From: Bdellovibrionales bacterium
GTDB lineage: Bacteria > Bdellovibrionota > Bdellovibrionia > Bdellovibrionales > UBA1609
Direction: 5' to 3'
DNA: 38,793 nt
Assembly (NCBI GenBank): GCA_028819545.1
Contig: JAPPLG010000034.1
Coordinates: 1 to 38,793, forward strand
The notes under the pieces are model-generated. The model had not been told where the DNA came from, searched no databases, and saw nothing but the letters and a program-made list of their open reading frames with translations. Positions 1-38,793 of the stretch are shown here, one piece after another. Positions within the stretch are counted from its first letter, which is position 1. Each line of letters opens with the position of its first letter. Both the position numbers and the translations under genes were made by a program.

Positions 1-35
1 GAAAGGTGGAGCCGGGGGAAAATCCTTTTGGAGTA

Positions 36-95
36 AAAGTGTTACCCATGTGTCCGGTATAAAGTGTAACCTATGTCTCCGGTATGGACCTTTTT
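36..95 (-). mobile_element. IS-like element end (left edge of window)
   Basis: This 60-bp segment is the reverse complement of positions 38734-38793, with two mismatches. It is built of two tandem 25-bp half-units of the form ACCGGAGACAT..GGTTACACTTT and ACCGGACACATGGGTAACACTTT. From memory, such ACCGG...GGTAACAC ends resemble those of IS481-type insertion sequences, but no transposase lies inside the window, so the family is a guess. Positions 1-35 probably continue into the element. The end lies 7 nt beyond the tRNA-Ser discriminator base. Confidence 0.6.
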
Positions 96-102
96 TATCA
101 TG

Positions 103-191
103 CGGAGAGAGGGGGATTCGAACCCCCGAGATGGTTTTAGTCATCTACACGCTTTCCAAGCGTGCGCCTTCAGCCACTCGGCCACCTCTCC
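103..191 (-). tRNA. tRNA-Ser (GGA anticodon)
   Basis: On the minus strand this folds as a tRNA with acceptor 5' GGAGAGG pairing with 3' TCTCTCC (one G-U pair) and discriminator G. The anticodon stem-loop is CACGC-TTGGAAA-GCGTG, which gives anticodon GGA. A long variable arm and a T-arm around GGTTCGAATCC are present, as expected for class II tRNA-Ser. The 3' CCA is not encoded. The gene runs toward the left window edge, and an IS-like end begins 7 nt after it, so no native terminator is left. Confidence 0.95.
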
Positions 192-618
192 TAGTCTGGA
201 AGTACACTTATTAAATGTTATGCAAAGCAATAATACCTTTGTATTTTGACAAAACTATCCAATATTTGAAAAAATTTCAATAGGAATCACTTTCAAGGAT
301 AGAAAGATTAAAAAAACCACACTAGACCAAAGAAATTCCAAGGATTGGGAAACAGTCCGCTCTATTCCCATTCCATCTTCTTCTCTTAAAGAGAAAGTAG
401 ATTTTGTCTCTTCAAAAAAAGAAGAAAACATAAGACCTCTCAAACTTGTCAATCAAAGAGACCTTAGTTTTCAGGAAGCTTCTCCTGAATCCGCCCCTGA
501 ACTTTCTACTAAAAAGAAAACTCTTTCAGATTCCACTCAAAAAACTGCAGAACAAATTGAACAGTCTTCTTACCTCATTCAACAGCTTAAAAAACAAACC
601 ATTTATTACAATAAACTG
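192..618. other. Gap upstream of the coiled-coil gene: open frame without a start codon
   Basis: The frame of the downstream coiled-coil gene is open back to position 250 and looks coding throughout (Lys/Glu/Ser-rich), but it contains no ATG, GTG or TTG until 619. An ATG in that frame at 220 is cut off by TGA at 247-249. An ATG at 215 in the next frame runs to TAG at 281-283 and could join the coding frame by a -1 shift in the A-run at about 270-274. A TTGACA at 246-251 could be a -35 box. Either the gene uses an unusual start, or its 5' end is damaged or frameshifted. Confidence 0.5.
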
Positions 619-2832
619 TTGAATCAAAAAATGAAGGACTTGTCTAAGTCCCTTCACAAAAAACACCAACATGAAATTCAAGTCCTTCAGGATCAAATAG
701 AAGTATTGAATGAAAAGCATCTTAAACAAATCAACCATATGAACCTTACACGAAAAGCTCAAGAGTTGAATTTGCAGGAATCTTATCAGGAAAGTGAAGG
801 CCTTGTAAAAAATAAATACCAAAAAGAACTCAACAAACTTAAAACAGCTTATCGTAAAAAAATCGTTCAGTTTCACGAAACAAATAAGAAAAAGATACGT
901 GTCCTGAGATCAGCCGCTAAAACTGTAAAATCTTATGATCATAAAGAACAAATTACTCAATGGGTGAAACATAAAAAAGCTTTGCACCAGGCGATCGATA
1001 CATTAAAAGAGAGGTTGAAAACAAAGTCCGGTCAAATTAAAAACCTTCAACAAGAATTGGAGGGTAAATCAAAAGAAATTCAAAGTATCAATCAAATTTA
1101 TCAAGAAGAAGTGTCAAAACTTAAAAAGGATTATGATACTAAAGTTCATGCAGAAAACTTATTAAAACAAAATCAACTTGAAAAACTGCAAAATGAAAAT
1201 CTTTCTTGGACAAAGTTTAAATCCGAATATCAATCTCATATTCAGGAACTGCAATCAAAGCATGAATTTGGCACGCAAGAAGTGAAGAAAAACTTTAGAG
1301 CTAAAATGTATGCGTTACAGTTAGCCCATAAGAAAGAAATGCGATCTTTAATCCAAAGGCTGTCTTCCAAATCTTCTAAAAAAGAGTATGAAAAGAAGAT
1401 AGAGCACTTACAGGAAGAGCATACAATGTATGTTGAAGAGTTAGAGAAAAACTTTTCTGCCAAATTGCATGCCATTCAATTAAAAAATCAATCCGCCATT
1501 ACTAAAATTAAACAGGACCACTCTTTTAAAAAGGTTACAGCTCAACATAAAGATGAAATTGAAAGTTTAAATAAACACTATGAAAGTCAAATACGCTGGA
1601 TGCGCTCTGACTATGAGCAAAGTACAGCTTTGATGAAAAAGGACTATGAATCTCAACTCTACTGCCTGGAAAAAGAAAAAGATACAAAAATTGAAGCATT
1701 AAATAATTTAATTGAAACTAACAATAAAGATCAAAAACTCTATGAAGGTCTACAGGGTAAAATCGAAGAATATAAAAATCGCATTAAGACACTTGAATGT
1801 AAAATTCAGGAACAGTCTGTTCAAGAGCAAAAACTATTAAAAGAACAAACTCAATATGAAAAGTTGGCTGAAGAGTATAAAAACCAAGTAACAGAGCTAA
1901 AAGAGCAAATTCAAAAATATCAGTCTAACACAAAAGATGTGCGGGAAGAGTTTGATGTTTCTTTAGCTGAGTTGAAGACAAAATATTATGAAGATAAAGT
2001 TGATATTCGAAATCAAAGTGAAATTTCCATCAAAAAATTACAAGCTGAGTTTCATGCAGATAAGCTGTCATGGATTCAGCAGGCCGAAAAAAGAGAATGT
2101 TCTTTAAAAGAAGCTCATCAGGCAGAAGTGGATCAATTAAAAAAAGATTTTAAAGAATCTATGCACAAATTACAGGAGTCTCACAGTCAAACTCTTCATA
2201 AATTGAAAGACTCCCATAAAAAAGATGTGAATGAAATTCGATATAATCTGGAAGAACAGTTAAAGGATTCTAAAACACAGTATGAAACGACTGTGGAAAA
2301 TATGGAAGACAGTTTTGCAAAAAGAATTACAGAGCTTAAAACATCACATGAGAAGCATCTTCATCAGTTGAGCAGGGAAATGGAGATAGCTTTTATAAAA
2401 GAGAAGAAAAAGAATGAAGAGCTGACTCAGCTTTATGATAGAGATACAGTTAATATTCAAAGGGAGCTTTTTTCTTTACAAACAAAATTTAAAACAGCTG
2501 AAGAAAGTGCAAGTCAACTTACTATTGAAAATGAAGCTCTTTCCAATAGGGTCAATAGCTTGCTTTCTGAAAATCAAACTCTTAAAGAGCAATATACATC
2601 GTTACAGTTAAACTGGAGTGAGCTTAAACAAGAGTTGGAGGCAAAAAATAATCAAATTCAATCATTGCAGAAGCTTAATCAGCATATTAGTCAAATTTTA
2701 TTTCAAGTTCGAAAGAGAACTGTTGATTTAGAGAAAACTCAAACACCTTCGAAAGAAGGTAGTACTCAACAAAAACAAGATCAAAAGAGTCGGGAAGACG
2801 GTGATCTTATTTCTGAACTTCGTCTTTATTAA
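619..2832 (+). CDS. Long coiled-coil protein, function unknown
   Basis: A 737-residue (or longer) highly charged, almost entirely helical protein rich in Lys, Glu and Gln with heptad-like spacing and almost no Gly or Pro. No ATPase motifs (Walker A/B), signal peptide or membrane segment is visible, so it is not an SMC or SbcC ATPase despite similar composition. An internal repeat is visible: KNFRAKMYALQL (around nt 1288-1323) and KNFSAKLHAIQL (around nt 1447-1482), about 53 residues apart. The only usable NTG start is TTG at 619, but the frame is open back to 250, so the true N-terminus is probably longer. It ends 3 nt before tRNA-Ala, so the tRNA promoter must lie inside this gene or the two are co-transcribed. 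A structural or cytoskeletal role is possible but unproven. Confidence 0.8.
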   Translation: MNQKMKDLSKSLHKKHQHEIQVLQDQIEVLNEKHLKQINHMNLTRKAQELNLQESYQESEGLVKNKYQKELNKLKTAYRKKIVQFHETNKKKIRVLRSAAKTVKSYDHKEQITQWVKHKKALHQAIDTLKERLKTKSGQIKNLQQELEGKSKEIQSINQIYQEEVSKLKKDYDTKVHAENLLKQNQLEKLQNENLSWTKFKSEYQSHIQELQSKHEFGTQEVKKNFRAKMYALQLAHKKEMRSLIQRLSSKSSKKEYEKKIEHLQEEHTMYVEELEKNFSAKLHAIQLKNQSAITKIKQDHSFKKVTAQHKDEIESLNKHYESQIRWMRSDYEQSTALMKKDYESQLYCLEKEKDTKIEALNNLIETNNKDQKLYEGLQGKIEEYKNRIKTLECKIQEQSVQEQKLLKEQTQYEKLAEEYKNQVTELKEQIQKYQSNTKDVREEFDVSLAELKTKYYEDKVDIRNQSEISIKKLQAEFHADKLSWIQQAEKRECSLKEAHQAEVDQLKKDFKESMHKLQESHSQTLHKLKDSHKKDVNEIRYNLEEQLKDSKTQYETTVENMEDSFAKRITELKTSHEKHLHQLSREMEIAFIKEKKKNEELTQLYDRDTVNIQRELFSLQTKFKTAEESASQLTIENEALSNRVNSLLSENQTLKEQYTSLQLNWSELKQELEAKNNQIQSLQKLNQHISQILFQVRKRTVDLEKTQTPSKEGSTQQKQDQKSREDGDLISELRLY

Positions 2833-2835
2833 AAT

Positions 2836-2908
2836 GGGGCTGTAGCTCAGCTGGGAGAGCGCAACGCTGGCAGTGTTGAGGTCAGGGGTTCGATCCCCCT
2901 CAGCTCCA
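2836..2908 (+). tRNA. tRNA-Ala (GGC anticodon)
   Basis: A 73-nt cloverleaf with acceptor GGGGCTG/CAGCTCC containing the G3-U70 wobble pair that defines alanine identity, discriminator A and anticodon GGC in ACGCTGGCAGTGT. The T-arm is AGGGG-TTCGATC-CCCCT. CCA is not encoded. It starts 3 nt after the stop codon of the coiled-coil gene. Its 3' part from C56 onward is repeated 198 nt downstream (see the tRNA-linked module). Confidence 0.97.
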
Positions 2909-2910
2909 AT
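2891..2910 (+). repeat. Direct repeat copy 1 (tRNA-Ala 3' end)
   Basis: CGATCCCCCTCAGCTCCAAT, running from C56 of tRNA-Ala to 2 nt past the discriminator base. An exact second copy lies at 3089-3108. The pair resembles att-site duplications left by elements that integrate into tRNA 3' ends. Confidence 0.9.
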
Positions 2911-2945
2911 AAAAAAAGAGAGGGCTGTAAGCTCTTTCTTTTTTT
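2911..2945 (+). terminator. Terminator-like hairpin after tRNA-Ala
   Basis: A 16-bp stem (2911-2926 with 2930-2945, two G-U pairs) closes a 3-nt GTA loop and its 3' arm ends in a T-run, so it can act as a rho-independent terminator. Its 5' arm and loop, GGGCTGTAAGCTC, nearly repeat the 5' end of tRNA-Ala (GGGCTGTAGCTC, one inserted A). Confidence 0.75.
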
Positions 2946-3088
2946 ATCGAAAATGGGGGATCGAATTGAAGTTTCGATCCGTGTTGGCTGTGAAACAGCT
3001 AATACGGAGAGATAAAACTGGATGTTTTATCTAGAGGCTGAAGAGAGCCTACGCAAGTTGTGAGCGTGATGCGAACAACTGTAGTGGG
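2946..3088 (+). ncRNA. Structured tRNA-Ala-linked RNA-like module
   Basis: This follows the terminator-like hairpin. In order: an 11-nt antisense copy of the tRNA-Ala T-loop/T-stem (2955-2965); a 13-bp hairpin with two G-U pairs and a GAA loop (2979-3007); a 9-bp hairpin with loop TGGAT (3010-3032); a 5-bp hairpin (3035-3050); and a core of CTACGCA (3049-3055), stem AGTTGT/ACAACT (3056-3061 with 3075-3080) enclosing GAGCGTGATGCGA, then GTAG (3081-3084), which pairs with CTAC. The antisense strand pairs over 9 bp with the second tRNA copy (3089-3097) and closes the whole structure. The module at tRNA-fMet has the same plan with covarying stems. Transcription is inferred, and DNA-level function (an integration element) is equally possible. 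Confidence 0.65.
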
Positions 3089-3108
3089 CGATCCCCCTCA
3101 GCTCCAAT
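3089..3108 (+). repeat. Direct repeat copy 2 (displaced tRNA-Ala 3' end)
   Basis: Exact copy of 2891-2910, separated from it by 178 bp. It ends 1 nt before the stop codon of the convergent Omp85 gene (TAA at 3112-3110). No tRNA body precedes it: the upstream bases GTGGG replace the T-loop TT, so this is not a second tRNA. Confidence 0.9.
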
Positions 3109-3109
3109 T

Positions 3110-5587
3110 TTAGAAGAAGCCGATGGAAAAGTCTGTGTGGATAGTGCTGAAATTTCCGTATTCATCATAATGTGCATCAGAGTTCAAACGATAACCTACA
3201 TTAATGACTGCAGGAATACCAAGAGGGGTTAAACCATATAGACCTATACCTATAGAGTGTCCGTGATGTTGTTCTAAACTTGTATTGTGTAAAAAGACAA
3301 AACCTCCATCATAAAACAAAGTAAAGCCTAGTCTTTTATCCAGAGGTATTCTAATTTCATTTTTCAACAATATATAGGCAGAAGAATATGACTTGTTTTC
3401 CACTGCACGCTGAATAGGAAGATCTTTAGTGCTTGGGACACGGTGTGCATTTTGACCTCTATACTCTCCATTATAGCCGCGAAGTGATCCTACTCCTCCT
3501 AAAATAAACAAACGAGTGACTGGCACTTGCCCTGAATTTAAACGGTGTACAACTCCTCCATGTATGGATTGGGCAAAAATAACATTTGTATATACAACGG
3601 GAGCATAATAAGTATGCTTGGCTTCAGCTCTTATAAAATGAATATCTTTATGAGCGCCGATATAAGGGCTGGAATAATTTAATGTGGATTCAAACTGAAA
3701 CCCTTTTCGAGGGAAAAACCTATTATCCCTTCGATCCACCATAACCTCCAGTCCGGTTTCTGCAATAATTGTTTGTTCTTCAAGTTCAAAGGTCATGTGG
3801 TTGTGGATTTTATCTGAATAAAATAAAAAGTCCTGAAAGTATGAACTTTGTAAATCCAGCCCCCAAATTTTGAAAGTGAGTATAGTGTTGAGGTCAAACT
3901 TTCGTTCGACATCAAAGCTAAATGTGTGAGATCTAAGCCATTCCACTCTTTCCGAGCTGTCTAGATACAAATCTGAATCTTTTTCAGGGAGAAGTTTTGT
4001 AAAAGAGAAAAGACTGTTAGCATGGGAGTAACTGATTTGTCCACTCCATCTGGAACCCAATGTATAATATCTTTTATAACTTCCGGATAAGTAATAGGGC
4101 AGGTATTTTTCAATAGACTGAGGATTCTTAAAGGCATTCCATCCACCTGAAGGAAGATTGAGCATGTTTCTAAGGAGACGATAATTGGGTTGAGCTTCCA
4201 TATTTAATAACAATTGACTGTTATTGTCTTTGAACAAATTTTTTGTATTTAATTCAGCTAAAATTTTTCCTGATAATGTATGCTCTGTATTTACGCCTAA
4301 TCTAAATCTTAATGAGTTAAATGTGTTTTCTTGTACAGAGATAATAACAGAATCTTCTTTGCCAGGTTGAATTTCTATGCGGGTGAAAAGTCCTAAGTCT
4401 TCTATAAAGTCCCTGGATTGTCTGATCTTTTTATAAGTTAAAACATCACCTTTTTTTAATGAAGAAGCATGAATAATAAAGTCAGAGCTAATTTTGTTGT
4501 TTCCTTGAACTTTTATGTTTTTGACATAAATTTTTTGACCTTCTGAAATATATATTTGAATGATAGCTGATTTGGACGCTTTTGAAATTTGAACTAAATC
4601 TTCTTTGTTAATCTCAGCTCTAAGAAAACCTTGTTCAAAATATTTTTGTATAAGTTTGGATATATTTTCTTCAAGTTTTGGGACGTTTAAATTATCACCC
4701 GACTTTAATTCAATAATATTTTGAATAGTTTTTTTATCAAACTGTCTGTTTCCTTCAATAGCAATCTTTTCTATTTTGATAGGAGTACGTTCGTTAATAA
4801 TAATTTCTATAAAAACTTTATTTTGTCTGTAGAAAATATTTTTATAATAGATAACTGCATTATAGAATCCCCGTTTTCTTAAATGAGTAACTACTTTTTG
4901 CAAAGTAGATTCAAACTCTTTTGCTACATAATAATTGGATTTTAAAGAATCAGTGGCATAGGTATGAAATAAATCCAAATAACGTTTGGTTTCTTTGTCA
5001 GTTACACCTGATATCTTTAAGTTTTGTATTAAAAATGGTTGGCCTTCTGTGAGTTTGAGTCTGATGTAATGTACATATTTTGATTTTTTAACAAGAGATG
5101 TTTTTATTTTAATTTCATTGAAAGCTAAAGATTTATAATGTTCTGTAATTTGATTTTGAATAATGTCTGTAAAACTGGGGTGATTGAGCAGATTTTCCTT
5201 ATTTATAATTTTATATAGAGTGGATGTTTGAACCTGCCTGTTTCCTCGGATAATAAAATGATATTGAATAGGGTTATTTACTGTATAACTTAAAGTGGAC
5301 TTCCTTGTGCGGGTTTGTTTTAGATTAGGGGCACTCAATGTGGCTTGCAGGTATTTATGTTCTGATAAATAATCAGTGATTTCTGATTGAATGTCGTCCA
5401 GTGTTTCTTTAGAAGAGGGTTCTCCTCGATATCTGCTTAGAAATTTTTCCAAATCATTTTTTAAAGTTGTATTGTCAGTCAGGATGTGAATATTTTTTAT
5501 TTCAGGATATACAAACTCTTTAGCTGAAACTCCATGGGCTAAGAATATTACTATACAAAGTATTTTGATCCACTTAACCTTGTTCAT
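3110..5587 (-). CDS. Omp85-family outer-membrane assembly protein (BamA/TamA-like)
   Basis: An 825-residue outer-membrane beta-barrel insertase of the Omp85 family. A signal peptide (residues 1-22, cut after VSA) is followed by about 400 residues that fit five POTRA domains, with typical EGNRQFDKKTIQ and VQGNNKISSDFI starts. A C-terminal 16-strand-type barrel follows. The family's loop-6 motif is visible as GGVGSLRGYNG (residues 697-707), and the protein ends in Phe, as outer-membrane proteins usually do. Length and POTRA number match BamA rather than enterobacterial TamA (three POTRA, about 577 aa). Lying downstream of tamB, it may be TamB's partner or a second BamA; whether the genome has another BamA cannot be seen here. 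A good ribosome site (AGGGAA) precedes the ATG. Confidence 0.9.
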   Translation of the reverse strand: MNKVKWIKILCIVIFLAHGVSAKEFVYPEIKNIHILTDNTTLKNDLEKFLSRYRGEPSSKETLDDIQSEITDYLSEHKYLQATLSAPNLKQTRTRKSTLSYTVNNPIQYHFIIRGNRQVQTSTLYKIINKENLLNHPSFTDIIQNQITEHYKSLAFNEIKIKTSLVKKSKYVHYIRLKLTEGQPFLIQNLKISGVTDKETKRYLDLFHTYATDSLKSNYYVAKEFESTLQKVVTHLRKRGFYNAVIYYKNIFYRQNKVFIEIIINERTPIKIEKIAIEGNRQFDKKTIQNIIELKSGDNLNVPKLEENISKLIQKYFEQGFLRAEINKEDLVQISKASKSAIIQIYISEGQKIYVKNIKVQGNNKISSDFIIHASSLKKGDVLTYKKIRQSRDFIEDLGLFTRIEIQPGKEDSVIISVQENTFNSLRFRLGVNTEHTLSGKILAELNTKNLFKDNNSQLLLNMEAQPNYRLLRNMLNLPSGGWNAFKNPQSIEKYLPYYLSGSYKRYYTLGSRWSGQISYSHANSLFSFTKLLPEKDSDLYLDSSERVEWLRSHTFSFDVERKFDLNTILTFKIWGLDLQSSYFQDFLFYSDKIHNHMTFELEEQTIIAETGLEVMVDRRDNRFFPRKGFQFESTLNYSSPYIGAHKDIHFIRAEAKHTYYAPVVYTNVIFAQSIHGGVVHRLNSGQVPVTRLFILGGVGSLRGYNGEYRGQNAHRVPSTKDLPIQRAVENKSYSSAYILLKNEIRIPLDKRLGFTLFYDGGFVFLHNTSLEQHHGHSIGIGLYGLTPLGIPAVINVGYRLNSDAHYDEYGNFSTIHTDFSIGFF

Positions 5588-5768
5588 GCATTCCCTTAAT
5601 CTTTGGTTAATATATAAGTAAAATCGGATATTTATACATATATTTTAAGATAGAATGTGGAGTATTTCAAATTTATAAAAAAAGAAACTATCTTCAACCA
5701 TACTGAGTATCCTCTCTATACTCAGTAGAATCAATTTATTTTTGATTTTTCAGAAAAATATAAAATAT
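5588..5768 (-). other. tamB-Omp85 intergenic gap with hairpin
   Basis: 181 bp between two co-directional genes. It contains a perfect 10-bp hairpin, TACTGAGTAT with ATACTCAGTA, and a 7-nt loop (5701-5727). In minus-strand direction the T-run comes about 17 nt after the stem, so it is not a classic terminator. It could be an attenuator or a processing site that uncouples Omp85 from tamB. Confidence 0.5.
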
Positions 5769-8700
5769 TTAAAAGTCCAGTTGGTATTCAAATTCTACAC
5801 CCAAAGTATTGGATTGATCCTGATTTATCATTTCTTTTTTCTCCCAAATTCCTAAAAGGGAAAAAGCAGGTGAGAGCATATATTCAACTTTAAAGCTGTC
5901 ATAGTCTCTCTCCACAGATCCAATATAGGAAGTATTCATTTTTTCAAACCATCTTTTATGAATGCCAATTTTACTTGAGGGTTTATTTTTACTCATGCTC
6001 ATATAGGGGGTAAAGGATAGTCTTAACCCCAGAGACTTGTTTAACTCACGCCCAAAAATATCATGAAATAGAACAGCTCCAAGTTGAGCATAAGAATATT
6101 TTGCCACTTGGCTTTGAGCTATTTGTGCAGGGGAGAGTCCGGAGGAATCTCCAATAGAACGTGCCCCTAAAGCCATCATAGATAAAATATCTGATTCTGA
6201 AAGAGCCGGTTGACTGCTAAGTTCAAAACGAAAATTACTTGGAGTTCCTGTGATATCTGCAGTAATGTTGTATCTATTTATAGTTTCTCTTTCATTATCA
6301 TAGCGGGTTTCTTCAAATGGGTTAATTCCTATGATTTGAAGTTGAGGCTCATAAATAGATTGTGAATTATAATTGAGGCGGCCGGATGTAATTTCAAAAT
6401 CATAGTCTCTAATGTAAAAACTTCCACCCGGCACGAAAGTGATTTGTCCCGAGGCATTGGGATTTAAAAAATTTCCATTTAACTGTACAGAGCCGGTAAT
6501 CAAAGATGAAAATAAAGTATTTTCCACAGGGAAGGGTTTGTCGAATTGTACTTTTAAATTCCAGTAAAAAGGATAAATTGTATTTAAATCAGGCTCCACT
6601 ACAGCTGTGTCTTCTTGTTCTTCTGTAGAATCAAACTCCTGTTTGAAAGACCCTGTTCTAATATTAAAAACTCCGGATAAGGTGTATGGTGCTTTATCTC
6701 CATAGATTTTTATAGCTCCGTAACCCACTCCATGAATTTTATCAGAAATGTAAACAGCAACTTTGTCATTGAGTTGAGCGGAGATATCCATAGGGAGTAG
6801 ACCCGGTTCAGAAAAATCAATAAGACCTTCAGCTGAAACACTTCCACCTAAAGGGGTTCGTGCTGTTAATTGGTTAATACGCATGACTTGAGATTTTAAA
6901 CGACCTGTTAATTCCACAGATTGAAATGGATTAATATGGTTATTGATATCTATCATGCCGTTTTCAACTTTGAGTGAGCCTTCAGGAGAAAATTTATTGA
7001 GATCGTTTTTAATTTTTAAATCTGTTTGTAAAGAGCCTCCGATGTTTTTAATGTGTGGAAAAAAAAGACTGAATATTTCCAAACCTATAGTGCCGGATAT
7101 TTGACTGTTATTAGGGTCTATTTTGGTTACAGTTATTTCATGTTCATTTGTTTTCCATTTTAAGTCAGAGCCTCGAAAAGAAAATCTTCCTTTATTAAAC
7201 TCTACATAAAAGGGATCTGCATATCCGGGTTGGTTTAAGCCGTATTGCACACTTAGTTCTTTGACATCTGCAAAGCCAGAAGGTTTTTTAAAATCCTGTG
7301 AAAAATGTAAAGAAGCTTCTCCTGTAAGTTTAGAGACGACAAGTCCGGGGGAATTTGTTTTTGTTAATTGAATAAAATCCCAATCTTTAGCTGTTGCAGA
7401 TAGGGAAAGGGTTTTTTGATACGGAGCAAATTTAAAATTACGAATCAACAGGCTGTCATTGAAAAAACTTCCTTCGCCTCTTATTTGAGAAGGAGTTAAT
7501 TTCACTTTGAATTGCGCCAATTGTTTTTTTTGTACTGCAGTGATAGTGCCGGATAGATCCCCTTTAGGTTTTTTGAGGGGGCCGGTTACAGCCATTTGAA
7601 AATTTAATATTCCTTCTAAATTCAGCCAACGGTTAAAATTTTCCATTTTTTCTATAGGAAGTTTGGATCCGGTCAACTTTAAGTTTAAAATATTATTCTT
7701 ATTTAGAGTGCCGGAAGCTGTAATGGAGGACCCTCTTAATTTTTCTGCTATAGCTTTTTCAATTTGAGCTTGTCCCTTTTTAGAAGAAATATCAACAGTT
7801 AATGTTCTAAAAAATTCATCATAAATTTTTACGTTTTGAAATTGAGAAGTCACTGTATAGTCTAAATCTCCAAAAGGGCTGTCGATAGACAATTTTGCAT
7901 TTCCTTTTCCAATAAAGTTTAACGGCACTGATATGACGTCTTTGGCAAATTGAGAAAGATCTTCTAAGAATAGAGGTGCCATTTGAGCTTGAGCTTTGAT
8001 TTTTTCTTCTTTAAATAAAATATCCAAACGTCCCTTATACCGGCTTTTACCTAACCTTGCTCTGATTTTATTTAAGTATAGTCCTTTTGTATTTAGTTTT
8101 AAATCAGCCTGTAAGTTTCCAAAAAGGTATTGTGAAAAGTATAAATTTTTTGTTTTTATTTCTGAATCAATGGATACTCCGTTGCTTTTTAAAACCATCT
8201 TACCTTTCCATTGGCTGGCATTCCCCTGTATATTGAAACCATAAATATGTTGAACATAGTTAAAGTTTAATGGGCCGTCGAAAAGGATTTCAGCTTGACC
8301 ATTTTCAAAAGAGCCTTCGAAAGACATTTTATCTGCTGAAGGCCCCAAGGCGATACGACCCTGTAATGTAGATTTTTCAGGAGTCCATATGAATTTTGAA
8401 GTTAGTTTGCTATTTTCTATTTCAAAAATACGAGGGTTTTCTAAAGACATTGAGTCCATATAAGCATTTTGCATATTTAACTGCATAGAACAGTCCAGTT
8501 GAGGTTTAAACCAGTTTCCTGTGCAGTCAGACTCTAACTGTCCTTGAAATTGAACATTGCTGTTCCAATCCAAAAGGTGTTCAACAGTGCTGAAATCTTC
8601 AATAGAGGAATAGTTTTTTAGTGTGAAGTTTTTATTTTTATTTAAATCAATTTGTGTATTTTCAAAATAACTTGTAAACCCTTTTTCTTTTTCAAAGTGT

Positions 8701-9614
8701 GCCATTTCCAAGTGCAACATTTGATCTTTGAAATTTCCCTTCATTTGTATTTGAGATAAATTAATATGGTTCCATAAAAAATTTGTTGCAAAAAGTTCAA
8801 AAGGTCCCGTAAAGCCTTGAGTGTTTGAATATTTAATTTGGGATTTTATATTAAAAAAACCTTGAATCGGAAGAGGTTCGCGCCAATGCCGCATCCAAGT
8901 GTGCAAATCATTGGCATCAAAACTGGATTCCACATTAAAAAATAATTCTTTTTCATATGCATTGGTGGGTATATTTCCTGTTAGAGATAATTGAGAGGTG
9001 TTATTGTTTATTTCCATAGAGATAATGTCTGTTTGATCCTCTGTGATATAGAAATGGCTTTGGAAGGAAAAAATAGATTGATTCAATATGGGTTGAGATT
9101 TGATTTTCATGTAAAAAGAGTTTCTATGTTTTCTCAATTGAAGATCAGTTTGTGGGGCAAGTATTTCTCCATTTGGGCTTAAAAACTTTAGATGAGCTGA
9201 TTTCACAAAGATTTTATTAATGGGGGCTGATTCCAAAAGCTCAAATAAATCTTTGTTAGAGGTTTGAGATACATTGATTGTATAGTCGAAGTCTTCTATT
9301 GTGATGTTTAAGATAAAATCTTGTTTGATTAGAGAGGCCCAAGGTGCAATTTGAACTGTTAACTTTCTGGGATTTATTTCCTGTTCAAATTTAGTGGTAT
9401 CTTTTTTGGGTTGGATATTCACATTAGTGAAATGCACCTTAAGGGCGGCGCTGTTCACCGTCATATCCTCCCATTGAAACCCAATATGTTTTTGAATTTC
9501 TTGAATTTGACTAAGGCTGTGTTTAGTCATCCAGTTGTTCAGCCAGATCTCCCATCTCCATGCGATTAACCCCACAATAAAACAAAGTGCAATGACATAA
9601 TAATATTTTTTCAT
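5769..9614 (-). CDS. tamB: TamB-like translocation and assembly module protein
   Basis: About 1281 residues with an N-terminal membrane anchor (YYYVIALCFIVGLIAW) followed by a very long repetitive beta-rich region, as in AsmA/TamB proteins. These form a hydrophobic groove across the periplasm and carry lipids or assist outer-membrane protein assembly. The C-terminal DUF490-type signature is clear: GGSFYIRDYDFEITSGRLNY, a conserved SSQPALSESDILSMMALG stretch and a beta-strand end. The start at 9614 is chosen over a longer one at 9635 because GGAGGAGG lies just before it and the ATGA overlaps the stop codon of the upstream gene (translational coupling). The Omp85 partner lies downstream. Confidence 0.92.
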   Translation of the reverse strand: MKKYYYVIALCFIVGLIAWRWEIWLNNWMTKHSLSQIQEIQKHIGFQWEDMTVNSAALKVHFTNVNIQPKKDTTKFEQEINPRKLTVQIAPWASLIKQDFILNITIEDFDYTINVSQTSNKDLFELLESAPINKIFVKSAHLKFLSPNGEILAPQTDLQLRKHRNSFYMKIKSQPILNQSIFSFQSHFYITEDQTDIISMEINNNTSQLSLTGNIPTNAYEKELFFNVESSFDANDLHTWMRHWREPLPIQGFFNIKSQIKYSNTQGFTGPFELFATNFLWNHINLSQIQMKGNFKDQMLHLEMAHFEKEKGFTSYFENTQIDLNKNKNFTLKNYSSIEDFSTVEHLLDWNSNVQFQGQLESDCTGNWFKPQLDCSMQLNMQNAYMDSMSLENPRIFEIENSKLTSKFIWTPEKSTLQGRIALGPSADKMSFEGSFENGQAEILFDGPLNFNYVQHIYGFNIQGNASQWKGKMVLKSNGVSIDSEIKTKNLYFSQYLFGNLQADLKLNTKGLYLNKIRARLGKSRYKGRLDILFKEEKIKAQAQMAPLFLEDLSQFAKDVISVPLNFIGKGNAKLSIDSPFGDLDYTVTSQFQNVKIYDEFFRTLTVDISSKKGQAQIEKAIAEKLRGSSITASGTLNKNNILNLKLTGSKLPIEKMENFNRWLNLEGILNFQMAVTGPLKKPKGDLSGTITAVQKKQLAQFKVKLTPSQIRGEGSFFNDSLLIRNFKFAPYQKTLSLSATAKDWDFIQLTKTNSPGLVVSKLTGEASLHFSQDFKKPSGFADVKELSVQYGLNQPGYADPFYVEFNKGRFSFRGSDLKWKTNEHEITVTKIDPNNSQISGTIGLEIFSLFFPHIKNIGGSLQTDLKIKNDLNKFSPEGSLKVENGMIDINNHINPFQSVELTGRLKSQVMRINQLTARTPLGGSVSAEGLIDFSEPGLLPMDISAQLNDKVAVYISDKIHGVGYGAIKIYGDKAPYTLSGVFNIRTGSFKQEFDSTEEQEDTAVVEPDLNTIYPFYWNLKVQFDKPFPVENTLFSSLITGSVQLNGNFLNPNASGQITFVPGGSFYIRDYDFEITSGRLNYNSQSIYEPQLQIIGINPFEETRYDNERETINRYNITADITGTPSNFRFELSSQPALSESDILSMMALGARSIGDSSGLSPAQIAQSQVAKYSYAQLGAVLFHDIFGRELNKSLGLRLSFTPYMSMSKNKPSSKIGIHKRWFEKMNTSYIGSVERDYDSFKVEYMLSPAFSLLGIWEKKEMINQDQSNTLGVEFEYQLDF

Positions 9615-10624
9615 AACTCCTCCTCCAACTTCCATTGGGATAGAAGAGCTTTAGCAGATCGATATTGAGGGCGCAGTGAGACAAGGTTGTTCATTATCGT
9701 TTTTGCTTTTTCATATTCTTTTAAACCGTAATAGGCTTGGGCTTTGGCATAATTTAAAGAAAATGCCGTGTCTGAGTTTGGGTGTGTTTGTAAAAATGTT
9801 TGCTCTATAAAATTCAGGCATTTTAAATATTGCTTATCTTCTAATAACAAATCCAGGTAAATCCACTGTCTTCCATCTGTATTCAGGTGGTCCTCCAAAA
9901 ACTCTATAGCTAAATGGGTATAACCGGTGGAGGAAAGAATAATAATCATATCGTTAATCAGTGCTGGTGGGTGTTTTTTTGCCAGCTGATTTAAGCCTTT
10001 GACGAGGTTTTTAAGAATTTTATCTTCTTCAGGTGAAGTTTGGTTTCGAATGGTGTACATTAAATTTTGATGTGCATTTTTATATTCATTAAAAACATCT
10101 TTTGCCTGGGTATATTGGTACTCCTTTTGTCTTTGTTGGAATAGAGGGTTTTTATCATCCAACTGAATGAGGTCTTGGATTAATTTTCCTTCTTTTTTTG
10201 TCAATCTTTGTGATTTTGCAATTTGCAATTCCTCTTCAATATTGAGTTGTGGATCTTTTCTGTATTGTTGATTCAAGTGTTCAGTGCGCAGATTAAGAAG
10301 TTCAGAGGACTCTAAACAATGACTGACAGCTAAAAAAGATGATTCATGATCGCCTTTTAAAAATACCTGCGTGACTAAATCTGTACTTATATCCAATTGG
10401 TACTTTTTAATTAAGATAAATAAATAGCCCCATGGGATTGGCAGGTTTTTTTTTAGTCGTCCAATGAGATATTTAAACAAGTGTTTATGAAGTCCTCCAG
10501 TAAAGAGAAAAGCGCAGTAATCGTTATATTCTTGAGTGTCTTCCAAGCTCACAGCTATTTTATGAAAAGAACAGCCTTGCAGGGCCAGGTTTGAAATGTC
10601 CTTATCTAAAGTAGTATTTTGCAT
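9611..10624 (-). CDS. TPR-like helical repeat protein, function unknown
   Basis: A 337-residue, mostly helical soluble protein without signal peptide. The C-terminal part has a recognisable tetratricopeptide-type helix pair (AKAQAYYGLKEYEKAKTIMNNL and following, residues about 294-330) preceded by looser helical repeats. It lies between rpmF and tamB and overlaps tamB by ATGA, so it is translated together with tamB. A scaffold or regulator of envelope assembly is possible, but no specific family was recognised. The ATG has a plausible AAGGTAG ribosome site. Confidence 0.75.
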   Translation of the reverse strand: MQNTTLDKDISNLALQGCSFHKIAVSLEDTQEYNDYCAFLFTGGLHKHLFKYLIGRLKKNLPIPWGYLFILIKKYQLDISTDLVTQVFLKGDHESSFLAVSHCLESSELLNLRTEHLNQQYRKDPQLNIEEELQIAKSQRLTKKEGKLIQDLIQLDDKNPLFQQRQKEYQYTQAKDVFNEYKNAHQNLMYTIRNQTSPEEDKILKNLVKGLNQLAKKHPPALINDMIIILSSTGYTHLAIEFLEDHLNTDGRQWIYLDLLLEDKQYLKCLNFIEQTFLQTHPNSDTAFSLNYAKAQAYYGLKEYEKAKTIMNNLVSLRPQYRSAKALLSQWKLEEEL

Positions 10625-10673
10625 TCTACCTTATAAATTAACATAAGGAGGGCAGAAATAAAAGGATGGACTT

Positions 10674-10865
10674 TTATGTGTTTTCTACTCTGGAGGCAAC
10701 AACCTGTCTTCCTTTGTACCATCCACAAGATAAACACAGTTTATGAGGTTGTACCGCAGACTTGCAGTTGGGGCAGGTGTTTAAAGTAAACTTTCTAATT
10801 CTGAGATGGGATCGACGCATTCCTCTTTTTGATCTGCTAATCCTACTCTTTGGCACTGTAGACAT
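10674..10865 (-). CDS. rpmF: 50S ribosomal protein L32
   Basis: A 63-residue protein beginning MSTVPKSRISRSKRGMRRSH, the usual L32 start, with a four-cysteine zinc ribbon (CPNC ... CLSC) and a GWYKGRQVV end. The start at 10865 is preferred over an ATG at 10886 because AAGAGG precedes it and the family begins there. In many bacteria rpmF sits by yceD and plsX; here it lies between a subtilase gene and a TPR-like gene, so the gene order is not the usual one. Confidence 0.96.
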   Translation of the reverse strand: MSTVPKSRISRSKRGMRRSHLRIRKFTLNTCPNCKSAVQPHKLCLSCGWYKGRQVVASRVENT

Positions 10866-10910
10866 AAGAAACCTCTTAAAATCCAAGATAACTTATATAA
10901 AAGATGAAAG

Positions 10911-12218
10911 TTAATCAAGCTGATTTTCAGAAGATTCTTCTAAAAATACTCCAGTCCAGTGGGACGGACTGATAAGGTATTGAGGCCACTCAACAGAAGA
11001 AGGGGATCTTTCGTCCGTATCTGATTTTTGGCTTAATTTTAAAATATCTTTAAAAACAGCTATTTCTGAAGATTCTTTATCTTCATCTCCTGCAACTTCT
11101 CCAATCATATTGTCAGAATATTTCACTGTGCTTCCATCAATGGCAGTATTTTTATCTTCAGATCCTAATGCTTGATAAAAGTTTGCCCTTCCTCCTGTTT
11201 CACTTTTACCTTTTAAGTCAAATCTGAGGTCTGTGGTTTTGGACAAGTAATCAATAATACTGGAAGGTCTGTCCAATTGTTTATAGTGCTTCACTAAAAC
11301 AGCTCCTCCCGTAAAGATGGGAGTGGACTGAGATGTTCCTGTTAAAAATCCACAGCGCCCTAGCCCTAAAGGTAAAGTGGAATAAATTTTTGTACCCGGA
11401 GCATGGGCTTTAATATATTTGCCTCTATTTGAAAAACTGGAATGTTTGTCTGATTTATCAGAAGCGCCTACAGCTAAGATATTGGAAAGTTGATAGCTTG
11501 CCGGATAATATGGCTTTTCTCCAATATCTGACTTTTCATTTCCTCCAGCGGTTACCAGAAGAATATTTTTTTCTAAAGCAAGTTCAATAGCTTTTCTTTC
11601 TTCTTCATTTGGATGAGGGCCTCCTCCAGAGAAGTTAATAATGTGAGCTCCATTTCGGATGGCGTAATATATGGAATTAATAGTGTTTGCAAGATTTACT
11701 GAACCGGGGGCTCCTGGGGAATAGTACTTTAACACCATCAAACTCACTTGAGGGGCAACACCGGGTTTGCAGACTTTTCCCATTCCTCCAATAATACCGG
11801 CCACATGTGTTCCGTGTCCGTGGTAATCCATAATGACACTGCTGTTGTCAGCAAAATTCCATCCATGAATATCGTCAATAAAACCATTTTTATCATCATC
11901 GACGCCTTTGACTCCGTTTTTTTCTGCCTGATTCACCCAAAGGTTGTTTTTTAAATCAGGGTGTTTGGTGTCTATTCCAGTATCTATAATAGCAACAACA
12001 ATATTTTTATTTCCTTTGGAAATTTGCCAGGCTTTTTGGGTATTAGTAATATTTAGGTGCCACTCCAGTTTTTCTGACTCTGGAAGGGCATAAGGGCTTC
12101 CCAACTCTAAATTACGCTGTTTTTGATTGATTTCTCTTTCTTCTTTTAAATGAGAGCAAGAGAGTGTAAAGAATAAAATAGGATATATAAGATATTTCAT
12201 CTTTGTAATAATCGGCAT
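10911..12218 (-). CDS. S8 (subtilisin-like) serine protease, predicted lipoprotein
   Basis: 435 residues. A lipoprotein signal ends in FTLSC (Cys21), so the enzyme is likely membrane-anchored outside the cytoplasm. The subtilase triad is complete: Asp79 in VVAIIDTGID, His135 in HGHGTHVAG and Ser296 in LTGTSQSTP, with the oxyanion Asn227 in AGGN. A DDDKNGFIDD loop (residues 107-116) could bind calcium. There is no long propeptide. About 90 acidic C-terminal residues follow the catalytic domain. A second possible start (Met7) would give a more typical lipoprotein signal. It lies 45 nt upstream of rpmF in the same direction and is divergent from a VWA lipoprotein, with palindromes in between. 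Confidence 0.92.
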   Translation of the reverse strand: MPIITKMKYLIYPILFFTLSCSHLKEEREINQKQRNLELGSPYALPESEKLEWHLNITNTQKAWQISKGNKNIVVAIIDTGIDTKHPDLKNNLWVNQAEKNGVKGVDDDKNGFIDDIHGWNFADNSSVIMDYHGHGTHVAGIIGGMGKVCKPGVAPQVSLMVLKYYSPGAPGSVNLANTINSIYYAIRNGAHIINFSGGGPHPNEEERKAIELALEKNILLVTAGGNEKSDIGEKPYYPASYQLSNILAVGASDKSDKHSSFSNRGKYIKAHAPGTKIYSTLPLGLGRCGFLTGTSQSTPIFTGGAVLVKHYKQLDRPSSIIDYLSKTTDLRFDLKGKSETGGRANFYQALGSEDKNTAIDGSTVKYSDNMIGEVAGDEDKESSEIAVFKDILKLSQKSDTDERSPSSVEWPQYLISPSHWTGVFLEESSENQLD

Positions 12219-12328
12219 ATTTGTTCAAAAATTAAGAACTATAATACTTAAGTCTAGTTTTTATTACAGACCATCATCTTAAGAAAAAAGTCTTAAGACT
12301 TATGAATTAAACATCCGTTGAGAAAAAC
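12219..12328. promoter_or_regulatory. Divergent intergenic region with three CTTAAG palindromes
   Basis: 110 bp between the divergent subtilase and VWA genes. It contains CTTAAG at 12247-12252, 12278-12283 and 12292-12297. The third is the centre of a perfect 12-bp palindrome, AGTCTTAAGACT (12289-12300); the first sits in the 8-bp palindrome ACTTAAGT (12246-12253). These could be operator sites coordinating both exported proteins. Confidence 0.45.
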
Positions 12329-14041
12329 ATGAAAAAGTTTATTGCATTGGTCGTTATTATTGGCTCTTTTGCCATGTCTTTTACTTCCTGTCAGCCTATT
12401 CAAGGGTCTCATTTAGACTCCAGGCATCTGAATATTCCATATGAAATTACAGATTCCACCCCTCTTTTCTGCTCTGAAGATGCTGAGATGTTTTATGGTA
12501 CAAAAGTGTTATTCATTGTGGATCAAACCCATAGCAATAAAAATTCTGACCCGAATAAAACAATGCGTAAGCAAAGTATTCGAAATTTCATCGAACAGAA
12601 TAGAGGTAATAGTATATCTTATGGGATTTTATCTTTTTCAAACCAAGTTTTCAGCCCTATTACTTTAAACGGAAATAACATAGAAGATGATACAGTTGCT
12701 TTTACTTCCAGTTCTGAAATTATTGAAACTTCATTAGATAAAACTTTTGAAAGGCCGGATAGGGGTCGTGGAAATTACGCAAAAGTATTAGATGAAGTGT
12801 TGTATAAAATGACAAATGCTTTGGATCTTGATTTACGTGTGAATCCCAACAAAATTATAGATTATCATATAGTATTTATTTCAGACGGTAATCTATCTGT
12901 TCATGAAGATGGGCAAAGGCACTTTGTTAATGGAGTGAAAGATATTGTCCACAGATTTAAGCGTGTTTATGTGCATTCTGTTTATTATGGAGGTTATAAA
13001 GATAGAGGGCCTGGTCTGGCTCATAGGGTGGGGCAGGGAATCAATACTGCATTTCAATTGCATATGTTTGCTTCTACTGGCTTTTTTCCTTTTTATAGAC
13101 AGCCTTATCCGGAAAATCCTTCACTGTCTACGCAGGAAACAGATGATGTTAGCCATTTAAGAGAAGTTGCAAAAAAAGGACAGGGATATTATGTCGATCA
13201 AAATGAATCTGCAGGTTTAACTCTAGATCTTAGCCAGAAATGGGATGCAGATCCTTTTGTCGTGTATAATTTAAATGCAGGTTTTTGTTTAAACGGAGCC
13301 ATTGGATTGGATTCCGATATGGACGGACTTTGTGATGAGGATGAAGAAAATATGCCTGGATTTGAACCCCATAAACGTTTTAGCTTTAAAGATGGTTACG
13401 AAGGCTATGGAGACTACTTTCATTGGTTGGCGTTTGAACAGCAACTCATATCCTTAACTCCATGTTCATCCCAAGAAGATACAGATCATGATTTACTTAC
13501 AGACTGTGAAGAAGAATACATCAACTCCATTGAAAGTGATTTTCCTTTACTCAGCGTGAATAATCCTGATTCCGATGGAGATAAAATCCTGGATGGTATT
13601 GAGGTTTTGGTTTATTTATCCAAAGACAGGCTTGCCTCCAGAAACCCTTATAACTTGGATCAAAAATCTGAAGGTTTGAGTGACTATGATAAAATTTTAA
13701 AACATATAAGTCCTTTTTTACCTGTAGAGGATCAAATTGCTTACGATACCCTATTGATTCCAGTAGAAGGGGAAAGTGGGAGCTGCTACTCGTTACGGCA
13801 AACGAAAATGCCTCTTTACTCCACTTTGCCTGTTGGTGAAGATGACACTATAAGCCAAACTGCACAAAAACCAGGGGACAACACCTTATTAATTTATACT
13901 CTTAGACAGAAGAGAGACTCTGAAACTCAGGTTTATCAGTTTATGTATAGAACTGTTCATGTGGATTCCGGCAAACTCAATTTGCCTGTAGGTGGAAACT
14001 CCTTCCGTTACCTGGCTTTTACAAATTCCTCTAAAAATTGA
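12329..14041 (+). CDS. VWA-domain lipoprotein with TSP3-like calcium repeats
   Basis: 570 residues starting with a lipoprotein signal (FTSC, Cys21). A von Willebrand A-like domain follows, with VLFIVDQTHSN (a MIDAS-like DxTxS instead of the usual DxSxS), an HIVFISDGN strand and an aggregate Rossmann pattern up to about residue 310. Three Asp-rich segments then resemble thrombospondin type-3 calcium repeats: DSDMDGLCDEDE, EDTDHDLLTDCEEE and NPDSDGDKILDGIE. Such proteins usually sit on the cell surface and bind other proteins through metal ions. The exact role is unknown. Its divergent subtilase neighbour may process or share regulation with it. Confidence 0.8.
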   Translation: MKKFIALVVIIGSFAMSFTSCQPIQGSHLDSRHLNIPYEITDSTPLFCSEDAEMFYGTKVLFIVDQTHSNKNSDPNKTMRKQSIRNFIEQNRGNSISYGILSFSNQVFSPITLNGNNIEDDTVAFTSSSEIIETSLDKTFERPDRGRGNYAKVLDEVLYKMTNALDLDLRVNPNKIIDYHIVFISDGNLSVHEDGQRHFVNGVKDIVHRFKRVYVHSVYYGGYKDRGPGLAHRVGQGINTAFQLHMFASTGFFPFYRQPYPENPSLSTQETDDVSHLREVAKKGQGYYVDQNESAGLTLDLSQKWDADPFVVYNLNAGFCLNGAIGLDSDMDGLCDEDEENMPGFEPHKRFSFKDGYEGYGDYFHWLAFEQQLISLTPCSSQEDTDHDLLTDCEEEYINSIESDFPLLSVNNPDSDGDKILDGIEVLVYLSKDRLASRNPYNLDQKSEGLSDYDKILKHISPFLPVEDQIAYDTLLIPVEGESGSCYSLRQTKMPLYSTLPVGEDDTISQTAQKPGDNTLLIYTLRQKRDSETQVYQFMYRTVHVDSGKLNLPVGGNSFRYLAFTNSSKN

Positions 14042-14139
14042 TTTTCCAGGTCTTTTTTATCAAAAATAATCATACTTTAGATTGACCATCTCAATAATTA
14101 CTTTTATTTTAAAAGCAGACTTCAATGGAATTTTAGATC

Positions 14140-14442
14140 ATGGCTTTGGAATCTCATTCATCAAAAATATACGATGTTCAAATTGGAGGATATTCACTCA
14201 GGTTAAAAGCCAACCAAGGCACACAAAAAGTAGAACAGCTTATTCAAGCTGTTGAAGAAAGAGTGCAGGAATCTTTAAAAAACAATAAGAATATCTCCAT
14301 GCAAAAAGCTTTGATTTTATCTTGTCTTAATCTTGCTGAGGATCACTTTGCTCTCAAGGAGCAAGCGCTTCAGGAAATCAATCAACTGGAATCCAAGCTC
14401 CAATCGATCTCTGCTCTGTTGAAGTCCGAACAGAAAGCATAA
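14140..14442 (+). CDS. zapA: Cell division protein ZapA
   Basis: 100 residues with the ZapA pattern: an N-terminal strand region (YDVQIGGYSLRLKANQG) followed by a long helix that dimerises (VEQLIQAVEERVQESLKNN, then SLNLAEDHFALKEQ-type heptads). ZapA bundles FtsZ filaments at the division site. It is followed by a small terminator and then the 5-FCL gene, a pairing also seen in other Proteobacteria, where 6S RNA often lies in between; here the gap is too short for 6S RNA. Confidence 0.85.
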   Translation: MALESHSSKIYDVQIGGYSLRLKANQGTQKVEQLIQAVEERVQESLKNNKNISMQKALILSCLNLAEDHFALKEQALQEINQLESKLQSISALLKSEQKA

Positions 14443-14466
14443 AAACCCCCTATATTAAGGGGTTTT
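14442..14466 (+). terminator. Rho-independent terminator after zapA
   Basis: 8-bp stem AAAACCCC/GGGGTTTT (14442-14449 with 14459-14466) with a 9-nt loop, followed by a T-rich stretch. It separates zapA from the fthC-rny-tyrS run, but read-through is likely because the next gene starts about 30 nt later. Confidence 0.7.
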
Positions 14467-14496
14467 GTTGTTTTCATTGATACAGAGAGGTTGATT

Positions 14497-15021
14497 TTGG
14501 AAAAAATTGAAATTCGAAAATATTTTAAAAAACGCTGTAATAACTTTACTTTAGAAAATAATACTCAAGTATTATCTAAAAAATTACAGAACTTACTGAA
14601 AGGCTTGAATTGGGTCGAGTTTCAAAAAGCGGCCATATATCATCCTTTTAAAAGTGAGGTTTCGCTTTCTGCTTTAAAGGAAGATTACCCGCACATTTGC
14701 TGGTTGTATCCTCAAAAAGATCAAAGCTTTTCTGAAGAATCTTATACTTCCCCGCATTCCATTAAAGAGATTGATTTGTTTCTGGTCCCCGGGGTGGCTT
14801 TTGATCATCAGTGCAGAAGATTGGGGCGGGGCGCGGGTTTTTACGACAAAGTGTTGTCTCAAGCAAACAGGGCTTTAAAAATTGGAGTTTCCTGGAGTGT
14901 TCAATTGAGTTTAGAGCCTTTACCGGAAGAAGAACATGATATTCGAATGGATGCCTGTGTAAATGAAAAGTTCATCTTATATTCTCCTCACTTCTTTGAA
15001 AAACACAAGGAGGTGCAATAA
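14497..15021 (+). CDS. 5-formyltetrahydrofolate cyclo-ligase
   Basis: About 174 residues. The enzyme converts 5-formyl-THF to 5,10-methenyl-THF using ATP, returning folate to the one-carbon pool. The family motif RRLGRGAGFYDKVL (usual form GRGGGYYDR) is clear, as is the upstream VPGVAFD segment. A TTG start at 14497 is preferred because GAGAGG lies 7 nt upstream; an in-frame TTG at 14491 directly abuts this ribosome site. Its stop codon directly abuts the ATG of rny. The product could be called ygfA/fthC. Folate one-carbon metabolism links it loosely to gcvP further on. Confidence 0.88.
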   Translation: MEKIEIRKYFKKRCNNFTLENNTQVLSKKLQNLLKGLNWVEFQKAAIYHPFKSEVSLSALKEDYPHICWLYPQKDQSFSEESYTSPHSIKEIDLFLVPGVAFDHQCRRLGRGAGFYDKVLSQANRALKIGVSWSVQLSLEPLPEEEHDIRMDACVNEKFILYSPHFFEKHKEVQ

Positions 15022-16599
15022 ATGGATTATACATCTTTAGCCCTATTGGTTGCTTTATTTACAGGTGGATTTGTCGGAAGCGGTGTCTTTCTTATCTACC
15101 AGATGTTGTTCAACAAACAGCAAGAAAAAAAGTTAGAAAAAGAAACTTCCCGCATTTTAAATAAAGCACAGTCAGAAGCTTATCGAATTGAGAAAAAAGC
15201 AGAAATTAAAGCGCAAGACTGGCTTATTAAAATGAAAAAACAAATAGAAGAGGAACAAAGTGAAGCGGCAAAAAAACTACATACTGAACATGAAAAACTT
15301 CAATTGAGACAAACTAAACAGGAGCATGAGTTTTTAAAACAAAAAGAAGGTTTAAAAGAACAAGAACAAGAGTTGGAATTGGAAAAAGTAAAGTTAAAAG
15401 AAAGAAAAGATCATATTCAAGAATTGGAAAAACAAAAAGAAGATCAACTGAGTCAGTTGAAATCTTTGCTGGCAAATACAGCTCAATTGTCCCAGGAAGA
15501 GGCAAAACAAGAGTTAATACATCTATTAGAGGAGAATGTAAAAGCTAACATAGCTCCTAAGTTAAGAAAAATTGAAGACCAGTTGAAACAAGAAAGTGAA
15601 GTAAAGTCTAAAAACATTTTGGCTAGGGCGATAGCCCGTCATGCATCCGCTGTAACAACAGAAAAAACCACTACAGTTTTAACTTTATCCGGGGATGAGG
15701 TGAAAGGTAAAATTATCGGTCGGGAAGGAAGAAACATTCGGGCGATTGAAAATTCCTGTGGAGTGGATGTACTCATTGAAGAGGGGCAGGGGGGAGTTGT
15801 ACTTTCTTGTTTTGACCCTGTTCGAAGAGAGATTGCAAAGACAGCAATTCATAGATTGATAAAAGATGGGCGAGTGCATCCTTCTCGCATTGAAGAGGTT
15901 GTAGAAAAAGTAAAAACTGAAATTTTTAAGACTATACAGGAGGTTGGAGAAAAAACCTGCTTTGAACTTAATTTACATGATGTGCACCCGCAAATAATTA
16001 AAACTTTAGGTGGTTTGCATTTTAAGACTATTAACGGGCGAAATGCCTTGAAGGTGTCCGTTGATTTAGCCCTATTAGCGGGGCATATTATGTCTGAGTT
16101 GGGCGAAGATGAGAAGAAAGCAAAAAGAGCCGCTTTATTGCATTGTATTGGCTTAAATGTAGATCATAGGGTTGAGGGAAGTTATGCTGAGGTGGGAGCA
16201 GATCTTGCAAAAAAATATCATGAAAAACCAGATATTGTGCATGCTATTTTATGCCATAACTCAGCTGTTCCTGCTGAAACATTGTTGGATCATGTTGTTC
16301 AGGCAAGTTTTAATCTCTATCAATCTATCCCGAGTGTGAAAAGCTCTAATATTGAAAGTTTTATCAGTCGTATGAAAAATGCAGAATCTATTGCCAATAG
16401 TTTTGCCGGAGTTATTCGAAGCTATGCAATACGTGCAGGAAAAGAGGTGCGGGTATTAGTAGACAGTTCTCAAGTTACAGATGATCAAAGTATTATGCTT
16501 TGTTCAGATATAGTAAAAAAATTAGAAAGAGAAATTCATTCTCATCAAATTAAGGTGAGTGTGATTCGGGAATCCAGAGTTATTGAACATGCGAGATAG
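15022..16599 (+). CDS. rny: RNase Y homologue with degenerate HD active site
   Basis: 525 residues with the RNase Y plan: an N-terminal membrane helix (residues 5-27), a long coiled coil (31-200), a KH domain ([13 protein letters not shown], 231-243) and a C-terminal HD domain ending [16 protein letters not shown] as usual. Compared with the family consensus as I know it, the metal ligands are largely gone: His of QHS is Val345, the HD pair is His374-Cys375, GSH is GSY (Tyr388), HH is His412-Asn413 and the AADA Asp is Phe430. The frame is intact and long, and ACAAGGAGGTG precedes the ATG, so the protein is made but is probably not a nuclease. It may act as an RNA-binding scaffold. It is followed after 2 nt by tyrS. 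Confidence 0.93.
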
Positions 16600-16601
16600 T
16601 T

Positions 16602-17795
16602 ATGAATGAATATCAGGCACATTTTGATCAAATAGTAAAACATGCTAAGGACTGTGTCTCAGATAAAGAATTAAAATTAAAACTGAAAAAAAGCCTTTCA
16701 TCTAAAAAGCCTTTAGTTGTTAAAGCTGGTTTCGACCCCACTTATCCTGATTTACACCTGGGGCATTTAGTTTTGTTGAGAAAGCTAAAAATTTTTCAGG
16801 ATTTTGGGCATCAAGTTTGTTTTCTTATTGGTGATTTTACAGCACGTATTGGAGACCCCAGCGGTTTAAGTGAAACAAGACCTCGTTTAAGTGAAAAGCA
16901 GATTCAACAAAACACTAAAACTTATGCTGAACAGGTTTTTAAAGTATTAAATGCAAAAAAAACGAAAATACTTTTTAACTCATCCTGGTGCAACAAACTT
17001 AAAGCACAGGATTGGATACAGCTTTGCAGTCATTATACAGCGGCTCGTATGCTGGAAAGGGATGATTTTTCAAAAAGATTTAAACAAGGTCAGGCTATAT
17101 ATATTCATGAGTTTTTATATCCATTAATTCAAGGTTATGATTCTTATGCAATGACTGCAGATATAGAGCTTGGAGGTACAGATCAAATTTTCAATCTGCT
17201 TATGGGCAGGGAGATTCAAAAAGCCCATCAACAAGAATTACAGTGTGTTCTTACATTTCCTCTGTTAGAGGGGACTGACGGCAAAAAGAAAATGTCTAAA
17301 AGTTTTAACAATTTTATAGCTTTGAAGGATTCACCTCAGGAGATGTATGGAAAAGTCATGAGTCTTTCGGATGATTTAATGTTGAGGTATTATGAGTTGC
17401 TAATGGATGCATCTGATGTCGTTTCTGCTCAAAAGGAGCCTTTGAAATACAAGAAGAGGCTGGCCTATCTTTTAGTTGAGGAGTTTCATAGTTCAGAGCA
17501 GGCTCGCTTGGCTCAAGAGGAGTTTGAAAGGGTGTTCAGTAAAAATAAAATTCCTGAACAAATAAAAGAGGTATCTATATCAGCAGAAAAGGAAGCTGTA
17601 TGGATTGCTCATTTATTAAAAAATCTAGGGATGGTGCCTTCTACCGGAGAGGCTCGAAGGTTGATACAAGGTGGTGGAGTACAAATCAATTCTGAAAAAG
17701 TTTTAGATGTTGATTTAAAATTGAAGTTAAAATCTAACAGTGAGTATTTGTTGCAGGTTGGAAAACGAAAATTCCTCAAAGTTAAAGTGAATTAG
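16602..17795 (+). CDS. tyrS: Tyrosyl-tRNA synthetase
   Basis: 397 residues, a class I synthetase that charges tRNA-Tyr. The HIGH motif is HLGH (residues 52-55) and the KMSKS motif is KMSKS (230-234). The substrate pocket signature [14 protein letters not shown] is present. An S4-like RNA-binding domain ([17 protein letters not shown]) closes the C-terminus. The length and spacing fit the TyrRS subgroup with a short KMSKS insertion. It lies 2 nt after rny, so the two share a transcript. A repeat-filled gap with no clear terminator follows. Confidence 0.95.
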
Positions 17796-17799
17796 ACAC

Positions 17800-17880
17800 A
17801 CCTTCACTCAGCAGTGCCTAGTACTATTGTTCGGTTGGCATCTCACCACTTCACCTCCGCAAAGGCAGGGGTTCAGATTT
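17800..17880. repeat. Dispersed repeat family, degenerate copy
   Basis: The stretch around 17829-17876 (TTCGGTTGGCATCTCACCAC... then GCAAAGGCAGGGGTTCAG) aligns with 29196-29242 in the secD-secF gap (TTCGATTGGCATCTCAATTA... then GCGCAGGCAGGAATCCAG). It lies after tyrS and carries no coding potential. Confidence 0.65.
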
Positions 17881-17925
17881 AAGATGTTTCTCAAAATGAG
17901 ACATTTTTGCGAAATTCCTTAAATT

Positions 17926-17967
17926 AAAGTGCTGAAATGGCGAAAAGAATTGTAATATCAGTGCTTT
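17926..17967. other. Stem-loop upstream of the ankyrin gene
   Basis: AAAGTGCTGA (17926-17935) pairs with TCAGTGCTTT (17958-17967) over 10 bp including two G-U pairs, around a 22-nt loop. Just upstream, CTCA-AAA-TGAG sits in a second small hairpin. It lies about 45 nt before the ankyrin gene start and could be part of its leader. Confidence 0.4.
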
Positions 17968-18013
17968 TACAGGTCTAATAAGTGTTTAGATTTTGAAGAT
18001 TCAGGATGGAAAT

Positions 18014-19072
18014 ATGCATCGGTTAATTCTCTCTGCTCTTTTGCTCTTCTCTTTTTATATTTATGCAAAGCCTGTCGAATTTATGCAAATTCAACAAGCT
18101 ATTGAAAAAGGGGATTTGGCATCTCTAAAGAAGATTAAAAATTTTCCAGTTAAAATAACAGATAAATTAAAAAGAACACCTCTTCACATAGCTGTAGGCG
18201 CTGAGAAACCTGAGATTGTCTCATGGCTAATCTCTAAAAAAGCTCTTGTAAACGCCCGTACTGTCATAGGTAAAACCCCCTTGCATGTTGCGGCTTTAAG
18301 AAAAAATAAGGCCATTACAGAGATTCTGGTAAAAGCTGGAGGGGATATTCATAGTCTTGATAACAGACAAAACTCTTTACTGCATTATTCTTTTTACTCA
18401 CAACAACCAGGGCAAAAGCAAAAAAGTTTTGAATTATCCAAGTTTCTTGTAGAAAGAAAACTTAAAGTCAATACCCAAAATAAAACTTCAGACACAGCTC
18501 TTCATTTGGCTGTTGGAAACGGAGATTTAAGAAATGTGATGCTTCTTCTGGAAAATGGGGCCAAAGTGGAATTACTCAATATGTATAAACAAACCCCTGC
18601 CCATCAGGTGTTGGCAGAATCTACTCCTCCGAAAAATTATAAAAAACTTATTTCTGAAATGATGAAAAAAAAGTTTCCTATTAATCTGAAAGACAGCTCC
18701 GGTAAAACTATTTTGCATTATGCTTCTGAAAAAGGCCTGCTGGATGTTGTGAAACAAGTATTTGGTAGAAAACCCAATATTAATATGCAGACTCCTGAAG
18801 GTTGGACTCCTCTTCATCTGGCCAGTGTGAACTCTCACTTCCCTGTGATAGAGTTTTTGGTGAATCAAGGTGCAGACGTCAATATTAAAGATAAAGAAGG
18901 AGTGACTCCGCTTTATTTTGCAGTCGGCTCAGGCAATAAACACGCAGTGGCTCTCTTATTAAAATCCAAGGCAAGTGTGTTTTTAACTGACAAAGCCGGA
19001 AAATCTTTATTTGATGATAAAACCCGTACTAAATTGGAAGATCTATTAGCCAAGTTTCGTAAGGGCAAATAA
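18014..19072 (+). CDS. Exported ankyrin-repeat protein
   Basis: About 352 residues. A signal peptide (MHRLILSALLLFSFYIYAKP) is followed by six or so ankyrin repeats, for example RTPLHIAVGAEKPEIVSWLI, KTPLHVAALRKNKAITEILV, DTALHLAVGNGDLRNVMLLL, WTPLHLASVNSHFPVIEFLV and VTPLYFAVGSGNKHAVALLL. Ankyrin repeats bind proteins; no catalytic domain is present. The ATG at 18014 has AGGATGG upstream and gives a clean signal peptide, unlike the TTG at 17993. Exported ankyrin proteins occur both in free-living bacteria and in bacteria that interact with hosts or prey, so no role can be assigned. Confidence 0.88.
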   Translation: MHRLILSALLLFSFYIYAKPVEFMQIQQAIEKGDLASLKKIKNFPVKITDKLKRTPLHIAVGAEKPEIVSWLISKKALVNARTVIGKTPLHVAALRKNKAITEILVKAGGDIHSLDNRQNSLLHYSFYSQQPGQKQKSFELSKFLVERKLKVNTQNKTSDTALHLAVGNGDLRNVMLLLENGAKVELLNMYKQTPAHQVLAESTPPKNYKKLISEMMKKKFPINLKDSSGKTILHYASEKGLLDVVKQVFGRKPNINMQTPEGWTPLHLASVNSHFPVIEFLVNQGADVNIKDKEGVTPLYFAVGSGNKHAVALLLKSKASVFLTDKAGKSLFDDKTRTKLEDLLAKFRKGK

Positions 19073-19119
19073 GAAGACGCTCTGTTTCTTAATGATTAAA
19101 AAATAATGACATTAACGGA

Positions 19120-19141
19120 TGCTTCTTTTAAAAAAGAAGCA
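19120..19141. other. Hairpin downstream of the ankyrin gene
   Basis: TGCTTCTTTT and AAAAGAAGCA form a 10-bp stem with a 2-nt loop. It is followed by AAAATTT rather than a T-run, so it is only a possible weak terminator for the ankyrin gene. Confidence 0.4.
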
Positions 19142-19177
19142 AAATTTAGCTTCTCTTCATTGTAGGGTTTCACTCTG

Positions 19178-19270
19178 CATTTTTAGACAGGCCATTTGTG
19201 TAAACTATGCTTTTATAATGTGAAACCTATTTCACATATCGACCGTTTCAAAATGTCCTGTCTAAAAATG
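19178..19270. repeat. 93-bp inverted-repeat element upstream of gcvP
   Basis: 20-bp inverted repeats, CATTTTTAGACAGGCCATTT at 19178-19197 and its reverse complement with one mismatch at 19251-19270, enclose 53 bp. Inside are a TATAAT (19214-19219) and a small hairpin TGTGAA/TTCACA. No target-site duplication is obvious. It may be a MITE-like element or a long-stem leader that carries the gcvP promoter. Confidence 0.6.
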
Positions 19271-19328
19271 ATGTGATGAAAAGCTATGACATTCATCGAA
19301 GTGGGTTGGAAAAAATGGATTTGAATAA

Positions 19329-22187
19329 ATGAAAAAGTTTGTTGATCGTCATATAGGTCCGTCTGTAGAAGAAGTTTCTTCTATGCTGAAGTTTTTGGGT
19401 GAAAAAAACCTGGAGGATATTATTTCAAAAGGTGTGCCGCGGGAAGTTTTAAACACTCAAAGTTTGAATTTACCTGTATCTCTGACAGAATCAGAATTGA
19501 TCGCCTATACAAGAAAGCAAGCCGCTAAAAATAAGACTTTTAAAAATTATATCGGCCAAGGTTTTTATGAGTGTCTGTCTCTCAGTGTAACCAATAGAAA
19601 TATTATTAAAAACCCTGTATGGTATACAGCTTACACTCCCTATCAGGCAGAGCTGGCTCAGGGGCGTCTTGAGGCTTTACTGAACTTTCAAACAATGGTT
19701 TGTGATTTAACAGGGATGGATTTATCCAATGCCTCTCTCTTAGATGAATCCACAGCCTGTGCAGAAGCCATGTTTATGGCTTTAAATAATACTGAATCTC
19801 AATCAAAAACTTTTTTTGTTAATGATAATATCTGGGATCAAACTTTATCTGTTTTAAAAACCCGTGCAGAAGCTTTGGATATTCAAATTCAAAGAGGTTC
19901 TCTTCTTAATGATAAAATAGAAGATGTTTTTGCTGTATTTTTGCAATACCCCTTTGCAGACGGCTCTATTCCTGATTTAAAAAATATTCTACAACAGTTA
20001 AAGCAAAAGAATATTCCTATTATTGTCTCCACAGATTTGCTTGCTTGCTGTTTGATTGAACCTTTGTCAGCAGATATTGTTGTAGGCTCCACAGGGCGCC
20101 TGGGTATGCCCTTGCTTTATGGAGGGCCTCATTCAGCTTTTCTTGCCGTCAAAAAACAATATGCCAATCAGATTCCAGGTAGAATTGTCGGTGTCTCCAA
20201 AGATAGAGACCACAATCCGGCTCTACGCCTGGCTCTTCAAACAAGAGAACAGCATATTCGAAGAGAAAGAGCGACCAGCAATATTTGTACTTCGCAGGTG
20301 CTTCCTGCTGTATTGTCTTCCATGTATGCTGTTTATCACGGCCCGGAAGGTTTAAGATCTATTGCCCGGGAAATTCATAAACAAGTTTTATATCTTTATG
20401 AAAATTTAAAATTTTGCCCTTTGATCAATCATACTTTTTTTGACACTTTAAGTTTTCAACTGAACTCTGATCAGAAGAAAAAGATTAAAAAGCTTTCAGA
20501 AGCAAAGGGGATTAACCTGGGATACTCCAGAGGGAATCAAGTTAATATCTCTGTTGGAGAGGGCAGAACTTTGTCAGATATGAATGAGTTGATTGAACTC
20601 TTTAAGCAGGTTTTTGTCTCAAGTAAACAAACTGCAAAAAAAGCTGAAGGTGTTCCCAAGCATCTTGCACGTAAAAGTTTATTTATGACTCATCCTGTTT
20701 TTAACAACTATCATTCAGAGACTAAACTAATTAGATATATTCACTATTTACAGGACAAGGATTTAACTTTAGCTCATTCCATGATCCCTTTAGGCTCCTG
20801 TACAATGAAACTAAATGCCACAACAGAACTACAACCTATGACTTGGAAGGGTTTTTCAGATATTCATCCCTTTGCTCCTTTGGATCAGGTGAAAGGTTCA
20901 TTGGAAATTTTTAAAGAGCTGGAAGATTTCTTATGTGAAATTACAGGTTTTTCCAAAATTTCTCTTCAGCCGAATGCCGGCTCTCAAGGGGAATATGCAG
21001 GGCTTATTATTTTTAGAAAATACCATCAGTCTATAGGTGAAGGGGGAAGAAATGTTTGTTTGATTCCTTCTTCAGCTCATGGAACAAATCCTGCAAGCGC
21101 CCGTATGGCTGGCTTAAAAGTGGTGACTGTTCGCTGTAATGCTGAGGGCGGGATTGACTGGAATGATTTACAGCAAAAGGCTGAGGCGCATTCAAAAAAT
21201 TTATCCTGTCTTATGCTGACTTACCCTTCAACCTGTGGGGTTTTTGAAGAAAATATTTCTCGAATCAGCTCCATCATTCATAAACATGGGGGTTTGGTTT
21301 ATTTTGACGGGGCTAACATGAATGCTTTAACAGGTTTGTGTCGTCCGGCTTTATTGGGAGTGGATGCAGGGCATTTGAATTTGCATAAAACTTTTTGCAT
21401 TCCCCATGGCGGGGGAGGTCCTGGAGTGGGCCCTGTTGGTGTGGTAAAAAAATTGGAAAAGTTTTTACCTTCACATCCTTTTTTTGAAAACTCTCCTTTT
21501 ACTATTAGCTCTGCTCCCTATGGAAATGCAGGGGTGCTTTCTATCTCATGGGCTTATATCAGGATGATGGGTTTTGAGGGGTTAAAGAAAGCCAGTCAAA
21601 CGGCAATATTAAATGCCAACTACATTAAAAAAAGACTGGAGCCTTATTATCGTATTTTATTTACAGGTTTGAATCAGCAGGTGGCCCATGAGTGCATTGT
21701 GGATTTGAGGAAATTTAAATATTCTGCAGAAGTGGATGTGGTGGATGTTGCTAAACGTTTGATGGACTATGGTTTTCATTCTCCTACAATGTCCTGGCCC
21801 GTTCCGGGAACATTAATGATTGAACCTACAGAAAGTGAAGATAAAGCGGAGCTGGATCGGTTTTGTGAGGCTTTAATTTCCATTCGAAAAGAAATTGAAG
21901 AAATAGAAGGGGATAAGGTGGATAAGAAAAATAATTTGTTAAAAAATGCCCCTCATACCATTCAGGATCTTTGTAAAGATCATTGGAATTTTCCTTATAC
22001 TAAACACAGAGCCTGTTTCCCTTTGCCTTATTTGAAGCAGAAGAAGTTTTGGCCTTCTGTCGCAAGAATTCAGGAAGCTTATGGAGATATTCATTTATTT
22101 TGTTCTTGCCCTCCTGTTGAAGATTCATCATCTGATACATCTTCAACTGTGTACACTGTTGTCCCGCAGACTTCGTCTTCGTTATGA
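19329..22187 (+). CDS. gcvP: Glycine dehydrogenase (decarboxylating), glycine cleavage P-protein
   Basis: 952 residues, the length of the single-chain form. The PLP enzyme decarboxylates glycine and passes the aminomethyl group to the lipoyl H-protein. The N-terminus (RHIGPSVEEVSSML) is typical, and the PLP lysine is Lys687 in NLHKTFCIPHGGGGPG. The conserved CTMKLNAT and SSAHGTNPASA motifs are present. The last 30 residues are an unusual Ser/Thr-rich tail. gcvT and gcvH are not adjacent. The stop overlaps the mvaD start (ATGA), so the two are translationally coupled. An inverted-repeat element lies upstream; no glycine riboswitch was seen. Confidence 0.95.
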   Translation: MKKFVDRHIGPSVEEVSSMLKFLGEKNLEDIISKGVPREVLNTQSLNLPVSLTESELIAYTRKQAAKNKTFKNYIGQGFYECLSLSVTNRNIIKNPVWYTAYTPYQAELAQGRLEALLNFQTMVCDLTGMDLSNASLLDESTACAEAMFMALNNTESQSKTFFVNDNIWDQTLSVLKTRAEALDIQIQRGSLLNDKIEDVFAVFLQYPFADGSIPDLKNILQQLKQKNIPIIVSTDLLACCLIEPLSADIVVGSTGRLGMPLLYGGPHSAFLAVKKQYANQIPGRIVGVSKDRDHNPALRLALQTREQHIRRERATSNICTSQVLPAVLSSMYAVYHGPEGLRSIAREIHKQVLYLYENLKFCPLINHTFFDTLSFQLNSDQKKKIKKLSEAKGINLGYSRGNQVNISVGEGRTLSDMNELIELFKQVFVSSKQTAKKAEGVPKHLARKSLFMTHPVFNNYHSETKLIRYIHYLQDKDLTLAHSMIPLGSCTMKLNATTELQPMTWKGFSDIHPFAPLDQVKGSLEIFKELEDFLCEITGFSKISLQPNAGSQGEYAGLIIFRKYHQSIGEGGRNVCLIPSSAHGTNPASARMAGLKVVTVRCNAEGGIDWNDLQQKAEAHSKNLSCLMLTYPSTCGVFEENISRISSIIHKHGGLVYFDGANMNALTGLCRPALLGVDAGHLNLHKTFCIPHGGGGPGVGPVGVVKKLEKFLPSHPFFENSPFTISSAPYGNAGVLSISWAYIRMMGFEGLKKASQTAILNANYIKKRLEPYYRILFTGLNQQVAHECIVDLRKFKYSAEVDVVDVAKRLMDYGFHSPTMSWPVPGTLMIEPTESEDKAELDRFCEALISIRKEIEEIEGDKVDKKNNLLKNAPHTIQDLCKDHWNFPYTKHRACFPLPYLKQKKFWPSVARIQEAYGDIHLFCSCPPVEDSSSDTSSTVYTVVPQTSSSL

Positions 22188-23095
22188 TTTACAAAAGTCC
22201 ATCAAATATTGCTCTGATTAAGTACATGGGGAAAACTGAAGGTAATTTTCCAACGAACCCTTCTTTATCTTATACTTTAGAGCATCTTGTTTCCGGAGTG
22301 GAACTAGAACCTGTGGACGCTGAAGACTCTTGGGAATCTTTAAGCGGGGAGGAGTGGATGGCTCTTTCCATGAGTAAAAAAGAACAGGAAAGATTTTTAT
22401 CTTTTTTTAAAAAATTGAAACATATTTTTAATTTGGAAGGGCAATTTAAAGTTCGCTCTGGAAATAATTTTCCAAAAAGTTCCGGTGCGGCAAGTTCTGC
22501 TTCCAGTTTTTCAGCGCTTACCCAAGCTGTTTATCATTTTGCTTTGGAAAAAGGCTGTACAAAACCTTTAAGTACAGAGGAGTTGGCATTAATTTCCCGT
22601 CAAGGCTCTGGGTCTTCCTGCCGCTCTTTTTTTGCTCCCTGGTGTTTGTGGGATGAAGATAAAGTTCAGTCTGTTTTTTTTCCATATGAGAAGCTGCACC
22701 ACGATTTAATTTTATGCGGCCAAGGTGAGAAAAAAGTTTCTTCTTCGGAAGCTCATCAAAGAGTTCGAACCAGCCCTTATTTTGAAGGAAGAGCATCCAG
22801 AGCTAGGGATAGACTGAAAACATTGACAGCAGGTATGAAAGAAAAAAATTGGGTTTCTATGAAACAGGTTGTGCAAAAAGAGTTTGAGGATATGCATAAT
22901 CTGTTTGAAACAGCCCGGCCTTTTTTTTCCTACCATACAGAAAAGAGCCGAAAAGTATTAAAAATTTTGGACCAATTTTGGAAAGAAAAACAAGACGGCC
23001 CCTTGATCACAATGGATGCCGGCCCTCATATTCATCTTTTATACCGCCTGGATCAAATGCATTTAAAACAACAAATTGACCTTTCTATTTTATAA
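22184..23095 (+). CDS. mvaD: Diphosphomevalonate decarboxylase
   Basis: 303 residues, a GHMP-kinase fold enzyme that makes isopentenyl diphosphate from mevalonate diphosphate with ATP. The signature residues are present: SNIALIKYMGK with Lys13, the phosphate-binding SSGAASSASSF (99-109), GSGSSCRSFF (141-150) and catalytic Asp278 in TMDAGP. This shows that the organism probably uses the mevalonate route to isoprenoids, which is unusual in bacteria. It starts inside the gcvP stop codon (ATGA) with no ribosome site of its own. Its 3' end overlaps the convergent dsbD gene by 6 nt. Confidence 0.92.
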   Translation: MIYKSPSNIALIKYMGKTEGNFPTNPSLSYTLEHLVSGVELEPVDAEDSWESLSGEEWMALSMSKKEQERFLSFFKKLKHIFNLEGQFKVRSGNNFPKSSGAASSASSFSALTQAVYHFALEKGCTKPLSTEELALISRQGSGSSCRSFFAPWCLWDEDKVQSVFFPYEKLHHDLILCGQGEKKVSSSEAHQRVRTSPYFEGRASRARDRLKTLTAGMKEKNWVSMKQVVQKEFEDMHNLFETARPFFSYHTEKSRKVLKILDQFWKEKQDGPLITMDAGPHIHLLYRLDQMHLKQQIDLSIL

Positions 23096-25033
23096 GTCAA
23101 TGTACTTTTTGATAGTATTCATAAGAATTTGAGGTGTAAGCACTTCAGGCAGGATCACTTCAGGTTTTTCTTCCAAAGGGAAGAAAAGTGTAAAAGGAAT
23201 ACCTGCTCTTTTATGCTTTTCAAATATTTGTGACATATCTGCATTGTCCGGGCTCCAATTGATTTTCATAAGAACGATATTATTTTGATTTAAAAACTCC
23301 AAAACTTCCTTGTCTTTTAATGTCGTCCACTCGTTAACTTGACAGGAAAGGCACCAAGGGGCTGTAAAATAAAGCAGTACAGGGTTTTGTTTTCGGATCT
23401 GATTCAGTTTTTCAATAGAGAAAGTCTTTCCTGCTTGAAGTGATTTTTGTTTGAGATTTTTAAGGTAGAAAGAAGTGTGCATACGCAATACAAGGAGGGC
23501 GGATGTTAAGAGTAGGCCAATAAACACCCACTGTTTGAGATATTGATTTTTTTTCAACCATAAAGCTAAAGCCAGCAAAGTTAAGGCTATTACAAAGGAG
23601 ATCACAAGGTGTGGTTCAATAAGATAATAAAGGATAGACAGCAACCAGACGGATGCGGCGAGCATGGGGATAGACATGGCATATTTGAGTTTTTGATTCC
23701 AGGATCCTGGGTGAGGAAAATATTTTAACAGTTTTGGAAAAAAACAAAGGAGGAGGTAAGGGGAGGCCATGCCCAGCCCTAAACTGGAAAATACAAACAA
23801 AATTTCCAATAGAGATCTGGAAAAAGCATAGCCTACGGCTGTCCCCATAAAAGGCGCTGTGCATGGGGAGGCTGTTGCTGTGATCAATAGACCGGAGAGA
23901 AAACTTCCTATGATGTTGTCCTTGGTTTTAGATTTTTTTAAGAACACCGGAATGGAAAAGAGATCTAAAAAACTAAAGCTAATAAGAGTAAAGAGCAGAA
24001 TAAGAAGAGAGACAAAGAGAGGAGATTCCATTTGAAAGCCCCAGCCTACAGCTTGCCCTCCTCTTTTGAGTAATTGAATAAGAAAAGCCAGGCTTATAAA
24101 AGATAAAATAATACCTGCTCCGTAAGAAAGGGAGGAGGCAATCAGTTTGCTACGGGGGATAGAAGCTGTATGATAAAATTTTAAAAATACAACAGGCAGT
24201 ACACAGGGCATAAAGTTTAAGATAAGCCCTCCAATAAAAGCCATTGTTAGAATCAGCAGTAAAGAGTAATTGCTTTGGGGAGACAGATGGATTTCTTCAG
24301 CTTGTATTTTGTGATCTCGTTTTAAGACAATGAGTGCTTTGTTGTTGTAAAGTTTTTTGCTTTTAGGAAGACTGAGGACATAAGAAGAGGGGCCGGACTG
24401 CTCTATAACAGGAGGTTGATTGGACAAATTATTGATCGGAAAAAAATCAATCAATTGAAAAGCTTTCTGGGACTGAATAGATAAAATATCTCTTTTCTTT
24501 TGTCTTTCTATTGTGCCGGTTAGATCAAGAGATTCCGGGTATGTAAAACCTTGAAATATTTTATGTGAAGATGGGTCTTTCAGAGGTTCGCCTATAGAAA
24601 GGTTCAGCTGAACATTCTGGCTCATGGGCACACAGGAGGTTTTACAGATCAGCCATGTTATTTTGGATGAAATTGAGAATGTATCTTGAACGTCTTTTGG
24701 GACATAGAGTTTTCTTTTAACCAAAAGCTTGTTCTTATAAATGAAATTGGTCCATTGTTGAGTTGCCATTCTTTGAGGAATGGGCCAGATCAAAGAGGAC
24801 ATTGAAATTGAAGAAGGGTGGTTCCACTGGAGGCTTTGCCCGATATCTCCCGGGTTTTGCCAATAGGTGTGCCAACCTTTTTGGAGTGTAATATAAACCC
24901 CTATATCTATAAAACTGTCTGCTTGAACCCGTTGTAAAGGGCTGATGAGTTGTGCTTGTGAGGCTTGTTGTTCTTCTCCAGCTTGTACTTGAAAGGCATG
25001 AAATGCGAAAAATAGGATAAGAATTTTATTCAT
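23090..25033 (-). CDS. dsbD: Thiol:disulfide interchange protein, DsbD/ScsB type
   Basis: About 647 residues. After a signal peptide, the periplasmic N-domain has the GWHTYWQNPGD signature and a CKTSC pair. Then come about eight membrane segments with the redox cysteines in NFMPCVLPVV and TASPCTAPFMG. A C-terminal thioredoxin domain has WCLSC (Cys561 and Cys564). The protein carries electrons from cytoplasmic thioredoxin to periplasmic thiols. The start at 25033 gives the signal peptide; an in-frame ATG at 25081 would begin inside the tRNA-fMet module core. The start is 5 nt from the tRNA-fMet 3'-end copy, with no good ribosome site, so dsbD may be transcribed from the tRNA promoter. Confidence 0.92.
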   Translation of the reverse strand: MNKILILFFAFHAFQVQAGEEQQASQAQLISPLQRVQADSFIDIGVYITLQKGWHTYWQNPGDIGQSLQWNHPSSISMSSLIWPIPQRMATQQWTNFIYKNKLLVKRKLYVPKDVQDTFSISSKITWLICKTSCVPMSQNVQLNLSIGEPLKDPSSHKIFQGFTYPESLDLTGTIERQKKRDILSIQSQKAFQLIDFFPINNLSNQPPVIEQSGPSSYVLSLPKSKKLYNNKALIVLKRDHKIQAEEIHLSPQSNYSLLLILTMAFIGGLILNFMPCVLPVVFLKFYHTASIPRSKLIASSLSYGAGIILSFISLAFLIQLLKRGGQAVGWGFQMESPLFVSLLILLFTLISFSFLDLFSIPVFLKKSKTKDNIIGSFLSGLLITATASPCTAPFMGTAVGYAFSRSLLEILFVFSSLGLGMASPYLLLCFFPKLLKYFPHPGSWNQKLKYAMSIPMLAASVWLLSILYYLIEPHLVISFVIALTLLALALWLKKNQYLKQWVFIGLLLTSALLVLRMHTSFYLKNLKQKSLQAGKTFSIEKLNQIRKQNPVLLYFTAPWCLSCQVNEWTTLKDKEVLEFLNQNNIVLMKINWSPDNADMSQIFEKHKRAGIPFTLFFPLEEKPEVILPEVLTPQILMNTIKKYIDL

Positions 25034-25037
25034 GATA

Positions 25038-25061
25038 TTACCATTGCGAGGGCAGGATTTG
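25038..25061 (-). repeat. Direct repeat copy 2 (displaced tRNA-fMet 3' end)
   Basis: An exact 24-bp copy of 25240-25263, running on the minus strand from C56 of tRNA-fMet to 6 nt beyond the discriminator base. It ends 4 nt before the dsbD start codon. Exactly 178 bp separate the copies, as at tRNA-Ala. Confidence 0.9.
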
Positions 25062-25239
25062 CCTACTGCGGTCACTCGCATTACGCTCTTTCCCTGCGTA
25101 GACTCCCCTCAGGCATTCAGAAAAGCATCCAAGCTTTTCTGCCTTGTGTTCAATGCTTTCACATTCAACACAAGTCATGTCTTCACTTCAAATCCTGCAG
25201 ATGACAAAATAACAATCCCTCTTGCGAGGAATTTTTATT
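25062..25239 (-). ncRNA. Structured tRNA-fMet-linked RNA-like module
   Basis: In minus-strand order after the tRNA: a 6-bp hairpin with GCAA loop (25216-25231) that includes CCTCGCAA, a copy of the tRNA acceptor end; a 12-nt antisense copy of the tRNA T-loop/T-stem (25187-25198); a hairpin of 8+4 bp (25143-25174); a 9-bp hairpin with loop TTGGAT (25118-25141); and the core CTACGCA (25095-25101), GAGCGTAATGCGA (25076-25088) and GCAGTAGGC. The antisense segment pairs over 10 bp with repeat copy 2. The order, spacing and core match the tRNA-Ala module while stems differ and still pair. The stem equivalent to AGTTGT/ACAACT is poor here. Transcription and function are inferred. Confidence 0.65.
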
Positions 25240-25263
25240 TTACCATTGCGAGGGCAGGATTTG
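25240..25263 (-). repeat. Direct repeat copy 1 (tRNA-fMet 3' end)
   Basis: The in-place copy of the repeat. It covers tRNA-fMet from C56 to the discriminator base plus 6 nt of 3' flank (TGGTAA in tRNA sense). Confidence 0.9.
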
Positions 25264-25319
25264 AACCTGCGACCTCCGGGTTATGAGCCCGGTGAGCTAC
25301 CAGACTGCTCCACCTCGCG
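25246..25319 (-). tRNA. Initiator tRNA-fMet (CAT)
   Basis: A 74-nt cloverleaf on the minus strand starting CGCGAGGTGGAGCAGTCTGG. The first base pair is a C1-A72 mismatch and the anticodon stem ends in three G-C pairs (GGG-CTCATAA-CCC), the two hallmarks of the bacterial initiator. The T-arm is GCAGG-TTCAAAT-CCTGC. CCA is not encoded. Confidence 0.97.
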
Positions 25320-25390
25320 ATCGTTTTACTAAAATCCACAGATCACAGGCTTATGTCAAGCTTGTATAAGGAAAGGGGAGGAATAGAAAG

Positions 25391-25921
25391 TTAATCTTTC
25401 TTTCTTCCAATAACTAAAGAGACAGAACAGTTGATTTCGATATTGCCCCTGTTATTGGATCCTGCATATGAAATTTTGAGTCCACTGATATTGGCAGACA
25501 CTTCTTCGTTGGAAATAAATAGGGATCCTGATGCACGACTCCAATTTTCTAATTGTGAAATGCCAAATTGACCGGAAATGTCCTTTAATTGGCCGTTTGA
25601 ATGGTCCCAGTCTCCTGTTAAACCGACATTTAAGGACGGATCCATCCCCGGTCTTGAAATGTGCACTTCTCCGTCATCTACCGAAATATCCAGGAATCCG
25701 TTTTTTTCTCTATTATTAAAGAGATCAGACTGTTCACCTATGCAGTTTGTAAGCTTATAACGAAAGAACTCTCTTGAAGACTCCAAGTTTGTCAGTATTT
25801 CGTTTTCGGACTCCTCTTCAGAAGAAAGTTTATCTTTATCTTCATCTGGAGTGATTTTTGGAGAAGGAGGGGAGCAAGACACTAGAATAGCCGTAAGGAA
25901 AAATAAAACCTTTGAAAACAT
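25391..25921 (-). CDS. Small predicted lipoprotein, unknown function
   Basis: 176 residues. A lipoprotein signal (FLTAILVSC) is followed by a Pro/Asp/Glu-rich linker and a C-terminal part rich in alternating polar and hydrophobic residues, suggesting a beta fold. Two further cysteines (CIGEQ and the final NCSVSLV) could form a disulfide, which would make sense beside dsbD. AGGGGATA precedes the ATG. No family was recognised. Confidence 0.75.
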   Translation of the reverse strand: MFSKVLFFLTAILVSCSPPSPKITPDEDKDKLSSEEESENEILTNLESSREFFRYKLTNCIGEQSDLFNNREKNGFLDISVDDGEVHISRPGMDPSLNVGLTGDWDHSNGQLKDISGQFGISQLENWSRASGSLFISNEEVSANISGLKISYAGSNNRGNIEINCSVSLVIGRKKD

Positions 25922-26202
25922 AGCTATCCCCTTATCCCCTGTTTTAATTTTTCGGAAAAAACAAAGATTTAAGGAAATCTAAACAAAGATATAAAACCTT
26001 GTAAATAATGGATGCGTAAAATCAAGACCTGCCTCATATTGTGAAAACTCACTGCGTAAGAGTGGATTTTTTGAATATTGCTTGAGTTTTATGCTAGAAT
26101 GTTGAAAATTTTACACGTTGGCATTTTTTGCTGGATTTTTGACGCATGTGTTTGCTAGTATGCGTTTCAAAATGTAACAAAAGTCATAAAAGGGAGTTAA
26201 AA
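25922..26202. promoter_or_regulatory. Divergent intergenic region with promoter
   Basis: 281 bp between the lipoprotein (-) and the exported protein (+). A likely plus-strand promoter is TTGAAT (26071-26076) and TAGAAT (26095-26100) with an 18-bp spacer. A small AGATTT/AAATCT hairpin lies at 25965-25980. No other gene was seen. Confidence 0.5.
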
Positions 26203-26847
26203 ATGAAATTGTATCACTTAATTGTTTTGTTGGTTATTGGCTTGTCACAGTCTGTTGTTTTAGTAGCAGCTCCTATTGCCGGTAAAAGCGGCAAGAATAG
26301 TAATATTGTACCAAACATAGGTCGTTCTGGTTCTGGTGCAGTTAGAGGAAATATGAATCCAGCCAGACCACAGCAACGCGCTCAAAGAGCCGAAGAATCA
26401 GCTAGAGTTATTCCTCTTACTGCTGGCCCTATACTTGATGCTAGAAGTGATTTTGAGGTTAAACGAACTCTTGATGAGGCTGTAGAAGCTTTGCAAAAAA
26501 CCAGAGAATGCGCAACTAATGCTGAGGTATGTGCAGTATTGGAAGGTATTGCTCGTCAGTTGGAAGAAGCCTTAATCAAAGAATCTTTAAATAGTCAGCA
26601 AAGTTTGCAAACTCATTCTGTTGTATTGAATTTGACTAGGGGTATTCATAATATTATGAGGTTTGAAGCAGAGGCTAGAGATAATGCGATCTTTTTATTA
26701 GGGGAAATTAATGATGCAAAAGGTTCACTTACTAGAGCTGTTAATACTTCTGTTGAGGCTATGATGATAGAGAAGTTTAAAATAGAGAATCCCACTTCAG
26801 ATGAAGTGGGGGATCAATTGCACGATATAGCTGTGAATTGTGTATAA
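26203..26847 (+). CDS. Exported protein, unknown function
   Basis: 214 residues. A signal peptide (MKLYHLIVLLVIGLSQSVVLVAAP) is followed by a short Gly/Asn/Arg-rich low-complexity part and a helical C-terminal domain with two cysteines close together (CATNAEVC) and one near the end (NCV). AGGGAG lies 6 nt before the ATG, so this start is better than an upstream ATG at 26146. It has its own promoter and terminator, so it is probably a single-gene unit. No family was recognised. Confidence 0.8.
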   Translation: MKLYHLIVLLVIGLSQSVVLVAAPIAGKSGKNSNIVPNIGRSGSGAVRGNMNPARPQQRAQRAEESARVIPLTAGPILDARSDFEVKRTLDEAVEALQKTRECATNAEVCAVLEGIARQLEEALIKESLNSQQSLQTHSVVLNLTRGIHNIMRFEAEARDNAIFLLGEINDAKGSLTRAVNTSVEAMMIEKFKIENPTSDEVGDQLHDIAVNCV

Positions 26848-26873
26848 TAGATAAGTTATTAATTTAAAAATTG

Positions 26874-26915
26874 ACGAACCTTTATTTAAATATTAAATAA
26901 AGGTTCGTTTTTTTT
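26874..26915 (+). terminator. Strong rho-independent terminator
   Basis: A perfect 14-bp stem, ACGAACCTTTATTT (26874-26887) with its complement (26895-26908), and a 7-nt loop are followed by eight Ts. It ends the exported-protein transcript 28 nt before the yajC start. Confidence 0.9.
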
Positions 26916-26943
26916 GTGCCCTTTAAACCTTGTGTTTGTGTCT

Positions 26944-27345
26944 ATGAAACATATTCTGCAAAATACATTTCAGCCTCTTGCGACGGCCAATACAACAGCC
27001 CCTGCAAGTTCACCTAAAGAAGCGCCTCAACAAAAGCCTTCTATAATTGAACAGTTTATGCCCTTTATCTTCATAATGCTGATTCTATACTTTCTATTTA
27101 TTCGCCCCGCTCAGAAGAGGGCTAGAAAGCATATGGAGTTTACAACCGGATTAAAAAGAGGACAGTCTGTTTTGACGTCTGGGGGGTTGTTAGGGACAAT
27201 AGACGGTTTAACAGAACAATATGTCATTTTAGAGGTTTCTGAAGGAGTGAAAATTCGTGTGTTAAGGTCGCATATCTCTTCTTCGGAGACTCAGCAAAAG
27301 GAACAAGAGAGTTCCAAAACTTCCTCCTCAAAGACAAGGGGATAA
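26944..27345 (+). CDS. yajC: Sec translocon accessory protein YajC
   Basis: About 133 residues. One membrane helix (FMPFIFIMLILYFLFIRP) ends in the RPAQKRARKH basic stretch typical of YajC, followed by the small beta domain (LKRGQSVLTSGGLLGTIDGL). YajC joins the SecDF complex, which helps pull proteins across the inner membrane. The ATG at 26944 lacks a clear ribosome site and in-frame GTGs at 26932 and 26938 are alternatives; the strong terminator ends only 28 nt upstream. secD follows at once. Confidence 0.92.
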   Translation: MKHILQNTFQPLATANTTAPASSPKEAPQQKPSIIEQFMPFIFIMLILYFLFIRPAQKRARKHMEFTTGLKRGQSVLTSGGLLGTIDGLTEQYVILEVSEGVKIRVLRSHISSSETQQKEQESSKTSSSKTRG

Positions 27346-27346
27346 G

Positions 27347-29017
27347 ATGTTTATTGAGAGTAATAAGTGGAGATGGTCGATTGTTTTAGGGGCAGTTTTG
27401 CTTTCCGTGTGGTGGATGGCCCCACAGTTTATTGATCATAAAGGTTGGTGGGTTTCCAAAGAGAAACTGGTGTACGGCCTGGATATACAGGGCGGCCTGC
27501 ATCTGGTTTTGGGTGTGAATGTGGATGATGTTTTAGAGCAGAAGTTAGATCGCTCTAAAAATGCTATTGTAGAGTTTTTAAATGAAGAGAATATTGAGGT
27601 AGAAGAGCATTTCCTTAAAAATCATATTTTTATTAAATTAAAAGATTTGAGTCAAATCCCTCAAGCTGTTCAGAAAGTTGAAGATCAATATGGAAGCCTG
27701 TTTCAGGTTTTGGACAGTTCAGGTGGACAGCTGGAGCTGGCTTATTCTCAGTTGCAGGAAGAAAATATTCGAAAAGAAATTATCGATCAGAGTATTGAAG
27801 TCATTAGAAACCGAATTGATGAGTTTGGGGTCAGTGAGCCGGTTATTACAGCTCAGGGTGGAAAAAGAATTTTAGTTCAGCTTCCCGGTATTAAAGAAGC
27901 TGAGAGAGCTAGAGAATTAATACAAAAGACAGCTCACTTGGAATTGAGTTTGGTTTCTGAAGAGTTAAGTGTGGAAGAGTTGCTTGAGTTGATTGCCTCA
28001 GCAGAAGCAGAGGGGCAGTACTCTTTACAGTCAGAGCAGTCCTATCGTGCTTATGTGCAGAAGTTGAATCGGGACTTGAAAGCAAAACTTCCTCCACGTA
28101 CAGCTATTGCTTTTATTAAGGATGAGTCTGCCCGTACTTTAAGTGCAGGCAGGTCTCCTATGCTCTTGGAAACAGATACAGGTTTGACGGGGGATATGCT
28201 GGAAGATGCCAGTGTTGGGGTCGGACAATTTGGAGAACCCTTGGTGAATTTTCGATTTGGCCTTGAGGGACGTAAAATCTTTTCAGCAGTCACCGCTGAA
28301 AATATCGGACGAAGAATTGCAATTGTTTTAGATGGAGTGATTAAAACAGCTCCTGAAATTAAAGACCACTTAACAGATCGGGGGCAGATTACTCTCGGTT
28401 CCGGAGATCGAACTCAGATGTTGGAGGAAGCTCAAATGGTGAGTACGACTTTAAGGGCCGGGGCTTTACCGACAAATCTGGAACAGTTGGAGGAACGTAC
28501 AGTGGGCCCGACTTTGGGAAGAGACTATGTGGCTAAGGGCCGCCTGTCTGCAATTGTAGCTATCTGTTTTGTTTTGATTTTTCTCTTACTTTACTATAGG
28601 TGGCTGGGGCTGGTGGCGGATATTGCCCTGTCTTTAAATATTATGTTTTTGATTTCCTGTCTGGCGTCTTTTGGAGCTACGCTGACTTTACCGGGTATTG
28701 CAGGCATTATATTAACAGTGGGGATGGCGGTGGATGCCAACATTATTATTTTTGAAAGGCTGAAGGAAGAATTAAGAAAAGGATCCAGTGTAAAGCTGGC
28801 TATCAATGAAGGTTTTAGTCGTGCTTTTTCAGCAATTTTGGATGCCAATATTACTACAGGTATTGTGTGTTTGATTTTAATGTATTTCGGCACTGGTCCT
28901 ATTCGAGGTTTTGCTGTGACTTTGTTCTGTGGAATTATCACTTCGGTGTTTACGGCAATTTTTGTATCCCGCACTATTTTAAACTCTTTGGTTCTTCACT
29001 TTAAATTAAAGCTATAG
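27347..29017 (+). CDS. secD: Protein translocase subunit SecD
   Basis: 556 residues. The N-terminal membrane helix is followed by the P1 periplasmic domain beginning YGLDIQGGLHLVLGV (the D1 motif), a head domain, and five C-terminal membrane helices containing GIILTVGMAVDANIIIFERLKEE, the conserved D4/D5-type segment. SecD uses the proton gradient with SecF to complete protein export. AGGGGATAAG precedes the ATG, 1 nt after the yajC stop. Confidence 0.96.
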   Translation: MFIESNKWRWSIVLGAVLLSVWWMAPQFIDHKGWWVSKEKLVYGLDIQGGLHLVLGVNVDDVLEQKLDRSKNAIVEFLNEENIEVEEHFLKNHIFIKLKDLSQIPQAVQKVEDQYGSLFQVLDSSGGQLELAYSQLQEENIRKEIIDQSIEVIRNRIDEFGVSEPVITAQGGKRILVQLPGIKEAERARELIQKTAHLELSLVSEELSVEELLELIASAEAEGQYSLQSEQSYRAYVQKLNRDLKAKLPPRTAIAFIKDESARTLSAGRSPMLLETDTGLTGDMLEDASVGVGQFGEPLVNFRFGLEGRKIFSAVTAENIGRRIAIVLDGVIKTAPEIKDHLTDRGQITLGSGDRTQMLEEAQMVSTTLRAGALPTNLEQLEERTVGPTLGRDYVAKGRLSAIVAICFVLIFLLLYYRWLGLVADIALSLNIMFLISCLASFGATLTLPGIAGIILTVGMAVDANIIIFERLKEELRKGSSVKLAINEGFSRAFSAILDANITTGIVCLILMYFGTGPIRGFAVTLFCGIITSVFTAIFVSRTILNSLVLHFKLKL

Positions 29018-29271
29018 GTATTTTGTATGTGGGTTATTGTCGAGTTGATAGTTGAATGTGTAGGAGGTAATTAAATGTCATTCCTGTATGATACGTCATT
29101 CTTGTGTAATACGTCTTCCTGCGTGGTACGTCATTCCTGCGCAGGCAGGAATCCAGTCCTTCCTAATTACTCTCAACTCTTTTGCTCAGTAATTTTCGAT
29201 TGGCATCTCAATTACTTCGCTCCTGCGCAGGCAGGAATCCAGAGGTTTTTTGGAAGTATAAAGGTGTTTTT
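29018..29271. repeat. Dispersed palindromic repeat cluster splitting secD and secF
   Basis: 254 bp of non-coding repeats. Four degenerate 17-18-bp tandem units (ACGTCATTCCTGYGTGAT-like) at 29073-29145 lead into TTCCTGC-GCAG-GCAGGAA hairpins. The unit TCCTGCGCAGGCAGGAATCC occurs at 29134-29153 and again at 29221-29240. Related copies lie at 17.8, 34.6 and 37.0 kb. The secD-secF gap is normally short, so the repeat has been inserted into the operon. Confidence 0.8.
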
Positions 29272-30144
29272 ATGAAAATTAATTTTTTAAAATATTCTTC
29301 TTTTTTTCTTATTGTTTCCGGTCTGTTGACTTTGGCTGGTTTGGCTTTGATTTTTACAAAAGGCTTTCGTTATGGAATTGATTTTGCCGGAGGAAATGAA
29401 ATACAAATTCAATTTCAGGAAATGCCTTCTTTGGATGAGATTCGAACATTTTTAACAGAAGAAAATTACGGAAATGCCAGAGTGCAGTCCTTTGGACAGG
29501 ATCAGGAGATCCTCATCCGTATGGAAGAATCTAAGTTAGAGAAAGTGACTGAGCTGACAGCAAAAATTAAAGAACGATGGGCTGGAGCTGAAATTCGAAG
29601 AGTGGATTCTGTAGGTCCGCAGATTGGAAGCGAACTGAAAAGAAATGGTATTTTAGCGGTTTGTTACAGTTTGCTTTTAATTTTGATTTATTTAGGTTTG
29701 AGGTTTGATTACAATTATGCACCTTCAGCTGTGTTCTGTTTATTCCATGATTCTATTTTGACAATGGCCATTTTTTCATTTTTTGACCGTGAAGTGAATG
29801 TGCAGACTTTGGCGGCTGTTTTGGCCATTATAGGGTACTCATTAAATGATACTATTGTGACTTTTGACCGCATTCGGGAAAATGTCGCTCTCTATTCCAG
29901 AAAAGAAAGTTTTGCTCAAATATGCAACCGCTCTTTGAATGATGTTTTATCTCGTACTTTGCTGACTTCGATCACAACAATGATGGCTGTTTTAGCCATG
30001 TGGTTTTTAACCAGCGGTGTGATTAAAGACTTTGCCTTCACTTTAGGAATTGGTGTGGTGATAGGAACTTATTCTTCTATTTATGTAGCGACACCTTTAA
30101 CTGTACGTTTTCAGCTGTTGAAATCTGTAGTGAAAGGCCATTGA
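29272..30144 (+). CDS. secF: Protein translocase subunit SecF
   Basis: 290 residues with an N-terminal membrane helix, the periplasmic FRYGIDFAGGNEIQIQF motif and five further helices containing ALAAVLAIIGYSLNDTIVTFDRIREN-type sequence (residue order as in SecF). It pairs with SecD. The ATG at 29272 follows AAAGGTG; an upstream TTG at 29182 would lie inside the repeat, so it was not used. The stop lies 61 nt before dut. Confidence 0.95.
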   Translation: MKINFLKYSSFFLIVSGLLTLAGLALIFTKGFRYGIDFAGGNEIQIQFQEMPSLDEIRTFLTEENYGNARVQSFGQDQEILIRMEESKLEKVTELTAKIKERWAGAEIRRVDSVGPQIGSELKRNGILAVCYSLLLILIYLGLRFDYNYAPSAVFCLFHDSILTMAIFSFFDREVNVQTLAAVLAIIGYSLNDTIVTFDRIRENVALYSRKESFAQICNRSLNDVLSRTLLTSITTMMAVLAMWFLTSGVIKDFAFTLGIGVVIGTYSSIYVATPLTVRFQLLKSVVKGH

Positions 30145-30205
30145 CAGGTTGTGGATAAAGTTGTGTTTTTAGGTGAAATTTGAGAGTCTTTCCTGGGAGT
30201 TGATG

Positions 30206-30664
30206 ATGTTAGAGCCTGTTTATGCTGAACTGAAAGTAAAGCCCTTAAAACATTTTAGAGGGGATTTTCCCCGCTATGAATCCGCTCAAGCCAGCGGCTT
30301 TGATATACGCGCCAGAATTGACGAACCGGTAAAGCTTACTCCTGGAGAAAGAACTTTAATTCCAACCGGCTTAGTATTTGAAATTCCTCATGGTTTTGAA
30401 CTGCAAGTGAGACCTCGAAGTGGTTTGGCCTTAAAGAAAGGGTTAACTTTAATGAATACTCCCGGCACCATTGATTCAGACTATAGAGGGGAGTTGAAAA
30501 TTATTGTCGTGAACTTGGGTCTTGAAGATATTGTGATTTCAGATCAGGAACGAATTGCTCAAGTGGTGTGCTGTCCGGTTCTGCAGGCTCGCTTTTCAGT
30601 GGTGGACGAAGTGGAACCCAGTCAAAGAGGAGACAAAGGTTTTGGGAGTACGGGTATTAAGTAG
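30206..30664 (+). CDS. dut: dUTP diphosphatase
   Basis: About 152 residues. The trimeric enzyme hydrolyses dUTP to dUMP, keeping uracil out of DNA. All five motifs are visible: ASGFDIRA (1), PRSGLA (2), NTPGTIDSDYRGE (3), ERIAQ (4) and RGDKGFGSTG (5). The start at 30206 has GGGAG 6 nt upstream. An ATG 3 nt earlier and a GTG at 30173 are less likely. It overlaps the next gene by 23 nt. Confidence 0.95.
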   Translation: MLEPVYAELKVKPLKHFRGDFPRYESAQASGFDIRARIDEPVKLTPGERTLIPTGLVFEIPHGFELQVRPRSGLALKKGLTLMNTPGTIDSDYRGELKIIVVNLGLEDIVISDQERIAQVVCCPVLQARFSVVDEVEPSQRGDKGFGSTGIK

Positions 30665-31280
30665 AATTATTCTTATTTTTCTTTCTCTGGGTTTTTTTGG
30701 AAAAAAAGAGAAAGTGGATGTTCCTCGTATTCAACGTGCTGTTGTGACAGAAAATCAAGCTATTATTTATGCTCAGCCGGACTTTGATGCTGAACAAGTT
30801 ATGAGACTGCCAAACAATAAAATTATTGCAATATCTACAAAAATTTATCGTCCTAAAAATTTATTTGGTTCTTTTTATCGTATTTTTATCAATAAGCCCC
30901 GTAAAATTCGAGGATATATTTCAGAGATTGATGTGCTTCCTCAGTATAAAAAAACGAAAGAGGGGTATGTTTTAAATAGAGAGTATCAGAAAAAAGAAAA
31001 GGCTTTAAAGCAAGTGAAAACTCAGTTGATTCGTAAAGAAGATAAAAAAGCTGTTCAGGCTGATGATGTTGTTGTACTGGAAGTGCAAAAGGCTCCAGTT
31101 CCTCATGAAATGGAGGGTGAAGAAAAGTCTTCTGATAAAAATGTGGAAGGAAAATTAGAATCTGATCCTCAAAAAGAAACAAAGCCTGTTCCGGAAAAAA
31201 AGGAAGAACCGGCTCCTGTTGAAAAAGCTTCTCCGGAAAAACCTGGAGCAGAACAAAAAAAGAGTGTAGAAAATGAATAA
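30642..31280 (+). CDS. SH3-like domain protein with charged Pro/Lys/Glu tail
   Basis: About 212 residues from a TTG start (30642) with AGGAG 9 nt upstream, inside the end of dut. A hydrophobic N-terminus (SRIILIFLSLGFFG) could be a signal or anchor. A segment of about 70 residues follows that resembles a bacterial SH3 fold (AVVTENQAIIYAQPDFDAEQ ... RGYISEIDVLP), often used for binding cell wall or partners. The last 80 residues are a low-complexity Lys/Glu/Pro tail. Function unknown. It overlaps the mutL start by 8 nt, so translation is probably coupled. Confidence 0.75.
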   Translation: MGVRVLSRIILIFLSLGFFGKKEKVDVPRIQRAVVTENQAIIYAQPDFDAEQVMRLPNNKIIAISTKIYRPKNLFGSFYRIFINKPRKIRGYISEIDVLPQYKKTKEGYVLNREYQKKEKALKQVKTQLIRKEDKKAVQADDVVVLEVQKAPVPHEMEGEEKSSDKNVEGKLESDPQKETKPVPEKKEEPAPVEKASPEKPGAEQKKSVENE

Positions 31281-33120
31281 AACTTCTTTAATTCAAACAT
31301 TAGATTCTTCTGTGATTGATCAAATTGCGGCAGGAGAGGTGGTGGAGCGCCCTGCTCATTTGGTTAAAGAACTGATTGAAAATTCACTGGATGCAGGGGC
31401 CAGTTCTATTGAAGTGCAGTTTGCTGAAGGGGGGCTTTATGTTTCAGTTAAAGATAATGGGCGCGGGATTTCCCCTAAAGAACTTTCTTTAGCTTTATCA
31501 CGTCATGCAACCAGTAAAATTCGTCAATCAAGTGATCTTTTTTCCATTCAGACTTATGGATTTCGAGGGGAGGCTTTAGCCAGTATTGCGGGTGTCAGTC
31601 ACTTAACTTTGCGGTCGAAATCCAAAGAGTCAGACCAGGCTTATTCTGTAAAAAGCCAATTTGGAAAAACTTTAAAAGTTGAGACTACAGGAGGGGAGGC
31701 GGGAACCACTGTTGTTGTCGATCGTCTTTTTGAGAATGTGCCTGCCCGGTTGAGATTTTTAAAATCAGAATCAGTTGAAAACTTAGCTATTAAAAATGTA
31801 ATTACCGCTCAGGCTCTGTCTCGTCCGGAGGTGTCTTTTCGAGTGATTCACAAAGGGCGCCTTTTATTTTTCTGGCCGGCAGTTTCCTCTTACTTAAAAA
31901 GAGCGGAGATGATTTTATCCAAGCCTTTACACCATCATGTTTACACAAAAGCCCCTTGGTCTGTAGAATTGATTTTAGCTCCGCCTAATCGTACGGCCAA
32001 GTCTTCCAAGAAGATGTGGTTTTTTGTTAATGGTCGTTCTGTAGAAGATAAAATTCTTTATGGAGCAGTGATGTCGGCTCACCGCAATCTGTTGATGCAT
32101 GGAGAATATCCTATTGTTGTTTTGCATGTCACAAGCCCTCCGGCAGAGGTGGATGTCAATATTCATCCTACAAAAACCCAAATTCGTTTTCTCTCTCAGT
32201 CCCGTGTTTTTCAGCTGGTGCAGGGGACTGTTAGAGAATTATTGGAAAAAGCTCCCTGGCTGGATCTTTTGCACTCTGAAAGTTCTGATGTTTCTTCTAA
32301 GGCTTCGTCTGCAGAAGTTAAACCTGAACAAACTTCTTTTAACCCACTTTTATCTACACACAAACCGTCTTCCAAAAGGTTAAAAGTATCTTCTCCTTTG
32401 AAGGGTTTTGATTTTACGGAAAATTCTCCAAAAGACATTGAAAAATCCACTTTGGAAAAAACTTCATATGTTGTAAAAAACTCGGAAACTTCAAGTACAG
32501 TGGAAAAACCTGAACAGCTGACTTCCGATATTTTAAAAAATAACTTTTCTTCTTTAAAAGTTTTAGCTCAAGCTCATCAAACTTACTTGGTTACAGAGTC
32601 TTCAAAATCTATTGTTCTTATTGATCAGCATGCCGCACATGAAAGAATTTTATTTGAAAAGTTTATGAGTCAGTTAAAAAATTTGGAAAAACAAAAACAC
32701 TTGATTCCTTTAAAAATTGGGTTGGACCCTGCTGAGGTGAAAGCAGTTTTATCTATGAAAGCTGAATTTCAATCTTTGGGTATTGATTTAAAATCTTCAA
32801 AATCCACTGAAATTTCTGTCCTGGCTTCACCGCCTTTTATTAAAGAGAAGGCTATTGCTGTTGCTATACAACAATTGGCTGAAGGGCATATTCATCATGG
32901 GGAAGAGTTTACAGCAGAAAAAGTGGTTTCTGAAATTTCAGCTACTTTTGCCTGTCATTCTGCTATTCGGGCAGGTCAGACTTTGAGTCTTTCTGAAATG
33001 AAGAGTTTACTGAGTCAAATGGATGAGTTTGCTTTTTCCAGTTTTTGCCCTCATGGACGTCCTGTTTTTGTGGAATATCCTTTTTCTCGTATTGAAAGAG
33101 AGTTTGGACGCATTTGTTGA
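31273..33120 (+). CDS. mutL: DNA mismatch repair protein MutL (endonuclease type)
   Basis: 615 residues. The GHKL ATPase domain begins IDQIAAGEVVERPAHLVKELIENSLDAGA, with DNGRGI and TYGFRGEALASI following. A variable linker leads to the C-terminal dimer domain with DQHAAHERILFE (Asp451 on), ACHSAIRAGQ and CPHGRP. The DQHA-X2-E-X4-E motif marks MutL proteins that nick DNA, unlike E. coli MutL. mutS is not in this window. The 3' end overlaps the miaA start. Confidence 0.96.
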   Translation: MNKTSLIQTLDSSVIDQIAAGEVVERPAHLVKELIENSLDAGASSIEVQFAEGGLYVSVKDNGRGISPKELSLALSRHATSKIRQSSDLFSIQTYGFRGEALASIAGVSHLTLRSKSKESDQAYSVKSQFGKTLKVETTGGEAGTTVVVDRLFENVPARLRFLKSESVENLAIKNVITAQALSRPEVSFRVIHKGRLLFFWPAVSSYLKRAEMILSKPLHHHVYTKAPWSVELILAPPNRTAKSSKKMWFFVNGRSVEDKILYGAVMSAHRNLLMHGEYPIVVLHVTSPPAEVDVNIHPTKTQIRFLSQSRVFQLVQGTVRELLEKAPWLDLLHSESSDVSSKASSAEVKPEQTSFNPLLSTHKPSSKRLKVSSPLKGFDFTENSPKDIEKSTLEKTSYVVKNSETSSTVEKPEQLTSDILKNNFSSLKVLAQAHQTYLVTESSKSIVLIDQHAAHERILFEKFMSQLKNLEKQKHLIPLKIGLDPAEVKAVLSMKAEFQSLGIDLKSSKSTEISVLASPPFIKEKAIAVAIQQLAEGHIHHGEEFTAEKVVSEISATFACHSAIRAGQTLSLSEMKSLLSQMDEFAFSSFCPHGRPVFVEYPFSRIEREFGRIC

Positions 33121-34004
33121 ATCCTGTTATTTTTATTCTTGGTCCAACCTGTTCAGGAAAAACAGATTTATCTTTCTATCTGGCCTCTCAGTTGAAGGCC
33201 TGCATGATCAATGCAGATAGTGTGCAGGTGTATAAGGGATTTGATATTGGCTCTGCAAAACCGAGAGAAAAATTTTATTTGTTGGATCATATAACACCTC
33301 CGGAAATTTATACAGCCGGACAGTATGAAAAAGACGCCAGGTCTCTTTTAAAAAAACATTTACCTCATCAGGTGGATTTAGTGGTTGGGGGGAGCGGTTT
33401 TTATCTACAGGCTTTGGAGAAGGGCTGTTATCCTATTTCAAAAATGAGCAGTAGCATTAAAAAGAAATTATTAGAGGAGGAAAAAGAAAAGGGATTGTCT
33501 GTTTTATATCAAAGATTGGAGGAAAGAGATCCTGAGTATGCTGGTAAAATTCATTCTCATGATCGCTATCGTATTTTTCGGGCTTTGAGTTTAATGGAAA
33601 CCGATTCTTTAAAAATGTCTGAGGTGAAAAAAAAGTTTCAAACAAGAAAGCTTCCCTATAAAATTATAAAACTGGGAATAACAGGTTCTTCTGAGGTTTT
33701 GAGAAAGAGGGTGGAATTGAGAACAAAGAATATGCTGGCTTGCGGGTTGGTGGATGAAGTGCGTGAGTTGAAAAGGAGAGGTTTGGAAAAATTTCCAGCG
33801 ATGCAGAGCGTGGGGTATAAAGAAGTTTTGTTGTATTTGGACTGTAAAGTTACAGAGGAAGATCTTTATGATCAAATTGTTCAAAGAACAATGAGCTTGA
33901 TTAAAAAACAAAAGATATGGTTTAAACGCGACTCTTCTATACGCTGGTATGACTGCAATACAGATTACGAAGAAATTCTTCAGGATTTACAAAGCAAAAT
34001 TTAA
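33114..34004 (+). CDS. miaA: tRNA dimethylallyltransferase
   Basis: 296 residues. The enzyme adds an isopentenyl group to A37 of tRNAs reading UNN codons; DMAPP would derive from the mevalonate route indicated by mvaD. The P-loop is GPTCSGKT (residues 10-17), followed by NADSVQVYKGFDIGSAKP, VVGGSGFYLQAL and DRYRIFRALSLME. The start is a TTG at 33114 or 33117 inside the end of mutL; neither has a strong ribosome site, so coupling to mutL is likely. mutL-miaA adjacency is common in bacteria. Confidence 0.95.
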   Translation: MLNPVIFILGPTCSGKTDLSFYLASQLKACMINADSVQVYKGFDIGSAKPREKFYLLDHITPPEIYTAGQYEKDARSLLKKHLPHQVDLVVGGSGFYLQALEKGCYPISKMSSSIKKKLLEEEKEKGLSVLYQRLEERDPEYAGKIHSHDRYRIFRALSLMETDSLKMSEVKKKFQTRKLPYKIIKLGITGSSEVLRKRVELRTKNMLACGLVDEVRELKRRGLEKFPAMQSVGYKEVLLYLDCKVTEEDLYDQIVQRTMSLIKKQKIWFKRDSSIRWYDCNTDYEEILQDLQSKI

Positions 34005-34333
34005 AGTTTATTGACTATAAACTGATTCATAGAGATTTTATTTAGTGAGGATTCAATAGCGATTTTCCGATGTTTTTCCGGAGACATACGGAGGCGAAAT
34101 TCTCCACTAAATTTATGCAGACTTAGAGGTTCAGGATAAGCTTCTTTTTCTTTTTTCATCCATTTTAAGGCTCCTGATACAGCTGTTTTTATTTCTTTTA
34201 GGGCTTGTTCTTGTGTTTTTCCATGTGCTGTTAAGGAAGGGAACTCTGCACATCTGCTGATATACACTTTGTCTTCTAAATTGTACTCAATATGGTATGA
34301 GTATTTATTTACCAGGGTTTTTATGTTTTTCAT
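34001..34333 (-). CDS. hicB: HicB-family antitoxin
   Basis: 110 residues. The N-terminal HicB fold (YSYHIEYNLEDKVYISRCAEFPSLTAHGKTQEQALKEI) neutralises HicA. The C-terminus (HRKIAIESSLNKISMNQFIVNKL) is a ribbon-helix-helix-type DNA-binding segment, so it likely represses its own operon through the palindrome upstream of hicA. GAAGGAG lies before the ATG, inside the hicA coding sequence. The genes overlap by 29 nt. Its 3' end overlaps miaA by 4 nt, convergent. Confidence 0.93.
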   Translation of the reverse strand: MKNIKTLVNKYSYHIEYNLEDKVYISRCAEFPSLTAHGKTQEQALKEIKTAVSGALKWMKKEKEAYPEPLSLHKFSGEFRLRMSPEKHRKIAIESSLNKISMNQFIVNKL

Positions 34334-34574
34334 AAGTTTCTCCTTCTTTTAATTTTTTTAAAGCTTCTTTAACTTGTTTCACCTGATACATCTTTGCCAT
34401 TTTTTTGTCTCTTTGAATATTCACCCAAGGTTGACCTTTCCATGGTGTTTTAAAAATATGATGACTGCCCTCTATTCTCGGTTCTTTGAAAAAATTCGCA
34501 CATATTTTCAAAATAGTATTGAATTTAACGTTCTTTTCAGACTTTAGTAAGTTTAGAGCTTCCTCTATATTCAT
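34305..34574 (-). CDS. hicA: HicA-family mRNA interferase toxin
   Basis: 89 residues. The double-stranded RNA-binding-like fold cuts mRNA. The conserved catalytic His is in IEGSHHIFKTP (His38/39), and VKQVKEALKKL forms the last helix. There is no ribosome site before the ATG. The promoter -10 box ends only 7 nt upstream, so the mRNA is probably leaderless. Toxin first, antitoxin second is the usual hicAB order. Confidence 0.93.
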   Translation of the reverse strand: MNIEEALNLLKSEKNVKFNTILKICANFFKEPRIEGSHHIFKTPWKGQPWVNIQRDKKMAKMYQVKQVKEALKKLKEGETYEKHKNPGK

Positions 34575-34580
34575 TTTAGA

Positions 34581-34608
34581 ATGATATCATATATGATACC
34601 ATTGTCAA
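34581..34608 (-). promoter_or_regulatory. hicAB promoter and operator palindrome
   Basis: On the minus strand TTGACA (34603-34608) and TATCAT (34581-34586) are spaced by 16 bp. A perfect 14-bp palindrome, TATCATATATGATA (34585-34598), fills the spacer and touches the -10 box, a natural HicB operator. Transcription should start at or beside the hicA ATG. Confidence 0.75.
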
Positions 34609-35002
34609 CAGTTTCTTATTCTTTGTATGTGTACATCATTCTTGTAAAAGAGCGTCATTACCCCTATAAAAGAACGTCATTCCAGACTTGATCCGGCATC
34701 CAGTCGTACCTGAAAGACTTCGTTCGGCAATTTTGATTGGTATTTAACCACTTCGTTTGATGAAAGAATTTATTTCAGTAAAGGGACATAAGAAGAGATT
34801 TATTAAGTGAGAAAAGTGGTATTTCTCCTACCGGCGCCGGCAACTGGGTGCATTACATTAGAGTTAAAGAGAGTATGCAGGCATGAGACAGTATTTTTTA
34901 AGAAATTTCCTTGGGAAAGCTAAAAAATGTTTTGTTTTTGAGGGGTTTTAGCCGAACAGCTTATATGGACTGTTTTTCTTATTGTTTGCAAAGGACTGCC
35001 TG
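34609..35002. other. Intergenic region with dispersed repeat remnants
   Basis: 394 bp without a convincing gene. The part at 34625-34770 belongs to the dispersed repeat family (ATCATTCTTG, GCGTCATTACC and ACGTCATTCCAGACTTGATC units, then TTTTGATTGGTATTTAACCA, related to 17.8 and 29.2 kb). Further on, GAGAAA/TTTCTC (34809-34827) and a GC-rich palindrome CCGGCGCCGG (34831-34840) stand out in AT-rich DNA. The rest is unassigned leader of the Cys-rich gene. Confidence 0.6.
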
Positions 35003-37021
35003 ATGTTTTCTGTATTTAAGTTCTCTTCTTTGTGTGTATCAATTTGCAGGTCTAGTCTTGTTGTTTTGAGTTTATTTTACATTCATCTGTCATTTGCAAA
35101 CCTTGGTGAGCAATTACAGGGAGTTAATCCAAAACAATTGCCCAATGTCATACAGATATTGACTCAAGTGATGGGGCAGTCAGAAGCTGAGTGCGGTAGT
35201 GGTTATAAAGATACAAAGCCCACTAATGAAGATTTTTGTTCCAATTTGAGTATGCCAAACTTGAACTGTCCTGCAACTCAACCAAGTTCTTGTAGTAGTT
35301 TTATAAGGGATATACGTCAACTTATGGACGAGGTAGAAACGGCGGTTACAAAGACATTGGATAATGGAGATGCTGTCTGCCACTGTTGTATGGTGCCTTC
35401 CATGTGTTTGTTTCCTGGGGGTATTGGACGTATGATTGATCTCCTTCGAGTGGGTAATTATGCTGGTTTATTATTGGGTTTAAACAATAATAAAATCTGC
35501 GCCGCAATTGAAAAAACACAACATATTTCAATGGGTTTGGATACAGCATCAGGATTAAAATGTGTTCATAAAGGAGGCAGATGTAGAGAAACTCATGGAA
35601 TGTGTGCTGCAGAACTGGAGAAAATTAAAAAAAATATAGAAGTTTTTACTTGTGTAGTTTCAGTATCTACAGGTATAGCCCAGGCAAAGATACCTTTTAG
35701 AGCTGAAGATTTTTGCCAGAGTGAACTTCAAGAATTAGATGGATATATCAGTAGTTTGGAAGAATCCAGTGAGCGAAAATGTGGAACGGCTTCCAGAGCC
35801 GGCCAAAATCAGTTGATGCAGGCCGCTCTTACAGGAGTGGCTTCTTTAGTGGCTAGAGAGTGTAAGAAAGATCATGAAAGAAATACTAAATGTGATGATA
35901 AAGAGGGAGTGGAGCTTGATGAATGTTGTGAGAACCACCCTCGAGCAGATGCCTGCAAGAGTGATACTTGTGAAGGAAAAGAGGGAACAGATTTAGATGC
36001 GTGTTGTTTGGCTAATCCTGACTCTACTCTTTGTGCAGGCCATGTTAACTCATCTGAACCTTGCCATGCGACACAGTTAATAAATAACGCTGGTCCATGT
36101 ATGGATAAATGTAAAGAAGACCCTTCCTATTTCGGTTGTGCAAACCTTTGCAGGCAAGAATGGAATGCTGAAATATGTCCGGAAGTTTGTAAGACGTATC
36201 CAACAATATCTCCCATGTGTGCAGAGGCAGAACCGGGCAATGCTTGTGACTCAGCTTCAGATCAGGTTTGTTGTGCAAATCCAAGTGGTCCTGATTGTGA
36301 GCAGTTTTGTCTGGATAACCCTGGATCATCTTATTGTCAGTGTATGAACAATCCAGGCCGATGTCGTTGTGATAACGAAGCTGATATTCCCTATATTCCG
36401 GAAGGTCAGTGTTCCAGTGATTTTTTATCTTCTACAAACTGTGAAGACCCTAACGATCCAGCTTGTAGTATTGAGCATACAACTTCAGCAGATTTCCCTG
36501 GCCGCACCACGAGCGATGATGGCGGGAATAATGATGTGGCTGGAAATTCTCCATGGCCGGGGCCTCCTCCCTTTTTAGATGGGAGTGAAGACGGTTCTAG
36601 GGATGGCCCAGGTGCTGGCGGTCCAACATCCTATGGTGGAGGAGACAGCTCCGGAGGTGTAGGAGGCGGTTTATCCGGCGGAGGCCTTGGAGGAGGCGGT
36701 GGCTCTGATGAAGGAGAAGCTGGAGAAGGTCTTGGAGAAGACGGTGAGGATCCTTATGAGAATATTTTGGCAGGTCTTTCAGGAAACCAAAATCAACCTC
36801 AGGGTTTTGGCGGTGCCGGTGGAGGAAGAGGAGGCCGTTCAGGATCAGGTTCTGGTTTTGATTTAAAAAAGTTTTTGCCTAAGGACAAGAAAAAGAAAAA
36901 AGCTGTTGGTGCAGATAGTGAAGATAGAGCGCCTTCTTCAATGGATAGTGTTTTTGATATTTCTTCTAAAATGATGGGTCGGTATTGTGAAAACAATAAT
37001 ATGAACTGCATTCAAAAATAA
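35003..37021 (+). CDS. Large Cys-rich and Gly-rich exported protein
   Basis: 672 residues. A signal peptide (SSLVVLSLFYIHLSFA) precedes about 480 residues with more than 50 cysteines, then a Gly/Ser/Asp-rich low-complexity stretch (about residues 510-620) and a short basic helix (LKKFLPKDKKKKKAV). A tandem Cys motif is visible: KEGVELDECCENHPRADAC followed by KEGTDLDACCLANPDSTLC, and looser versions (QVCCANPSGPDCEQFC). The many Cys suggest a disulfide-rich surface or secreted structure, dependent on a Dsb-type system. AAAGGA precedes the ATG at 35003. No family was recognised. Confidence 0.8.
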   Translation: MFSVFKFSSLCVSICRSSLVVLSLFYIHLSFANLGEQLQGVNPKQLPNVIQILTQVMGQSEAECGSGYKDTKPTNEDFCSNLSMPNLNCPATQPSSCSSFIRDIRQLMDEVETAVTKTLDNGDAVCHCCMVPSMCLFPGGIGRMIDLLRVGNYAGLLLGLNNNKICAAIEKTQHISMGLDTASGLKCVHKGGRCRETHGMCAAELEKIKKNIEVFTCVVSVSTGIAQAKIPFRAEDFCQSELQELDGYISSLEESSERKCGTASRAGQNQLMQAALTGVASLVARECKKDHERNTKCDDKEGVELDECCENHPRADACKSDTCEGKEGTDLDACCLANPDSTLCAGHVNSSEPCHATQLINNAGPCMDKCKEDPSYFGCANLCRQEWNAEICPEVCKTYPTISPMCAEAEPGNACDSASDQVCCANPSGPDCEQFCLDNPGSSYCQCMNNPGRCRCDNEADIPYIPEGQCSSDFLSSTNCEDPNDPACSIEHTTSADFPGRTTSDDGGNNDVAGNSPWPGPPPFLDGSEDGSRDGPGAGGPTSYGGGDSSGGVGGGLSGGGLGGGGGSDEGEAGEGLGEDGEDPYENILAGLSGNQNQPQGFGGAGGGRGGRSGSGSGFDLKKFLPKDKKKKKAVGADSEDRAPSSMDSVFDISSKMMGRYCENNNMNCIQK

Positions 37022-37075
37022 CTTCTTTGCTCCTGCGAAAGAACGTCACCCCTGCGAAGGCAGGGGTCCAAATGC
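37022..37075. repeat. Dispersed repeat family, short copy
   Basis: TTGCTCCTGCGAAAGAACGTC followed by ACCCCTGCGAAGGCAGGGGTCC (stem CCCCTGC-GAAG-GCAGGGG). It has the same architecture as the repeats at 29.1-29.24 kb. The stem is changed on both sides and still pairs. It lies between the convergent Cys-rich and SDR genes. Confidence 0.75.
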
Positions 37076-37090
37076 AAGAGTTTTCAAAGT

Positions 37091-37975
37091 TTAATGATTG
37101 GAAAAAACTTTATCCAGATGTGGATATTCAAATATAAAACCTTTTTTTTGGGCTTGAGCCGGTAAGACTCTTTGGCTGTTCCAAACTAAAGAGCTTCTTT
37201 CCCCTAAAAGAATTTGCAGTGCCCATTTTGGCATTTTTAAAAAACTTGGTCTGCCTAAACTTTGAGCAAGTTTTTTTGTAAAAACTTGATTGGTGACAGG
37301 CTCTAAAGAAGAAGCATTAAAGACTCCTTCCCAATGAGATTGTTCTAAAGCGGTGATATAAAGTTGCACAAGATCATAGAGATGAATCCAGCTCATCCAT
37401 TGTCTGCCGTCTGCAAGGGTGGGCCCCAGTCCACATTTAAAGACAGGCAGAAGTTTTTTTAATAAACCTCCTTTATTGGACAGCACATTACTGCATCTAA
37501 AAATACAAACTCTCTTGTTAAATGCTTGAGCGGCTTTTTCCCATTCTATACAGAGTTGGGAAGTGAAACCTCTGCCTGGGGGAGAGTTTTCATTTAATTC
37601 TTCATTTTCTCTATGACCATAGTAGCCAACAGCAGAAGTGCTGATCAGTGTATGAATGGAATCGTATTGATTGGCTTTTTCAACCAATTTTTTTGTCAAT
37701 TGAACACGTGAGTCCATCAATAGTTTTTTTCGTTTTGGCGTCCACTTTTTATCCACGATGGGAGCGCCTGCCAGATTAATAATTGTGGAAATATTTTGAA
37801 AAGCTGATGAAGGAAGTTCAGATTTCCATAAGTGGCATTCTTTAAGAAAATGGAGTTTTTTTAAAGTTTTGTCTGGATGCCTGCTGATGCCGGTCACCTC
37901 ATAGCCTTTTCTGTTTAGTGTTTGGGCTATAGATTGTCCAATAAATCCGGAAACTCCCGTAATCAACACTTTCAT
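37091..37975 (-). CDS. TIGR01777-type NAD(P)-dependent epimerase-like protein (SDR39U1 family)
   Basis: 294 residues. A Rossmann fold opens with VLITGVSGFIGQSIA (GxxGxxG). The STSAVGYYGHRENEELNE segment holds the SDR active-site Tyr, and the family motifs WTPKRKKLLMDSR and WEKAAQAF are clear. The C-terminal ending PKWALQILLGERSSLVWNSQRVLPAQAQKKGF is typical of this family (also called YfcH). The substrate is not known for the family. Confidence 0.9.
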   Translation of the reverse strand: MKVLITGVSGFIGQSIAQTLNRKGYEVTGISRHPDKTLKKLHFLKECHLWKSELPSSAFQNISTIINLAGAPIVDKKWTPKRKKLLMDSRVQLTKKLVEKANQYDSIHTLISTSAVGYYGHRENEELNENSPPGRGFTSQLCIEWEKAAQAFNKRVCIFRCSNVLSNKGGLLKKLLPVFKCGLGPTLADGRQWMSWIHLYDLVQLYITALEQSHWEGVFNASSLEPVTNQVFTKKLAQSLGRPSFLKMPKWALQILLGERSSLVWNSQRVLPAQAQKKGFIFEYPHLDKVFSNH

Positions 37976-38106
37976 TTTTTTATCCTGACATTATTTTAAT
38001 AACTTTCATTATTTTTTTTACATTTTCTGCTATTACAAAATTATAATGTACATTTGGAAGTATAACACAATTTTTTGTGATCAAATCATTTAGAGAGTCA
38101 AAATAT

Positions 38107-38601
38107 TTAATCTTTTGGTTCATTAGCCCTTGCTTTTTTCTCTTTATGAAAGGCTTTTAATTTTTTTTCCAGTAGGATTTCTCTTTGAATACGATAGGCA
38201 ATTACACGCTCCTCCAGGCCGTTGGAGTCTATAGGTATGGAGTGTTGAATAAAATCTTTATTGATAAATTCTTTTTTGAGGATATGAACTTTCACTTCAT
38301 TTTTTAAGCCTTTTTCCAGAAAGATGTGAATTTTATAATGTCGATTATTGGTTTGTGGGAGAGATCGGGGGGGAGGGGTCCACACAGAGTATCTGCGTAT
38401 GGTTTTAGTGGTTAATACTCCGCCTTCGAGATCTTCTTTGGCTATAGGGTAAGTTTGCATAGCTAGAAGTGTAGCCTGCCATACAAGGGAGTATGGAGCT
38501 TTAAAGACGACTTGATAGGAGGTATGGTCTTGTAGAGATGTGCAAGATATGAGCAGGGGAAATAGAAGTATTAAAAAGAACATATTTTTATTATATTGCA
38601 A
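38107..38601 (-). CDS. Small predicted lipoprotein, unknown function
   Basis: 164 residues with a lipoprotein signal (FFLILLFPLLISC). The mature part (YQVVFKAPYSLVWQATLLAM ... GGVLTTKTIRR) resembles the general fold of BamC-like or other small outer-membrane lipoproteins with paired alpha-beta units, but similarity is too weak to name. The C-terminus is Lys-rich. Met7 is an alternative start; neither start has a clear ribosome site. It is divergent from tRNA-Met. Confidence 0.75.
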   Translation of the reverse strand: MQYNKNMFFLILLFPLLISCTSLQDHTSYQVVFKAPYSLVWQATLLAMQTYPIAKEDLEGGVLTTKTIRRYSVWTPPPRSLPQTNNRHYKIHIFLEKGLKNEVKVHILKKEFINKDFIQHSIPIDSNGLEERVIAYRIQREILLEKKLKAFHKEKKARANEPKD

Positions 38602-38651
38602 TGTATTGTCTAATCAAGGAAAAATAGGCATAATATTTTCCAGTTAAAAAT

Positions 38652-38725
38652 GGCGGGGTAGCTCAGCTGGTTAGAGCAGTGGAATCATAATCCACGTGTC
38701 GGGGGTTCAAGTCCCTCCCTCGCTA
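38652..38725 (+). tRNA. tRNA-Met (CAT; elongator, or possibly Ile2)
   Basis: A 74-nt cloverleaf with acceptor GGCGGGG/CCTCGCT, discriminator A, anticodon loop ATCATAA (anticodon CAT) and T-arm GGGGG-TTCAAGT-CCCTC. The whole looks like an elongator tRNA-Met, but a CAT anticodon can also be the lysidine-modified tRNA-Ile2, which sequence reading alone cannot exclude. CCA is not encoded. An IS-like end starts 8 nt after it. Confidence 0.93.
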
Positions 38726-38733
38726 TAGAAAAT

Positions 38734-38793
38734 AAAAAGGTCCATACCGGAGACATGGGTTACACTTTATACTGGACACATGGGTAACACTTT
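38734..38793 (+). mobile_element. IS-like element end (right edge of window)
   Basis: The inverted partner of positions 36-95 (58/60 identical). It has the same orientation and nearly the same distance to the neighbouring tRNA as the left copy. The body of the element lies outside the window. Confidence 0.6.

Follow-up and report, generated by a model that had tools for sequence, protein, structure and literature searches.

Guide-bearing, RNA-like units at the T-loop of tRNA genes in Bdellovibrionota: candidates for small mobile elements

Two tRNA genes in the window, namely the whole 38,793-nt stretch of DNA from a Bdellovibrionales bacterium that was analysed here (GenBank assembly GCA_028819545.1, contig JAPPLG010000034.1), are each followed by a short unit in which a folded core adjoins a guide complementary to that same tRNA. 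Such units sit between T55 and C56, where they are followed by the displaced native 3′ end of the tRNA, and form a family that recurs behind many tRNAs in the phylum Bdellovibrionota. We tentatively regard them as small, non-autonomous, guide-bearing mobile elements specific for the T-loop of tRNA and tmRNA genes, a reading to which we would give a rough probability of 0.45.

Both units of the window are built in the same order: the tRNA up to T55, the stretch from C56 to the tRNA end with 2–6 nt more, a terminator-like hairpin, the guide, the core, and a second copy from C56 to the tRNA end (Table 1). A preliminary description of these two modules had placed the start of both duplications at C56 and given 178 bp for both spacers, and this is confirmed; the repeats themselves are 20 nt (Ala) and 24 nt (fMet). 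Also as described there, CTACGCA, GAGCGTRATGCGA and GYAGTRGGC of the core and the hairpin loop TGGAT are common to both modules, and the core ends in GTRGG. The closing stems, GGGGGATCG/CGATCCCCC in the Ala unit and GCAGGATTTG/CAAATCCTGC in the fMet unit, do match their own tRNA, and the complement extends 2 nt further than was stated, with AA opposite T54T55. The P5 helix (GCCTAC/GTGGGC) is closed by C56 itself, and the closing stem is able to pair with either tRNA copy, upstream or downstream. By analogy with the comparison of empty sites given below, the second copy behind tRNA-Ala is taken as the native 3′ end. Terminator-like hairpins resembling that of the Ala unit recur in other units of this genome.

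Table 1. Features of the Ala and fMet units in the 38,793-nt window
Feature	Position	Strand	Basis
Ala unit, whole	2835..3108	+	
tRNA-Ala(GGC), target of the Ala unit; T54T55 at 2889-2890	2835..2909	+	ARAGORN, Rfam tRNA
First copy of tRNA-Ala 3′ end (from C56, at 2891), completing the living tRNA	2891..2910	+	repeat search, sequence
Terminator-like hairpin between tRNA and guide of the Ala unit	2911..2945	+	sequence; overlapped by inverted repeat
Ala guide, GGGGGATCG+AA, 11 nt complementary to tRNA-Ala starting at T54	2955..2965	+	sequence, pairing
Ala folded core, terminus GTGGG; P2 2970-2975/3034-3039, P3 2979-3007, P4 3010-3032 (loop TGGAT), P5 3047-3052/3084-3089, P6 3056-3080	2966..3088	+	single-sequence fold; P3-P6 also in consensus model, P2 absent from it
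Second, displaced copy of tRNA-Ala 3′ end	3089..3108	+	repeat search
fMet unit, whole	25320..25038	-	
tRNA-fMet (CAT), target of the fMet unit; T54T55 at 25265-25264	25245..25320	-	ARAGORN (as tRNA-Met), Rfam; initiator status follows the preliminary description and our own reading
First copy of tRNA-fMet 3′ end, C56 at 25263	25240..25263	-	repeat search, sequence
Terminator-like hairpin between tRNA and guide of the fMet unit	25204..25239	-	sequence
fMet guide, GCAGGATTTG+AA, 12 nt complementary to tRNA-fMet starting at T54	25187..25198	-	sequence, pairing
fMet folded core, terminus GTAGG; P3 25174-25143, P4 25141-25118, P5 25103-25098/25066-25061	25062..25186	-	sequence, consensus model
Second, displaced copy of tRNA-fMet 3′ end	25038..25061	-	repeat search

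Elsewhere in the window, a 60-nt sequence is present at both contig ends (36-95 and 38734-38793) in inverted orientation with 97% complementarity, and looks like the terminus of an insertion sequence that interrupted the assembly. Short interspersed repeats of the CCTGCGCAGGCAGGAATCC type lie at 17848, 29127, 29213 and 37042; a similar-looking hairpin, GGATTCCCGCTTTCGCGGGAATGAC, forms the spacer of a Gln unit in a relative (L015).

In the 1.45-Mb genome the exact core word occurs four times; besides the two window units, these are the members of a 200-bp tandem that follows tRNA-His and has a guide matched to His. A word search with 3 mismatches allowed gave no more matches than the reversed control, and a DNA search found additional copies in this genome and in relatives. 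With a covariance model built from 16 copies, 15 matches with E < 1e-20 were obtained in this genome, which, together with the fourfold exact core word and the His-matched tandem, puts the units beyond chance. These matches lie behind the tRNAs for His (two), Phe, Arg-CCT, Ala-GGC, Ala-TGC, Leu-TAG, fMet, Met, Leu-GAG, Ser-TGA, Trp and Gln, and the remaining two have no tRNA called by ARAGORN; the genome holds 34 tRNAs by Rfam. The model also matched in 23 of 98 relatives and, with the best 8 candidates per genome scored, in at least 65 of 368 genomes and at least 44 of 181 genera of the phylum. The preliminary description had anticipated many matches downstream of tRNA genes with a P1 stem fitting the adjacent tRNA, and such matches were found with the covariance model in the genome and its relatives; neither of the outcomes that it had named as adverse, namely no further copies or a known family, was seen. 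Indeed, apart from tRNA, no Rfam family reached the gathering score over the window, and at E<=1 over 14 loci only six weak matches below the cut-off appeared besides tRNA (E 0.018-0.99): two to Plastid-ycf2 over tRNAs, and four to microRNA-precursor models over hairpins at two loci. Viral contigs and phage and plasmid records gave no match to the units. An exact pattern run over species genomes hit 14 stretches, 13 of which were attributed to unit-bearing genomes of the phylum; the taxa were Bdellovibrionales, Bdellovibrionaceae, Bacteriovoracaceae and a few loosely named MAGs, and Bdellovibrionales and Bacteriovoracaceae belong to the NCBI phylum Bdellovibrionota. The other stretch (L045, Polyangiaceae) lacks a tRNA and resembles a coding sequence, and it is therefore taken as a chance match.

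The loci fetched for comparison are a chosen sample, mainly the best-scoring places among the 98 relatives and the 368 genomes of the phylum, and contain 114 covariance matches; 112 were compared with tRNAs, two truncated partial units being left out. An ARAGORN tRNA lies upstream on the same strand in 88 of the 112, at less than 200 nt in 74, at 200-420 nt in 9 and further away in 5. As for the other 24, contig ends or N runs truncate seven; L032 shows a tRNA-like end that ARAGORN did not call; two belong to tmRNA; in two more (L203 and L212) the matching tRNA end is 2.4-3.5 kb upstream with genes intervening; and twelve show none of these. In the fetched sample 29 kinds of tRNA precede units, and tmRNA is a target as well (L155, L170). 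Several arrays consist of full units followed by one that is truncated at its 3′ side. We also noticed several recurring features around the units. In this genome, a common tail of the type TCTTCTTTT..AAGAAGC follows the displaced copy of the His, Arg, Phe, Met (C12) and L095 units; it may either move along as part of the unit or indicate a favoured flank. In five loci (L014, L016, L035, L222 and L223), degenerate pieces of tRNA-Ser or tRNA-Arg with a unit remnant neighbour a further copy of that tRNA, and in L222 and L223 an integrase lies past this further copy. The hairpin between tRNA and guide shows loop motifs that recur in different genomes (CTTACG..CTAACG and GGAGTAC..ACACCT-like; L169, L181, L189 and L043, L051, L165), which are perhaps a protein site.

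The claim that the two modules belong to one RNA-like family, with covarying stems around a fixed core, is borne out by 110 distinct sequences. Both sides change in 40 of 42 pairs, 93% of the paired cells are observed to pair against 63% after shuffling, and the covariation score is 0.721 against 0.199 in shuffled and at most 0.106 in slid controls; the alignment behind these counts was fitted to the model, which favours the fold, and the controls lie far below. Compensatory changes hence exceed those of both controls, as in a structured-RNA family. Outside P1, likewise on a model-fitted alignment, G-U pairs outnumber A-C (147 vs 22) and A-G outnumber C-U (136 vs 10), an excess that identifies the tRNA-sense strand as the one that folds. 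Most simply, this strand would fold into its conserved multi-hairpin structure as RNA; RNA and folded single-stranded DNA both fit, because G-T and G-A pairs form in single-stranded DNA too. The tips of P4 and P6 have alike loops, GGA being present in 85 of 114 P4 loops and 65 of 114 P6 tips; CsrA-like GGA loops were considered and set aside, the loops being too variable. A likeness of P5 to integron attC was also dropped, since the junctions disagree when compared by eye.

The insertion point was examined in the 62 units that have a tRNA within 420 nt and a downstream copy matching 11 or 12 of 12 positions. The left edge of the repeat is C56 in 55 and T55 in 7 of these, and the repeat is 17-30 nt long in 40, shorter than 17 in 4 and longer than 30 in 18, the longest being tandem units. 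A target-site duplication of which one edge is fixed and the other varies fits reverse-transcriptase elements and integrases alike, and the direct repeat of the tRNA 3′ end around an insert that leaves the target gene restored is the layout of tyrosine-integrase islands. Empty sites were available for tRNA-Gln: of 16 loci read (24 fetched; 15 of the 16 from one genus), 4 are occupied, 10 have no unit in about 500 nt, and 2 (L107 and L110) have shorter guide-bearing remnants or variants. The sequence past the 3′ junction in occupied L101 is that past T55 in empty L112; in occupied L106, where the tRNA remnant is decayed, the further flank agrees with empty L115. These comparisons show a clean insertion.

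Starting at T54, the target has its reverse complement in the guide, and the tRNA match claimed for the guide in the two modules holds over 88 guide/tRNA comparisons. Guides pair with their own tRNA at 10.7 of 12 positions and with the other tRNAs of the set at 8.3 of 12, a foreign guide already pairing that well because T-arms are alike; the matched positions add up to 942, compared with 736±10 after shuffling and a maximum of 773 in 10,000 shuffles. In this genome, the 13 comparable units pair without a break from T54 over 8-14 nt; over the 88 loci this contiguous match is 8-14 nt in 55, 15-19 in 5, at least 20 in 6 (L143, L060, L162, L171, L169 and L064, the longest 22 nt) and below 8 in 22. 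Many of the last are a recurring variant, in which T54-C56 are paired and the next two pairs are swapped for tandem G-A. Where the two tRNA copies differ, the guide fits only the upstream copy at 139 positions and only the downstream copy at 27 (85 of the 88 loci, three with N excluded), which is no proof of upstream pairing, as the downstream copy has no function and its differences may come from decay.

Cores follow the genome more than the tRNA. With identical copies within a genome dropped (109 cores left) and tRNAs 420 nt or more away ignored, the mean core identity is 0.68 for the same genome and another tRNA (n=101), 0.58 between genomes at a shared tRNA (n=107) and 0.55 when neither is shared (n=5598). 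Among 82 units of multi-unit genomes, 42 have their nearest core within their own genome and 34 have it in a different genome, in either case at another or unassigned tRNA; for 3 the nearest core is at the same tRNA of another genome, and for 3 both are shared. In the close pair L159 and L179, the cores are 0.89 alike, with one guide for Gly and the other for Leu. Units have therefore moved among tRNAs within lineages while their guides changed, or else cores were homogenised there, gene conversion being the alternative source of the likeness within a genome. In an island, the att core that the element carries fixes one tRNA target; here, related cores are found at many tRNAs of one genome.

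Genes accompany some units, as far as can be read from their translations: a SEC-C-like protein intervenes in L203, SRPBCC-like and lipoprotein-like genes lie between two units in L209 (tmRNA-type end), a HEPN/MNT-like, toxin-antitoxin-like pair between two array units in L187 (1283-2028), and a DUF4160-like and an antitoxin-like gene between two array units in L152 (1118-1673). AbiE-like genes and an integrase fragment are upstream of the unit in L212. As partners of the units, reverse transcriptases (RVT_1) and IS110 were considered, and neither is enriched: RVT_1 is present in 9 of 23 unit genomes vs 26 of 75 others, and IS110 in 4 of 23 vs 9 of 75. One RT match exists in this genome, and the single-contig unit genomes G058 and G069 have no RVT_1. 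Seven proteins of this genome match PF00589, and in the four that were fetched, three lie behind tRNA-Val, tRNA-Ile and tRNA-Pro without a unit and one has no tRNA in the stretch. The former three (L219, L220 and L221, on C13, C26 and C9) are phage-type integrases of about 390 aa, convergent at the tRNA 3′ ends.

Integrases lead to the main rival of our reading, namely that the units are mini-islands of a tyrosine recombinase: the unit would be an attachment region, possibly as folded single-stranded DNA like the attC sites of integrons, the tRNA end would be the element-borne att core, the integrase would act in trans, and the guide would be no more than an arm of an inverted repeat that this recombinase requires. 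We consider this possible yet doubtful. tRNA and tmRNA targets with a displaced fragment are a known island layout, as far as the available part of the Islander description goes (PMC4383910), and an integrase (PF00589) and HTH_17/excisionase-like genes directly abut the unit upstream in L205 and L207, with SSB also in L205, to which the fragment in L212 may be added. PF00589 proteins are present in all 25 unit genomes tested, but equally in all 14 controls. The unit-adjacent integrase subfamily, at 1e-60 and with the best 5 candidates per genome scored, is found in at least 23 of 65 unit genomes vs at least 131 of 303 others, and has no match in this genome by the same scoring; 30 loci of the subfamily were fetched with roughly 1.5 kb on either side, less in some where the contig stopped short, and a unit is present in two of them while another gives a weak match. 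The lack of enrichment and the scarcity of units at subfamily loci weaken the view of units as att ends belonging to int-xis(-ssb) elements, and the integrase element of L205 and L207 may have entered an already unit-bearing locus independently. The three integrases of this genome at unit-free tRNA ends also speak against mini-islands, and so does the sorting of cores more by genome, whereas an att-borne tRNA end predicts sorting by tRNA. The preliminary description had offered a tRNA-specific recombinase as mover of a non-autonomous element; the recombinase is possible without being tied to the units, and the non-autonomous mobile element is the best supported of the three meanings given there, in view of the clean insertion at empty sites and the spread over tRNAs.

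The other two meanings, an intron-like RNA and a tRNA-sensing regulator, have gained no support other than from the structure and the match. As a T-loop intron, the unit would be spliced from the pre-tRNA between U55 and the core 3′ end to restore the native tRNA, with the guide sequestering the duplicated end and reverse splicing spreading the unit. The guide pairing across U54U55|C56, the element 3′ end abutting C56 and the RNA-like folded strand would all suit this, and insertion would be neutral whether or not splicing occurs. Still, we find it improbable: Rfam gave no match to a ribozyme, whether group I, group II or another type, in the window or the 14 loci, splicing at decayed downstream copies would make a faulty tRNA, reverse splicing into another tRNA would carry along the donor 3′ end, and a terminator-like hairpin precedes the guide in this genome. 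A cis-acting regulator, in which the guide of a read-through RNA pairs with the tRNA or with the decoy copy and thereby tunes tRNA maturation, seems to us slightly more improbable still. The guide is complementary to the living tRNA, and the hairpin and the copy stand behind the tRNA on the same strand; against this, presence is patchy (4 of the 16 tRNA-Gln loci), tandem and truncated units exist, the copy decays while core and guide persist, and cores sort by genome more than by tRNA. That the units are an assembly artefact or ordinary repeats is hardly credible; most genomes are drafts with contig ends often near units or tRNAs, but units are present in the one-contig genomes G058, G069 and G071, and the covariation extends over 110 distinct sequences.

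Returning to guide-bearing mobile elements, the element would consist of the hairpin, the guide and the folded core, amounting to 178 bp in the window and elsewhere sometimes including kilobases of genes before the guide. It would insert 5′ of C56 and thereby come to lie between two direct copies of the tRNA 3′ end, usually 17-30 nt long; the tRNA would be kept complete and gain a new downstream sequence, with a terminator-like hairpin in this genome. The guide lies next to the core, and the final base of the core borders directly on the insertion point; as RNA or as a folded single strand, the guide could pair with the target and position the insertion. With new guides, the element would pass between tRNAs. 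A mini-island predicts neither a strongly selected fold in one strand, nor a target complement beside that fold, nor related cores with changed guides at many tRNAs. A selected fold, an adjoining complement and retargeted related cores would all be explained by a guide that acts in target choice. How this might proceed is more speculative, and we think the following scheme rather unlikely: the element RNA would pair with one DNA strand of the T-loop and acceptor region, the other strand would be cut opposite C56 and prime copying from the element 3′ end, a second cut would fall near the far end of the guide duplex, and the guide would change upon entry into a new tRNA. The longest guides (22 nt) are near the repeat length.

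To our knowledge, the combination of a folded RNA-like body, a guide to a host gene and an insertion that spares its target is not known from any described system. No description of such a family of units was found in the open subset of PubMed Central. If our reading is true, the units are phylum-wide mobile units that combine an RNA-like body with a host-gene guide and leave the target whole; they would explain part of the tRNA-gene variation in Bdellovibrionota, make target-matched insertion open to test where no RNA-guided enzyme is known, and might lead to a site-specific inserter that can be programmed. If insertion is guide-directed as well, they would amount to a compact mobile RNA that retargets itself and leaves its host gene intact, and even with an ordinary integrase as the mover, the selected fold and guide would be a new means of specifying an attachment site.

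Among known systems, group II introns and their ORF-less forms also have a structured RNA with a target-pairing segment at a fixed site and are retargeted through changes of the guide; unlike them, the units have no Rfam match, pair with their target mostly downstream of the insertion point, have a target repeat and possess a core of only about 123-125 nt in the window. In the omega RNA of IscB/TnpB, a guide adjoins a structured scaffold as it does here, whereas the units lack an Rfam match and their guide is also complementary to the flank of the element itself. Integron attC cassettes recombine as a folded single strand, which the units possibly do too, and the toxin-antitoxin-like genes between units in L187 and L152 are reminiscent of cassettes; by eye, the T-loop target, the multibranched fold and the tRNA-specific guide set the units apart. 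SINEs and MITEs are short, non-autonomous repeats with target duplications, as the units are, but the units are bacterial, the tRNA is their target and not their source, and their insertion base is fixed. In the available parts of their descriptions, IS110/IS1111 elements with a bridge RNA or seekRNA (PMC11208160, PMC11187229, PMC11208158) likewise have a non-coding segment that matches the target site, related elements choosing different sites; they use two programmable loops, in contrast to one continuous guide, 17-30-nt repeats and a restored tRNA in the units, and DEDD_Tnp_IS110 has no match in this genome. Finally, the tyrosine-integrase genomic islands in tRNA and tmRNA genes, as described in the available part of the Islander paper (PMC4383910), share with the units the targets, the restored gene and the displaced 3′ fragment as a direct repeat, while the units are 178 bp here, mostly gene-free and tied to no integrase, and differ from islands in having a covarying folded strand with a target-complementary guide at many tRNAs per genome.
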